Source of the DNA: Halorubrum sp. GN11_10-6_MGM
GTDB lineage: Archaea > Halobacteriota > Halobacteria > Halobacteriales > Haloferacaceae
NCBI RefSeq assembly: GCF_005435165.1
Contig: NZ_SGUC01000020.1
Span: 1-51,274 of the forward strand
DNA length: 51,274 nucleotides
Direction: 5' to 3'
In this document: positions 1 to 51,274 of the stretch, in pieces
Layout: each line of letters opens with the position of its first letter
Position numbering within the stretch: position 1 is the first letter of the stretch
Made by a program: the position numbers and the translations under genes
The notes under the pieces: model-generated
The model's input: the letters and a program-made list of their open reading frames with translations, nothing else
Told to the model about the DNA's origin: nothing
Databases searched by the model: none

Positions 1-128
1 TTTTTCGTGAGGTAAAACGCAGAACTATCAGTTTCTCAAACTGTTTCAGCAACGCCGAAGCAGAAACTGCTGACGAGTGGCTGAGATCGTTCGCCTTCGC
101 ATGGAATCAGCTTATCTGAACACTACCA
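1..128 (+). mobile_element. 3' end of an IS6-like insertion sequence (cut by the window edge)
   Basis: The first ~128 bases are much less G+C-rich than what follows and encode the C-terminus of a transposase ending at 117-119. The bases right after the stop (about 111-127, reading TTATCTGAACACTACC) are where the terminal inverted repeat of such an element should lie. The other end and any target duplication lie outside the window, so the boundary is approximate. The next gene starts only about 50 bases later, so the insertion may have replaced or altered its promoter. Confidence 0.6.
3..119 (+). CDS. Transposase, C-terminal fragment (IS6-family-like)
   Basis: Frame 3 is open from the window edge to a TGA at 117-119 and reads ...KRRTISFSNCFSNAE...WLRSFAFAWNQLI. 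The pattern of a basic KRRT stretch, a Phe/Asn-rich turn and a Trp-rich tail resembles the end of haloarchaeal IS6-group DDE transposases; this is family recall, not a database hit. Codon use and G+C content differ from the chromosome to the right. The catalytic DDE residues lie outside the window, so whether the full gene is intact cannot be told. It could belong to another IS family with a similar tail. Confidence 0.6.
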   Translation, partial: FREVKRRTISFSNCFSNAEAETADEWLRSFAFAWNQLI

Positions 129-180
129 CCCGAACCGTGCGTGTCCTTTTGTCGTCCCGTCTCGTAACGCCGGCCGAGCA

Positions 181-597
181 GTGATCTACGTCACCCGCGA
201 CCTGTTGACCGTGCTGCGCGAGCGCGCCGCGAGCGAGGACCCCGACGAGGTGAACGTCCGGCTCTCGGCGACGCCCGCCGGCGAGTTCGAGGCAGACCTC
301 GGGCTCGACCCGGCGACGCCGGTGGTGACGCATTTCACGCTCCCCTCGGTCGGCGGCTCCGTCAGTTCGGTGTTCGGCGTCGACCTCGGCACGCCGGCCG
401 GCGGGGGCGGCGCGCGGTTCCTCTCGCACCCGGACGGGTTCCTCGGCGTCTCGCGGACCGACGACCTCGCGGGCGTGGTGATCGTCGCCGTTCCGCCGTA
501 CGACGCCGACTCGCTCGCCGCGTTCGACCGGTCCGGCGAGGGGGTCGAACTCGCCGTCGTCGACGCCGCGCCGCCGAGCGAATCGATTCCGGAGTAG
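181..597 (+). CDS. Conserved haloarchaeal protein, function unknown
   Basis: A 138-residue acidic soluble protein with no membrane segment. The only reasonable start is GTG at 181, since no ATG lies near and the frame stays open upstream toward the IS end. The body alternates short hydrophobic strands with Gly/Pro turns (THFTLPSVGG, SVFGVDLGTP, VVIVAVPPYD), which suggests a small beta-rich fold. I recognise no catalytic motif. It is followed 54 bases downstream by the DUF5789 gene on the same strand and may be cotranscribed with it. The IS end 50 bases upstream makes a changed promoter or a lost 5' end possible. Confidence 0.7.
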   Translation: MIYVTRDLLTVLRERAASEDPDEVNVRLSATPAGEFEADLGLDPATPVVTHFTLPSVGGSVSSVFGVDLGTPAGGGGARFLSHPDGFLGVSRTDDLAGVVIVAVPPYDADSLAAFDRSGEGVELAVVDAAPPSESIPE

Positions 598-651
598 CCG
601 GACGCGCCGAGAACAGGGGTTTCAAGCCGCCGGAGGGAGTAGACGACCTCG

Positions 652-978
652 ATGGCAGCACGGCCACCCGGCGGCGGCGATACGAAGGAGCCCGAGGCGA
701 TCGAGTTCGGCATCGCCGCGCTCGACGCCCGGCTCGACGAGGCTGACGTGTCGTTTCCCGCGACGGCCGCGGAGCTACGGGACGCGCTCGGCGATCAGGA
801 GGTCCCGTACGACGCGCAGGGGCGTTCGCTCTCGCTCGCGGACGCGCTCGACCGCGTACCCCAGCGGGAGTTCGAAAACGAGACGGCGTTCCTCGACGCG
901 CTCTACCCGGTGTTCGACGAGGCACGGCGGGAGGAGCGCGGCGTGATCGCCAGCCTCCGCGACGCGTTACCCTTCTGA
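652..978 (+). CDS. DUF5789 family protein
   Basis: A 108-residue acidic protein. The core FGIAALDARLDEADVSFPAT, followed by a stretch around VPYDAQGRSLSLADALDRVP, matches my recollection of the haloarchaeal DUF5789 family; length is normal. No enzyme motif is visible; the predicted make-up is helical, as in small adaptor or regulatory proteins. The ATG at 652 follows the preceding gene by 54 bases. Its 3' end overlaps the convergent PRC-barrel gene by 12 bases (967-978), so the two mRNAs are antisense at their ends. Confidence 0.75.
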   Translation: MAARPPGGGDTKEPEAIEFGIAALDARLDEADVSFPATAAELRDALGDQEVPYDAQGRSLSLADALDRVPQREFENETAFLDALYPVFDEARREERGVIASLRDALPF

Positions 979-1272
979 GGCGATTTCGGCCGCCTCCTCG
1001 TCGGAGTCGCCGGCGTCGTACCGCTCGATGACGTCGTTGATCAGGACGACGTCGCCGACGGCGCGGACCCAGCGGTACGGGACGATGACGCCGGTCGAGC
1101 CGCTCACCTGTCCGGCGAACAGCTCGTGGTTGAGTTCGGCGAGGGCGAGGCCGGTCACGGCGCGGGCGTCCAGATCGAGCTGGATGTCTTCGATTTCGCC
1201 GACGAAAACGCCGTTGCTGGAGTACACCTCGCGGCCGACGAGCGACGTGATCTCTTCGGGGGCTGCGTTCAT
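967..1272 (-). CDS. PRC-barrel domain protein
   Basis: A 101-residue protein starting MNAAPEEITSLVGREVYSSN. The PRC barrel is visible as LVGREVYSSNGVFVGEIEDI (about residues 9-29) and a later strand series VIVPYRWVRAVGDVVLIND (about 64-82). PRC-barrel proteins of this size bind RNA or other proteins; in archaea some are linked to RNA metabolism or cell division. The internal ATG at 1270-1272 was chosen over the longer open frame because a TATA element sits about 28 bases upstream and the extension is Arg-rich shadow sequence. The gene ends inside the convergent DUF5789 gene. Confidence 0.85.
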   Translation of the reverse strand: MNAAPEEITSLVGREVYSSNGVFVGEIEDIQLDLDARAVTGLALAELNHELFAGQVSGSTGVIVPYRWVRAVGDVVLINDVIERYDAGDSDEEAAEIASEG

Positions 1273-1295
1273 ACACGATACGGTCACGAGCGCGC

Positions 1296-1304
1296 CTAAT
1301 AAGC
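1296..1304 (-). promoter_or_regulatory. TATA element of the PRC-barrel gene
   Basis: On the minus strand the sequence CTTATTAGG is centred about 28 bases before the ATG at 1272. This fits a haloarchaeal TATA box driving a nearly leaderless transcript. Confidence 0.5.
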
Positions 1305-1453
1305 GTTCGTTGTCGAACGACGCGCGTCGGACAGGCGGTGGTAGAACGTGGGTGGCGGGGGTGGTGACAGAACGGGGGCGTCGGTGGCGAGTCTCGTTCC
1401 CGCGGCGCGCCGACGGCAAGAGGTTTTTCATGAGTCGACTGTGAGGGAGTCGT

Positions 1454-4400
1454 ATGGCAACGAACACCTCGGAGCCGGATCCGACGGACGGCGGGGACTT
1501 CGACTACACGGGAGGGGACGTGGAGCGGCCGGATCTCGTCGACGCGCTCGACCGGCGGGTAGACGGCGACGTGCGCTTCGACGACTACTCGAAGCGGCTG
1601 TACGCGACCGACGCCTCGGCGTACGAGGTCACCCCGATCGGCGTCGTGATACCGGAGTCGACCGCGGACGTGGCGGCCGTCCACGAGTACTGCTTCGAGG
1701 AAGGGGTCCCGGTCCTTCCGCGCGGCGGCGGCACCTCCCTCGCCGGACAGACCGTCAACGAGGCGGTCGTCCTCGACCTCACCGGCGAGATGGACGACGT
1801 GATATCGACGGACGCGGACGCGAAGCGGGCCCGCGTTCAGGCGGGCGCGTACGTCGGCGACCTCAACGCCGCGGTCGAGCCCGACGGCCTGAAGTTCGCG
1901 CCCGACCCGGCGTGGCGCGACAAGTCCGCCGTCGGCGGCGCCATCGGCAACAACTCCACCGGCTCGCACTCGCTGAAGTACGGCAAGACCGATCACTACG
2001 TCGAGGAGCTGGAGGTCGTCCTCGCGGACGGCACCGTGGCGACGTTCGGCGAGGTCGCGGTCGAGGAGCTCCGCGAGTCCGCCGACCCCGACGCCGACGG
2101 CCTCCTCCCGCGAATTCACGCCGAGGTCGTCCGGATACTCGACGAGGAGGCGGACGCGATCGACGAGCGGTTCCCGGAGCTGAAGCGGAACGTCTCCGGC
2201 TACAACCTCGACCGCCTGCTCGCCGAGTACCGCGGCGAACACGGCGAGGAGGGCGTCGTCAACCTCGGCCGCCTCCTCGCGGGCAGCGAGGGGACGCTCG
2301 CGACCGTGACCGAGGCGACGCTCTCGCTCGTCGAGATCCCCGAGACGAAGGCGGTCGCGCTGCTCACCTACGACGACCTCCTCGAAGCGATGGAGGACGT
2401 GGCGGCGTGTATCGAACACGACCCCGCCGCCGTCGAGGTGATGGACGACGTGCTGCTCGGGCTGGCGGCCGACACGCCGGAGTTCGAGGACGTGGTCGGC
2501 ATGCTCCCGGACGGCACCGACTCCGCGCTCCTCGTCGAGTTCTACGCCGACAGCGACGCCGATGGCAAACGGAAGGTCGCGGACCTCATCGCGGACCGGG
2601 TCGGCGCCGCCGCGAACGGAGGGGCCGGCGACGGAGACGGCGCCGTCGACACCGCGGTCGACCCGAGCGCCGGCGCCGCGGAGACCACGAGCCACCCCCG
2701 CCGCGCGAGCCACGCCATGGAGGCGCACGACCCCGAGAAGCGCGACCGCTTCTGGAAGATGCGCAAGGCCGGGCTCCCGATCCTCCTCTCGCGGACCACC
2801 GACGAGAAGCACATCTCCTTCATCGAGGACTGCGCCATCCCGCCGGAACACCTCCCGGAGTACACCCGCGAGTTTCAGCAGATCCTCGAGGACAACGACA
2901 CGTTCGCCACCTTCTACGCACACGCCGGGCCGGGCGTGCTCCACGTCCGCCCGCTGATCAACACGAAGGACGTCGACGACGTCGACGCGATGGTCGACAT
3001 CGCGGACCGCGTCACCGACGCGGTGGTCCGACTGGGCGGCTCCGTCTCGGGCGAACACGGCGACGGTCGTGCGCGCACGCAGTGGAACCGGAAGCTGTAC
3101 GGCGACGAGCTCTGGGGGACGTTCCGCGACCTCAAGACCGCGTTCGACCCCGACTGGCTGCTCAACCCGGGCAACGTCTGCGGCGACGTCGACATGCGCG
3201 AGAACCTCCGGTTCGACGCGGAGTACGAGTACGACGCCGGCTTCGACCCCGCGATGGAGTGGGCGGTCGACAACGGGATGCAGGGGATGGTCGAGCTCTG
3301 TCACGGCTGCGGCGGCTGTCGCGGCCCGCAGGACACCACCGGCGGCGTGATGTGCCCGACCTACCGCGCCGCCGACGAGGAGATCCAAGCGACCCGCGGC
3401 CGGGCGAACATGCTCCGCGGGGCCATGACCGGCGAACTCCCGGACGACCCGACGGACGACGAGTTCGTCACCGAGGTGATGGACCTCTGTGTCGGCTGTA
3501 AGGGCTGTAAGGTGGACTGTCCGAGCGGCGTCGACATGGCGAAACTGAAGGCGGAAGTCGAGCACGCGCACCACGAGGAACACGGGATCGACCTCCGGAC
3601 GCGGCTGCTCGGTCATTTCGAGTCGCTCGCGCCGCTCGCCTCGAAGTTCGCGCCGCTCTCGAACCTTCCGAACAAGATCCCCGGGAGCGGCCTCATCGCG
3701 GAGAAGGCGCTCGGGATCGCGGGCGAGCGCGACCTCCCGACGTTCCGCTCGGAGACGCTCGTCGACTGGTTCGAGGCGCGCGGCGGCGCGGGCGTCCCAC
3801 GCGACGAGGCCGACCGCGACGTGCTGCTTTTCCCCGACGTGTACACCACCTACACGAACCCCGGCGCGGGGAAGGCCGCGGTGCGCGTGTTAGAGGCCGC
3901 GAACTGCCACGTCGAGATCCCGGACGTGGACGGAAGCGGGCGCCCGCCCCACTCGAAGGGGATGATCGACGTGTCGCGCGCGACCGCCAAATCCGCCGTG
4001 GAGACGCTCGCGCCCGACGTCCATGACGGCTGGGAGGTTGTCGTCGTCGAGCCCTCCGACGCCGTGATGCTCCAGTCGGACTACCACGACCTGCTCGACG
4101 GCGACGCGAGCGACGTACCCGACGCCGACGTGGCTGCCGTCTCCGAGAACGCGTACGGGGTCATGGAGTACGTCGACGCGCATCGCCTCGACGAGGAGCT
4201 CCCGCTCGACGCCCCGACGGAGTCGCTCACTTACCACGGCCACTGCCACCAGAAGGCCACGAAGAAGGACCACCACGCGGTCGGCGTGCTGCGACGCGCC
4301 GGCTACGGCGTCGACCCGCTCGACTCCTCCTGTTGCGGGATGGCCGGCTCGTTCGGCTACGAGGCGGAGCACTACTCGATGAGCAAAGCGATCGGCGAGA

Positions 4401-4543
4401 ACCTGTTCGAGCAGGTCGACGCGAGCGACGGCGACGGCCTCGTCGCGCCCGGCACCTCCTGTCGGACGCAGCTGGAGGAGGGACCGGGCGAGGTGCCGGA
4501 GCCGTCGCATCCGATCGAGAAGCTGGCGGCCGCGCTGTCGTAG
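1454..4543 (+). CDS. FAD-linked and 4Fe-4S D-2-hydroxyacid dehydrogenase (YdiJ/GlcD-GlpC fusion type)
   Basis: A 1029-residue fusion. Residues ~45-560 form a GlcD-like FAD-linked oxidase; the FAD-binding PCMH motif RGGGTSLAGQ is at 90-99. Residues ~610-700 hold two 4Fe-4S motifs (C616xxC619xxC622 with a later CP, and C679xxC682xxC685xxxC689). The C-terminal part carries GlpC/HdrD-like cysteine motifs (CHCHQK near 926; SCCGMAGSFG with C960-C961). Length and order match bacterial YdiJ (about 1018 residues), which oxidises D-2-hydroxyglutarate; D-lactate is the other likely substrate. Electrons probably pass to the quinone pool. An acidic Gly/Asp-rich insert near 380-410 looks like a halophile loop. 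It stands alone. Confidence 0.88.
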   Translation: MATNTSEPDPTDGGDFDYTGGDVERPDLVDALDRRVDGDVRFDDYSKRLYATDASAYEVTPIGVVIPESTADVAAVHEYCFEEGVPVLPRGGGTSLAGQTVNEAVVLDLTGEMDDVISTDADAKRARVQAGAYVGDLNAAVEPDGLKFAPDPAWRDKSAVGGAIGNNSTGSHSLKYGKTDHYVEELEVVLADGTVATFGEVAVEELRESADPDADGLLPRIHAEVVRILDEEADAIDERFPELKRNVSGYNLDRLLAEYRGEHGEEGVVNLGRLLAGSEGTLATVTEATLSLVEIPETKAVALLTYDDLLEAMEDVAACIEHDPAAVEVMDDVLLGLAADTPEFEDVVGMLPDGTDSALLVEFYADSDADGKRKVADLIADRVGAAANGGAGDGDGAVDTAVDPSAGAAETTSHPRRASHAMEAHDPEKRDRFWKMRKAGLPILLSRTTDEKHISFIEDCAIPPEHLPEYTREFQQILEDNDTFATFYAHAGPGVLHVRPLINTKDVDDVDAMVDIADRVTDAVVRLGGSVSGEHGDGRARTQWNRKLYGDELWGTFRDLKTAFDPDWLLNPGNVCGDVDMRENLRFDAEYEYDAGFDPAMEWAVDNGMQGMVELCHGCGGCRGPQDTTGGVMCPTYRAADEEIQATRGRANMLRGAMTGELPDDPTDDEFVTEVMDLCVGCKGCKVDCPSGVDMAKLKAEVEHAHHEEHGIDLRTRLLGHFESLAPLASKFAPLSNLPNKIPGSGLIAEKALGIAGERDLPTFRSETLVDWFEARGGAGVPRDEADRDVLLFPDVYTTYTNPGAGKAAVRVLEAANCHVEIPDVDGSGRPPHSKGMIDVSRATAKSAVETLAPDVHDGWEVVVVEPSDAVMLQSDYHDLLDGDASDVPDADVAAVSENAYGVMEYVDAHRLDEELPLDAPTESLTYHGHCHQKATKKDHHAVGVLRRAGYGVDPLDSSCCGMAGSFGYEAEHYSMSKAIGENLFEQVDASDGDGLVAPGTSCRTQLEEGPGEVPEPSHPIEKLAAALS

Positions 4544-4580
4544 GCGGCCGCGACGGGGTCGGCGGATCGCCGGCGGTCCG

Positions 4581-4790
4581 TCACTCGGGGATCCAGCTGA
4601 CGTTCGCGGCGAGGACGGCCAGCAGGTACGTGAAGACCGGGAACGTCACCGCGACCACGACGAGGAGCGCCGGGTCGAGTCCGCTAGGGTCGTCGGAGAG
4701 CCAGCCGGTGTACTGGAGGACGGCCAGCGTGAGGACCACGACGACCGTGTTGATCGCGTACTCGGAGAGCGACGGGTTCGGGAACCGCAT
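4581..4790 (-). CDS. Small membrane protein with two predicted transmembrane segments
   Basis: A 69-residue protein. Two hydrophobic segments are visible, about residues 13-28 (INTVVVVLTLAVLQYTGW) and 41-63 (ALLVVVAVTFPVFTYLLAVLAA), joined by a short acidic loop. This hairpin layout is typical of uncharacterised small haloarchaeal membrane proteins. The ATG at 4790 lies 21 bases after the stop of the upstream DUF5787 gene on the same strand, so the two may share a transcript. Function unknown. Confidence 0.75.
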   Translation of the reverse strand: MRFPNPSLSEYAINTVVVVLTLAVLQYTGWLSDDPSGLDPALLVVVAVTFPVFTYLLAVLAANVSWIPE

Positions 4791-4811
4791 ACGGTCGGGT
4801 GGTGCCGCGGC

Positions 4812-5807
4812 TCACTCAACCTTTTCGACCCGGTCGCGCTCGCGTTCCCGCCGCCGCCCCAACACCCGCTTGAACCCCTTTCCCGGCCCGCCCTCGATGG
4901 GCCACCCCTTCGTGCGCCACTGGGGAGGCTCCGGCGAGAACTCGGCGCACGACCCGGAACACTCCCGCGCTGTCGGAATCTTCCCCTTCGCCGCGCAGTG
5001 CGGGACGAGCGCCTTCCCCTCCCGGCGGAGTTCGAAGTGCCGACAGTCGGGTCGCATGGTGTCGTGGAACGAGCGCCAGCCTTTCCCGTATGCGCGCTCG
5101 GCGATCTCCAGCCGCAGCGTCTCGGTCTCGGCGTCGCGGCGCTCGCCCTCGGCGGGGCGCAGATCGCTCGGGTGCCACGCCACGTCGGCCGCGTCGGCGT
5201 CGACGCCCCCGGAGAAGTCGGTCGCGAGGATCCCGACCTCGACGGGCATCTCGCGGAGGAGCGCGGGCTCGACGCGCTCGCCGGTCGTCTCCGTCGCGAG
5301 CCACGCCTCGTCGGCGAGCGCGGTCTCGACGTCGTGTTCGAGCTGGTCGGCGAGCCTGTCGGCCGCGCTGGCGTCCAAGTCCGGCTTGTTCTCGACCGCG
5401 ACGATCCGCCGGACCCAGTCCGGGTACGGCCGCAGCCGGCGAATCTCGATCCGGTTGCCGTCGCGTCGTTTCTCGATCAGGTCCCGGCCGGCGGCGCGGT
5501 GAACGGCCCGCCGGACGTAGCGCCACGGGTAGCCGGGGTCGGGCAGCGCGTCGCGGTACCACGCCCACTCGGCCGGCGCGCCTCGGACGACGTGGAGGAG
5601 GTCGGAGTCGATGGTCCGGTCGCCGAACGCGCGCCGTGCCGCGAACGCCGCGGGATCGACCTCGATCACGACCGTGTCCCACCGGCGCTCCTTGGTGCCG
5701 AGCTGGCGGGCGATGAGCGCCGGTCGCGGCCCCGCGCTCGGGTGCCACGTCAACTCGGCGTACCGGCAGACCAGAAGCTCGTAGCCGAACTCGGCGTCGG
5801 GCGTCAC
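4812..5807 (-). CDS. DUF5787 family protein; PD-(D/E)XK nuclease-like with a cysteine cluster
   Basis: A 331-residue protein that I place in haloarchaeal DUF5787. Residues 129-141 read PDWVRRIVAVENK: Pro-Asp, eight residues, then Glu-x-Lys, which is the spacing of a PD-(D/E)XK nuclease core. Preceding strands (DTVVIEVD, 44-51) and a HTH-like basic middle (99-125) fit. Near the C-terminus four cysteines lie at 255, 271, 283 and 287, and one more is at 24; this resembles the Fe-S clamp of Cas4/AddB-type nucleases. The nuclease reading is inference. The tail (307-331) is Lys/Arg-rich, unusual in this acidic proteome, and could bind nucleic acid. The small membrane protein gene follows. Confidence 0.75.
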   Translation of the reverse strand: MTPDAEFGYELLVCRYAELTWHPSAGPRPALIARQLGTKERRWDTVVIEVDPAAFAARRAFGDRTIDSDLLHVVRGAPAEWAWYRDALPDPGYPWRYVRRAVHRAAGRDLIEKRRDGNRIEIRRLRPYPDWVRRIVAVENKPDLDASAADRLADQLEHDVETALADEAWLATETTGERVEPALLREMPVEVGILATDFSGGVDADAADVAWHPSDLRPAEGERRDAETETLRLEIAERAYGKGWRSFHDTMRPDCRHFELRREGKALVPHCAAKGKIPTARECSGSCAEFSPEPPQWRTKGWPIEGGPGKGFKRVLGRRRERERDRVEKVE

Positions 5808-5891
5808 TGGTCGACTCGTCGGGCGGAGCGGACAAAAGCGGACCGCTCGGAGGCGGAGCCACCGTCGATCGGGCTCCGACTCGCGTTCCGG

Positions 5892-6338
5892 TCAGACGTA
5901 GTTTCCGTTCTCCTCGTCTTTCCGTTCGTCGAGGTAGTCGTGGGCCTCCTCCAAGATGTCGCGCGGGCCGTCTTGGGTGATCGTGTTGAGCGCTTGGTCG
6001 TAGTCGCGCCACTGGAGGTCGCGGTGTTCCTTCGAGAGCTCGGCGCTCGCCTCGAACGAGCGGGCGATGAACAGGTGGACCGTCTTGTGGATGGTCTTCC
6101 CGTTCGCCTCGAACACGTAGTCGTACTCCCTGCGGAACCCGTCGATCAGCCGGAAATCCTCTATCCCGGCCTCCTCGCCGACTTCTCGTATCGCCGTCTG
6201 CTGGAGCTCCTCGTCCCCCTCGACCCCGCCTTTGGGGAACTCCCAGTCCCCCGGTCGGCTCTTCAGGAGCAAGTACTCCCGTTCGCCGCGGGTGTCGCGG
6301 AAGAGGATGGCTCCAGCGCTGGTCGCTTCGACCGTCAT
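5892..6338 (-). CDS. Nudix hydrolase, Ap4A pyrophosphatase-like
   Basis: A 148-residue Nudix protein beginning MTVEATSAGAILFRD. The Nudix box G-x5-E-x7-REVGEEAGI is complete (about residues 37-59), with the catalytic Glu pair in REVGEE. The size and the sequence around WEFPKGGVEGDE resemble bis(5'-nucleosyl)-tetraphosphatases, which clear Ap4A and similar nucleotides. The internal ATG at 6338 was preferred because it starts directly at the conserved first strand; a start seven codons upstream is possible. A CCTAAAG element about 25 bases upstream may be the promoter. The gene is monocistronic as far as visible. Confidence 0.9.
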   Translation of the reverse strand: MTVEATSAGAILFRDTRGEREYLLLKSRPGDWEFPKGGVEGDEELQQTAIREVGEEAGIEDFRLIDGFRREYDYVFEANGKTIHKTVHLFIARSFEASAELSKEHRDLQWRDYDQALNTITQDGPRDILEEAHDYLDERKDEENGNYV

Positions 6339-6511
6339 TAGCCGCAGGTAAGCGATCACCCCTAAAGAGCGTGTCGGAGTCTCGAACGGATCGGAACGGC
6401 TCGGCGGCGTCGACCGGTCTCCCGCCGGGATTCGCGGTGCGGTCGCACGCGCCGAGCGCGGGTAGATGCGCTTTTACCGCTCGGGAGGCCATTGACGCAC
6501 GACCCCCAGCC

Positions 6512-6844
6512 ATGACCTTCGTCACGAAACTCGACTTCGCGTCCGGCGACCGCGACGTACTCGTCGAGACCGTCCAAGAGCTCAAAGAGACGCTCGAACG
6601 CAAGGGTGCCGAGTGCAAGGGCCCGCACGCGAGCCCCTCGGAGCGCGTCACCGTCCCGCTGTACAAGGATCTCGCGCCCGGCGACGAGTTCTCGCCCTGG
6701 CGCTACGACGTCTACCGCCGCTCGATGGAGATACACGGCGCCGACGACATCGCGCGCGACGTCGTCGGCCGCGACTTCCCCGACTCGATCCACGTCGAGG
6801 TCGAGGTCGACCAGAAGAAGCCGCTCGGCCACCGGCGGGACTGA
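6512..6844 (+). CDS. S10-like ribosomal protein family member (uS10 paralogue)
   Basis: A 110-residue protein starting MTFVTKLDFASGDR. The arrangement of a first strand, a helix (LVETVQELKETLERKG), a conserved GP turn before a basic strand (VPLYKDL), and a final RRSMEIHG strand matches the uS10 fold. True archaeal S10 usually sits with elongation factor 1A; here the gene stands alone, so I read it as the second, haloarchaeal S10-like protein of unknown role. The ATG at 6512 is chosen because the upstream extension is not protein-like. Confidence 0.8.
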   Translation: MTFVTKLDFASGDRDVLVETVQELKETLERKGAECKGPHASPSERVTVPLYKDLAPGDEFSPWRYDVYRRSMEIHGADDIARDVVGRDFPDSIHVEVEVDQKKPLGHRRD

Positions 6845-6945
6845 CCGACCCGCCCTCGAATCCACGGTCGACGCGGTCACGGCTGCGATTTTCGCTCCGA
6901 CGGAGTCTATTCCTCGACGGAGTCTGTTCGCGAGCCCGCGGCTCG

Positions 6946-8424
6946 TCAGCCGAGCGTCCGGAGGTTCTCGGTCTCAATCTCGTCCGGGAGGCGCTCCAGC
7001 GCCCGCTCGCACCAGGCGTCGTGACCGAGCGTGATCGCCGTCTCGGGATTGGCGTCCGCCAGCGCGGCCACGCCCGCCGCCGCGGCGACCTGCGCCGCGC
7101 CGTCGGTCCGCTCGGGGACCTCGGCGGTGAGGGGATACGTCTCCGAGAGCGCGGGCGGGTACGGCCCGAACGGTGCTTTCACCCGCCACACCGCGTCGTA
7201 CTCGTGGTTCGAGGGCGCCTTCGACTCGGTGAGCAGGAGGTCGTCGGGCACCGCCAACCGGCCGAGGCGTTCCCGGTGGCGCCGCACCTCCGGCCGTCGG
7301 GCCGCCTCGTGTGAGGTGTAGAAGAACGCATCCTTCGAGGTGGAGTCGGTCCGCTCTAACTCCTCGGCGTGGTCGAGCAGCGCGCGGTAGCCGTCGAGCA
7401 TCGCCGGGTGGCCGCGGGCGCGGCGGTCGACGAGTTCGAGGAGGGTTCCCGATCGGATCGCCTCCTTCACGCGGCGCAGCTCCTCGAAAGTGACGTGGAG
7501 GTTGTGCTCGGCGAGCAGCCGCTCCGTCTCGCCGTCGTCGAAGCCGCGGAGGTCGGCCGGAGTGTGGTCGGCGCACACGGGACACGAACAGGGAAAGTAG
7601 TCGAGCTCTTCGAGGTGTTCCGTCCCCGAGACGGTGAGGTAGCGCCCGTCGCGCGCCATCAGCGCGTACGCGGCCGAGTCGAACAGGTCGCAGCCGGCCG
7701 CGACCGCCAACGCGAGCATCATCGGGTGACCGGCGCCGAACAGGTGGACCGGCGCGCCCGGGCCGAGACCGCGCTTGGCCGCGCGCACCGCCTCGACCAC
7801 CTCGGCGTAGCGGTAGGAGTTCAGGAGGGGAACCATCGCACCGACCGGGAACACGTCGAGGTCGGTCGCGGCCGCGTGCCGCCCCGCCTCCTCGCGCAGG
7901 TCGGCGTACGTCGACCCCTGAACCGGCGCGTTGACGAGCATCTCACCGGTGTCGGCCGCCTCGGCGTCCGCGAGCGCCTCCTTCGTCGTCGCGAGCTCGC
8001 GCTCCGCCCGCTCGCGGTCGGCGTCGGGCGGCGTCGGCACGTCGACGGGGGTCGCGACGTCGCTGCCGATCTCCCGCTGGAACTCGATGATCTCCGCGGT
8101 CGTCACGTCGATGTCGCCGTACTCGGCCAGCTGGAAGGAGCCGGAGTCGGTCATGATCGCGCCGTCGAACCCGAGGAACTCGTGGAGTCCCTGATCGACC
8201 ACGCGGTCGCGGATGCGGTCGGTGCTCCGGATGATGTAGGAGTTCGTGATCAGCATCTCCGCGCCGAACTCCGATTCGAGCCGCTCGGGCTCGATCGTGA
8301 GCACGTTGGGGTTGACCACGGGCAGAAGCGCCGGCGTCTCGACCGTGACGTCGGCGCGCGGGACCTCCAACCGGCCGATCCGTCCGGCGGCGTCGTGGTC
8401 CCGGATCTCGAAGTGATCGCGCAT
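6946..8424 (-). CDS. tgtA: tRNA-guanine(15) transglycosylase, archaeosine pathway
   Basis: A 492-residue enzyme that exchanges guanine-15 of archaeal tRNA for preQ0, the first tRNA-bound step to archaeosine. The TIM-barrel signature [13 protein letters not shown] (Asp93 the likely base-binding or catalytic residue) and [20 protein letters not shown] (about 228-247) are clear. The zinc site CSCPVC lies near 281-287 with a later conserved His. It is shorter than full-length archaeal TGT (about 580) because haloarchaea carry the C2/PUA part on a separate ArcS protein; that reading is family knowledge. No operon partner is visible. The ATG at 8424 is unambiguous. Confidence 0.95.
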
Positions 8425-8503
8425 ACCCCGACTGCGCGGACGCGAGCGGTAAGGGTTGCGTTCGGCGGCGACGCGGGTCCGCAGCCGGGCTGGTCGGCCG
8501 CCC

Positions 8504-9280
8504 TCAGAGCCCCGTCGGGTGCGGGAGGTAGGTCGTCTCTGGGCCCCACTCGGTGGTCAGCGACTCCAGCGCTCGCACGCCGAACGTCTCCGTGGCGTAG
8601 TGGCCGGCGAGGAACACCGTGAGGCCGGCCTCCCGCGCGTCGTGGTACACCTGCTGTTTCCCCTCGCCGGTGATCAGCGCGTCCGCGTCGGCCGCGACCG
8701 CCTCGTCGAGCCAGTCGACGCCGGAGCCGGTGACGACCCCAACGCGCTCGATCTCGTCGGGGCCGAAATCGAGGACGCGCGTCGGCGCCGACTCGCCGTC
8801 GGGTTGTCCCTCGAAGCCGTCGAGGGTCTCGCTGACCGCCGCCGTCGACCGCGGCTCGTCCGTCTCGCCGATCGTTCCGATCGTCACCGGACCGATCTCG
8901 CCGAACGGCTCCCGATCGCGCAGCCCGACCGCGTCGGCGACGCCCGCCGCGTTGCCGAGGTCCCGGTGGCCGTCGAGCGGGAGGTGCGAGACGTACAGCG
9001 CGATGTCGTGCTCGACGAGCGCCGCGATCCGGTCGTGGACGCGACCGGTGACGCGCTCGATGCCGCCCCACGAGAGCCCGTGGTGGACGACGAGCACGTC
9101 CGCGCCCGCCTCGGCGGCGGCCTCGATCGTCGCTCGCGCGGCGTCGACCGCGAACGCGACGCGCTCCACGTCGCCGTCGTCCGGACCCACCTGTAGCCCG
9201 TTCGCGCTCGCGTCGACGTCGGCGTACGCGGCCGTGTCGAGCTCGTCGTCGAGTCGGTCGACGTACTCGGAGAGTTCCAT
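8504..9280 (-). CDS. Nif3-like dinuclear metal centre protein
   Basis: A 258-residue protein of the Nif3/YbgI (DUF34) family, which forms hexameric toroids with a two-metal site per subunit; the true substrate is not settled. The signature is clear: ANGLQVGP near 26-33, [13 protein letters not shown] near 60-72 (first metal His pair), [18 protein letters not shown] around 213-230, and HYATETFG near 236-243 with a metal His/Glu. Length is normal. It lies 79 bases upstream of tgtA on the same strand, so readthrough is possible. Confidence 0.9.
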
Positions 9281-9430
9281 ACCGGTCCGTGGATCCGGCG
9301 GGGAATAAAGCGCGGCGGTCCGGCGGGCGCGAGGCCCTCGGAGGTGGTCTCGCCGCTGGTCGACGCTCGACGCTAACTCGCTCGCGACAGGATCAGCGGG
9401 CGACCCCGGTGGCGTCCGTACGGGGCCGAC

Positions 9431-10771
9431 CTAATCGTCGAGCTCCTCGGCCACGGAGTCCGGGACCGCGTCGGGACCCCCGGCCGCGGCGTCGGCGATG
9501 TCCGCCTCCTCCGGCCCGTCGGCCTGCGACGTGAACTCGGGGTCGAACAGCCGGAGGGCGGTCCGGATCGTCTCCCAGTCGTCCTCGCCGGCGGCGTCCC
9601 GGAGCGACCGGGTCGGGGCCGCGAGCAGCTGGCCGACCAGCGCGTCCGCGAGGTCCGCGACCGTCTCGCGCTGCTCGTCGGTCAGGTCGCCCTGCGCCTC
9701 CAGCTTCGACATCGCGCGGTCGAGTTCGCGGGCCTTCACCTGGTCCGCGCCGGCGTACATCGCCGAGATGGCGTCGTCGGCGCGCTTGCGCTTGTACGCT
9801 TCGAGGATGCGGTCGAGCTCCTCGTCGATGATCGCTTCGACCTTCCGGGCCTCCTCGGCGCGGCTCTCCCTAGTCCGACGCGTGACGTCTTCGAGATCGT
9901 CGATGTCGTAGACGGTGACGCCTTCGCGGGCGCCGGCGGCCGGGTCGACGTCCCGGGGCTGCGCGATGTCGATACAGATGACTCGGCCCGCGCCGTCGAC
10001 GTGCGACGGGTGGACGACGAGATCCGGGCTCCCGGTCGCGGTGACGACGAGGTCGGCCTCGGGGATGATCGCGGGGAGGTCCGCGAGCGGCACCGCCTCC
10101 GCCGGCGTGTCGACCTCCTCGGCGACGAACTCCGCGTGCGGGACGGTGCGGTTCGCGACGACGATCTCCGAGACGGCGGTGTCGTCGAGCGTGCGGGCGG
10201 CGAGCGTCCCCATCTCGCCGGCGCCGACGACGACCGCCGACCCGTCGGTGAGGTCGATCTCGCTCGCCGCCAGCCGGACCGCCGCGGAGCCGAGCGAGAC
10301 GACCCCCTCGTTGATCTCGGTCTCCGTCCGCGCGCGCTCGCCGACGTGGAGCGCCTTCGTCACGGCGTCTTTGAGCACCGGCCCGATGCCGCCCGCGGAC
10401 TTCGACTCCTCGTACGCCTCGCGCAGCTGGCCGATGATCTGGTCTTCACCGAGTACGAGCGACTCCAGCCCGGACGCGACGCGCATCAGGTGCTCTAAGC
10501 TCTCCTCGTGGTCGAGCCGGCGGACCGCGCCGCCGCGCACGTCCGGCGCGAACGTCGACAGCGCCGTCGCGCCGTCGATCGTGCGGTCCGTGACGACGTA
10601 CGCCTCCGAGCGGTTACACGTCTGGACCGCGAACGCCTCCTCGACCCCTTCGCGCGCGAGCAGGTCCGAGACGGTCGCGCGGACGCCGTCGCCGCCGGCG
10701 GCCTCGATCTCGTCGACGGTCGCGTCGGCGTGGGCGACGCTCACGCCGGCGATCGCACCCGTCTCTCTCAT
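9431..10771 (-). CDS. hemA: Glutamyl-tRNA reductase
   Basis: A 446-residue enzyme that reduces glutamyl-tRNA(Glu) to glutamate-1-semialdehyde, the first step of C5 tetrapyrrole synthesis. The catalytic Cys52 lies in QTCNRSEAYVV; GLESLVLGEDQIIGQ is the hallmark after it; the NADPH Rossmann motif reads VVGAGEMGTLAARTL; a long helical dimerisation domain follows, then an acidic tail. The ATG at 10771 overlaps the TGA of sirC by one base (TGATG), which fixes the start and shows translational coupling. The promoter is probably that before ahbAB, which would make hemA the third gene of the operon. Confidence 0.96.
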   Translation of the reverse strand: MRETGAIAGVSVAHADATVDEIEAAGGDGVRATVSDLLAREGVEEAFAVQTCNRSEAYVVTDRTIDGATALSTFAPDVRGGAVRRLDHEESLEHLMRVASGLESLVLGEDQIIGQLREAYEESKSAGGIGPVLKDAVTKALHVGERARTETEINEGVVSLGSAAVRLAASEIDLTDGSAVVVGAGEMGTLAARTLDDTAVSEIVVANRTVPHAEFVAEEVDTPAEAVPLADLPAIIPEADLVVTATGSPDLVVHPSHVDGAGRVICIDIAQPRDVDPAAGAREGVTVYDIDDLEDVTRRTRESRAEEARKVEAIIDEELDRILEAYKRKRADDAISAMYAGADQVKARELDRAMSKLEAQGDLTDEQRETVADLADALVGQLLAAPTRSLRDAAGEDDWETIRTALRLFDPEFTSQADGPEEADIADAAAGGPDAVPDSVAEELDD

Positions 10772-11505
10772 CAATTGAGTACCCCCTCTATCACGGTGTC
10801 GGCCTCTTGCCGTCCGTAAGATCTCCCCTTTTGTAAAGCCTTCCAAACCCCCCGCGATCTGACGACGCGCCGGACCGCTTCCCGGCGCTTTTCGGGCGCG
10901 ACACCGGCCGCTTTCAGCTCCTCGCGGATCTCCCCCGAGAGCGCCGCCATCTCGCCCGCGCCGTCGATCTCGGCCTCGATCCGCTCGCGCAACGCCTTCG
11001 CCAAGGCGGGGCTGGTCCCGCCCGTCGAGAGCGCCACGGTCACCGGATCGTCCTCGACCGTCGCCGGGACCACGACGCTCCCGGGGTCGCGGCCGCCGGA
11101 GACGTCCGTCCGGTTGACGAGGAGTCCGCGGTCGAGCGCGGCGGACTCCACGGCGGCGTTGACCGCGGCGTCGTCGGTCGCGGCGACCGCCAGCGCCGGG
11201 GCAAGCCGGTCGATCCAGTCGGCGACGGCGTCGGCGTCCGGGGCGGCGCGGACCAGTTCGATCGACGGGCCGGCCTCGGTCCCAGACACGCCGTCGGCCT
11301 CGGATTCGCCGTTGCCGGCCGCCTCGCTGTCGGCCTCGGACTCGCCGTCGGCTCCCGCCAGCGATCGCAGCCGCTCGTCGAACGCCGGGCTGACGACGAC
11401 GACGCGCGCGGCCTCGTCGAAGCCGCGCGCCTTCCGCGAGCCGACCGAACCGCCGCCGAAGACGACCACCGTCTCGCCCGAGAGGTCGTGGTACAGCGGC
11501 GTCAC
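10771..11505 (-). CDS. sirC: Precorrin-2 dehydrogenase / siroheme synthase-like protein
   Basis: A 244-residue protein that oxidises precorrin-2 to sirohydrochlorin with NAD. The N-terminal nucleotide-binding motif GGGSVGSRKARG is at about 17-28; the conserved stretch VNRTDVSGGRDPGSVVVPA lies in the middle and is followed by TGGTSPALAKALRERIE. An acidic, Ser/Gly/Glu-rich insertion (about 53-80) interrupts the Rossmann domain and is probably a halophile-specific loop. The gene follows ahbAB by 31 bases and overlaps hemA by one base. It may also supply ferrochelatase activity, as in Met8p-type proteins; the sequence alone cannot decide. Confidence 0.9.
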   Translation of the reverse strand: MTPLYHDLSGETVVVFGGGSVGSRKARGFDEAARVVVVSPAFDERLRSLAGADGESEADSEAAGNGESEADGVSGTEAGPSIELVRAAPDADAVADWIDRLAPALAVAATDDAAVNAAVESAALDRGLLVNRTDVSGGRDPGSVVVPATVEDDPVTVALSTGGTSPALAKALRERIEAEIDGAGEMAALSGEIREELKAAGVAPEKRREAVRRVVRSRGVWKALQKGRSYGRQEADTVIEGVLN

Positions 11506-11536
11506 CGTCGCCCTCCGAAGGCGGTGATTCGGCGGG

Positions 11537-12622
11537 TCACGCCGTGTTGCTGTCCGCCCGGTCCGCGATGCGGATGCCGGTCTTCTTGAGGATGCGCGTC
11601 GAGAACAGGGTGTCCCAGTCGTCGGCGCCCACGTCCCAGTACTCCGCCATCAGCTCTCTGACCTCCGCGATCCGACGCTCGCTTTCGGCCTCCGTGCGGC
11701 CGTGCGTCATGGCGAAGAAGTTGTACTCCCAGACGCCGGCGTGGCGCGGCCGCTCGTAGCAGTGCGTGACGAAGTCCAGCTCCGCGACCGCGGGGCCGAC
11801 CTCGTCGAGGACGTCCTCCGGGACGTTCCAGACCGTCATCCCGTTCTCGGTGTAGCCGAGCGCGTAGTGGTTCGGGATGACGCCCACGCGGCGCACCTTC
11901 CCCTCCTCGTTGAACCGCTTGATCGTCTCGATCACCCAGTCGACGTCGGCGTCGAGCGCGGCCGCCACGTCGGCGTACGGCGTCTCCGTCACCGGCAGGC
12001 CGCCCTGAATCTCCACGACGAGGTCGCGCTCCTCGGGCGTGAGCGTCCCCCGGTCGCTCGGCGCGACCTCGGGGCCGAGATCGGAGCGGTCGACGTCGCC
12101 GTCGGGGACGGGGCCGTCGACGAGGAACTTCGCGCCGACGTGGAACTCCCGGAGCTTCGGGAGGTTGTACGTCTCCTGGCCCGTGGCGTCCTCGATCTCG
12201 GCGAGCACCTCCTCGACCCGGTCGCTCCCGTCCTTGTCTGGGTCCGGGTGGTCCGCGACGCTCACCACGAACCACATGTTGAGGTGGGGGTGTTCGCGCT
12301 CGTAGTTGTGCGCGACCGCGGTGAACTCGTTGACGGCCTCCGCGATCTCCTCGTAGCGCTCCTCGGGCGCGTGCATCGCCACGAGCGAGGCGGCGCCGCC
12401 GATCTCCTCGGCGTTGACCAAGGCGCCGAACCGCGAGAGGATTCCCTCCTCGTCGAGCTCGCGGACGCGCTCGCACAGCTCCGGCCCCGTCACGTCGACG
12501 CCGCGCTCGCGGAGCGCGGCCGCCGCCGCGTCGAAGGGGCGCTCCGTCACGGGGAAGCCCCCTTGGAACGCGTTGATGATCGCGCGGTCGAGCGCCGTCA
12601 GGTCCGCGTCGACCTCTTGCAT
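11537..12622 (-). CDS. ahbAB: Siroheme decarboxylase, fused AhbA-AhbB
   Basis: A 361-residue protein with two AsnC/Lrp-like halves in tandem (about 1-160 and 180-350). Each half starts with a winged-helix segment containing a related motif (AIINAFQGGFPVTERPF at 14-30; LVVEIQGGLPVTETPY in the second half) and ends in an alpha/beta ligand domain. In the alternative heme pathway AhbA and AhbB are separate subunits that remove two carboxylates from siroheme to give 12,18-didecarboxysiroheme. Here they form one chain, which explains the double length. Adjacent sirC and hemA support this role over a plain Lrp regulator. Confidence 0.9.
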   Translation of the reverse strand: MQEVDADLTALDRAIINAFQGGFPVTERPFDAAAAALRERGVDVTGPELCERVRELDEEGILSRFGALVNAEEIGGAASLVAMHAPEERYEEIAEAVNEFTAVAHNYEREHPHLNMWFVVSVADHPDPDKDGSDRVEEVLAEIEDATGQETYNLPKLREFHVGAKFLVDGPVPDGDVDRSDLGPEVAPSDRGTLTPEERDLVVEIQGGLPVTETPYADVAAALDADVDWVIETIKRFNEEGKVRRVGVIPNHYALGYTENGMTVWNVPEDVLDEVGPAVAELDFVTHCYERPRHAGVWEYNFFAMTHGRTEAESERRIAEVRELMAEYWDVGADDWDTLFSTRILKKTGIRIADRADSNTA

Positions 12623-12643
12623 AGAGCAATATCGGGACCGAGC

Positions 12644-12653
12644 GAGAATAAGC
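12644..12653 (-). promoter_or_regulatory. Promoter of the ahbAB-sirC-hemA operon
   Basis: On the minus strand GCTTATTCTC lies about 27 bases before the ahbAB ATG at 12622, the normal spacing for a leaderless haloarchaeal transcript. Confidence 0.5.
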
Positions 12654-12715
12654 GATCCGACCCGGCGCGGGCGGGGGTTCGGCGCGCGCTACTCGTCCAC
12701 GTCGCGGCGGCGACG

Positions 12716-13183
12716 CTACTCGTTCACGTCGCGGGCGATGTCCGCGAGCGAGGAGGGCGGCCCCCGGGCGGCGTCGTACACGGTCCGTTCGCCCGGGATT
12801 CGGAGCCCGTACTGCTCGCCGGACACCACGACGTCGAGGACGACGCCCTCGCCCGGCTCCCGCCCGTTCGCGTCGAGCCACTCGACCAGTCGGTTCGTCC
12901 CCTCACCGCCCTCCCGCGCGAGTCGGCGGTTGTCGTAGGCGCCGCGGAGGAGCCGTCCGCGGGAGTCGCTCGCGACGCGGGCGTGGTACTCGGTCCCGTC
13001 GAACGCGACTCGGATCAGGTCGCCCGCGTCGACGCCGAGCGCGTCGCAGGTCCCGGACTCGACGCGCCCGTCGAGCGCGTCGTCGTCGGGGAGCCTGACG
13101 CAGGGGCGGCGAGTGCCGCCGCTCCGGGCGAGCGAGACGCGGACCGAAGAAACGTCCTCGCCGTCGGAGGGGACGCGAGGCAT
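12716..13183 (-). CDS. Conserved haloarchaeal protein (possibly DUF7112)
   Basis: A 155-residue acidic protein of the haloarchaeal core set. Residues 12-50 (VSSVRVSLARSGGTRRPCVRLP...) and 57-75 (GDLIRVAFDGTEYHARVA) look like a small beta barrel of the kind that binds nucleic acid or a partner; this is only a pattern impression. It follows the S6e ribosomal gene by 10 bases on the same strand, so it is almost certainly cotranscribed with it and may act in translation or RNA handling. The DUF number is from memory and not certain. Confidence 0.7.
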   Translation of the reverse strand: MPRVPSDGEDVSSVRVSLARSGGTRRPCVRLPDDDALDGRVESGTCDALGVDAGDLIRVAFDGTEYHARVASDSRGRLLRGAYDNRRLAREGGEGTNRLVEWLDANGREPGEGVVLDVVVSGEQYGLRIPGERTVYDAARGPPSSLADIARDVNE

Positions 13184-13193
13184 CGCGGCGTCG

Positions 13194-13598
13194 TTACTCG
13201 TCGGCTTCGTCGTCCGCGTCGCCCTCGCCGAGCGCGGCCGCCACGTCGCCGTCGCCGTCGACGACGCTCGCGTTGATCTGCGCGATGTCGTCGTCGATCT
13301 CGCGGCCGCGGACGGTGATCCGCTTGCGCTCGCCCTCGCGGGACGGCTCGAAGCCGACGCCGCCTTCGAGGAGGAGCTCCTTCAGGCGCGTGCCGGAGAC
13401 GTCCTCGCGCATGGGGCGGCCGGTCTCGTCCGAGCCGCCGGTGAGTTCGATCGTGAACTCCGACAGTCCGACGGCGTCGCCGCCGATCTCGTCGCCGAGC
13501 TCGCGACCGAGGAATCGGTTTGCGTCCTGTCCGTCGACCTCTCGCTGGAACGTCTCGCCGGTCTCGGGGTCGGCGACGACGACTTTGAATTCGGCCAT
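13194..13598 (-). CDS. rps6e: Small-subunit ribosomal protein eS6
   Basis: A 134-residue protein starting MAEFKVVVADPETG. The S6e core is clear: VADPETGETFQREVDG, FLGRELGDEIGGD, and the RPMREDVSG motif near 62-70, followed by LLLEGGVGFEPSREGERKR. The C-terminal ~20 residues are acidic, a usual halophile extension. A TATA-like ATAAAAAGC element lies about 25-30 bases before the ATG at 13598, supporting this start over the longer open frame. It leads a two-gene unit with the conserved protein downstream. Confidence 0.95.
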   Translation of the reverse strand: MAEFKVVVADPETGETFQREVDGQDANRFLGRELGDEIGGDAVGLSEFTIELTGGSDETGRPMREDVSGTRLKELLLEGGVGFEPSREGERKRITVRGREIDDDIAQINASVVDGDGDVAAALGEGDADDEADE

Positions 13599-13618
13599 GC
13601 GCGAACCCAGTCCCCCGC

Positions 13619-13628
13619 GCATAAAAAG
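13619..13628 (-). promoter_or_regulatory. Promoter of the eS6 unit
   Basis: On the minus strand GCTTTTTATG lies about 25 bases before the ATG at 13598. It is one of the few A/T runs in the region and sits at normal TATA spacing. Confidence 0.5.
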
Positions 13629-13664
13629 CACGTCGAAACGTCGGAACCGCTCGCCGCGGCGCGC

Positions 13665-14375
13665 TCAGGCGTCTGCCCCGTCGACGCGCACGATACGGCG
13701 TTCGCCGTCGCCCCACGGTCCCTCGACGAACGCGGCCTCGACCGCCCGGGCGACGGCGTCGGGGTCGTCCGGGCCGCCGGCGTCCGCGACGCTCCCGACC
13801 GAATCCGGATCGAACGGCACGTCGAGCGCGCCGTAGACGCGGTCGGTGACCCGGGCGATCGGCTCGGGGTCCGCCGCCGAGGCGACGAGGACGCCCGCGA
13901 CGAGCGCGGCGTCGGCGCGGACGCGCTGAGCGAGGCCGGCGATTTTACCGCCGCTCGCGACCCGCAGCGAGTAGTCGCCGGGACAGAACGCGTCCGGCGG
14001 CTCTCCCCGGACCACGTCGACGCCGAGGTCGCGGAGCGCGTCGCGGAGCGTCTCGGTCGCGGTCTCGTACCGCGAGTCGATCGACCCGCGGCCCTCGCCG
14101 GTCGGCACCGCGACGCCGAACGACAGCGTCGACCCAGTGTACGCGACCGCGCGCCCGCCCACGTCGCGCTCGACGGTCGGGAACCCCGCGTCGCGCGCCG
14201 CGCGCTTCGCTCGCTCGAATCCCGGCTCGCGGACGTCCCGCCGGCCGAACGCGACCTGCCGCGGCGGCGCGGTGACGCGCACGGCCGGGACACCGTCCGC
14301 GGCGGACGCGAGCAGGTCCGCCGTCGGCTCGCGGTCCGCGGCGGGCGTCTCGAACTCGCCCCTGTACACGCGCAT
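13665..14375 (-). CDS. Lipoate-protein ligase A family protein
   Basis: A 236-residue protein of the biotin/lipoate ligase superfamily. The motif DVGGRAVAYTGSTLSFGVAV corresponds to the RR-x-GGGAVYHD-like substrate loop, and GGKIAGLAQRVRADAALVAG contains the Lys and AQ of the lipoyl-adenylate site. LplA-type enzymes attach lipoate or octanoate to E2 or GcvH subunits. The size fits the large domain alone. The start MRVYRGEFETP at 14375 is chosen because the upstream part is shadow-like. It is divergent from the 7TM kinase gene (146 bases between starts). Members with altered substrate use exist, so the substrate is not certain. Confidence 0.85.
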   Translation of the reverse strand: MRVYRGEFETPAADREPTADLLASAADGVPAVRVTAPPRQVAFGRRDVREPGFERAKRAARDAGFPTVERDVGGRAVAYTGSTLSFGVAVPTGEGRGSIDSRYETATETLRDALRDLGVDVVRGEPPDAFCPGDYSLRVASGGKIAGLAQRVRADAALVAGVLVASAADPEPIARVTDRVYGALDVPFDPDSVGSVADAGGPDDPDAVARAVEAAFVEGPWGDGERRIVRVDGADA

Positions 14376-14520
14376 ACCGAATCCGACGACCGGAGCGCAC
14401 AAGCCCTTTGCGCCGGGGAGGATTGCCCGTCGGCGCGCTACGAGCGCCGGAGACGAGGCGGCCCGTTCGCCGGCGCGTGACACAACAGTTTTGTCGGCTC
14501 TGGAAGTGGTTCAGGTATCG

Positions 14521-16200
14521 ATGAGCGACCTCGGCGCGCTGCCGGTCCAAGCGTACCTGACCGCCTGCCTGTTGGCGGGGGTCATCGGGCTCTGGCTCGG
14601 CCGGGTCGCGTGGCGCGAGCGCGACGAGCCCGGAGGGATCGAGGTCGCACTCTACCTGCTGTGCGGCGGCGGCGTCTCCCTCCTGTACGCGCTCCGCGTC
14701 GCCGCGACCGGCGAGGTCGCGATGACGGTCGCGCTCAACATGGCGACGCCGCTGTTGGGCGCGCTGCCGGTCCTCTGGATCCTCTTCGCCTTCGCGTTCA
14801 CCGGGCACGACCGCTGGCGCACGGAGAACCGGATCGTCGCGCTCGCGGCGCCGGCGTTCGTCTGGGTCCTGCTGGCGTGGTCGAGCGGCACCCACGGGCT
14901 CGCCCGCCGCTCGGTGACGCCGGTCACGGACGGGTCGTTCACGCTGCTCGGGTACGGGCTGGGCCCCGTCGGGGGCGCGTTCGTCCTCCTCGCGTACGGG
15001 CTGTGCGTCGCCGGCGCGGTCCTCGTCGTCGACCTCTACGAACGGACGGGGAACCGGTACCGACTCCAGACGTTCGTCGTGCTGCTCGGCACGCTGTTCC
15101 CGTTTCTGGCGGGGATCACGACCGTCGTCGACGTGGGGAGCTACCCGCACCTCTCGTGGCTGCCGACGGCGTTCGTGATCCACGGCGTGTTCCTCTACGG
15201 CACCGTCTTCTGGCTCGGGACCCTCGACGCCGCGGTCGTCGCGCGAGACACCGCGGTCGAGGTGATGCAAGACCCCGTCATCGTCTCGGGCTCCGACGGG
15301 CGCATCCGCGACCTGAACCCCGCCGCCGAGGCGCTCCTCCCGCCTGACGCGGTCGGATCGTCGCTGTCGGCGGTGTTCCCGCGGCTCGAGACCGGCGTCG
15401 AACACCCGATCACCATCGGCGACCGCCAGTTCGACATCCAGGAGAACCCGATCACCGACCCGCGCGGCACCGACCGCGGCCACGTCTTCCTGCTCCGCGA
15501 CGTCACCGCGCGGGAGCGGCGACAGGCAGAGCTCGAACGCCGGGAGGCCGAGCTCGAACGCCAGAACGAGCGCCTCGCGGAGTTCGCCGGCGTCGTCTCG
15601 CACGACCTCCGGAACCCGCTCGCCGCCGCGTCCGCGGCCGTCGAACTGGCCCGCCAGCGCGCGGACGACCCGGACGGACCCCTACAGCGGGCCGCGAACG
15701 CCCACGAGCGGATGGACGACATGATCGAGGGCCTGCTCGCGCTGGCGACCGCGGGGGAGACGGTCGACGACCTCGACCGCGTCTCCCTCGACGGAACCGT
15801 CAGGCGCGTCTGGTCCCGGCTGGAGACCGGAGACGCGACGCTGACCGTCTGGGGCGGAGACGCGACCGTGCTGGCCGACCGCGACCGCCTCGAACAGCTC
15901 GTCTCGAACCTCTTTCGCAACGCGATCGACCACGCCGGCGAGGACGTCACCGTCACGGTCTCCGTCGAGCGCGACGGCGACGGAATCGCGCTCGCGGTCG
16001 GCGACAACGGTCCCGGAGTCCCGGCCGACGAGCGCGAGCGCGTCACCGAACGCGGGGTGTCGCTCGGCGGCGGCACCGGGCTCGGGCTGGCGATCGTCGG
16101 CGACATCGCCGAGGCGCACGGGTGGACGCTCTCGGTCGCCGAGTCCGACGCCGGCGGCGCGCGGTTCGTGATCGGCGGGATGGAGGCGGCCGACGCGTGA
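14521..16200 (+). CDS. Sensor histidine kinase with N-terminal 7TM domain
   Basis: A 559-residue membrane kinase. Seven hydrophobic segments fill residues ~7-235 (HisKA_7TM type sensor), followed by a PAS domain (about 245-330), a Glu/Arg-rich coiled coil (about 330-352), the HisKA box VVSHDLRNPLAAA with phospho-acceptor His361, and an HATPase domain (N box LVSNLFRNAIDHAGE near 459; GGGTGLGLAIV near 518). It should sense a membrane or extracellular signal and phosphorylate an unlinked response regulator; none is nearby. Its TGA overlaps the GTG start of the next gene by four bases. Confidence 0.92.
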   Translation: MSDLGALPVQAYLTACLLAGVIGLWLGRVAWRERDEPGGIEVALYLLCGGGVSLLYALRVAATGEVAMTVALNMATPLLGALPVLWILFAFAFTGHDRWRTENRIVALAAPAFVWVLLAWSSGTHGLARRSVTPVTDGSFTLLGYGLGPVGGAFVLLAYGLCVAGAVLVVDLYERTGNRYRLQTFVVLLGTLFPFLAGITTVVDVGSYPHLSWLPTAFVIHGVFLYGTVFWLGTLDAAVVARDTAVEVMQDPVIVSGSDGRIRDLNPAAEALLPPDAVGSSLSAVFPRLETGVEHPITIGDRQFDIQENPITDPRGTDRGHVFLLRDVTARERRQAELERREAELERQNERLAEFAGVVSHDLRNPLAAASAAVELARQRADDPDGPLQRAANAHERMDDMIEGLLALATAGETVDDLDRVSLDGTVRRVWSRLETGDATLTVWGGDATVLADRDRLEQLVSNLFRNAIDHAGEDVTVTVSVERDGDGIALAVGDNGPGVPADERERVTERGVSLGGGTGLGLAIVGDIAEAHGWTLSVAESDAGGARFVIGGMEAADA

Positions 16201-17231
16201 CGGGCGGGCCGACCGAGGCGCCGTCCGACGCGGCCGACGACTCGGACGCTCCCGGCGGTCGGTCGGACCCGACGGTGACGCTCCCGGCCGGCGTCGTCGA
16301 CCGGTACGAGAAGTTCTCGCGGTTCAACTCTCCGTACCCCGCTCACGACCGCGGCCGCGCCGTCGACCTCTACCCGGGCGACGGGGTCGGCCGTTCTCCG
16401 GTCGCCGGGACCGTCAGCGCGGTCCGGACCGTCGGCTGCCCGGACCGCGCGTACGCGGCCGACGAGGACCACCTGATCGTCGTCGACCTCGCCGACGAGT
16501 GGTGCGCCCGCGCCGGCGTGCCGGCCGGCACCGTCGCCCGGATGCTCCACGTGATCCCCGAGGTGGCTCCCGGCGATCGGGTCGCCGTCGGCGACGCGCT
16601 CGGGCCGACGACCCGCTCCGGGTTCTTCGGGCAGTGGGTCGACGACCACGTCCACCTCGGCTTCCGACCGCCCGACGCGAACCCCCTCCGAGCGAGCGGG
16701 TCGCTCCCGGTCGCGGTGGACGTCCCCGTCGAACCGGTCGCGTGGGACGGGAGAGGGACCGTCGTCGAGCGCGGACCGACGCACGTCGTGTTGCGCGGGC
16801 CGCGTCGCCGGAGCGCACGCGGCTCGTTCGCCGCGCTCGCGAGCGACGAGGGGGTTCCGCTCGACGGCGGGCTGACGCACTACGCGGGCGGCGGGACGTT
16901 CCGAAGCGCCGACGCGGCCCCCGTTGCGAGCGACGCGGCCCCCGCGACGCCCGCGGCGCGCGTGACGGAGGACGCGGCGCTGTCGCTCTGCGGGACCGAA
17001 GTCGGGACGGTTCGAACCGACGACGCCGGCGCCGGGGCGCCCCGAGTCGAGTGGGCGCCGGTCGACGTCCTCGCGAACGGCGAGCGCGTGACCGGCCTCT
17101 CGCTGTTCGCGTCGCGCGCCGACCGGTTCGGCGTCAAGGTGGTCTGTCCGGACCGCGAGTTCCCGATCGGCGAGTCGGTGACGGTCGAGATCGTCCGGAG
17201 CGACGACCCGATCCGGCTCGGCGTCGGCTGA
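16197..17231 (+). CDS. M23-peptidase-like (LytM/lipoyl-barrel) protein coupled to the sensor kinase
   Basis: A 344-residue protein. The GTG start at 16197 lies in a GTGA overlap with the kinase stop and is preferred over an in-frame ATG inside the kinase gene. Residues ~46-165 resemble an M23/LytM barrel: HDRGRAVDLYPGDGVGRSPVAG carries the His and Asp expected of metal site 1, a second His lies in RMLHVIPEVAPGDRV, and DDHVHLGFR supplies the HxH of metal site 2. No signal peptide is seen. The C-terminal half is acidic and beta-rich without a known motif. Archaea lack murein, so a cell-wall peptidase role is not expected; the fold may serve binding. Function inferred only. Confidence 0.75.
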   Translation: MTGGPTEAPSDAADDSDAPGGRSDPTVTLPAGVVDRYEKFSRFNSPYPAHDRGRAVDLYPGDGVGRSPVAGTVSAVRTVGCPDRAYAADEDHLIVVDLADEWCARAGVPAGTVARMLHVIPEVAPGDRVAVGDALGPTTRSGFFGQWVDDHVHLGFRPPDANPLRASGSLPVAVDVPVEPVAWDGRGTVVERGPTHVVLRGPRRRSARGSFAALASDEGVPLDGGLTHYAGGGTFRSADAAPVASDAAPATPAARVTEDAALSLCGTEVGTVRTDDAGAGAPRVEWAPVDVLANGERVTGLSLFASRADRFGVKVVCPDREFPIGESVTVEIVRSDDPIRLGVG

Positions 17232-17306
17232 GCGCGGTCGTCAATCGGTCGCCGGTTGTCGCGCGTTTCCGGGGGGTACAAGCGGTCCGGGCGTATTCCC
17301 CGGAAC

Positions 17307-17804
17307 ATGGACCGCACGGAGATCGCAGAGATGGAGCCCCTCCCGGAGGGGGCGACGGAGTTCGTCAGGCGAAAGCTCGAAGACGATCACGGCTACCTCT
17401 CGTGGCTGAACACGTCGGTCGAGACGATCGAGCGCGGCCGCGTCGTCCTCTCTATCCCGTTCGACGAGAAGCTCACCAACGCCGACGGACAGACGATCCA
17501 CGGCGGCGTCGCGGCAACGCTGATCGACACCGCCGGCGGCGTCGCCCAGCGGACGACCTTCGAGGACCCGCTCGACGGCGGCGTCGCGACGGTGAACCTC
17601 AACGCGAACTACCTCCGGCCCGCGAACGGCGACCTCCGCGCGGAGGCCGAGGTGGTGCGGGCGGGCGGCTCTATCGGTGTCAGCGAGATGACGGTCACCA
17701 CCGCCGGGAACGGGGGAGCGGCTCGCGGAGGGGACCGCGGGAGCGACGGGAGCCGCTCGGAGGTCGTCGTCGGTCAGGGGTCGTTCCGGCTGTTCCGCGA
17801 GTAG
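17307..17804 (+). CDS. PaaI-type acyl-CoA thioesterase (hotdog fold)
   Basis: A 165-residue protein starting MDRTEIAEMEPLPEG. The hotdog signature is visible: IPFDEKLTNADGQTIHGGVA (the HGG turn with its catalytic environment), ATLIDTAGGVA (hotdog helix with Asp), and VATVNLNANYLRPANGDL (central strand). Such enzymes hydrolyse acyl- or aryl-CoA esters. A Gly/Arg/Asp-rich insert near 137-152 is probably a halophile loop. The ATG at 17307 is chosen at the end of a short leader. It overlaps the convergent moeA gene by 31 bases. Confidence 0.9.
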   Translation: MDRTEIAEMEPLPEGATEFVRRKLEDDHGYLSWLNTSVETIERGRVVLSIPFDEKLTNADGQTIHGGVAATLIDTAGGVAQRTTFEDPLDGGVATVNLNANYLRPANGDLRAEAEVVRAGGSIGVSEMTVTTAGNGGAARGGDRGSDGSRSEVVVGQGSFRLFRE

Positions 17805-19795
17805 CCCGGGAGGTCGCGCAGGATCGCGTCGAGGGGGGATTCCGCCCCGTCGTCACCGCCGTCACCGCCGAGCGCCGAGGAGAGCGCTGCGACCGGCTCG
17901 CGGTCGACGCGCTCGGCGGCCGCCCTGACGACGACCGACTGCTCGCCGAGCGGGACGAAGTCGCAGCCGAGCCGGTCGGCGGTCTCGCGGAGGCCGAGGC
18001 CGGCGTCGGCGTCGCCGGCGACGACCGCGCGGACGGGGCTCTCGAACGCCTTCGCCGTGCGCCCGTAGCCGTCGATCCGCTCGGCGAGCGCGCGGCGGTC
18101 GGTGTCCCGCTCGCCCGCGAGGTCGTCGAGCGCCGCGTCGAGGCCGCGCCGGAGTCCCGAAACAGTCGGGCGGTTCCGGAAGCGGAGGTCGCGGTCGACG
18201 AGGTCCGCGAGCCCGGTCACGCTCTCCGGGTTTCCGTCCGGGACGACGAGCCCCCACTCGCGGCTCCAGCCGCCCAGTTCCTCGGCGTCGACGTCGCGGT
18301 CGGTCGGCCCCGCGGTCACCGCCACGTCGGGGACGCCGTCGCGGAGGCGCCGGAGCCCTTCGCGCGAGCCGACCGCGAGGTATCGGGGGTTGTCGAGACG
18401 GTCGAGTAAGCGATTTAGCGCGGGGTCGTCCTCGCCGACGCCGAGCAGCGTCGGCGGCCGCACGTCGGGCGAGAACAGGTCGACGGCGACCGTCTCGCCG
18501 GCGTCGAGGTACTCCGTGTCCGGGTCGACCGCGACGACGCCGTCGGCCTCGACGAGGCTCGTCGTCGCCCCCGAGCCCTTGTCGACCGGGTAGACGAGCG
18601 GGCGGTCGTCGCCCGCCCCCGTCGCGCCCCCGTCGAGGTCGAGCAGACCGACCGGCATCAGCCGCATTCGGCCCTCGCCGTAGCGCTCGCCGACGCCCAT
18701 TCGGCCCTCGACCGTCGCCGTCGCGGGCTCGGGCTGGCCGGCCGCCTCGCGGATCGCGGGCGCGACGAACGTCCGGAAGATGGTGAGCGCGGACACCGGG
18801 TAGCCGGGGAGCCCGATGTAGGCGGACTCGCTTCCCCGGGAGGCGTCCGCCTCGTCGGTCCGGTCCAGCCGCCCGACCAGCATCGGCTTTCCGGGCTTGA
18901 CGGCGACGCCGTGGAGGAGGAGGTCGCCGCGCGCCTCGATCACGCGGTAGATCACGTCGACCGCGCTCGCAGAGGTCGATCCAGACGACAGCACGAGGTC
19001 GCACTCGTCGGCCGCCCGGCGGAGCAGTCGCTCCATCTCGTCGTAGTCGTCGCCGGCGTGCGGGTAGAGAACGGGCTCGCCGCCCGCCTCCTCGACGCCC
19101 GCCGCGATCGTCGTCGAGTTCACGTCGTAGATCTCGCCGCGGTCCGGCTCGATCGCCTCGCCGGGGCGAACCAGCTCGTCGCCGGTCGAGACGATCCCGA
19201 CGCGCGGCCGCCCCTCGACCGGGACCTCGTCGACACCGAGCGCCGACAGCAGCCCGATCTCGCGGGGCGTCAGTCGCGTGCCGGGGCCGAGCGCGCGGGC
19301 GCCGGCCGCGATGTCGGTCCCGGCGGTCATCACGTGGTCGCCCGGCGCGACCGACGTGCGGACCGCGATTCGGGAGGGCTCGCCGTCGGCGGCGGCATCA
19401 TCGTTTCCTCCGTCGATCTCGTCCGTCCGCTCGACCATCACGACCGCGTCCGCGCCGTCGGGCATCACCGCACCGGTGGATATCTCCGCGCAGGTCCCCG
19501 GCTCGACGGTCACGTCGGGCGCGGCGCCCGCGTGGACCGCGCCGACGAGGTCGAGTTCCGCCGGGTCGGCCTCGTCCGCGCCGAAGGTGTCGCGCGCCCG
19601 CACCGCGTACCCGTCCATCGACGCGCGGTCGAAGCCCGGCACGTCGATCGCGGCGTCGACGCGCTCGGCGAGGACGCGGCCGCGGGCCTCCCGCAGCGGC
19701 ACCGTCTCCGGGGCGGGTGAGAGGTCGAGCGACGCGATCGCGTCGCGGGCGGCCTCGGGGGTCGCGAGGTCGCGGAACTCCTTGCGGTCGCTCAT
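17774..19795 (-). CDS. moeA: MoeA-type molybdopterin molybdenumtransferase fused to a periplasmic-binding-like domain
   Basis: A 673-residue fusion. Residues ~1-440 are MoeA: PGFDRASMDGYAVRARDTFGA near 51-71, the MPT-binding STGDELV / SSGSTSASAVD loop in the middle, and VKPGKPMLVGR then GLPGYPVSALTIFRTFV late in the domain. Residues ~460-670 resemble a LysR-type or periplasmic substrate-binding fold (DVAVTAGPTD, GLGLRETADRLGCDFVPLGE), known as a C-terminal addition in archaeal MoeA proteins, where it may sense molybdate or cofactor. Its ATG overlaps the stop of the second moeA gene by four bases (ATGA). Confidence 0.92.
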   Translation of the reverse strand: MSDRKEFRDLATPEAARDAIASLDLSPAPETVPLREARGRVLAERVDAAIDVPGFDRASMDGYAVRARDTFGADEADPAELDLVGAVHAGAAPDVTVEPGTCAEISTGAVMPDGADAVVMVERTDEIDGGNDDAAADGEPSRIAVRTSVAPGDHVMTAGTDIAAGARALGPGTRLTPREIGLLSALGVDEVPVEGRPRVGIVSTGDELVRPGEAIEPDRGEIYDVNSTTIAAGVEEAGGEPVLYPHAGDDYDEMERLLRRAADECDLVLSSGSTSASAVDVIYRVIEARGDLLLHGVAVKPGKPMLVGRLDRTDEADASRGSESAYIGLPGYPVSALTIFRTFVAPAIREAAGQPEPATATVEGRMGVGERYGEGRMRLMPVGLLDLDGGATGAGDDRPLVYPVDKGSGATTSLVEADGVVAVDPDTEYLDAGETVAVDLFSPDVRPPTLLGVGEDDPALNRLLDRLDNPRYLAVGSREGLRRLRDGVPDVAVTAGPTDRDVDAEELGGWSREWGLVVPDGNPESVTGLADLVDRDLRFRNRPTVSGLRRGLDAALDDLAGERDTDRRALAERIDGYGRTAKAFESPVRAVVAGDADAGLGLRETADRLGCDFVPLGEQSVVVRAAAERVDREPVAALSSALGGDGGDDGAESPLDAILRDLPGYSRNSRNDP

Positions 19796-21054
19796 TCGGT
19801 CACCTCCCAGAGCTCGACGTCGACGGCCTCGCCCGCGTCGAGCCCCTCCCGCGGCTCGGGCACGACGACCCAGCCGTCCGCGAGCGCGACGCTGGAGAGG
19901 ATGCCGGAGCCGCTGGCGCGCGTCGGGGTCGCGGTCGGGAGCGCGTCGGCGTCCCCCTCGTCGGCCGAGCCGTCGCTCCCCTCCTGCCCGGAGAGCGTCA
20001 CCCGCGCGAACGTCCGCACGCCGGGCTCGCTCGCCACCTTCCGGCCGAGCGTCGCGCGCCGGGTGGGGAACGGCTCGGCCTCGGTTCCGCCCGCCCGCTT
20101 CGTCGCCGGGCGGAGGAACTGCGCCGCGTTGACGATGCACGCGACCGGGTAGCCGGGCAGCGAGACGACCGGCGTCCCCTCGGCGCGGCCGAGACAGACG
20201 GGGTGGCCGGGCTTCAGCGCGACGCCGTGGACCAGTACCTCGCCGAGGTCGTCGACGACCTCCGGAAGGAGGTCCCGCTCGCCGACGGAGGAGCCGCCGG
20301 TGGTGACGACCACGTCGGCGTCGAGGTCGGCCGCGATCACCTCCCGCAGCGCGTCCGGGTCGTCGGTGACGACGTCCCGGTACCGGGCCTCGCCGCCCCA
20401 GCGCTCGACGAGCCGCGAGACGGTGAGCCCGTTCGTCTCGATCACCTCGCCCGGACCGGGGTCGGCCTCGACCAGCTCCTCGCCCGTGGGGATCACCGCG
20501 ACCTCCGGGGGCTCTCGAACCGGAACGCGGTCGAGACCGACCGACCGCAGGAGTCCGAGATCGGACGGTCGCAGGACGTGCCCCGGCTCGAAGAGCCGCT
20601 GCCCGTCGGCGACGTCCTCGCCGGCCTCGCCGACGTTCTCGCCGGTCGCGACCGCGTCGAACACCTCGATCTCGTCGCCGACCGCCTCGACGTGCTCGAT
20701 CATCGCGACCGCGTCCGCGCCCTCGGGCACCGCGCTGCCGGTGTGGACGCGGGCGGCCTCGCCGGGCGCGACCGCGTCGGCCTCGACGGGCTTGGCGGCG
20801 AGGACCGCGGGCGAGCGGTCGCCGGCGCCGAAGGTGTCACTCGCGCGGACGGCGTACCCGTCCATCGCGGCCCGGTCGTACCCCGGGACCGGCGCCGGCG
20901 CGTCGATCGGTTCGGCGACGACGCGGCCGTCCGCCGCCGCGACCGGGACCGACTCCGTCCGGTCGTGGGGCGTGACGGCGTCGAGTAGCGTCGCCCTCGC
21001 GTCCGCGACCCGGGTCCGTCGCTTGAACCCGGACTCGCGTCTGTCGTGGCTCAT
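19792..21054 (-). CDS. moeA: MoeA-type molybdopterin molybdenumtransferase (second copy)
   Basis: A 420-residue MoeA protein that inserts molybdate into adenylylated molybdopterin. Domain landmarks: PGYDRAAMDGYAVRASDTFGAGD near 47-69, HTGSAVPEGADAVAMIEHVEAV, the MogA-like core IPTGEELV and TTGGSSVGERDLLPEV, then LKPGHPVCLGR and LPGYPVACIVNAAQF. Length is normal for MoeA and there is no C-terminal extension. It is the first gene of a coupled pair with the fused MoeA downstream; two unlike MoeA copies suggest a division of labour, for example between molybdenum and tungsten, but the sequence cannot show that. The ATG at 21054 begins MSHDRRESGF. Confidence 0.93.
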   Translation of the reverse strand: MSHDRRESGFKRRTRVADARATLLDAVTPHDRTESVPVAAADGRVVAEPIDAPAPVPGYDRAAMDGYAVRASDTFGAGDRSPAVLAAKPVEADAVAPGEAARVHTGSAVPEGADAVAMIEHVEAVGDEIEVFDAVATGENVGEAGEDVADGQRLFEPGHVLRPSDLGLLRSVGLDRVPVREPPEVAVIPTGEELVEADPGPGEVIETNGLTVSRLVERWGGEARYRDVVTDDPDALREVIAADLDADVVVTTGGSSVGERDLLPEVVDDLGEVLVHGVALKPGHPVCLGRAEGTPVVSLPGYPVACIVNAAQFLRPATKRAGGTEAEPFPTRRATLGRKVASEPGVRTFARVTLSGQEGSDGSADEGDADALPTATPTRASGSGILSSVALADGWVVVPEPREGLDAGEAVDVELWEVTE

Positions 21055-21149
21055 GCGATCCCATTCGCGGCCGCGGCCAAAAACCCCGTTCTCCCCGTCC
21101 CGTCGCGGGGGCGATCGGTCCGGGGCGACGCCCCGCACCGGCGGCGGGC

Positions 21150-22058
21150 TCAGGCGAACCAGGAGAGGAACCGCCGGGTGCGGTGGACCGACTGGAGCGC
21201 GGCGACCTTCGCCGCCACCGCCCCGTCGACGGCGGTCCGCTTGGTGGCCCGGGCGCCTCGGGTCGCGCCGGTCCGGGCGTAGTACGCCGACCGGCGGCCG
21301 GCCGCGCCGACGTAGTGTTTCGCCGCCATCCGGATCGGCGCGCGGCGCCCCTCGACGGTCGTCGTGCCGCGGCGGATCGCCGCCAGCACGTCGTCGGCCG
21401 TGACCTCGTGGACCGATTCAACGCCCTCTACCGTCAGCTCCGTGAACGCCCGGCCGACGTACTGGAGGTGGTGCGCGTCGCTCGCGGCGACGCCCGGGTA
21501 GCCGTGCTCGGCCGCGAACCGCCGCGCGCGGCGGTTGCGGTACCCCGTGAACAGCCACGCGTTGAACACCTCGATCGCGTCGACCTCGGCGACCGGCGCG
21601 GCGGGGTCCGCTCCCGCGCCCTCGCTCTCGGGGGCACCGTTCGCCTCCGCGTCCTCGGCCGCGTCTCCGGGCGGTTCGGGAACCGGGATGTTGCGCTGGC
21701 GGACGCCGTGGCGCGAGCGCTGGAACGGGTGGGGAACGATCGCGACGCCGCCGCGCTCGCGGACCCACCGGACGGTCTCTGCGTAGGGGCGGCCGCGCGG
21801 GGGCATCCGCTCGACGCCGATCGCCAGCAGGTGCCCGTGCGCGGTCGACACCTCCACGCCGGGGATGCCGATCAGTCCGTACTCGGGGGCGATCTCGGCG
21901 GCGCGCTTCGACTCTCGGATCACGTCGTGGTCGGTGATGACGACCGCGTCGAGCCCGATCTCGGCCGCGTGTTCTAAGATCAGTTCGACCGGCTCGTGCC
22001 CGTCGTAGCTCCCCTCGGAGTGGACGTGCGGGTCGACGCTGACGGTGACGCGGGACAC
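21150..22058 (-). CDS. PHP-domain metal-dependent phosphoesterase
   Basis: A 302-residue protein. Motif I DPHVHSEGSYDG (about 9-20), motif II VVITDHDV (39-46), GVEVSTAHGHLLAIG (68-82), VPHPFQRSRHG (112-122), and a late ASDAHHLQYVG supply the His/Asp set of a three-metal PHP site. Relatives such as TrpH/YciV degrade pAp or short RNA. An acidic Ala/Glu insert (about 130-155) is present. The start is GTG at 22058; a clear TATATAAATG element lies about 25 bases upstream and supports a leaderless message from there. The C-terminal ~60 residues are basic (Arg/Lys-rich). Confidence 0.88.
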   Translation of the reverse strand: MSRVTVSVDPHVHSEGSYDGHEPVELILEHAAEIGLDAVVITDHDVIRESKRAAEIAPEYGLIGIPGVEVSTAHGHLLAIGVERMPPRGRPYAETVRWVRERGGVAIVPHPFQRSRHGVRQRNIPVPEPPGDAAEDAEANGAPESEGAGADPAAPVAEVDAIEVFNAWLFTGYRNRRARRFAAEHGYPGVAASDAHHLQYVGRAFTELTVEGVESVHEVTADDVLAAIRRGTTTVEGRRAPIRMAAKHYVGAAGRRSAYYARTGATRGARATKRTAVDGAVAAKVAALQSVHRTRRFLSWFA

Positions 22059-22080
22059 GCCCGGACTACGCGGCGTGGAG

Positions 22081-22090
22081 TATATAAATG
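22081..22090 (-). promoter_or_regulatory. TATA box of the PHP gene
   Basis: CATTTATATA on the minus strand is an almost ideal archaeal TATA box about 26 bases before the GTG at 22058. It supports the non-ATG start. Confidence 0.65.
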
Positions 22091-22146
22091 GCAGAACAAT
22101 CGTCGGCGGCCGAGGTTCGGGTTCGCCGCGCGCGTCGCCGATGGTC

Positions 22147-23685
22147 TCACCCCTCCCGCGACACCCACACGTCGCGGTCCGCGTCCCCGCGGTCGACGAT
22201 CGCCACGTCGCACTCGATGTCCTGAATGCGCTCGAAGGTCGGCGGCGAGACGAGCCGCGAGGCCACGGAGCGGTCCCCGCTCGATCCCATGAGGACGAGG
22301 TCGTAGGCGTCCGCGTTCGCGCCGAGGAACGCCGTCACCTCCGACCGCGCGACCCGCGTCTCGACCGGCCCCGCCGCGGTCTCGACGAGGTTCGCCAGCT
22401 TCGTCTCGGCCCGTCTGCGGTCCGACTCGGAGTCGATACAGGTACAGACGCTCACCCCGCCGTTTCCGCCGGCCAGCCGCTCGGCGAAGTCGATCATCGC
22501 GTGGGCCGAGTCGCCGGGGCGGGCGACCAAGACGAGGACGCGCCGCCAGCTGTCGATCCCGGTCGTCGACCGGAACGCGACGGCGTCGAGGGGACCGGCG
22601 AAGACGCCCCGAGTGAACGACGAGAGGAGGCCGTCTTCGGTCTCGTACGGCGTCACGAGCAGGTCCGAGTTCGTCGCGCGGGCGGTCTCGACGGCGACCC
22701 GCGTCGGATCGCCGTCGGCCGCGACGACCACCTCGCACGGCACGTCGAACCGCGCTCGGATCTCCGTGGCGCGGCGTTCGAGTCGCTCAGCCGCCGTCGA
22801 CGCCGCTCGGTCCGTGACCGCGTCCTCGAAGTCGCCGTCGAACGACTCTCGCACCGAGTCCGGGAGATCCTCCGGCGTCGCGGCGTCGTGGTCGGCGAGC
22901 ACCGCCCGCTCCGCGGCCGCCATCTCCGCGTCGTCGACGACGTCGAGGAGCACGACCTTCCCGGCGTCGTGCGCCGCCGCGAGCCCCGCTCCGAAGAACG
23001 CGGTCGCCTCGCTCGTCTCCCCGCGCATCGGCACCAGCACGTGGTCGTCGGCCTGCGTCGTCCCGTAGAGATAGCGGGCGCGCTCCTCGTAGAACCGCGT
23101 GCGCCAGACGGTGAACGCGCCCGCGACGAGACCGCCCGAGACCGCGACGCCGACGACGTAGGCCGCCGCGGGGTCGACGGCAGTGCCGAACACGAGAACC
23201 GCGTCGCCGCGCGCGCTCACGAGGACCAGAAGCGCCGTCGAGAAGGCGGCCGGCTCCTCGACGTCCGCCAGCCACGTCAGACCGCCGCAGAGCATGACCG
23301 ACAGCCCGGCGCTGAGCGGACTGATCGCGCCGGCCGAGACGCCGCCGACGCCGAGCAGCGAGAGCTCCAGCGCGACCCACCCCGCGAGCGCCCCCGCCAC
23401 GAGGCCGCCGACGAACGTCCGCGGCGAGGAGTACTTCCCCTGCGGGTCGGCGAAGAGCGTGTACGTCCCGGACGCCAGCGGCGGGAAGAGGAGAAACGAG
23501 ACGTCGGTCAGGTTCGTTATCTGGGTGACGAGCGCGATGAGCACCGGCACGAGCAGCAGCGTCGTCAGGTGGAGGAGGTTGGTCGTGTCCTCGGCCCACT
23601 GCCGGAGCTCCACCAGCTCGCGGCGTTCGATCCGACGCGCCCGCCGGCGGGCGGCGACGAGTTTCGCTCGCACCCTATCGAGCAT
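22147..23685 (-). CDS. HPP-family membrane protein fused to two UspA domains
   Basis: A 512-residue protein. A short basic N-terminal helix is followed by about five transmembrane segments (roughly residues 38-190) of the HPP type (FPPLASGTYTLFADPQGKYS and PRTFVGGLVAGALAGW). The name-giving HPP motif is degenerate here (VEEPAAFSTAL). Two cytoplasmic UspA-like domains follow: about 200-345, and 350-505 ending LVLMGSSGDRSVASRLVSPPT. HPP proteins in cyanobacteria and plants are linked to nitrite transport; the UspA fusion suggests a nucleotide-regulated channel or carrier. Substrate unknown. The ATG at 23685 is chosen over the longer antisense extension through the deaminase gene. Confidence 0.85.
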   Translation of the reverse strand: MLDRVRAKLVAARRRARRIERRELVELRQWAEDTTNLLHLTTLLLVPVLIALVTQITNLTDVSFLLFPPLASGTYTLFADPQGKYSSPRTFVGGLVAGALAGWVALELSLLGVGGVSAGAISPLSAGLSVMLCGGLTWLADVEEPAAFSTALLVLVSARGDAVLVFGTAVDPAAAYVVGVAVSGGLVAGAFTVWRTRFYEERARYLYGTTQADDHVLVPMRGETSEATAFFGAGLAAAHDAGKVVLLDVVDDAEMAAAERAVLADHDAATPEDLPDSVRESFDGDFEDAVTDRAASTAAERLERRATEIRARFDVPCEVVVAADGDPTRVAVETARATNSDLLVTPYETEDGLLSSFTRGVFAGPLDAVAFRSTTGIDSWRRVLVLVARPGDSAHAMIDFAERLAGGNGGVSVCTCIDSESDRRRAETKLANLVETAAGPVETRVARSEVTAFLGANADAYDLVLMGSSGDRSVASRLVSPPTFERIQDIECDVAIVDRGDADRDVWVSREG

Positions 23686-23856
23686 TACCCCCGTTTCACC
23701 CGTAGCGGTCAAGAGCGTGGCGGAGCGTCCGACGCGACCGCCGAGCGCGAGAGTCGGTCGGAGTCCGCGGTCCCGAGGCTGCCGGACGACGACCGCACGA
23801 ACCTGGCGGACGACGATGGTACCAACCGTTAGGTACCCTGAGGCGAACAGGGGCGT

Positions 23857-24378
23857 ATGACCGACGCGGACGCGTCCGGCGACGCAGGCGAGTTCCACGA
23901 CCTCGACGACCTCCCCGACGACCCGACCGACCGGGAGTACGTCGAGCGGACTATCCGCCTCGCCGAACAGGCGGTCGAGGCCGGCAACACCCCGTTCGGC
24001 GCGCTGCTCGTCGTCGACGGCGAGGTCGTCGGCGAGGCGCAAAACGAGACGCGGACCGAGGCCGACGTGGCGGCGCACCCGGAGCTGACGCTCGCGCGGT
24101 GGGCCGCGCGCGAGCTCGACGGCGACGAGCTGGCGGACTGTACGATGTACGCCAGCACGGAGCCGTGCCCGATGTGCTCGACCGCGATCCACTACGCGGG
24201 GATCGGGCGCGTCGTCTTCGGCGTCGACGGCGAGACGCTCGGCGAGCTCTCCGCGGACGTGGTGCCGATCCCCTGCGAGGAGGTGATCCGGCGCGCCGAC
24301 GGCGAGACGAGCGTCGAGGGGCCGATCGCCGTCGAGGCCGCGATGGCGGTCCACGACGACTTCTTCCGCGAGCCGTGA
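23857..24378 (+). CDS. Nucleoside/nucleobase deaminase (zinc-dependent)
   Basis: A 173-residue protein of the cytidine/guanine/tRNA-adenosine deaminase superfamily. The metal-binding halves are clear: AAHPELTLARWAARE, where HPE replaces the more usual HAE but keeps His and the proton-shuttling Glu, and STEPCPMCSTAIHYAGIGRVVFG with the PCxxC zinc cysteines. The overall layout (GNTPFGALLV...GEVVGEAQNET) resembles guanine deaminase-like enzymes. The GTG start of the next gene overlaps its stop by four bases, so it is made together with a PfkB kinase. A base-salvage or nucleoside-breakdown role is likely; the substrate is not shown. Confidence 0.9.
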   Translation: MTDADASGDAGEFHDLDDLPDDPTDREYVERTIRLAEQAVEAGNTPFGALLVVDGEVVGEAQNETRTEADVAAHPELTLARWAARELDGDELADCTMYASTEPCPMCSTAIHYAGIGRVVFGVDGETLGELSADVVPIPCEEVIRRADGETSVEGPIAVEAAMAVHDDFFREP

Positions 24379-25523
24379 CGGCCGGATCTGGCGGCGGGGG
24401 CGACGAGGCGAAAATCGACGCGGGAGACGTAGACGCCGGCGACGACGGGACCGCCGCGATCCTCTCGGTCGGCGCCGCGGCGATAGACGAGTGGTACGCG
24501 GTCAGCAACCTCCCGGAGCCGGACGGCGGCGCGTTCGCGAGCGAGGTCACGTCCGCGTTCGGCGGCGTGGGAGCGAACGTCGCGGTCGCGCTCGACCGCC
24601 TCGGCCGCGACGCGGGGCTCGTCAGTCGCGTCGGCGACGACGAGTACGGGCGGCGCGCGCTGGCGTACCTCGACAAGACCGGCGTGGACGGGACCCACGT
24701 CGCGGTCGGCGACGACCCCAACATCCGGTCGCTCATCCTCCGGGACCCGGACGGGGAGCGCGCGATCGTCACCGCCGGCGAGAGCTACCGCGGCCTCCGA
24801 CTCGACGACGACGCGCTCGCCGCGATGGCCGAGGCCGACGCGGTCTTCCTCACCGCCTACACGCCGGACCGCGCTTCGCGGCGGGTTCTCGACCGGGTCG
24901 AGTCGCTGCGGGAGGAGACGACCGACTCGGGTGACACCCCGCCGGCGCTCGTCTTCGACCTCTCCGGAGCCGTCGAGGAGCTGGTCGGGCGCGGGACCGA
25001 GCCGTCGACGGTGTTCCGGTTCCTTCACCGGGCCGACCTGTTCGTCGCGGACGGGGTCGCCGCCCCCGCGTTCTTCGGCTCGGCGGCCGACGCGGTCGAG
25101 CGGATCGCGGCCGCGCAGACCGCAGCGGCCGACGCCGGCAGCGAGTCGGGGGCCGAGCCCCGGTCTCGACGCGGTCCGACGTGGCCGCGCGCCGTCCTCA
25201 CGCACGGCGCGGACGGGATGACGGCGATCGCCGGCGGCGAGGTCTCTCGGCTCGACGCGTTCGACGTCGAGACGGTCGACGCGACCGGCGCCGGCGACGC
25301 GTTCACCGCGGGGCTGATCGACCGGTGGATCGCGGGAGAATCGCCGTCGACGCCCTGGACGGACCGGGCCGGGCGCGACGCCGTCGCCTCCGGCGTCAGG
25401 TTCGCGGCCGCGGTCGCCGCGATCAACTGTACGAGCCGGTTCACGCAGCCGGGGCTTCCGAGCCGGGACGAGGTGGAAGCGTTCCTCGCGGAGCGCGGGT
25501 TCGGACCCAACGGGAGCCGGTAG
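24375..25523 (+). CDS. PfkB-family sugar/nucleoside kinase
   Basis: A 382-residue kinase of the ribokinase fold. The GTG start at 24375 in the GTGA overlap with the deaminase stop gives an N-terminal acidic leader; the domain proper begins ILSVGAAAIDEWYAV (about 34-48). Signature 1 is FGGVGANVAVALDRLGRD and signature 2 is DATGAGDAFTAGL (anion hole and catalytic Asp) near 296-308. PfkB enzymes phosphorylate ribose, nucleosides, fructose or similar. Coupling to a deaminase and the convergent BtpA gene 21 bases beyond suggest nucleoside catabolism or salvage; that is inference. Confidence 0.9.
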   Translation: MTAGSGGGGDEAKIDAGDVDAGDDGTAAILSVGAAAIDEWYAVSNLPEPDGGAFASEVTSAFGGVGANVAVALDRLGRDAGLVSRVGDDEYGRRALAYLDKTGVDGTHVAVGDDPNIRSLILRDPDGERAIVTAGESYRGLRLDDDALAAMAEADAVFLTAYTPDRASRRVLDRVESLREETTDSGDTPPALVFDLSGAVEELVGRGTEPSTVFRFLHRADLFVADGVAAPAFFGSAADAVERIAAAQTAAADAGSESGAEPRSRRGPTWPRAVLTHGADGMTAIAGGEVSRLDAFDVETVDATGAGDAFTAGLIDRWIAGESPSTPWTDRAGRDAVASGVRFAAAVAAINCTSRFTQPGLPSRDEVEAFLAERGFGPNGSR

Positions 25524-25544
25524 CGGGGTCCCCGGCCGGCCGAC

Positions 25545-26372
25545 TCACCGCACCGCGTCGGCGGCCGCGACGAGGTCCGCGACCCGGTCGGCGTCGACCG
25601 GCGCGGTCGTCTCGCCGTCCCGCTTGAGCGCGGTGCCCACGATGGCGCCGTCGGCGACGGAGAGCAGGTCGGCGACGGTCTCGGGCGTGACGCCGCTGCC
25701 GACGAGGACGGGCGTGTCGAGCCCGTGGCGGTCGCGCTCGTCGACGACCGACTCCAGCGCGTCGGCGTCGACCGCCTCGCCCGTCCCGGAGCCGGAGGCG
25801 ATGACGGCGTCGGCGAGACCGCGCTCGGCGGTGTCCGCGAACGACTCGGCGGTGTAGCCCGCCGGCGTCAGCGGCGCGGAGTGTTTCACGTCGGTGTCAG
25901 CGAAGACGCCGACGTCGACGCCGAGGCGGTCGCGCAGGCGGAGCGTCTCGTGGGCGCGCCCCTGAACGATTCCCTGATCCGTCACGCGAGCGCCGGTGTG
26001 GACGTTCACGCGAACGAAGTCGGCGTCGACCGCGGCGGCGACCGAGAGCGCGGCCTCGGCGTCGTTCCGGAGGACGTTGATCCCGATCGGGAGGTCCGTC
26101 TCGGCCGCGACCGCGGTCGCTGCGCGCGTCACGGCCGCGACGACGTGCGGCGGGACCTCGTCGGGGTAGAACGGCGCGTCGCCGAAGTTCTCGATCACGA
26201 TGCCGTCGACGCCGCCGCGGTCGAGCGCCCGCGCGTCGCTCGCGGCCCGGTCGACCGCCGCGCGCATCGCCTCGCGCCCGTCGTCCGGCGCTCGGGGGGA
26301 ACCGGGAAGGGGCGGGAGGTGGACCATACCGAAAAGGGGCGTCGACGTGCCGAAGGTGGATTCGAACTCCAT
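25545..26372 (-). CDS. BtpA/SgcQ family TIM-barrel protein
   Basis: A 275-residue protein starting MEFESTFGTSTPLFGMVHLP. The family marks are strong: GMVHLPPLPGSP near 15-26, DGIVIENFGDAPFYPDEVPPH, LPIGINVLRNDAEAAL, VNVHTGARVTDQGIVQGRAHE, DVKHSAPL, and VLVGSGVTPETVADLL with GAIVGTALKRDGE at the phosphate site. BtpA was linked to photosystem I in cyanobacteria, yet the family is widespread in organisms without photosystems and is probably an enzyme on a phosphorylated sugar or base. Its ends face the PfkB kinase gene. The ATG at 26372 is chosen from the alignment of the first conserved strand. Confidence 0.9.
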   Translation of the reverse strand: MEFESTFGTSTPLFGMVHLPPLPGSPRAPDDGREAMRAAVDRAASDARALDRGGVDGIVIENFGDAPFYPDEVPPHVVAAVTRAATAVAAETDLPIGINVLRNDAEAALSVAAAVDADFVRVNVHTGARVTDQGIVQGRAHETLRLRDRLGVDVGVFADTDVKHSAPLTPAGYTAESFADTAERGLADAVIASGSGTGEAVDADALESVVDERDRHGLDTPVLVGSGVTPETVADLLSVADGAIVGTALKRDGETTAPVDADRVADLVAAADAVR

Positions 26373-26448
26373 CGTCGGGGCGACGTCCCGGCCGGTGATA
26401 AGCCTCTCCACAGCGTTTAGGCGCCCCCGTCCCCTTGCGACGATCGAC

Positions 26449-26913
26449 ATGGGAATCGGCGCGACGGAACCCGGCGACGGCGACGTGACGCTCGTCTTCT
26501 CGCTCGGCGCCGCGCGGTCGCTCGCGGACCCGGCCGCGGCGTTCGCCGACGCGCGGCGCTGGAGCCGCCACGTCGGGATCGTCGCGAACGAGGCCGACCG
26601 GGTCGCGGCGTTCGCCCGCGACCACGGGATCGACAACGACTACGAACTCGCGAGCTGGGACAAGTGGGGCACCCTCGCGGACGTCCGCGAGGAGAGTTCC
26701 GCTCCCCGCTGCGTGTTCGTCGGCACCACTCGGGCCGACGAGCGCGTCGCCACCGAGACCGGCTACGAGTACCGCTCGATCGTCGAGGCCGCCGAAAAGG
26801 CCGGTTGGGATCTCTCCGATCCGGGGGCGTCGGATGCCTCCGAAACCGGAGGCACCGGGCGCCTCGCCCGACTCCGCCGCGCGGTCCGCGACGCGCTCTC
26901 GCGGTTCCGGTGA
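26449..26913 (+). CDS. DUF7124-like haloarchaeal protein
   Basis: A 154-residue protein. Residues 13-45 (VTLVFSLGAARSLADPAAAFADARRWSRHVGIV) align by eye with the protein at 43635 (MTLAFELEALKALADPNGVFNNARQWTEYVGVV), so the two are distant paralogues. Both then carry a segment ending CVFVG or HVFVG followed by a TGxE(Y/F) stretch and a Glu-rich EAAExAGW helix. The C-terminal ~25 residues are basic (RLARLRRAVRDALSRFR). Function unknown; the size suggests a small adaptor. The start at 26449 lies 77 bases from the divergent btpA start. Confidence 0.75.
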   Translation: MGIGATEPGDGDVTLVFSLGAARSLADPAAAFADARRWSRHVGIVANEADRVAAFARDHGIDNDYELASWDKWGTLADVREESSAPRCVFVGTTRADERVATETGYEYRSIVEAAEKAGWDLSDPGASDASETGGTGRLARLRRAVRDALSRFR

Positions 26914-26929
26914 CACTCGGTCCGCGCTT

Positions 26930-26965
26930 GCCGCCGGTCCGCCGCTCGCCGCCGGTCCGCCGCTC
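26930..26965. repeat. 18-base tandem duplication
   Basis: The unit GCCGCCGGTCCGCCGCTC occurs twice back to back between two genes. It is a small GC-rich slippage product with no apparent function. Confidence 0.6.
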
Positions 26966-27006
26966 GCCCGCGGAAGGTACAAACCGCTCGTCGTCCAACG
27001 TGGGGT

Positions 27007-27360
27007 ATGTCCTCACCGCTCGCGGACGAGCCGGTCGAGCCGGCCGGCGACGACGCGGAACCGCTCGACGCAGACGAGTACGCCGAGTTCCTCGACGAAC
27101 TCGGCGACGCGTGGGAGGTCGTCGACGACCACCACCTAGAGGCGGGCTACGAGTTCCCCGACTTCGAGACGGCGCTGGCGTTCACGAACGACGTGGGCGA
27201 GCTCGCCGAGGCTGAGTGGCACCACCCGGACATCTCGCTCTCGTGGGGCGAGGTCGGGATCGAGCTGTGGAGCCACGAGGTCGGCGGGCTCACCCGCGCC
27301 GACTTCGTGATGGCGGCCAAGATGGACCGCCTCTACGCCGACGCCGACGCGGCGGAGTGA
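27007..27360 (+). CDS. Pterin-4-alpha-carbinolamine dehydratase
   Basis: A 117-residue protein of the PCD/DCoH family. After an acidic N-terminal tail (about 1-24) the catalytic pattern is complete: [20 protein letters not shown] supplies the E-x-x-HHP triad, and [21 protein letters not shown] is the conserved dimer helix. The enzyme dehydrates 4a-hydroxytetrahydropterin and would recycle the pterin cofactor of an aromatic amino-acid hydroxylase; none is visible here. Free-standing PCD proteins are also known near molybdopterin enzymes. The ATG at 27007 is clear. Confidence 0.92.
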
Positions 27361-27402
27361 CCCGGTCGCCCGGACCGAGCGCGATCCGACGCGGCAACGA
27401 AC

Positions 27403-27414
27403 GGGTTTAAACCC
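27403..27414 (+). promoter_or_regulatory. Palindromic promoter element before the EVE-like gene
   Basis: The 12-base perfect palindrome GGGTTTAAACCC sits 22-33 bases before the ATG at 27436. Its core TTTAAA is at TATA position. A symmetric TATA region could be a repressor site, though chance is possible. Confidence 0.45.
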
Positions 27415-27435
27415 CTCCCGGCGAAACGACGGGCC

Positions 27436-27918
27436 ATGAGCGAGAACGTCTTCCTGGTCCCGATCGACCCGGAGAACTTCGACCGAACGGTCCGGTCTCC
27501 GGTCGATCTCACCGACTACCCCGATCGCCCCGAACCCCTCGCGGACCTCGACGAGGTCCGGCTGTGGGCCGTCGACGACGACAGCGGCAACGGGTCGACG
27601 TTCGAGAAGATGAGCGAGGGAGACCTCCTGCTGTTCTACGCGGACGACGAGTACGTCGCGACCGGCCGGGTCGGCGAGACGTTCGCGGACGACGACCGCT
27701 GGGCGAGCGGCACGTTCTGGACGGCCTTCCCGACGACGCGGGTGTACACGGTCACGGAGTTCAACGCCGTCTCCGCGCCCAAGCGCGCCGTCAACCGCAT
27801 CTTCGACTACTCGTCGTCGTACACGCCCGGCTTCATGCGCGTCGCCGACGGGCGGGTGACCGCCGACCTCTCCTCCATCGAGTCCGCGCTGGAACACTAC
27901 ACCAAGCGGAACGCCTGA
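27436..27918 (+). CDS. EVE-like (PUA-fold) domain protein
   Basis: A 160-residue single-domain protein. The start NVFLVPIDPENFDRTVRSPVD and the stretch RLWAVDDDSGNGSTFEKMSEGDLLLFYADDEYVATGRVGE recall the N-terminal EVE-like domain of haloarchaeal McrB-like or type IV restriction proteins, which reads modified bases in DNA or RNA. A conserved Trp pair (about residues 44 and 90-100) would suit an aromatic cage. No nuclease or AAA domain is attached and none lies next door. It is convergent with the P-loop ATPase gene (24 bases between stops). The assignment rests on pattern only. Confidence 0.65.
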   Translation: MSENVFLVPIDPENFDRTVRSPVDLTDYPDRPEPLADLDEVRLWAVDDDSGNGSTFEKMSEGDLLLFYADDEYVATGRVGETFADDDRWASGTFWTAFPTTRVYTVTEFNAVSAPKRAVNRIFDYSSSYTPGFMRVADGRVTADLSSIESALEHYTKRNA

Positions 27919-27942
27919 GCGCGGGCCGCACGCGGAACTTCC

Positions 27943-28860
27943 TCAGTTCTCGACCGCACCGACTAGCGCCGCGTACGCCGGTTCGTACGCCGCCGCGACG
28001 CGCTCGGGAGCCCCGCGGACGTCGCCGGACAGCGCCGGGAGGGGTTCGGTCGCGAGCGGTTCGATCATCTCCGTCACCGCGTCGAGGTGCTCCTCGCGGG
28101 ACCCCTCGCGCGGGCCGCCGGCGGCGACCGCGCGCGCCTTCGCGTACCGGTCGCCCGCGTAGATCCGGGCGCGGCCGGGGTCGACGACGGCGACCGCGTC
28201 GGGCGCGACCGGGCCGTCGCGGGGGAGCGTCCCGGCGACGTCGGCGTACGACTCGACGACGACCGGGACGGGCGTCCGCGCGACGCGCTCGGCGAGTCGC
28301 TCGGTCGCGGGGAGGTGCGCCGCGGCCATCACCTCGTTGAACCCCCGCACGTCGGAGACGCGGGTCGCGTCCGCGAGCGGGAGGCGCTCGGCGAGCCCGT
28401 CCGGGAGCAGCCCCGCCTCCTCGGCCGCGCCGTTGACGACGAAGCGCGTCCCGGACTCGGTCGTCACGCGGTCACAGAGGAACGTGCGGTCGGCGTCGCC
28501 GAGCATGCCGGTCCGCCCCGGCGTCGGCTTCCAGAGCCGGTGGACGGGGTTGACAGACTCAGGGGTGACCGCCGACGGCGACGTCGAGGCGGACTCGTCG
28601 ACGGTCGGCAGCGCGCGGGTGTTCGCGGCCGCGAGCGTCCGCGCGTCCTTCCCGTAGAGCCGGCCCGCGTCGGTCGCGACCCGGTAGTCGTCGTGGTCGA
28701 ACCAGTAGTCGTTGCCCGCGCGGGGTTTGACGCCGACCGCGTCGCCCGCGCGCTCGTCGAGGTGGGCGACCAGCCCCGCCGAGAAGGTGGTCTTGCCGGC
28801 GTCGACGCGCGACCCGCCGGCGACGAGGTAGGTCGGCGCGTCGGACGGCTCCCCGGTCAC
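27943..28860 (-). CDS. P-loop ATPase of haloarchaeal type
   Basis: A 305-residue protein. The GTG start at 28860 lies in a GTGA overlap with the stop of the DUF5827 gene. A Walker A-like motif GGSRVDAGKTTFSAGL is at about 14-29, resembling dethiobiotin synthetase/CobQ or MinD-type P-loops. A mid-region VKPRAGNDYWFDHDDY and later VPVVVESYADVAG and AVAVVDPGRARIY fit the Rossmann-like core of that NTPase group. Substrate unknown. Tight coupling to the DUF5827 protein suggests that the two work together. Confidence 0.8.
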   Translation of the reverse strand: MTGEPSDAPTYLVAGGSRVDAGKTTFSAGLVAHLDERAGDAVGVKPRAGNDYWFDHDDYRVATDAGRLYGKDARTLAAANTRALPTVDESASTSPSAVTPESVNPVHRLWKPTPGRTGMLGDADRTFLCDRVTTESGTRFVVNGAAEEAGLLPDGLAERLPLADATRVSDVRGFNEVMAAAHLPATERLAERVARTPVPVVVESYADVAGTLPRDGPVAPDAVAVVDPGRARIYAGDRYAKARAVAAGGPREGSREEHLDAVTEMIEPLATEPLPALSGDVRGAPERVAAAYEPAYAALVGAVEN

Positions 28861-29171
28861 GCCGACTCGTCGGTCGCGGCGTCCGCCTCGTCGTCGGGCA
28901 CGGCGTGCTCCGCGACCCCGTAGTAGCCGGGGCCGTCCTCGGTCAGCGGCTCGGCGACGACCATCTCGTCGGCGTGGACCATCACCCACGGCACCGCCCA
29001 GTCGACCAGCACGGCCTCGGTGTCGGGGTCGACGTCGGCGTCCGGTTCCAACCCCTGAAGCAAGCGACCGATCTCCGGGATCGTGTACATCTGCTCCGGC
29101 TCGAATAGCTCCGCTGGCTCGTAGAAGTCGCACGGGTAGGTGGCGTCGAACGCCGACTTCGGTTCGGGCAT
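28857..29171 (-). CDS. DUF5827 family protein
   Basis: A 104-residue acidic protein starting MPEPKSAFDATYPCDFYEPAELF. The core (FEPEQMYTIPEIGRLLQGL, VLVDWAVPWVMVHADEMVVAEP, DGPGYYGVAEHA) matches my memory of haloarchaeal DUF5827. No catalytic motif can be named. The stop at 28857 overlaps the GTG start of the P-loop ATPase, so the two proteins are made together. The ATG at 29171 faces the repeat-rich gap downstream, with about 70 bases between it and repeat copy A. Confidence 0.75.
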   Translation of the reverse strand: MPEPKSAFDATYPCDFYEPAELFEPEQMYTIPEIGRLLQGLEPDADVDPDTEAVLVDWAVPWVMVHADEMVVAEPLTEDGPGYYGVAEHAVPDDEADAATDESA

Positions 29172-29240
29172 GTGCGGCGGTACGCGACCGCGTCCGTAAA
29201 CGCTGCCGATACGGTTCGAACCGATCGAGACACCGCCCGA

Positions 29241-29498
29241 TCCGATGCGGTGGCGCGTGCCTCCGAGGCCGTATCGCGGCCGAGGAGCGCGCGCGAGGGA
29301 GTCGGCGGCGACCGACGGGAGCCGCCGACGAGGCTGGGGAGGCGTGAGGCGCGCGGCGGTGCTGTGCGGGGCGGGACTCGAAGGGGCAGTCGCGAGGCGG
29401 GCAGAGGCGAAGTAAGGACCGCAGCGAGTGAGCGGAGCGAACGAGCGAGGACCGCAACGAGTGTCTGCCCGCCTCGCGGCTGGGGCTTCGGAAGTGTC
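29241..29498 (+). repeat. Dispersed ~260-base repeat, copy A, with internal long stem
   Basis: This non-coding block matches 34821-35080 in inverted orientation over its full length, with many identical runs such as GAGGCTGGGGAGGCGTGAGG, GCGGGGCGGGACTCGAAGGG and CGCCTCGCGGCTGGGGCTTC. It holds a 15-19 bp inverted repeat: arms at 29387-29405 and 29464-29482 around a 58-base loop. Two stem pairs differ from copy B by compensating changes. Open frames across it are shadows. The 567-base gap 29172-29738 contains this element and then an A/T-rich stretch. Confidence 0.85.
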
Positions 29499-29587
29499 CG
29501 TGCCGATCAGCTATTTATTAGCAACCACCTCAGCGTCTGACCGAGCGGCTGAAGTTTGGTGGCGTTCGTCTTCAATTCGTCAGAAAT

Positions 29588-29652
29588 CATTTATAAATGA
29601 GCGACTGGGTATTTAAAACCCGCTCGAACACGAATTTACTTATAAATAAACC
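29588..29652. other. A/T-rich palindromic stretch between repeat A and sod
   Basis: A markedly A/T-rich segment in a G+C-rich genome. It contains the perfect 12-base palindrome CATTTATAAATG at 29588-29599, a GGGT...ACCC dyad around TATTTAAAA, and a second TTATAAAT at 29641-29648. It lies beyond the 3' end of sod and next to repeat copy A. It may be a promoter relic or the edge of an inserted element. No gene is visible in 29499-29738. Confidence 0.5.
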
Positions 29653-29738
29653 GCCCCGAACGAATCCGTCACTCACCGGGCGAGACACTGCGAAAAAATG
29701 CGGATCTCGACGCGCGTAACGCGTCCTCTCGAACGCGC

Positions 29739-30338
29739 TTACTCGAAGAGCTCGACGGCCTGCTCGTAGCGGCCCGACGGCTCCTCCCAGTCGACGACCT
29801 CGAAGAAGTTGTCGACGAACTCGCCGCGAGCCGGGCCGTAGTCGTGGTAGTAGGAGTGTTCCCAGACGTCCAGGGCCAGAATCGGGTGGCCGCCCCAGAC
29901 CGCGCCCTGGTCGTGCTTGTCGACCACGACGTTGCGGAGCTGATTCGAGAACGTGTCGTACACCAGCAGCGCCCAGCCGCTCGCGTTGCCCGCAGCGGCT
30001 TCGAACTCGGCCTTCCAAGCGTCGTAGGAGCCGAAGTCCTCTTCGATGCGGTCAGCGAGCGCGCCCTCGGGCTCGTCGCCGCCCTCCGGCGACATGTTCT
30101 GCCAGAACAGGTCGTGGAGGATGTGGCCCGAAGAGTTGTGGGTCACGTTCCGGATGGCGCCCGCCGACGAGGAGAAGTCGCCCTCCTCGCGGTTCGCTTC
30201 GAGCGTTTCCTCGGCGGAGTTCCAGCCGTTGACGTACCCCTGATGGTGCGTGTCGTGATGCCATTCGAGCACCTGCTCGGAAATGTGCGGCTCCAGCGCG
30301 TCGTACTCGTACGGCAGCGGATCGAGTTCGTAGCTCAT
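29739..30338 (-). CDS. sod: Superoxide dismutase (Mn/Fe)
   Basis: A 199-residue cytoplasmic enzyme that converts superoxide to peroxide and oxygen. Metal ligands are all visible: His27 (LEWHHDTHHQGYV), His75 (GHILHDLFWQNM), Asp157 and His161 (DVWEHSYYHDY). A Gly-rich GGDEPEGALADRIEEDFGS segment and WALLVYD follow the usual order, and the length is normal. The start MSYELDPLPYEYDAL at 30338 is chosen by alignment with the family. A CTTTAAC element about 45 bases upstream is a possible TATA. Mn is the usual metal in haloarchaea; the sequence alone does not prove it. Confidence 0.97.
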   Translation of the reverse strand: MSYELDPLPYEYDALEPHISEQVLEWHHDTHHQGYVNGWNSAEETLEANREEGDFSSSAGAIRNVTHNSSGHILHDLFWQNMSPEGGDEPEGALADRIEEDFGSYDAWKAEFEAAAGNASGWALLVYDTFSNQLRNVVVDKHDQGAVWGGHPILALDVWEHSYYHDYGPARGEFVDNFFEVVDWEEPSGRYEQAVELFE

Positions 30339-30626
30339 GCTTGTATCACCTACTACCAACATGTGTCGGAACGCTGTTAAAGATGATGCGGCACGCGCTA
30401 CCACGCGTCACCGGACGTGAGCGTTATCGGGTGTACACGACCGTTACCGGTGGTGTTGCGGTTCCGAGCCGCGACCGGCGGCGACGTTTCGGCTGTCTGG
30501 CACGCGCCGACGCAGCCGGATCAGCTATCCCCGTCGCCCGCAATCGACGGCGTGGAAGGCCGGACCGTAGGACGGCACCGGGGGACGACATGACTACGGC
30601 GAAACTCTATGTAGGAGACGCGCGCG

Positions 30627-30657
30627 GCGCGCTTACGGTGGGACTGGGATTCGAACC
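30627..30657 (-). repeat. Copy 1 of the tRNA-Ser 3' end (probable integration scar)
   Basis: These 31 bases are identical to 30830-30860, which spans the 3' end of the tRNA-Ser gene (T-arm side, acceptor strand, discriminator) plus eight bases beyond. No cloverleaf can be completed here. The site lies 182 bases downstream of the tRNA 3' end in tRNA orientation, as expected of an att site left by elements integrating into a tRNA gene. The 500-base gap 30339-30838 holds this, copy 2 and otherwise no gene. Confidence 0.75.
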
Positions 30658-30718
30658 ACGGTCGCTCTCTGATTCGAATCACAGCAACCGCTCTCTGCTC
30701 ACTGTGTTCGCAGAGAAG

Positions 30719-30740
30719 CGGTGGGACTGGGATTCGAACC
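30719..30740 (-). repeat. Copy 2 of the tRNA-Ser 3' end (probable integration scar)
   Basis: The 22 bases CGGTGGGACTGGGATTCGAACC match the tRNA-Ser 3' terminus at 30839-30860 and copy 1 at 30636-30657. Flanking sequences differ between the copies, and the tRNA 5' half is absent, so this is a fragment and not a gene. It sits between copy 1 and the intact tRNA. Confidence 0.75.
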
Positions 30741-30838
30741 GATGCGAGACGTTCGCCCTCGCTCCGCTCGGGCGCTGCGACTCACAGGCTTCGAATCCCG
30801 CACGAGGCGCGCGCCGCGCGGAGTGCGCCGCGCGCTTA

Positions 30839-30922
30839 CGGTGGGACTGGGATTCGAACCCAGGAAGCCGTGAGGCTACCTGCTTTCAAGGCAGGCGCAA
30901 TGGGCCACTCTGCCATCCCACC
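30839..30922 (-). tRNA. tRNA-Ser(UGA)
   Basis: An 84-base class II tRNA on the minus strand. The acceptor stem GGTGGGA pairs perfectly with TCCCACC, followed by discriminator G73, typical of serine tRNA; no CCA is encoded. The anticodon arm is CCTGC-CTTGAAA-GCAGG, so the anticodon is UGA (reads UCN). The T arm TGGG-TTCGAAT-CCCA is perfect and a long variable arm lies between. No intron is seen. Its 3' end is repeated twice downstream, marking it as an integration target. Confidence 0.93.
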
Positions 30923-30999
30923 ACACGTGACCGCTCGGCGTCGGCCGACTAAGTGGTGTCGGATCCGACGAACTCGACCGCTCCGTTCCGGCCGTCCGC

Positions 31000-31755
31000 T
31001 CAGTCCCGGACCAGCCGCCCTTCGCCGTCTTCGACGACGACGTCTAGTCCCTTCTCGTGGACGAACGCCGCCGTGTAGTCCGGCACGACGCGCTCGGCCG
31101 CGAACCGCGCGCGCAGCATCGGCACCACGTCGAGCAGGTCGTCGCCGGTCTCCAGCGAGGGCGACGGCTGCACGAAGTCCACCGAGCGGTCCGCGTCGCG
31201 GCCGCGCTCCGCGAGCGTCGGTAACGCCGGCGCCTCGAACGCGCCGTCGAAGTCGATCGGTTCGGTGAACCCGGCGTAGTACGCCCGGCCGTTCGACGAG
31301 GGGCCGAGCACGACCTCGGTCGTCCGGAGCTTCATCGCCGCGGAGTCGACGATCGTCCGCGACAGCAGCGGCGCGGTGGGCGTGACGACCGCGACGGAGT
31401 CGGCCCCCTCTTCGCGCAGCAGGTGCGTGACGGTGTTGCCGGCGCGCGCGCCGAACGAGGAGCCGACCTGCGGCTCGAAGCGGACCTCGTCGGTGCCGCC
31501 GAGGGTGTCCGCGACGAGCGTCCGGAGCTCGGCCTCCGGGCTGGTGTCGGTCCGATGCTCGGCGGGGAGGTCGTCCTCGTCGGGGTAGTTGACGAGGAGC
31601 TCGCCGCCGGAGCGGTCGACCGCGAGGACGGCGTCACGGAACCCCGCCTCGTAGAGGTCGGCCGCCTCGGCGGGCGACAGCGGCGTCGACTCGGCGATCG
31701 CGGTTCCGACGAGCCCCTCGCGGGGCGGGTTCGCCAGCAGGGCGACGACGGTCAT
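31000..31755 (-). CDS. DUF2064-like glycosyltransferase-A fold protein
   Basis: A 251-residue protein starting MTVVALLANPPREGLV. The early motif LANPPREGLVGTAIAEST-like loop followed by LSPAEAADLYEAGFRDAV resembles TIGR04282/DUF2064 proteins and other GT-A nucleotidyltransferases (CofC-like), in which the first loop binds a nucleotide. SVAVVTPTAPLLSRTIVDSAAMKL and VVLGPSSNGRAYYAGF fit the second half of that fold. The usual first-loop Lys/Arg pattern is weak, so activity is uncertain. The gene lies between the tRNA and the IDI-like gene, with about 100 bases to the latter. Confidence 0.65.
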   Translation of the reverse strand: MTVVALLANPPREGLVGTAIAESTPLSPAEAADLYEAGFRDAVLAVDRSGGELLVNYPDEDDLPAEHRTDTSPEAELRTLVADTLGGTDEVRFEPQVGSSFGARAGNTVTHLLREEGADSVAVVTPTAPLLSRTIVDSAAMKLRTTEVVLGPSSNGRAYYAGFTEPIDFDGAFEAPALPTLAERGRDADRSVDFVQPSPSLETGDDLLDVVPMLRARFAAERVVPDYTAAFVHEKGLDVVVEDGEGRLVRD

Positions 31756-31857
31756 ACGGGACCGCGGCGCGGGAGCGCCTTCAAGTCGCCGCTTCGGCTC
31801 GGGGAGCGGCGTCCGCGGTGGAACCCAGCCAGAACCGGGAGCGACGGTCGCCGACGA

Positions 31858-32472
31858 TCAGGAGAAGTCGCGCCGCATCGCGATCTCGAACCACGGGCAG
31901 AGGCGGAGCTGCCGGTACAGCGCGGGGTTCTCGTGGAGGTGGTCGTAGTCGGCCCACAGCATCCCGCCGATCTCGTCGTCGTCGGGGTCGAGCGTCGTGT
32001 CGTCGAGGGTGACCTTCAGCACCGCGCAGACCTCCCACTCGACGCCCTCGTTGGGGTAGTAGCGCTTGTACTCGAACTTGTCCGTCACCCGGAGGTCGTC
32101 GTACTGGTCGGGCGAGATGCCGAGCTCCTCTTCGAGGCGCTGCTCCGTGGCGTCCTCCTGCGACTGCCCCTCGACCGGGTGCGAGGCGACCGTCCCGTCC
32201 CAGTGGCCGTCCCACAGGCGCTTGTTCGGCGCGCGCTGGGCCAAGAGGATCCGGCCGTCGCCGTCGAAGACGAGGCAGGTGAACGCGCGGTGCCGGATCC
32301 CGTCGCCCGTGTGTGCGTCGAGCCGGTTCACCGTGCCCTGCGCGACGTCGTCGGGGTCGACGGCGATGACGTCCTGAAGCGCGTTCTCGTGGTCCGCCTC
32401 GCTCTCGCCGCCGGTGTCGCTCGCGCCCGTGCCGGCGGAATCTCCCGGCTCTGCCGCGTCTTCGGAACTCAT
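31858..32472 (-). CDS. idi: IDI-1-like Nudix protein lacking the catalytic cysteine
   Basis: A 204-residue protein of the type I isopentenyl-diphosphate isomerase family, which would interconvert IPP and DMAPP for archaeal lipids. Residues 60-160 align well: HRAFTCLVFDGDGRILLAQR, WDGHWDGTVASHPVEGQSQE, QRLEEELGI and VEWEVCAVLKV (Glu147 at the catalytic Glu site). The position of the essential cysteine (E. coli Cys67, in VCGHP) is Ala96 (VASHP). Either the mechanism differs or the protein is another Nudix enzyme. An acidic tail (1-45) precedes the domain. The ATG at 32472 has a TAATAAG element 28 bases upstream. Confidence 0.8.
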   Translation of the reverse strand: MSSEDAAEPGDSAGTGASDTGGESEADHENALQDVIAVDPDDVAQGTVNRLDAHTGDGIRHRAFTCLVFDGDGRILLAQRAPNKRLWDGHWDGTVASHPVEGQSQEDATEQRLEEELGISPDQYDDLRVTDKFEYKRYYPNEGVEWEVCAVLKVTLDDTTLDPDDDEIGGMLWADYDHLHENPALYRQLRLCPWFEIAMRRDFS

Positions 32473-32496
32473 GCGCGGTACGTCACGGACCAGCGC

Positions 32497-32505
32497 TAAT
32501 AAGGA
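32497..32505 (-). promoter_or_regulatory. TATA element of the IDI-like gene
   Basis: On the minus strand CCTTATTAG sits about 28 bases before the ATG at 32472, the same motif and spacing as upstream of the PRC-barrel gene. Confidence 0.5.
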
Positions 32506-32630
32506 TTCGATACGGCGGCCGCTTCACCGCGCCCCGTGTTCCGTGTCCGTCCGCCACCTACCGACCACGACCGCCCGCCACCACGGGCGGTTCGACGCTC
32601 TTAACCGCGTCCCGGCGCTACTAGCCGCGG

Positions 32631-34082
32631 ATGAGTGACCCGGCGCTCGACGTCGTCGAGTTCGTGTTGACGACGCACTTCTACACGCAGGACCGCGACC
32701 TCGACGAGAACGACCTGCCGCCCCGATTCCGGCAGGTGTTCTGGTCGGCCGACGCCGCCGAGGACGCCCCCGGCGGCGTGGAGCGACCGCTGAAGGCGAC
32801 AGACGAGACGACCCGTACCGCCACCGGCGTCGAGCGGCCGTGGGACGCGGTCTCGGAGCTCCTCTTCACCCAGCGGACGGAGTTCTCCGGCGAGATATCG
32901 CTGACCCAGCCCGCCATGGGACTGGAGTGGTACCGCGACCGCGCGGACGACGACCGGCTCGCCGGGAACCCGACGCTCGTCGCCGCCGTGGAGGCCGCCG
33001 AGGACCTCGACGCCCCGGTGACGCGCGAGGAGGCCCGCGACGACGTGCGACCAGTTCAGGCCGACCGGGTCTGGATCGACGCGCTGCTCTCCGAGTACTT
33101 CGACGAGGACGAGGACGGCGAGATGCTCGACCTCGTCAACGTCCGCGCGCCCGAGGAGATCGAGACGACGCTGGCCGACCTCGTGTTGACCGGCGACCAG
33201 GAGGGCGAGATCCAGAAGATCGTGAAGGCGATCGAACACCGCGAGTACCTCGCGGAGATCGGCCTCCGCGAGATCGGGAAGCTGCTGTTCGTCGGCCCGC
33301 CCGGCACCGGGAAGACGACCGTGTCGCGCGCGCTCGCCCACGAGCTCGGCCTCCCGTTCGTCGAGGTGAAGCTCTCGATGATCACGAGCCAGTACCTCGG
33401 CGAGACGTCGAAGAACGTCGAGAAGAGCTTCGAGGTCGCCAAGCGGCTCTCGCCGTGTATCCTCTTCATCGACGAGTTCGACTCGGTGGCGAAGACCCGC
33501 CGCTCGGACGAGCACGCCGCGCTGAAGCGCGCGGTCAACACCCTCCTCAAGTCGATCGACGAGGTGTCGCTCGTGCGCGACGAGGTCCTCCTGATCGGCG
33601 CGACGAACCACCCGGACCAGCTCGACGCCGCCGCGTGGCGCCGGTTCGACGAGATCGTCAACTTCCCCAAGCCGGACCGAGACATGCGCGCGGACATCCT
33701 CCGCGTGGTGACCAAGGAGATGAAGATCGCCGACTTCGACCCGGAGGAGGTCGCCGACCGGACCACCGGCCTCACCGGGTCCGACCTCCGGATGGTCCTC
33801 CGGGAGGCCGTCCTCGGCGCGCTCACCGAAGACCGGATGACGATCACGCAGGACGACGTGATGGAAGCGGTCGAGGACTTCGAGGAGCGCGACAATCTCA
33901 AGAATATGGATATGATCGACGGGGAGGGCGCCGAGGTGCTCGGCGAGACGGGATCGAACGACGCCCACGACCACAGCGACCACGACCACAGCGATCACGG
34001 CCACGACCACGGCGGAGAGGACGGCGAGAGCTCCGCCGACCCGACCCGCGGCGCCGAGCCGCAGGGGCGGACGCAGGACTGA
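32631..34082 (+). CDS. AAA ATPase (CDC48/PAN-like module) with His-rich tail
   Basis: A 483-residue protein with one AAA module. Walker A GPPGTGKT is at 222-229, Walker B ILFIDEFDS with Asp281/Glu282, sensor 1 LLIGATNHPDQLD, an arginine-finger region around WRRFDEIV, and sensor 2 in TTGLTGSDLRMVLREAV. The N-terminal ~200 residues are acidic and not a known PAN coiled coil. Residues ~445-460 form a His/Asp tail (HDHSDHDHSDHGHDH), a likely metal-binding segment. It probably unfolds or remodels a partner; whether it feeds the proteasome is not shown. It is monocistronic. Confidence 0.88.
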   Translation: MSDPALDVVEFVLTTHFYTQDRDLDENDLPPRFRQVFWSADAAEDAPGGVERPLKATDETTRTATGVERPWDAVSELLFTQRTEFSGEISLTQPAMGLEWYRDRADDDRLAGNPTLVAAVEAAEDLDAPVTREEARDDVRPVQADRVWIDALLSEYFDEDEDGEMLDLVNVRAPEEIETTLADLVLTGDQEGEIQKIVKAIEHREYLAEIGLREIGKLLFVGPPGTGKTTVSRALAHELGLPFVEVKLSMITSQYLGETSKNVEKSFEVAKRLSPCILFIDEFDSVAKTRRSDEHAALKRAVNTLLKSIDEVSLVRDEVLLIGATNHPDQLDAAAWRRFDEIVNFPKPDRDMRADILRVVTKEMKIADFDPEEVADRTTGLTGSDLRMVLREAVLGALTEDRMTITQDDVMEAVEDFEERDNLKNMDMIDGEGAEVLGETGSNDAHDHSDHDHSDHGHDHGGEDGESSADPTRGAEPQGRTQD

Positions 34083-34251
34083 CGGGAGCGTTCGCGTTTA
34101 CCGACGGCGGTTTCGTGTGAGGAGACGCCGTTGGGTTCCACGTTCAGACACGAGAGCGGGCGAACCGGCCGGGTGTGCGCGTATGTATCCGTCTGCGTTC
34201 ACACGGAGTCGCTGGATAACAGTTAGGTAACCGGTGAACCAACTGGTACAG

Positions 34252-34686
34252 ATGGAGCGACGGGTAGAATCGTTTCTTCTCGGGAAGTCGTCGAAACGAT
34301 CGCTTCGGTATCTCGGGGGCTCGGTCATTCTCATGGCCTCGTTCCTCGGTCAACTCTATCTCGCTGGGAATTTCGACGTGGGAACGCTATCCGATTTACT
34401 CGGGAGTCCACTCGGAGTCACAGCAGTAGCGAGTGCCTTGGCGGGAATACACACGTATCGAAACGACGGAATGCTAGTGAGTATTGCCGTCGCCGTCGTC
34501 ATCGTGAACGGCTATACGCTGTACGGCGTCATCTCGCTCAATCACCCCCAACCCGACTATGGACTGTTAACCGGTGTGGGAACAGCGATTATGTATGGTA
34601 CGCCGATTGGGGTTATCTCATCCACTATCGCGTCTGTGGTACGTCGATATGCTCCGAGCCAATCTCCAGCAGTGAAAGAAAAATAG
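34252..34686 (+). CDS. Orphan membrane protein, A/T-richer than neighbours
   Basis: A 144-residue protein (ATG at 34252; a GTG six codons upstream is possible). After a basic N-terminus (MERRVESFLLGKSSKRS) four hydrophobic segments are visible, roughly residues 23-40, 47-65, 76-96 and 104-127, with a basic C-terminus. I recognise no family. Base composition is clearly less G+C-rich and codon use is mixed compared with all flanking genes, and the protein lacks the acidic bias. It lies beside repeat copy B. These facts suggest recent acquisition; function unknown. Confidence 0.7.
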   Translation: MERRVESFLLGKSSKRSLRYLGGSVILMASFLGQLYLAGNFDVGTLSDLLGSPLGVTAVASALAGIHTYRNDGMLVSIAVAVVIVNGYTLYGVISLNHPQPDYGLLTGVGTAIMYGTPIGVISSTIASVVRRYAPSQSPAVKEK

Positions 34687-34820
34687 GACACTGTGCTCTG
34701 TTGAAATCCCGTTCTTCAAGTATGTTCTCGCCTGAAACAGCCGGTTGGTGGGAATCGCTTATAAGACGGTTATGTTGTGGCTACTGTTAGTAGTACGAAC
34801 AGGATCGATGCTTGTGCGGT

Positions 34821-35080
34821 GAACACTCCCGAAGCCCCAGCCGCGAGGCGGGCGCACGCTCGCTGCGCTCCTCACTCGGTCGCTCACTCCGTTCGCTCCC
34901 TGCGGTGCTTGCGTCACCTGCGCCCGCCTCGCGGCTGCCCCTTCGAGTCCCGCCCCGCACCGCAACCGCACCTCACGCCTCCCCAGCCTCGTCGCTCGCT
35001 TCGCTCGCGACTCCCTCGCACGCGCTCCTCGCGCCCGATGGGCGCTCGGAGGCGCGCGCCACCGCTCCGCAGATCGGTCG
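34821..35080 (-). repeat. Dispersed ~260-base repeat, copy B (inverted relative to copy A)
   Basis: The reverse complement of this block matches copy A at 29241-29498. Its internal stem is a perfect 19-bp inverted repeat, arms at 34838-34856 and 34919-34937 with a 62-base loop. Where copy A has the arm end GGCAGA / TCTGCC, copy B has GGCGCA / TGCGCC: two base pairs changed on both sides. The 416-base gap 34687-35102 holds this element, and before it about 130 bases of A/T-richer sequence in which no gene is visible. Confidence 0.85.
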
Positions 35081-35102
35081 CTTCTCTCCCTGTACTGACC
35101 GA

Positions 35103-35678
35103 TCACTGTCGGACCCCGACGATCGTGTAGCCGAACCCGCGGTCGACGATCCGCGGGTCGAGACCCGCGTCGTCCATCGCGCTCGCGAGGTCGCTCGGCG
35201 TCCGGAACCGCGACTCCATCCCGATCGCGTGCTCGCCGGCGACGAGCAGTCGGCCGAGGGGGTGCTCCGGGTCGAACTCGCGGACGACGAGCGCGCCGCC
35301 GGGCGCGAGGACGCGCGCCGCCTCCGCGAGCGCGGCGTCCTGCTCGGGGAGGTGGTGGAACGCGTCCACGATCGTCACCGCGTCGACGCTCCCGTCGCGG
35401 AACGGGAGCCGTCCCGCGTCGCCGGCGAGTCCAGAGAGCCCGCGGCCGCGCCGCGCCCGCGAGAGCATCTCGACGGAGGCGTCGACGACCGTGATCTCGG
35501 GGCCGGTCAGCGCGGCCGCCGCGCGCCCCGACCCGCCGCCGACGTCGAGGAGGCGCTCGATCGGCCGCGCGGCGTGGTCGAGCCCCACCGCCAGCGCCTC
35601 GCCGTCCGCCGGCGGCATCGCGAGGTCGTACAGCGGCGCCACCCGGTCGAAGAAGTCCACGTCGCCGAGCCCGTACAT
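35103..35678 (-). CDS. Class I SAM-dependent methyltransferase
   Basis: A 191-residue protein starting MYGLGDVDFFDRVAPLYDLAMPP, typical of the UbiE-like group. Motif I LLDVGGGSGRAAAAL (about 43-57) binds S-adenosylmethionine, motif II ITVVDASVEML follows, then AGDAGRLPFRDGSVDAVTIVDAFHHLP and the post-motif ARVLAPGGALVVREFDPEH. The substrate cannot be read from sequence. The ATG at 35678 and the divergent GNAT gene share a 72-base region with a symmetric pair of TATA-like arms. The longer antisense open frame is a shadow of the GNAT gene. Confidence 0.88.
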   Translation of the reverse strand: MYGLGDVDFFDRVAPLYDLAMPPADGEALAVGLDHAARPIERLLDVGGGSGRAAAALTGPEITVVDASVEMLSRARRGRGLSGLAGDAGRLPFRDGSVDAVTIVDAFHHLPEQDAALAEAARVLAPGGALVVREFDPEHPLGRLLVAGEHAIGMESRFRTPSDLASAMDDAGLDPRIVDRGFGYTIVGVRQ

Positions 35679-35698
35679 GAGCGTGGCCAGCGGTTCGA

Positions 35699-35729
35699 CG
35701 GATAAAGGGCCACCGACCGTATTTATCCG
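35699..35729. promoter_or_regulatory. Symmetric divergent promoter (methyltransferase / GNAT)
   Basis: Eight-base inverted arms CGGATAAA (35699-35706) and TTTATCCG (35722-35729) are separated by 15 bases. The left arm lies about 25 bases before the minus-strand methyltransferase start, the right arm about 25 bases before the plus-strand GNAT start. Each arm thus serves as a TATA box, and the symmetry could place one regulator in the centre. Confidence 0.6.
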
Positions 35730-35750
35730 TTCCCCGTCGTACGACGCCGC

Positions 35751-36386
35751 ATGGAGTACGCGCTCGTGTGTCCCCCGGACGAGGGGACGACCCTGCGGCT
35801 CGACTACCGGGCGTTCGCGTACGCCGGGAAGTTCGTCGTCGGCGCGCCGGGGAAAGCGGTGATCCGAACGCCGGACGGGAGCCCGGCCGCCCCCGACTGG
35901 GAGCCCGACGAACCGCTGCCCGACACCGTCGACCCCGAGGCGTTCGACGAGGACGTCGTCGCGGCCGTCTCCTTCTCGCCCGACCGGACCGACCCCGCCA
36001 CCTGCCGGCTGCGGTACGTCACGGTCCACGCCGCGCGGCGAGGGGAAGGGATCGGTCCGCGACTGATCGGCGAGACGGTCGCCGACCTCGCCGCTGCCGG
36101 CTTCGACCGAGTGAAGATCGCCGTCAACAACCCGTTCGCGTACGAGGCGTGCCACAAGTGCGGCTTCGCGTACACCGGCGAGCGCACGGGGATCGCCGAG
36201 CTGGAGCTGGCGCGGCCGACCGCGGAGCCCGCCGCCGTCGACGCCGAGCGATACCGCGAGGGGCTGCGGGCGTTCCGCGAGACGGACGGGGAGCTGAGCC
36301 GGGCCGAGCGCCGCTTCGTCGCCGAGCGACTGGAGCGGGGGCCGCCGTCGGTGGACGACGCGATGGATTCCGCGGGAGAGCGTTAG
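35751..36386 (+). CDS. GNAT-family N-acetyltransferase
   Basis: A 211-residue protein. The acetyl-CoA site is visible as LRYVTVHAARRGEGIGPRLIGETVADLAAAGFDRVKIAVNN in two parts, with the RGEGIG pyrophosphate loop near residue 97-102, and ending in FAYEACHKCGFAYTGERTG, the normal C-terminal strand of GNAT folds. The first ~75 residues are an unusual proline-rich, acidic region with a short beta segment. The C-terminal helix is Arg/Glu-rich. The acceptor is unknown; a small metabolite or protein N-terminus is possible. It is divergent from the methyltransferase gene. Confidence 0.85.
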   Translation: MEYALVCPPDEGTTLRLDYRAFAYAGKFVVGAPGKAVIRTPDGSPAAPDWEPDEPLPDTVDPEAFDEDVVAAVSFSPDRTDPATCRLRYVTVHAARRGEGIGPRLIGETVADLAAAGFDRVKIAVNNPFAYEACHKCGFAYTGERTGIAELELARPTAEPAAVDAERYREGLRAFRETDGELSRAERRFVAERLERGPPSVDDAMDSAGER

Positions 36387-36414
36387 CCGAGCGGAGGAGT
36401 CGGGCGGGAGGGCG

Positions 36415-36942
36415 CTAGTTGAGCGCCCAGATTGCGTAGTTGAGCGCGGTCGCGAAGCAGACCCACGCGAGGTAGGGGAGCAAAAGCACCGCGGCGCGGC
36501 GGTCGACGCGGTCGAAGGCCCGGATTGTGGCGGCGACGAGCGGGAGGAGAACGGCGAGGACGACGAGTCCGAGGTCGGCGCGTTCGAGCCCCCAGAAGAC
36601 CGGCGACCACGCGACGTTGACGGCGAGCTGGACGCCGAACAGCGCGAGCGCGGTCCGGACGTGCGCCGCCGATGCCGCCCGTCCCGACGCCGCGCCGTCG
36701 CGGCCGGCGAGGTAGACGAGCGCGGCCGCGGCGCCGCACAGCGCGTACAGGATCGGCCAGACCACGCCGAACGCCCATCCCGGCGGGTAGAAGCCGGGCA
36801 GCTCCAGCGACACGAACCACGCGCTCTCGGTGGTCGTGAAGGGGACGCCCACCGCGCCGATCAGGTTGACGGCGACCGCCGCGGCGGCGATCAGGAGGGC
36901 GTCGCGCCGGTCCGGGAGTCGGGAGGTCGTCGTCGTTGCCAT
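36415..36942 (-). CDS. TspO/MBR family membrane protein
   Basis: A 175-residue protein with five transmembrane segments (about 14-35, 50-75, 90-112, 118-138, 150-172). The family marks are LELPGFYPPGWAFGVVWPILYALCG, where PPGWAFGVVWPILY is the TspO signature, and later VAWSPVFWGLERADLG and LPYLAWVCFATALNYAIW. TspO proteins bind porphyrins and sterols and act in tetrapyrrole or oxidative-stress signalling. The gene is alone on the minus strand after the convergent GNAT gene. Confidence 0.93.
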   Translation of the reverse strand: MATTTTSRLPDRRDALLIAAAAVAVNLIGAVGVPFTTTESAWFVSLELPGFYPPGWAFGVVWPILYALCGAAAALVYLAGRDGAASGRAASAAHVRTALALFGVQLAVNVAWSPVFWGLERADLGLVVLAVLLPLVAATIRAFDRVDRRAAVLLLPYLAWVCFATALNYAIWALN

Positions 36943-36977
36943 GGACGTTCTCGACCGCGCTCGGGCTTAAGCCCTGC

Positions 36978-37994
36978 TCAGATCACGTCGTAGTCCTCGC
37001 GGAACGTCTCCAGCGTGGCCGCGAGCACGCCGATCACGATGGGACCGACGAACAGCCCGGTGAACCCGACCGAGTAGATGCCGCCGAAGACGCCGAGGAG
37101 GATGATCGCGGGATTGAGGTGGGCGCGCTGGTCGATGACGAGCGGCCGGGCGTAGTTGTCGACCATCGCGATCACCGCGACGCCGTACACCGCGAGGAAT
37201 ATCCCGGCCGTGACCTGATCGACGATCACGAGGTAGGCGGCGGCGGGCCCCCACACGAAGAACGCGCCGATGAGCGGCAACAGCGCCAGCACGGCCATCA
37301 CGAACGTCCAGAACACCACGTTCGGGATTCCGGCGACCCAGAGCCCGAACCCGGCGACGACGGCCTGAAGGAGCGAGACAGAGATGTGACCGATCACGAC
37401 GCCGCGCGTCATCGCGTCGACCCGGTCGACGAGGTCCGCGGTGACGTCGGGCGGGAGGGGACTCGTGTCCCGGATCCACCCGACGAACGCCGGCCCGTCG
37501 ATGAGCGTGTAATAGAGGAGGAACAGCGCGAGCGACAGGCCGACGGAGGCCCTGAGCCCCGTGGTGACCACGCCGCTGAACCCGCCGAAGAGGACCTCGA
37601 CGAGGAGCTCGCCGGCGGTCTGGAGCAGGTCGGCGACCTCCGGGTCCTGCCCGGTGAGCGCCGCGATCTCGGCTTCGATCGCCGCGACGTTGATCCCGGT
37701 CTCGCCCGCGGCGATGGCCGTGAGGTCGCGCACGAACACCCACGAGATGTACGCGAGCGGGATGATTACGGCGACGATGGCGGAGAAGATGAGCGTCAGC
37801 GCCGAGAGCATGTGTCCGAACCGCTTCGAGACGCGGGCCCGGAGCCACCGAGAGAGCCGCCGGTGGAACGGATAGAGGACGAACGCGAGGATAGCGGCGG
37901 CGATCACGTACTCGACGAACGGGAGGATGACGAAGAGCGTTAAAAGCGCGACCGACCCCATGAGAAGCAGGAGGAACGATTGCCCGCGGTTCAT
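36978..37994 (-). CDS. AI-2E family transporter (PerM/UPF0118)
   Basis: A 338-residue membrane protein with about eight hydrophobic segments. The pattern of two N-terminal segments (MGSVALLTLFVILPFVEYVIAAAILAFVLYPFHRRL), a large soluble loop (about 100-160), and a C-terminal block with PLIGAFFVWGPAAAYLV, VDNYARPLVIDQRAHLNPAIILLGVFGG and FVGPIVIGVLAA is the PerM/TqsA family, whose members export autoinducer-2, act as Na/H antiporters or move other solutes. The substrate here is unknown. A TATA box sits about 26 bases before the ATG at 37994. Confidence 0.93.
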   Translation of the reverse strand: MNRGQSFLLLLMGSVALLTLFVILPFVEYVIAAAILAFVLYPFHRRLSRWLRARVSKRFGHMLSALTLIFSAIVAVIIPLAYISWVFVRDLTAIAAGETGINVAAIEAEIAALTGQDPEVADLLQTAGELLVEVLFGGFSGVVTTGLRASVGLSLALFLLYYTLIDGPAFVGWIRDTSPLPPDVTADLVDRVDAMTRGVVIGHISVSLLQAVVAGFGLWVAGIPNVVFWTFVMAVLALLPLIGAFFVWGPAAAYLVIVDQVTAGIFLAVYGVAVIAMVDNYARPLVIDQRAHLNPAIILLGVFGGIYSVGFTGLFVGPIVIGVLAATLETFREDYDVI

Positions 37995-38014
37995 GGGACA
38001 CCGTCTCTCCGGTG

Positions 38015-38024
38015 GATTATAAAC
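38015..38024 (-). promoter_or_regulatory. TATA box of the AI-2E transporter gene
   Basis: GTTTATAATC on the minus strand lies about 26 bases before the ATG at 37994, a clean match to a haloarchaeal TATA box. Confidence 0.6.
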
Positions 38025-38083
38025 GTGGCCGGCGGGCTACCGTAGTCGTCGACGCGGCTGCCGAGTGCCGACGGAGAGACACT

Positions 38084-38092
38084 AAAAAAAAA
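38084..38092 (-). terminator. T-run terminator of the DUF6149 gene
   Basis: Nine consecutive A on the plus strand, hence nine T in the transcript direction, begin 11 bases after the DUF6149 stop. Archaeal RNA polymerase stops at such runs without a hairpin. Confidence 0.7.
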
Positions 38093-38102
38093 CTGAGTGC
38101 GC

Positions 38103-38699
38103 TCAGGCGCTCGCCTCGTCCTCGTCGAGCCCGGGCGCGACCGACGGGTCGACCTCCTCCGGCTCCTCCGTGTCGCCGCCGACGACCGTCTCGCCCTCGT
38201 CGGTCTCGACGTACACGTCGTCGGCGAAGCCGGCCAGCGCGTTCTCGTACTCCGGCGTGTCGAGCTTCGCCGGGGTCTCCGGCGCCTCGGCGATCCCCTC
38301 GGCCGGGCGGAACTCGCCGAGCGGGTCGTCGATCGTGATCGAGTACCGGGTGAAGAAGGACTCGTAGCGGCGGTAGTGTTCCTCCAGCTCGTCGCCCGGG
38401 ATCTCCATCATCTCCGTCCAGCCGTGGTTGAAGAAGTCGAAGTTCGCCTGGACGTGGGTGATCTCGCGCGCCTCCGCCTCGGGGAAGCCGGCCTCCAGTG
38501 CGGCGACGTAGGTGTCCATCGTCGCGTCGAAGAAGCTGTCGAGGTGGTCGCGGCGCTCCTCGCGACGGTCCTCGTCCGCCTTGTTGAGGAAGATGCTCGT
38601 GTGGAGGTCGACGAGCTTGTCGTTGGCGACGTCGCCGACGACCGGCGTGGTCAGCGCCTTCTTCGCGGCCCAGTGGCGGATGTTCTGCCGGATTTTCAT
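38103..38699 (-). CDS. DUF6149 family protein
   Basis: A 198-residue protein starting MKIRQNIRHWAAKKALTTP. The conserved parts VGDVANDKLVDLHTSIFLNKAD, EITHVQANFDFFNHGWTEMMEIP and YSITIDDPLGEFRPAEG match my recollection of haloarchaeal DUF6149. The first 140 residues look all-helical with a basic start; the last ~55 are acidic and probably disordered. No catalytic motif can be named. The internal ATG at 38699 is chosen because the family starts there. A nine-T run follows its stop. Confidence 0.78.
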   Translation of the reverse strand: MKIRQNIRHWAAKKALTTPVVGDVANDKLVDLHTSIFLNKADEDRREERRDHLDSFFDATMDTYVAALEAGFPEAEAREITHVQANFDFFNHGWTEMMEIPGDELEEHYRRYESFFTRYSITIDDPLGEFRPAEGIAEAPETPAKLDTPEYENALAGFADDVYVETDEGETVVGGDTEEPEEVDPSVAPGLDEDEASA

Positions 38700-38879
38700 A
38701 CCCTCGATTGGGCCGCGACGCTCTTGAATGTGTGGCGTCGCGACCGCGGCGACCGCGCCGCTCCCGCCGCGAGCGGGCGACGCAGCGACGTCGCCGACCG
38801 CGTGTGTACGCTGGGTCCGCGTGAGACGATCAGTGTGCGAGTTCGACCGTGTACGAGTTCGATCCCACCGCGGAAGTAT

Positions 38880-38900
38880 TATTGTGTACAAAACACAATA
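38880..38900 (+). promoter_or_regulatory. Operator-like dyad upstream of the DUF1684 gene
   Basis: Perfect 8-base arms TATTGTGT (38880-38887) and ACACAATA (38893-38900) are separated by five bases and end 11 bases before the ATG at 38912. The left arm includes the start of the hexamer TGTACA (38885-38890). If the transcript is nearly leaderless, the dyad covers the transcription start, the usual place of an archaeal repressor site. Confidence 0.6.
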
Positions 38901-38911
38901 TCGGGGTGGAT

Positions 38912-39487
38912 ATGGAACCGGACGAAGTCGACGACTGGACGGCGCAGGTGGAGGCGCAGCGCGAGGCGAAGGTCGAGCAGTTCCGCGATTCGGGGCGGTC
39001 GCCGCTGCCGGTCTCGATGCGCGGCGACGCGTTCCCGGGTCTCGACTACTTCGAGCCCGACCCGGCGTACCGATTCCGACTCCCGCTCCACGAACACGAC
39101 GAGAAGGAGACGGTGACCGTCGAGACGACCGCGGACGGCGAGCAGACGTACCGGCGCTGGGGCGAGTTCCGGTTCGAGGTCGACGGCGAGTCGGTGACGC
39201 TTCAGGCGTACCGGCCGGCCGACGGCGCGGACCGGTTCTGGGTCCCGTTCCGCGACGCTACCAGCGGCGACGAGACGTACGGCGCGGGGCGGTACCTCGA
39301 CTTGGAACCCGACCGCGACCGCGTCGACGGCGAGTGGATCGTGGACTTCAACCTCGCGTACAACCCGACGTGCGCGTACAACCACGCCTACGAGTGTCCG
39401 CTCGTGCCGGGCGAGAACTGGCTCGACGTCGCGATCGAGGCGGGCGAGAGGGACTTCCCCGCGGAGCCGGCCGAGCCGGACCGCTGA
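38912..39487 (+). CDS. DUF1684 family protein
   Basis: A 191-residue protein starting MEPDEVDDWTAQVEAQREAK. The family block is strong: FWVPFRDATSGDETYGAGRYLDLE near 107-130, followed by VDFNLAYNPTCAYNHAYECPLVPGENWL, with conserved Cys and Asn residues, and a closing IEAGERDF. DUF1684 proteins have no settled function; the beta-rich core and conserved acid/Asn set look enzymatic. The ATG at 38912 is chosen because a dyad and an A/T-rich promoter lie just upstream. The 3' end was copied into the adjoining tandem repeat. Confidence 0.85.
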   Translation: MEPDEVDDWTAQVEAQREAKVEQFRDSGRSPLPVSMRGDAFPGLDYFEPDPAYRFRLPLHEHDEKETVTVETTADGEQTYRRWGEFRFEVDGESVTLQAYRPADGADRFWVPFRDATSGDETYGAGRYLDLEPDRDRVDGEWIVDFNLAYNPTCAYNHAYECPLVPGENWLDVAIEAGERDFPAEPAEPDR

Positions 39488-39557
39488 CACCTTTCTCCGG
39501 GTCGATCGGCGCGGACCGCTGACACTCTCGCCCGGATCGATCGGCGCGGACCGCTGA
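39478..39557 (+). repeat. 35-base tandem repeat copying the DUF1684 stop-codon region
   Basis: Two 35-base units (39478-39512 and 39513-39547) and a 10-base partial third each begin GGACCGCTGA. The first contains the real stop of the DUF1684 gene; the others repeat it. Units end in GATCGGCGC. The likely origin is local duplication; stability or termination effects are possible. Confidence 0.75.
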
Positions 39558-39571
39558 CGGCTCTCTGATCC

Positions 39572-39593
39572 CCCGCGAGCGGCGACTCGCGGG
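39572..39593. other. Perfect 8-bp hairpin after the tandem repeat
   Basis: CCCGCGAG and CTCGCGGG flank a six-base loop. It is not followed by a T run, so a classical terminator is not supported. It lies about 95 bases before the FAD oxidoreductase start. Confidence 0.5.
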
Positions 39594-39688
39594 CGCCTCG
39601 CCGCTCGGTTCTCCGAGACGTGTCGGGGGTTATCACGGCCCGAACGCGGATGACAACCCACATTAACCATGAATCCGAACGGCCGGAT

Positions 39689-40927
39689 ATGAGCGATTCG
39701 TACGTGATCATCGGTGACGGTATCGCGGGCGCGTCCGCGGCCGAGACGCTCCGCGAGGAAGCGCCCGACGCCGAGATCACGGTTCTCACGGACGAGGGTG
39801 AGTCCCTCTACAACCGGATTCTGATCAAAGAGTACGCGAAGGGGAAACTCCCCGAGGCGCCGATCTCGATCCACCAAGAGGACTGGTACGACGACCACGA
39901 CGTGGACCTCCGGCTCAACACGGTCGTCGTCGACATCGACGTCGACGCGGACGCGGTCCGCACCCACGAGGGCGAGACGTTCGAGTACGACTCCCTCCTC
40001 CTCGCGGTCGGCGGCACGCCCCAGCAGCTCCCGGTCGAGAACGCCGACGCCGACGGTATCCACCACTTCTGGACGTTCCAAGACGCCCGCAACATCAAAG
40101 AGAGCGTGGAGGGCGCCGAGAACGGCGTCATCGTCGGCGCCGGCCTGCTCGGGATCGACTTCGCGGCGATCTGCGGCGCGCAGGACGTCGAGGCGAAGTA
40201 CCTGATGCGTGGCGACAACTGGTGGCGATACGCGCTCTCGGAGGAGGGCGCGGAGATCATGCACGAGGCGATGCGCGAGCGCGGGGTCGAGCCCGTCTTC
40301 GACTCTGGCGTCGACCACTTCGAGGTCGACGACGACGGCCACGTCGAGGCCGCGGTCGACCCGAACGGCGAGCGCTACGAGTGCGACTTCGCGGGCGTCG
40401 CCATCGGGCTGAACTTCAACACCGAGCTCGTCGAGGACACGCCGCTGGAGCTCGACGACGGCATCGTCGTCGACGAGTTCATGCGCACCAACGTCGACAA
40501 CGTGTACGCCGCGGGCGACATCACGACGTTCAACGACCTCATCCTCGGCGAGCGCGGCAAGAACGGCTCGTGGGGGTCGGCCAAGGAGCAGGGGACCATC
40601 GCGGCCCGCAACATGGTCGAGTACGGCAGCGAGGCGTTCGAGTGGGTCTCCTCGTACTCGATCACTCACTTCGACTTCCCGTTCCTCTCCTTTGGCCACC
40701 CGACCATCGGCGACGACTCGGTGGAGGCGACCACCGGCGAAAACGAGTGGCGCCGCGTCGCGCTGAAAGACGGGAAGGTCGTCGGCGGCGTGCTCATCGG
40801 CGACCTCTCGCCGCAGTCGGCGTTCAAACAGCTGATGCGCGAGGGCCGCGACGTGAGCGGCCAGACGGACCTCCTGATGGAGCCCGACTTCTCCGTCGAC
40901 GACCTGGCCGCGACGACCGAGCAGTAA
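39689..40927 (+). CDS. FAD-dependent NAD(P)H oxidoreductase
   Basis: A 412-residue flavoprotein starting MSDSYVIIGDGIAGASAAETL, whose GDGIAGASAAETL is the FAD-binding Rossmann motif (about 9-21). A second dinucleotide site is VIVGAGLLGIDFAAI near 147-161, where a C-terminal TNVDNVYAAGDIT (about 268-280) is the second FAD contact. The class includes NirB-like, rubredoxin and ferredoxin reductases and nitrite/nitrate-type reductases. No redox-active CxxC is seen. The C-terminal domain (about 300-412) is the small interface domain. A CATTAACC element 25 bases upstream supports the ATG at 39689. The electron acceptor is unknown. Confidence 0.88.
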   Translation: MSDSYVIIGDGIAGASAAETLREEAPDAEITVLTDEGESLYNRILIKEYAKGKLPEAPISIHQEDWYDDHDVDLRLNTVVVDIDVDADAVRTHEGETFEYDSLLLAVGGTPQQLPVENADADGIHHFWTFQDARNIKESVEGAENGVIVGAGLLGIDFAAICGAQDVEAKYLMRGDNWWRYALSEEGAEIMHEAMRERGVEPVFDSGVDHFEVDDDGHVEAAVDPNGERYECDFAGVAIGLNFNTELVEDTPLELDDGIVVDEFMRTNVDNVYAAGDITTFNDLILGERGKNGSWGSAKEQGTIAARNMVEYGSEAFEWVSSYSITHFDFPFLSFGHPTIGDDSVEATTGENEWRRVALKDGKVVGGVLIGDLSPQSAFKQLMREGRDVSGQTDLLMEPDFSVDDLAATTEQ

Positions 40928-40996
40928 GTCGGTCCCGCGGGCGGTCGAGATATCTTCCGGTGTCTTTTGGGCCGCGAGCGCGTACGTCCTGTTCCG

Positions 40997-43201
40997 ATGA
41001 ACTCCGGACGGGCTCCCGACGGTGACTTCTTCGCTTCCTTCGTCGCGGAGTGTTCCGACCCGGTCGTCTCCGTCGACGGCGAGGGCGTCGTCGTCTACGC
41101 GAACCCCGCGACCGAGGCGGCGTTCGGCTACGAACTGGACGAGCTGGTGGGCCGCGACCTCGCCTCCGTCGTCGCGTCGGACGACGACGCGGGTACCGAA
41201 TCGGTCCGGGCCCGGATCGCCCGGGCCGTCGGACTCGACGAGGTCGGAAGCCTCTCGGTGCCGATCCGGCACGCCGACGGTCACGCCGTGACGTTCTCCG
41301 TGCGTTTTCACGGACACGCGCCGGGCGGCGGCGAGGGGACGGAGGCGGACGACCGCGACGAGGGGACGGAGGCGGACGACCGCGACGAGGTGTACACGGG
41401 GATCTTCCGCGACCCCGTCGAGGAGGCGGGCGGACAGCGGGCCGAGACGTTCCGAAACCTCGTCGAACACGCCGGCCACGCGATCTACGTCACCGACACC
41501 GACGGGACTATCGAGTACGTCAATCCGGCGTTCACGGACAACACCGGCTACGAGCCCGCGGAGGCGCTCGGCGAGACGCCGGCGATACTCAACTCCGGCG
41601 AGATGCCCGACGGGTACTTCGACGCGCTGTGGTCGACGCTCTCGGCCGGCGAGGTGTGGGAAGAGGAGATTGTCGACCGACGGCGCGACGGCGAGTCGTA
41701 TCACGCCCACCAGACGATCGCACCGGTGGTCGACGACGACGGCGAGATATCCCGGTTCGTCGCCATCCAGACGGACATCACGGAGCGGAAGGCCGCCATG
41801 GGACGGTTGAAGCAGTACCGGGACATCGTCGAACGGCTCGACGACCCGGTTCTCCTTCAGAACCGCGACGGTGAGTTCGAACTGCTTAACGAGGCGGTGG
41901 GCGAATTCGCCGACGTCCCTCGGGAGGAACTGTACGGCACCGACGAGTTCGCGTTCATGGACCCGGAGACCGCGGCCGAGGTCGACGAGCGTCGACGCGA
42001 GGTCATCGAGGCCGAGGAGACGGTCGAGTACGAGGTCTCTCCCGAGTTCCCGGCGAGCGACCGCGAGGCGACGTTCAGCACGCGGCGGTACCCGTACTAC
42101 GACGCCGATGGGGAACTGACCGGTACCTTCGCCATCTGTCGGGACGCCACCGACCGCAAGCGGCGCGAACGAGAGCTGGAGCAGTACGAGCACGCCGTCA
42201 ACGGGGCGACCGACCTCATCGCCGCGGTCGACCGAGAGGGACGGCTCCTGTTCGCGAACCCCCAGTACCGGGCGTATCACGGGCTCGGGGACGGGGACGT
42301 GACGGAGCTAACGCTCGCCGACGTCGTCCCCGACGAGGGGTACGCGGACGTCCGGCGACAGGTGGATCGAGCGCTCCGGGGCGAGACGGTGGAGTACCGG
42401 ACGACGCGGACCCATCCGACCCGCGGCAGGCGGACGTTCGACGTCCGGTACTACCCGCTCGACAGTCCCGACGGGGAGACGCCGGACGGGGTCGTCGGCG
42501 TCCTTCGGGACGTGACCGACAGCGAGAACCGCGCCCGACAGCTCCGCGTCGTCGACCGCGTTCTCCAGCACAATCTCCGGAACGCGCTGACCGTCGTCCG
42601 CGGCCGGGCGGAACAGATCGCGGCGGGCGACGCGGACCCCGCCGCCGCGGCCGAGTACGTCGTGTCCCGGGCCGACGACCTCTTGGAGACGAGCGAGAAG
42701 GCCCACCACATCACCGAGATACTGAGCGACGCGCCGGACCCGGAGCCCGTCGACGTCGGTCGCGTCGTCAGGCAGGTGGCCGCCGCGGCGGCAGAGGCGT
42801 TCCCGGACGCGACGATCGACGCCTCGACGCCCGACGACGGGGTCGCGATGGCGTCGGCGACGACGTGGCTCTCGCGCGCGATAGACGAGCTACTCCGGAA
42901 CGCTGTCGTTCACCACGACCGCGACGAGCCGACCGTCTCGGTGTCGGTCGAGTCGAGTCCCGAGGGGATCGACGTGCGGGTCGTCGACGACGGCCCGGGG
43001 CTGAGCGACATGAACCGAGACGTGCTGGTCGACGGCACGGCGGTCGACGCGCTGTACCACGGCAGCGGGCTCGGTCTGTGGCTCGTCTACTGGGTCGTTC
43101 AGCAGTCGGGCGGGTCCACCGCGGTCTCCGACGCCGACCCGCGCGGCACCGAAGTTGCGGTGACGCTCTCTCGGGCGGCGGCTCCCGACGCCGCCGACTG
43201 A
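40997..43201 (+). CDS. Soluble multi-PAS sensor histidine kinase
   Basis: A 734-residue protein without transmembrane segments. Four PAS domains are visible at about 12-100, 150-262, 265-392 and 392-510; the second and third read TDTDGTIEYVNPAF and EFELLNEAVGEF. The kinase core has a haloarchaeal HisKA-like box RVLQHNLRNALTVV with His525 and an HATPase domain (ELLRNAVVHHD near 631; DDGPGL; HGSGLGLWLVYWVVQQSGG near 689). A 27-base tandem duplication encodes EGTEADDRD twice in the linker after PAS 1. It should sense a cytoplasmic cue such as redox or oxygen; no regulator gene is adjacent. Confidence 0.92.
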   Translation: MNSGRAPDGDFFASFVAECSDPVVSVDGEGVVVYANPATEAAFGYELDELVGRDLASVVASDDDAGTESVRARIARAVGLDEVGSLSVPIRHADGHAVTFSVRFHGHAPGGGEGTEADDRDEGTEADDRDEVYTGIFRDPVEEAGGQRAETFRNLVEHAGHAIYVTDTDGTIEYVNPAFTDNTGYEPAEALGETPAILNSGEMPDGYFDALWSTLSAGEVWEEEIVDRRRDGESYHAHQTIAPVVDDDGEISRFVAIQTDITERKAAMGRLKQYRDIVERLDDPVLLQNRDGEFELLNEAVGEFADVPREELYGTDEFAFMDPETAAEVDERRREVIEAEETVEYEVSPEFPASDREATFSTRRYPYYDADGELTGTFAICRDATDRKRRERELEQYEHAVNGATDLIAAVDREGRLLFANPQYRAYHGLGDGDVTELTLADVVPDEGYADVRRQVDRALRGETVEYRTTRTHPTRGRRTFDVRYYPLDSPDGETPDGVVGVLRDVTDSENRARQLRVVDRVLQHNLRNALTVVRGRAEQIAAGDADPAAAAEYVVSRADDLLETSEKAHHITEILSDAPDPEPVDVGRVVRQVAAAAAEAFPDATIDASTPDDGVAMASATTWLSRAIDELLRNAVVHHDRDEPTVSVSVESSPEGIDVRVVDDGPGLSDMNRDVLVDGTAVDALYHGSGLGLWLVYWVVQQSGGSTAVSDADPRGTEVAVTLSRAAAPDAAD

Positions 43202-43274
43202 ACGTCCTCCCGGGCCGGGGCGCGGACCGACACCGTTCGACTCGGTCGCCGCCGCGAAACGTTTATGATTAATC

Positions 43275-43291
43275 GTGCTATACGATAGCAC
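43275..43291 (+). promoter_or_regulatory. Operator-like dyad directly before the 71-residue gene
   Basis: Arms GTGCTA and TAGCAC flank TACGA and end at the base before the ATG at 43292. A TTTATGATTAA element at 43262-43272 fits a TATA box for a leaderless message, so the dyad lies on the transcription start. This is the layout of a repressed, possibly autoregulated, gene. Confidence 0.6.
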
Positions 43292-43507
43292 ATGCCACTT
43301 AGAGACACCGGGAGACGACTGCGGCTCCGTCGTACCGGCCGTGTCCCGGCCGACGCGCGGGTCCGTCATTACGACGAGCTTGACGACGACGAGCAGGACG
43401 TCGTGCGGGAGCTGGCCGGCGACCCGCGGACCGCGCCGGAGACCGGCGACCTCGACGACGGCGACGTCGTGAAGTTCACCGACTACTACCGGATTCGGGC
43501 GCGGTGA
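43292..43507 (+). CDS. Small conserved haloarchaeal protein, function unknown
   Basis: A 71-residue protein with a strongly basic start (MPLRDTGRRLRLRRTGRVP) and an acidic second half (HYDELDDDEQDVVRELAGDP and DDGDVVKFTDYYRIRAR). The charge split suggests a small DNA- or RNA-binding or partner-binding protein. I recognise no domain with confidence. The dyad covering its start suggests specific regulation. The gene lies between the PAS kinase and the DUF7124 gene on the same strand and has its own TATA box. Confidence 0.7.
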   Translation: MPLRDTGRRLRLRRTGRVPADARVRHYDELDDDEQDVVRELAGDPRTAPETGDLDDGDVVKFTDYYRIRAR

Positions 43508-43634
43508 GCCGTTCGGCCGAGAATCGGCGACCCCGACGGGGGCGCCGCGGGGGCGCTGGCCCAGTCGGTAGGCGGCCGGCGCCGGACCGGCGCGGAAGCG
43601 AAGTTGTTTTCGCCGGGCGGAGGTAACCGGGCGC

Positions 43635-44051
43635 ATGGACAGCGGCGGATCCACGGACATGACGCTGGCGTTCGAGCTGGAAGCGCTGAAAGCGCTCGCC
43701 GATCCCAACGGGGTGTTCAACAACGCCCGACAGTGGACGGAGTACGTCGGCGTCGTCAGCGAGAAGCCGACCTACGTGGTCACGAACTTCACGCGGAAAC
43801 ACCGCGTGCGACAGGACTTCTTCTCCGGCCCGCGCGGCGTCGAGGAGAGCTTAGAGAACATCAGCGGGCAGTTCGACACGGACCGCCACGTCTTCGTCGG
43901 CGTCGACGACGAGGACGAGGCGGTCGCCGAGGCGACCGGCTGGGAGTTCCTCCACGTCGAGGACGCCGCCGAGGCGGCCGGATGGACCCTCGCAACCGGC
44001 GACGAAACCGACGAGGCCTCCGAGGAGCAGACGCGCGACGACTGGCCCTGA
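43635..44051 (+). CDS. DUF7124-like haloarchaeal protein (paralogue of the protein at 26449)
   Basis: A 138-residue protein. MTLAFELEALKALADPNGVFNNARQWTEYVGVV opens the shared domain; KPTYVVTNFTRKHRVRQDFFSGPRGVEESLE follows and is far more conserved-looking than in the 26449 protein. A closing HVEDAAEAAGWTLATGDE helix is common to both. The C-terminal 20 residues are acidic. An ATG eight codons in (MTLAFE) is an alternative start. Function unknown. It is followed 40 bases later by moaB on the same strand. Confidence 0.78.
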   Translation: MDSGGSTDMTLAFELEALKALADPNGVFNNARQWTEYVGVVSEKPTYVVTNFTRKHRVRQDFFSGPRGVEESLENISGQFDTDRHVFVGVDDEDEAVAEATGWEFLHVEDAAEAAGWTLATGDETDEASEEQTRDDWP

Positions 44052-44091
44052 GACCGGGAGGTGTTTTGTCGCGGGCGACCAACGCTGAGTC

Positions 44092-44805
44092 ATGACTGAC
44101 CAGCGTGACGGCTCCGAGGCGGACGATCACCACGACCACGAGGGCGGTCACGGTCACGAGCACGGCGACCACGACGGTCACGGGCACGGTGATCACGGCG
44201 ACCACGAGCACGGCGACCACGACGGCCACGGGCACCATCACCACGACGCCGACTCGGTCGCGGTCGCGGTCGTCACGGTGTCGTCGTCGCGCAGCGCGGA
44301 CGAGGACCCGGCCGGCGACTACGTCGCGGCCGCGTTCGAGGAGGCGGGCCACGAGGTCGCCGTCCGCGAGCTAATCGGTGACGACTACGACAGCGTCCAA
44401 GGGACCGTCGACCGGCTGGCCCGGCGGAAAGACACGGACGCGGTGGTGACGACAGGCGGGACGGGCGTCACGCCCGACGACGTCACGCCGGAGGCCGTTC
44501 GCGGGCTGTTCGCGAAGCGGCTCCCCGGATTCGGCGAGCTGTTCCGGCGGCTCTCCTACGACGAGGTCGGCACGCGGACCATCGGATCGCGCGCGACCGC
44601 CGGGGTCGTCTCCGCCACGCCGGTGTTTTGCCTCCCGGGCTCCGAGAACGCGGTACGGCTCGGCGTCGACGACGTGATCCTCCCCGAGGTCGGGCATCTC
44701 TCCGGACTCGCCGCGCGCGGGCTCGACGACGAGGCGGAAAACGGCGACGAAGCGACCGACGACGGAACGACCGACAGCGACGGATCGGCGAGCGAAGAGG
44801 CCTGA
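44092..44805 (+). CDS. moaB: Molybdenum cofactor biosynthesis protein MoaB/MogA with His-rich N-terminus
   Basis: A 237-residue protein. Residues ~50-215 are the MogA/MoaB domain (adenylyltransferase of molybdopterin): AVAVVTVSSSRSADEDPAG, VVTTGGTGVTPDDVTPEAVRGLF (the conserved TTGGTG loop with catalytic Asp) and SRATAGVVSATPVFCLPGSENAVRLG. The first ~50 residues are a His/Gly/Asp-rich run (GHGHEHGDHDGHGHGDHGD pattern) able to bind Zn, Ni or Cu; this is not part of the family. The C-terminal 30 residues are acidic. It works with the MoeA proteins encoded at 17.8-21.1 kb. Confidence 0.92.
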   Translation: MTDQRDGSEADDHHDHEGGHGHEHGDHDGHGHGDHGDHEHGDHDGHGHHHHDADSVAVAVVTVSSSRSADEDPAGDYVAAAFEEAGHEVAVRELIGDDYDSVQGTVDRLARRKDTDAVVTTGGTGVTPDDVTPEAVRGLFAKRLPGFGELFRRLSYDEVGTRTIGSRATAGVVSATPVFCLPGSENAVRLGVDDVILPEVGHLSGLAARGLDDEAENGDEATDDGTTDSDGSASEEA

Positions 44806-44817
44806 CGCGGCGGCGGC

Positions 44818-45411
44818 TCAGACGGCGGTGAGGAAGTTCCGGATGAGGTCGTGACCCGACCCGGTCAACACGCTCTCCGGATGGAACTGGACCGCCTCGA
44901 TCGGGTGTTCGCGGTGCCGGATCCCCATCACGATCGACTCGCCGTCGTGGTCCGTAGTGGCCGTCACCGCGAACTCGTCGGGGACCGTGGTCGCCGCCAG
45001 CGAGTGGTAACGCCCGGCGCGGAACCCCTGGTCGAGTCCGCGGAACACCCCCTCTCCGTCGTGGTCGACGGGGAACGCCTTGCCGTGGACCGGTTCAGGG
45101 GCGTGACCGACCGTTCCGCCGTACTCGTACACCGCGGCCTCCAGCCCGAGACAGACCCCGAGCGTGGGGACCGTCGGTGAGAGCTCGCGCAACACCGGCA
45201 TCGTCACGCCCACGTCGCGCTCGTTCTTCGGATGGCCGGGTCCCGGACTGACGATCACCGCGTCCGGCTCCGCGGCCTCGATGTCGGCGAGCGACGCGGT
45301 GTTCTTGAACACCTCGACGGCGACGCTTTCCCCGTCTATCGTCTGGTCGGAGACGTACTCGACGAGGTTGTACGTGAACGAGTCGAAGTTGTCGACGACG
45401 ACGACCCTCAT
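44818..45411 (-). CDS. trpG: Anthranilate synthase component II, glutamine amidotransferase
   Basis: A 197-residue class I amidotransferase that supplies ammonia to TrpE. DNFDSFTYNLVEYV opens the fold, VSPGPGHPKNERD marks the oxyanion region, Cys87 in GVCLGLEAAV is the nucleophile, and His177/Glu179 in FHPESVLT complete the triad. The usual GVCLGHQAI reads GLEAAV here, an altered neighbour of the Cys. The ATG overlaps the stop of trpE by four bases. It is the last gene of trpDFEG. Confidence 0.94.
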   Translation of the reverse strand: MRVVVVDNFDSFTYNLVEYVSDQTIDGESVAVEVFKNTASLADIEAAEPDAVIVSPGPGHPKNERDVGVTMPVLRELSPTVPTLGVCLGLEAAVYEYGGTVGHAPEPVHGKAFPVDHDGEGVFRGLDQGFRAGRYHSLAATTVPDEFAVTATTDHDGESIVMGIRHREHPIEAVQFHPESVLTGSGHDLIRNFLTAV

Positions 45412-47096
45412 CGTTCGGCCTCCGTTCCGGTGGCGAGCGGCTCGTCGGTCTCGGCGTCCGACTCGCCGTCCGCGCCGTCACCGTCCTCGCGGATGCGGTC
45501 GATCGCGGTCAACACGCCGTCCATCTTCTGTTCGGTCTCCTCGTACTCGGCCGTCGGGTCGGAGTCGGCCACGAGGCCGGCGCCCGCCCGCACGCCGACG
45601 ACCGACTCCTCGCCCGACTCGTCGAGCGTCGCGGTCCGGATCACGATCGCGAAGTCGGCGTCGCCGGTCCACGAGTAGTAGCCGACGCCGCCGCCGTACG
45701 CCTCCCGCGGGGTCGTTTCGAGGGCGTCGATGATCTCCATCGCGCGCACCTTCGGCGCGCCGGTGAGCGTCCCGGCGGGGAACGTCGCCCGCGTCGCGTC
45801 GAAGGCGTCGGCGTCGGCCGCCAGCGTCCCCGTCACGGTCGACTCGATGTGCTGGACGTGGCTGTACTTCAGCACGTTCATGAACTCCTCGACGCGGACG
45901 GAGCCCGGCTCCGAGACGCGCCGCACGTCGTTGCGCGCGAGGTCGACCAACATCGTGTGCTCGGCGCGCTCCTTCCCGTCCGCCAGCATCTCGCCCGCGA
46001 GCCGGCGGTCCTCGACCGGGCTCGTTCCTCGCGGGCAGGTGCCCGCGATCGGGTTCGAGACGACGCGGTCGCCCTTCACCGAGACGAGCGTCTCGGGGCT
46101 GGCCCCGACGACGCTCCGGTCGTCGTGGCGCAGCACGTACATGTACGGGGAGGGGTTGACGTCGCGGAGCGCGGCGTAGAGGCCGAGCGAGTCGACCTCG
46201 CCCCGCAGTTCGCGGCTGCGCGATATCACGCCCTGATAGATGTCGCCGTCGAGGACGTGCCGCTTGGCGGTCCTGACCGCCTCCTCGTACTCCTCGCGCG
46301 GGTCAGCGGACTCCTCGCGCACGCGGACGCCGTCCGGGTCCGGCGGCGCGGCCTCGCGCAGTTCGGTCGCGACGCGCTCCGCCTCGGCGACGAGGTCGTC
46401 GTACACCTCGCCGGGGTCGTCGTCGACGCCGATGACGGGCGTGAACACGAGTTCGGCGCTGCCCTCCCGCTCGTCGAAGACCACGGTCCGCGTCGTGAGC
46501 GCGAACTCGGCGTCCGGAAACTCGGTCTCGGGACGGTCGACGCCGACCTCCTCCAGCCAGAGGTCGTAGACGGCCTCGTACGCGAGGAAGCCGACGAACC
46601 CGCCGGAGAGGATCTGGCGGTCGGTGTCGGGGAAGCCGCGGAGGCTCACGTCCGGGAACGCGGCGCGAACGCGGTCTATCGCGTCGCCCGCGTCGGGGCC
46701 GAGGTCGCCGTCGACGCTCGGGTCCGTGCCCGAGGCGTCGTCGAGCCCGCCGCCGACGAACTCCGCCGCGGGGCCGAGCTCGGTGACTTCGGTGCGGTCC
46801 GGGTGGACGGAGACGACCGCCTCCGGGTCGTAGCCGACGAACGAGTAGCGGGCGTGCCTGTCGGCCTTCCCGCCGGAGGTGAACGCGCCGTCGGGGTCGC
46901 TGGAGGCGACCTTCTCGCCGGATTCGAGGAGGAAGCCGTACGGCCCCTCGCCGACGAGGGTCGCGTACGCGCCGAGCGGCGTGACGTCGGCGTCGAGCGA
47001 GGCCGACGCGCGGACGACGACCGGCCGATCCGCGTCCGCGGCGAGCTCGACGAACTCGGCCTTCGAGCGATCGAGCGAGGGGGCGGGGTCGCTCAT
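45408..47096 (-). CDS. trpE: Anthranilate synthase component I
   Basis: A 562-residue enzyme that converts chorismate to anthranilate. The chorismate-binding core is clear near the C-terminus: YMYVLRHDDRSVVGASPETLVSV, NPIAGTCPRGTSPVEDRRLAGEML, DLARNDVRRVSEPGSVRVEEFM, THVQ-like SHVQHIESTVTG, and FPAGTLTGAPKVRAMEIIDALE. The N-terminal part includes a short LLESGEK stretch, equivalent to the Trp-feedback LLES element. An acidic tail of ~25 residues is present. It overlaps trpF and trpG by four bases each. Confidence 0.95.
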   Translation of the reverse strand: MSDPAPSLDRSKAEFVELAADADRPVVVRASASLDADVTPLGAYATLVGEGPYGFLLESGEKVASSDPDGAFTSGGKADRHARYSFVGYDPEAVVSVHPDRTEVTELGPAAEFVGGGLDDASGTDPSVDGDLGPDAGDAIDRVRAAFPDVSLRGFPDTDRQILSGGFVGFLAYEAVYDLWLEEVGVDRPETEFPDAEFALTTRTVVFDEREGSAELVFTPVIGVDDDPGEVYDDLVAEAERVATELREAAPPDPDGVRVREESADPREEYEEAVRTAKRHVLDGDIYQGVISRSRELRGEVDSLGLYAALRDVNPSPYMYVLRHDDRSVVGASPETLVSVKGDRVVSNPIAGTCPRGTSPVEDRRLAGEMLADGKERAEHTMLVDLARNDVRRVSEPGSVRVEEFMNVLKYSHVQHIESTVTGTLAADADAFDATRATFPAGTLTGAPKVRAMEIIDALETTPREAYGGGVGYYSWTGDADFAIVIRTATLDESGEESVVGVRAGAGLVADSDPTAEYEETEQKMDGVLTAIDRIREDGDGADGESDAETDEPLATGTEAER

Positions 47097-47737
47097 GCCA
47101 GCTCCATCTCCCGCCCCGCGTTCGCGACGAAGCGGGCGACCGCGTTGTGGTCCTTCCGCCCGCCCTCGATCTCGACGCCGGAGGCGACGTCGACCGCGAA
47201 GGGGTCGGCGACGCGGACCGCCTCGGCGACCGTGTCGGCCGTGAGCCCGCCCGCCAGCACGACCGGCGTGGTGAGCCGCGCGGCGAGCTCGCCGGTCGCC
47301 TTCCAGTCGTGCGTCTCGCCGGTGCCGCCGGCGCCCGACTCGTCGGTCGAGTCGACGACGAAGGCGTCGACCGCGCCGTCCAGCTGCTCCGCGCGGGCCG
47401 GGTCGTCGGCGTCGACCGTGAGCAGCACCGTTCGCTCCGTCTCCGCGCGGACGTACCGCAGCTCGTCGGCGGTCCACTCCCCGTGGAGCTGGATCGCGTC
47501 CGGGGCGACCGTCCGGGCGAGCTCGACCGCGCGCTCGGCGGTGTCGGGCATCGTCACGAGCGTCGCGGTGACGAACGGGGGCACGTCGGCGAGCAGCTCC
47601 GCCGCCGTCGCGGGGTCGACCTCGCGGGGCGAGTCGACGGGGACCTCCGTGATGACCCCGACCGCGTCGGCGCCCGCGTCGACCGCGGCGCGCCGGTCGG
47701 CCTCCCGGGTGATCCCGCAGATCTTCACGCGCGCCAT
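47093..47737 (-). CDS. trpF: Phosphoribosylanthranilate isomerase
   Basis: A 214-residue TIM-barrel enzyme. MARVKICGITREADRRAAVDAGADAVG holds the conserved KICG catalytic Cys, IQLHGEW follows, DAFVVDSTD supplies the second-strand Asp, and VVLAGGLTADTVAEAVRVADPFAVDVASGVEIEGGRKDH forms the phosphate loop. An insertion GAGGTGETHDWKATGEL in the late part fits a halophile loop. The start at 47737 overlaps the trpD stop by one base (TGATG), so the two are coupled; the end overlaps trpE by four bases. Confidence 0.95.
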   Translation of the reverse strand: MARVKICGITREADRRAAVDAGADAVGVITEVPVDSPREVDPATAAELLADVPPFVTATLVTMPDTAERAVELARTVAPDAIQLHGEWTADELRYVRAETERTVLLTVDADDPARAEQLDGAVDAFVVDSTDESGAGGTGETHDWKATGELAARLTTPVVLAGGLTADTVAEAVRVADPFAVDVASGVEIEGGRKDHNAVARFVANAGREMELA

Positions 47738-48786
47738 CAGTCGTCGTCCTCCGAGCCGGAGACCGTCTCGGTCCGGGCGGTCGCTCCGTCGCCGCACAGC
47801 GCGGCGAACTTCTCGGCGGCCGCGCCGGAGTCGATCGCCTCGGCGGCGCGCTCGACGCCCGCAGCGAGCGTGTCGGCCTCGCCGGCGACGTAGATCGCGG
47901 CGCCCGCGTTCGCCAAGATCAGGTCGCGCTTCGCGCCCGTCACCGAGCCGTCGACGATCCCCCGGAGGTCCGCCGCGTTCTCCTCGGGCGAGCCGCCGGC
48001 GACCGCATCGATCGGGGCGCGGTCGAGTCCGAGGTCCTCGGGCGTGATCGTGAACTCGGTCACCTCGTCGCCGTCGACCTCGGCGGCGACGGTGTCGTCA
48101 TGGATCCCGATCTCGTCCATCCCCGCGCCGTGGACGACGAGCGCGCGCTCGACGGGCATATGCGCCAGCGACCGCGCGATGACGGGGACGAGGTCGGGGT
48201 CGTAGACGCCGAGCACCTGCGCGTCGGCGCCCGCGGGGTTGGTCAGCGGCCCGAGGACGTTGAAGATCGTCCGCATCCCGAGTTCCTTCCGCGGGCCGAT
48301 GACCGCCTTCATCGCCGGGTGGAAGACGGGCGCGAGCATGAAGCCGATCCCGTCTTCCTCGATCGCGGCCTCGACGGCCGGCGGCTCGGCCTCGACGTCG
48401 GCGCCCGCGACCTCCAGCACGTCGGCGCTCCCCGACGAGGAGGAGACCGAGTAGTTGCCGTGCTTGGCGATGGGGACGCCCGCCCCCGCGGCGACGATGG
48501 CGGCGGTCGTCGACACGTTGATCGTGTCGTGGTCGTCGCCGCCGGTGCCGCAGGTGTCGACGAGCGGCTCGCGGTCGGGCTCGATCGTGCGCGCCGCGTC
48601 GCGCATCCCCTGCGCGAACCCGGCGATCTCGGCCTCGGTCTCGCCCTTCGTCCGGAGCGCGGCGAGCAGCGCCCCGATCTGGGCCTCCGTCGCCTCCTCG
48701 AAGACGAGCCGCGCGGCCTCGCGCGCCTCCGCTACGGTCAGATCCTCCCCGTCCGTCACGCGCTCGACCGTGTCGTTGAGATTCAT
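47737..48786 (-). CDS. trpD: Anthranilate phosphoribosyltransferase
   Basis: A 349-residue enzyme that joins anthranilate to PRPP. The family marks are present: VDTCGTGGDDHDTINVSTTAAIVAAGAGVPIAKHGNYSVSSSSGSADVLE (GTGGD and KHGN phosphate and PRPP sites, near 78-125), FMLAPVFHPAMKAVIGPRKELGMRTIFNVLGPLTNP, and the acidic late segment. The start MNLNDTVERVTDGED at 48786 is chosen over an upstream in-frame ATG because the promoter and the likely transcription start lie downstream of that ATG. It opens the trpDFEG operon. Confidence 0.95.
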   Translation of the reverse strand: MNLNDTVERVTDGEDLTVAEAREAARLVFEEATEAQIGALLAALRTKGETEAEIAGFAQGMRDAARTIEPDREPLVDTCGTGGDDHDTINVSTTAAIVAAGAGVPIAKHGNYSVSSSSGSADVLEVAGADVEAEPPAVEAAIEEDGIGFMLAPVFHPAMKAVIGPRKELGMRTIFNVLGPLTNPAGADAQVLGVYDPDLVPVIARSLAHMPVERALVVHGAGMDEIGIHDDTVAAEVDGDEVTEFTITPEDLGLDRAPIDAVAGGSPEENAADLRGIVDGSVTGAKRDLILANAGAAIYVAGEADTLAAGVERAAEAIDSGAAAEKFAALCGDGATARTETVSGSEDDD

Positions 48787-48814
48787 TGTGTTCACCGATG
48801 TAGTATTCCGCGTT

Positions 48815-48845
48815 GTGATGTACAAGTATGTACACTAATTTAACG
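48815..48845 (-). promoter_or_regulatory. trp operon promoter with two TGTACA boxes one helical turn apart
   Basis: Two TGTACA hexamers lie at 48819-48824 and 48829-48834, exactly ten bases apart. A GTTAAATTA element (48836-48844, minus strand) is the probable TATA box. The transcription start then falls near 48814, so the boxes lie between TATA and start. TGTACA is the TRP-box consensus bound by TrpY in Methanothermobacter. No trpY-like gene is next to it. Confidence 0.65.
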
Positions 48846-48869
48846 CTGTCGCCGCGACGTGAGACGGTG

Positions 48870-49012
48870 ACAGGGAGAAGAGGAGGAACGGCAGCACGCG
48901 ACAGGATCGGAAGCTGGCGCGGCGGGGAGGGATAGAGATGGGCGCGGCGGAGAGACAGAGAGGGACAGAGGGGGACGCGTCGGAGAAACGGGGAGGGAGA
49001 AAGATCAGCGAT
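48870..49012 (+). other. Purine-rich stretch between trpD promoter and the UspA stop
   Basis: Between the trp promoter and the UspA stop the plus strand is heavily purine-biased (runs such as GGGAGAAGAGGAGG and GGAGAGACAGAGAGGG). No gene, dyad or RNA is visible. On the transcribed (minus) side it is pyrimidine-rich and would form the 3' untranslated part of the UspA message. Confidence 0.55.
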
Positions 49013-49044
49013 ACCACGGACGGCAGACGTGGCAGACGGAACGC

Positions 49045-49740
49045 CTACGCCGCGTCGAGTTCCCTCGACCCGTCCGCCTCGACGACGACGACGGGGACCT
49101 CGGCGTCGCCGACGACCGTGTCCGTCGTGGAGCCGAAGACGAACCGGCCGACGGTCCCCGTCGTCGGCGCGCCCACGACCGCCAGGTCGTAGTACGCCGA
49201 CTGCTCGACGATGGCGCCCGCCGCGGTCCGGTCCTCGACCAGCCACCGGTCGACGCGGTCGAACTCGCCGAGTCGCTCCTCGGCTGCGTCGAGGAGCCGC
49301 TCGCCCGCCGCGGCGTAGTCGGCCCCCTCCGGATCGCCCGCCTCGACGGCGGTGCCGGAGGCGTCCTCGTCGGGGCCGGCGTCGGCGAGCGCCGCGTCCG
49401 AGGGGACGACGTGGAACAGTTCGAGCCACGCGTCGGTCGCCGCCGCGATCTCCCGCGCGACGTCGACGGTCGCCCCCGAGTGGGGGCCGGGGCCGACGGC
49501 GACGAGCACCGAGGAGACGCGGTCGGGCCGCTCCGCGCGGTCGGCGCCGTTGAGCGACACGTCGGCGGCGGTCGGGACGTCGCTCGCGTCGGCGACCGCG
49601 GGGCCGATCACGGCGTCGCCGACCGCGGGCGAACCCGCGTGGCCGGCGCCTCCGGTTCCGGCCGACTCGGCCGACTCGCCCGACCCGCCCCGGGCGCCAC
49701 CGTTTCGGGCGCTTCCACCGTCGACGTCGCTCCCGTTCAT
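49045..49740 (-). CDS. Universal stress protein (UspA), single domain with long N-terminal tail
   Basis: A 231-residue protein. The N-terminal ~70 residues are Gly/Ser/Ala/Asp-rich and probably disordered. The UspA domain follows (about 75-231): SSVLVAVGPGPHSGATVDVAREIAAAT, LELFHVVPSD, and the ATP-binding signature VVGAPTTGTVGRFVFGSTTDTVVGDAEVPVVVVE. The first loop (VGPGPHSG) replaces the usual DGS. It probably binds ATP and acts in stress adaptation. A TATA element lies about 26 bases before the ATG at 49740. The trp promoter is downstream. Confidence 0.87.
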   Translation of the reverse strand: MNGSDVDGGSARNGGARGGSGESAESAGTGGAGHAGSPAVGDAVIGPAVADASDVPTAADVSLNGADRAERPDRVSSVLVAVGPGPHSGATVDVAREIAAATDAWLELFHVVPSDAALADAGPDEDASGTAVEAGDPEGADYAAAGERLLDAAEERLGEFDRVDRWLVEDRTAAGAIVEQSAYYDLAVVGAPTTGTVGRFVFGSTTDTVVGDAEVPVVVVEADGSRELDAA

Positions 49741-49761
49741 ACGTGATCGTCTGACGCTCGT

Positions 49762-49771
49762 CAGATAAATC
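49762..49771 (-). promoter_or_regulatory. TATA box of the UspA gene
   Basis: GATTTATCTG on the minus strand lies about 26 bases before the ATG at 49740, at normal spacing for a leaderless message. Confidence 0.5.
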
Positions 49772-49826
49772 CCGTTGGTTCCGCGTCCCTACTCGCGTTC
49801 TCGCGTCCTGACGGCTCCGAGACGAT

Positions 49827-49863
49827 GGTCCGGGAAGAGTGGTCCGGGAAGAGTGGTCCGGGA
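49827..49863. repeat. 14-base tandem repeat, 2.6 units
   Basis: GGTCCGGGAAGAGT is repeated at 49827-49840 and 49841-49854 with nine bases of a third unit. It lies upstream of the UspA promoter and just past the Pus10 stop. It is a small slippage product, possibly in the Pus10 3' end. Confidence 0.6.
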
Positions 49864-49875
49864 GGGCGGAGCGCG

Positions 49876-51165
49876 CTACTCTCGGAAGAACTCGTCGCGC
49901 TCGAACGGTTCGTCCTCGCCCTCGACCGCGAGGACGTCAAGCGCGGTCACCTCGGCGGCGACCCCGAGCAGGCCGGCAAGGCTCGGCTCCGTGCGCCCCT
50001 CGTCGCCGGAGATCAGCTCCTTGATGTAGAGCCCGCCCTCGCCGCGGATCTCGACGGTCGCGCGGCGCGGGTCGCCGGCCTCCGGTTCGGCGGTGGCCTC
50101 GTACACCTCGCGCTCGCGGGTGAGGCTCGCGCGGCGGTGGTCCACCCGGTTCGGCGTGTACTGCTCGATCGTGGCGCCCACCAGTTCCTCGACCGCCGCG
50201 GCGAGCGCGTCGGCGTCGACGTCGGCGTCGAAGGTCACCTGCGCCCGGTAGCGCTTCCCGGCGTCGTGTTCCTTCACGCGCTCGACCATCTCGTAGGTCG
50301 CGAGCCGCAGCCCCTCGACCTCGACCGCGCCGTCGGCGAACGCGTTGATGTCGGACTGGAGCCGCTCGGTGTCGACCCGGCGCCGGCGCGGCTCCTCGAC
50401 CTCGACCACGAACGGGCGCCCGGTGCCGAGCATGAGGGCGTCGACGTCCTCGCGGCCCGCGCCGTGGAACGTCGCCTCCGTCCCGTCCATCACGTCCTCG
50501 ACGATCGGTGCCGTGTACTCCTCGACGCTGTCGTCGTAGAGGTAGCCGGAGCCGCCGCAGTGGTCGCAGGGGTCCGCCCCCTGTCGCCCGGACCCCTTAC
50601 ACTCGCGGCAGGGCCACTCGGTCTGCGGGATGTCGCGCTCCAGTTTCCGGTACCGGCCGTAGACGAACGTGGAGTTCACCTTGGCGTCGATCTCGTCGTC
50701 GGCCAGATCGATCGTGAACTGGACGTCGGGACGGTCGAAGGAGACCTCCGCGCCCGTCGCCCGCCCGAACCGCTTGCCGACCTCGCGGTTGAACTCCGAC
50801 TTGAACGGCTCGCCCGCGTCCTCGTCGAGGCCGGCGTCGGCACGGAGGAGGGCCTCGTTCTCCTCGATCAGCGGCGGGGGGCGGGTGCCGACGTTGTACG
50901 TGGCGAACTCGACGCCCTCGACCGCCTCGGCGGCGCGCTCGGCCCACTCGTCGAACTCGGCGCAGCGCCCCTCGCAGACCCAACACTCCGCCGTTTCGAC
51001 CGGCTCGTGGTCCTCGTCGTCGCGCAGCGCGAGCGACACCCGGAGCGCCGAGCCGCGGTCGGCGTTCGACAGCCCGAAGCTCCGGTCGGCGACGAGCCGG
51101 CCGAGACAGGCGTCGCACACCGGGCCGGTGTCGGTCGCGCGCGCCGCGACGTCGAGTACGTCCAT
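49876..51165 (-). CDS. pus10: tRNA pseudouridine synthase Pus10 (positions 54/55)
   Basis: A 429-residue enzyme that makes pseudouridine 54 and 55 in the T loop of archaeal tRNA. The N-terminal part has the zinc motif VCDACLGRLVADRSFG and ECWVCEGRC. A THUMP-like region follows, then a second zinc cluster PCRECKGSGRQGADPCDHCGGSGY (CxxCxGxG). The catalytic motif GREDVDALMLGTGRPF holds the Asp (about 242). The C-terminal part (SLTREREVYEA, GEGGLYIKELISGDEGRTEPSL) is the conserved end. An acidic tail closes it. Modifications at 54/55 help fold tRNAs such as the tRNA-Ser here. Confidence 0.95.
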   Translation of the reverse strand: MDVLDVAARATDTGPVCDACLGRLVADRSFGLSNADRGSALRVSLALRDDEDHEPVETAECWVCEGRCAEFDEWAERAAEAVEGVEFATYNVGTRPPPLIEENEALLRADAGLDEDAGEPFKSEFNREVGKRFGRATGAEVSFDRPDVQFTIDLADDEIDAKVNSTFVYGRYRKLERDIPQTEWPCRECKGSGRQGADPCDHCGGSGYLYDDSVEEYTAPIVEDVMDGTEATFHGAGREDVDALMLGTGRPFVVEVEEPRRRRVDTERLQSDINAFADGAVEVEGLRLATYEMVERVKEHDAGKRYRAQVTFDADVDADALAAAVEELVGATIEQYTPNRVDHRRASLTREREVYEATAEPEAGDPRRATVEIRGEGGLYIKELISGDEGRTEPSLAGLLGVAAEVTALDVLAVEGEDEPFERDEFFRE

Positions 51166-51224
51166 ACGCTCACCAGCGCGCCGCGTGGTAACTGTCTTAC
51201 TACTCGGGCGGGGACCGTCGCACG

Positions 51225-51274
51225 GGTCGGCCGCGCCGCCCGTCGCGCTCGCGAGGCGGGCGGCGCGGCCGACC
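51225..51274. repeat. Perfect 18-bp inverted repeat at the window edge
   Basis: Arms at 51225-51242 and 51257-51274 are exact reverse complements (GGTCGGCCGCGCCGCCCG on the left) with a 14-base loop. The right arm ends at the window edge, so the stem may be longer. No T run is visible, and whether it terminates a message entering from the right or is part of a larger repeat cannot be told. Confidence 0.75.

Follow-up and report, generated by a model that had tools for sequence, protein, structure and literature searches.

Almost every haloarchaeon sampled carries, usually in two versions that probably predate the diversification of the class, a protein family for which we found no published function. 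The question raised by the locus described here is what such a protein does. The locus lies in the window, i.e. the whole stretch of 51,274 nucleotides that was analysed, where a minus-strand open reading frame at 4812..5807, which begins with GTG at 5807 and stops at 4812, encodes a protein of 331 aa. The protein belongs to the family DUF5787 (PF19100), with an E-value of 3.9e-108 and 361.8 bits against a Pfam gathering cut-off of 25. A first-pass annotation had called the function of this family unassigned, and this was borne out: Pfam assigns none, NCBIfam contains no model matching the window's protein, and our literature search found no mention of DUF5787.

The same annotation tentatively read the protein as a stand-alone Fe-S nuclease of DNA repair. 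Its observation was partly confirmed, and its interpretation as a whole is partly supported. In particular, we consider DUF5787 to be a PD-(D/E)XK-fold nuclease with a proposed active site and a predicted nuclease activity, and give this reading a probability of about 0.8. Family membership, conservation, fold prediction, the insert and the register of the active site were computed in this work; catalysis, the identity of the metal, the DNA substrate and a DNA-maintenance role of the kind known for MmcB are what we infer.

Distribution of the family and its two paralogs

A family search found DUF5787 in 240 of 242 Halobacteria genomes, almost always as two genes. The window genome contains paralog A, which is the gene considered here, and paralog B on contig 60 (L112:1447-2403). 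About 80 orthologs were collected as the paralog A sample; the aligned members of paralog B are 30-36% identical to A. Used as the query, paralog B matched all but one of 59 genomes taken from across the class, and nearly all of these 58 contain a high-scoring B-type gene alongside an A-type one. Since the two types occur together so regularly, the split between them is probably older than the spread of Halobacteria, and both paralogs are probably ancient.

Among 148 genomes of the phylum, only two weak matches were found outside Halobacteria and none was convincing; the one inspected corresponds to the zinc region of methionyl-tRNA synthetase and was dismissed. Some genomes appeared to contain a third copy. 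Most of these copies are one gene split by a gap, and two are a separate PD-(D/E)XK protein, encoded at loci L201 and L202.

Predicted fold and proposed active site

An AlphaFold2 model calculated with 55 orthologs has a pLDDT of 80.9 and a pTM of 0.78. Its core consists of helix 6-20, strands 30-37, 42-50 and 132-140, helix 146-162 and strand 167-173, with a further strand at 191-196, so that the predicted topology, alpha-beta-beta-beta-alpha-beta, is in the order of the PD-(D/E)XK superfamily. Asp44 (5676..5678, minus strand) opens strand 2, and Glu139 and Lys141 of the triplet Glu139-Asn140-Lys141 (5385..5393, minus strand) end strand 3. These residues provide what characterizes the superfamily, namely an Asp on strand 2 and (D/E)-x-K on strand 3. 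Between these two strands, the model places a winged-helix domain of about residues 60-126 (5430..5630, minus strand), which consists of three helices (68-76, 84-87 and 95-107) and a two-stranded wing (111-116 and 119-124).

Foldseek against the PDB gave no match at an E-value of 0.001 or better and returned mostly winged-helix proteins; the nuclease core surfaced in a second look with VIA-align. The best VIA-align matches are the restriction enzyme PaqCI (Z 11.3, 147 aligned residues, rmsd 3.1), the MmcB-family structure 3dnx, which is also MmcB-type by sequence (Z 11.2, 132 aligned, rmsd 2.9), and the XisH-like 2okf (Z 8.8). SfsA (7.9), Card1 (7.7), NucS (7.3) and EndoMS (7.2) follow with scores in a range compatible with a mere common arrangement, and AddB, Cas4 and RecB are not among the matches listed. 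Residues 66-126 match MarR- and ArsR-type domains in the same program (best Z 8.2). In a viral library, several MmcB-like proteins are among the best matches listed (E 0.002-0.004). At the sequence level, neither the protein nor a two-paralog profile found more than chance matches in the PDB. The sheet order of a nuclease is thus present in the AlphaFold2 model and matches PaqCI and 3dnx; together with the conservation and profile alignments described below, it supports the earlier assignment to the PD-(D/E)XK nucleases.

The choice of catalytic residues requires a correction. The first-pass annotation had described a "textbook PD-x8-ExK core", and the positions it gave, P129-D130-x8-E139-x-K141, are exact in the translated protein. 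The PD-x8-ExK pattern occurs in 0.7% of shuffles of the protein, and a looser nuclease-like pattern occurs in 88% of them. Because the looser pattern is so common, the bare motif proves little, and it is conservation that carries weight. In the alignment, all 112 proteins have both E139 and K141; E139 is also invariant in paralog B, and K141 is retained in 29 of 30 B members, the remaining one having N. This member, L122:1501-2445, is possibly inactive. Columns invariant across both paralogs include E18, R34, Q35, G37, D44, E139, Q155, D159, C255 and C287. Among these, Gln155-x3-Asp159 (5331..5345, minus strand) forms a motif-IV-like element in helix 146-162, and Glu18 lies with Cys14 in the first helix (5754..5768, minus strand); note that across relatives E18 was otherwise graded as almost invariant.

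In contrast, D130 (5418..5420, minus strand) is D in only 102 of the 112 proteins and gives way to E, N, G, A, T or Q in relatives. Thus, of the residues singled out in the earlier reading, E139, K141 (apart from the one K-to-N change) and the four C-terminal cysteines are conserved, but D130 is not. As it varies and precedes the strand that ends in ExK, D130 is probably not the catalytic Asp; moreover, the strand positions put it roughly one strand's length from E139, so it would not easily share a metal site with it. In the model, the invariant D44 fits better as the motif-II residue and is probably the catalytic Asp. With this correction of the motif reading, D130A would probably be a misleading experiment.

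The register of the active site was examined by profile alignment. Residues 52-127 were cut from the two-paralog alignment, a choice made by the analyst, and the remaining core was compared using hhalign. MmcB sequences were gathered with an approximate consensus as the query, after which database sequences alone were used. The core aligns with MmcB over 110 columns with a score of 29.3, against at most 21.2 for 200 column-shuffled MmcB profiles, and places D44 on the Asp of RRAD and E139-x-K141 at the E-x-K of MmcB; the probability of 27% is weak in absolute terms. With the protein of L201, the score is 42.7 (P 1e-5; at most 21.1 in 40 shuffles), and the alignment puts its D on D44, E-V-K on E-N-K and QL on QL. 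When the insert is retained, the scores are similar (29.0 for MmcB and 37.9 for L201), and the MmcB alignment then covers fewer columns. Given the low probability for MmcB and the analyst's decision to cut out the insert, we take these alignments as support and not as proof.

The Pfam model of DUF5787 itself finds L201:814-1851 at an E-value of 6.6e-5, over the ExK-QL region. In this protein, only a short hairpin lies between D and ExK, which agrees with the winged helix of DUF5787 being an insertion. The protein and its homolog in L202 are unannotated haloarchaeal proteins with the signature D - E-V-K - Q-L-D-T-Y, and neither has a Pfam match above cut-off. Near its start, the L201 protein perhaps contains a second domain of this type (DLVW...GLEVKN...QLEKY).

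The cysteine module and the gene neighbourhood

The C-terminal part of the protein contains the module Cys255-x15-Cys271-x11-Cys283-x3-Cys287 (4947..5045, minus strand), with a hairpin 258-263/266-271 in the model. The first-pass annotation located these four cysteines correctly and rightly pointed to a conserved cluster, but its "Cys24" is wrong, the sole N-terminal cysteine being Cys14. Both paralogs keep the four C-terminal residues, the single exception being a gapped MAG protein that lacks C271 and C283, and the spacing x11 of paralog A is x12 in B. Of about 142 proteins, three (two of A and one of B) have Ser in place of Cys14, and the two of these that were inspected at full length keep all four C-terminal cysteines. 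Judged from the sequence, the C-terminal cysteines likely bind a metal, either [4Fe-4S] or Zn. Folded alone, the module reached a pLDDT of 60, which is too poor for a structure search.

The window genome also encodes a DUF7140 membrane protein (L203:586-1629) with the C-terminal tail C-x2-C-x15-C-x12-C. This tail resembles that of paralog B in spacing and flanking residues; with an E-value of 0.02 at best, only the spacing is suggestive. Such tails may represent a small metal-binding motif that recurs among haloarchaea.

Directly upstream of the DUF5787 gene, with a gap of 84 bp, lies a gene for a NUDIX hydrolase of the bis(5'-nucleosyl)-tetraphosphatase type (5892..6359, minus strand; PF00293). 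Of 80 paralog A loci, 66 have a NUDIX gene upstream in the same orientation, usually within about 100 bp, and in Natronorubrum this neighbour bears the annotation bis(5'-nucleosyl)-tetraphosphatase. A gene for an S10-like ribosomal protein paralog, at 6371-6844 in the window, is oriented divergently to the NUDIX-DUF5787 pair in 65 of the 80 loci. A further gene, at 1454-4543 in the window, encodes a 1029-aa protein with FAD-linked oxidase, 4Fe-4S and CCG domains, of the one-chain glycolate or D-lactate dehydrogenase type; in 29 of 80 loci it converges on DUF5787.

Paralog B adjoins a translation/transcription operon, the group eIF2gamma - PIN_9 - Rpb7 - DUF359 - S24e in 11 of 20 loci (L145-L164), and the window genome's own B gene lies away from the eIF2gamma group. 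A gene of the metallo-beta-lactamase fold is found beside paralog B in 13 of the 20 loci. The settings of A and B are those of housekeeping genes and not of defence islands. Neither context, in 80 A loci and 20 B loci, points straight to repair.

Proposed function and comparison with known systems

We propose that D44, E139 and K141 would bind a divalent metal and cut the phosphodiester with Mg2+, with E18 and Q155 as helpers. The winged helix between strands 2 and 3 may grip duplex or branched DNA and present it to the adjacent active site, and the four C-terminal cysteines would hold a metal in a module that may be structural or redox-sensing. The protein would thereby act, much like MmcB, as a housekeeping enzyme of DNA maintenance. 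MmcB, according to PMC9578287 a PD-(D/E)XK endonuclease with a protective effect against mitomycin C in Caulobacter, is the nearest studied relative by fold, and a repair endonuclease is therefore our first hypothesis; taken alone, the role in DNA repair is put at somewhat under even odds. A more elaborate picture, which we regard as doubtful, is a duplicated, lineage-specific and nearly universal haloarchaeal nuclease system in which the winged helix splits the active site and the protein has a non-Cas4 [4Fe-4S] cluster of its own; sequence or structure would then guide the cut, redox state would affect it, and the tasks of DNA repair would be shared out between the two paralogs.

Several other readings can be weighed against this nuclease of DNA maintenance. 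The first-pass annotation favoured a stand-alone Fe-S exonuclease of the Cas4/AddB type, in which one N-terminal and three C-terminal cysteines clamp a [4Fe-4S] cluster (PMC3466216) and DNA ends are resected. The superfamily fold is the same, conserved cysteines occur early in the nuclease domain and at its end, and the tail is rich in Lys and Arg. The clamp itself is nevertheless unsupported, because the C-x2-C-x5-C seen in our alignment of haloarchaeal Cas4 is absent here, where the C-terminal spacing is x15, x11 and x3 and four cysteines are enough for a site; because Cys14 can be Ser in proteins that keep the C-terminal cysteines; and because hhalign detects no similarity with the haloarchaeal Cas4 profile (score 12.5, lower than for column shuffles, a result compatible with remote kinship). 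We consider this reading quite unlikely. A related protein holds Zn in the same place as the Cas4/AddB cluster (PMC3466216). Distinctly improbable, in our judgement, is a catalytically inactive descendant acting as a winged-helix DNA-binding regulator whose cysteine cluster senses redox or metal. The clear MarR/ArsR-type matches, the many cysteines and the one K141N member would fit it, but the retention of D44, E139, K141 and Q155 in two anciently split paralogs is not expected of a dead enzyme.

The neighbourhood could instead suggest a nuclease acting on RNA, or in the coupling of translation and transcription, rather than in DNA repair, given that B adjoins the eIF2gamma group in about half of its loci and A lies beside the S10-like gene and the Ap4A-type NUDIX hydrolase in most of its own. 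However, this adjacency is not universal, the B gene of the window genome itself being elsewhere, and DNA is favoured both by the closest folds and by the placement of a winged helix between the strands of the active site, so that we find the RNA reading rather unlikely. A restriction or other anti-phage defence nuclease might be thought of because PaqCI is among the closest folds, but it is highly improbable for a family so nearly universal in Halobacteria and with a recurring chromosomal neighbourhood; in addition, neither PADLOC nor PHROGs gave a match, phage records contained none, and only one plasmid-type replicon carries the family. The DNA-maintenance nuclease thus remains our preferred reading. 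As its putative active site, DNA-binding insert and metal site can now be named, they can be tested directly in Haloferax volcanii, which carries the family.

Among known systems, the best structural match is PaqCI (8em1), a type IIS enzyme with separate recognition and cleavage domains (PMC10201449), a feature to which DUF5787 can be likened. It differs in size and architecture and shares 8% identity, and DUF5787 is a core gene with no known modification partner. Cas4 and AddB share the superfamily and the conserved cysteines at both ends of the protein; they differ in the number and spacing of these cysteines and in the lack of a profile signal, and the winged-helix insert belongs to DUF5787. 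The L201 protein resembles DUF5787 in that its D - hairpin - G-I-E-V-K-S - Q-L-D-T-Y aligns with D44, ExK and QLxxD, whereas it lacks the winged helix between D and ExK, comprises 345 aa with a different preceding sequence, and occurs in two genomes only.

MmcB (PF06319; 3dnx, SPO1766) has the same PD-(D/E)XK core in the same order, with D followed by E-x-K and matching later strands, and DUF5787 shares with it both the core fold and, by profile alignment, the register of the active site. PF06319 is not among the Pfam matches of 30 DUF5787 members, and the window genome contains no match to it. Where DUF5787 has the winged helix, MmcB has a short hairpin, and it lacks the C-terminal cysteine module. 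As far as the model can be relied upon, DUF5787 very probably combines a PD-(D/E)XK core with a winged-helix insert and a non-Cas4 cysteine module.
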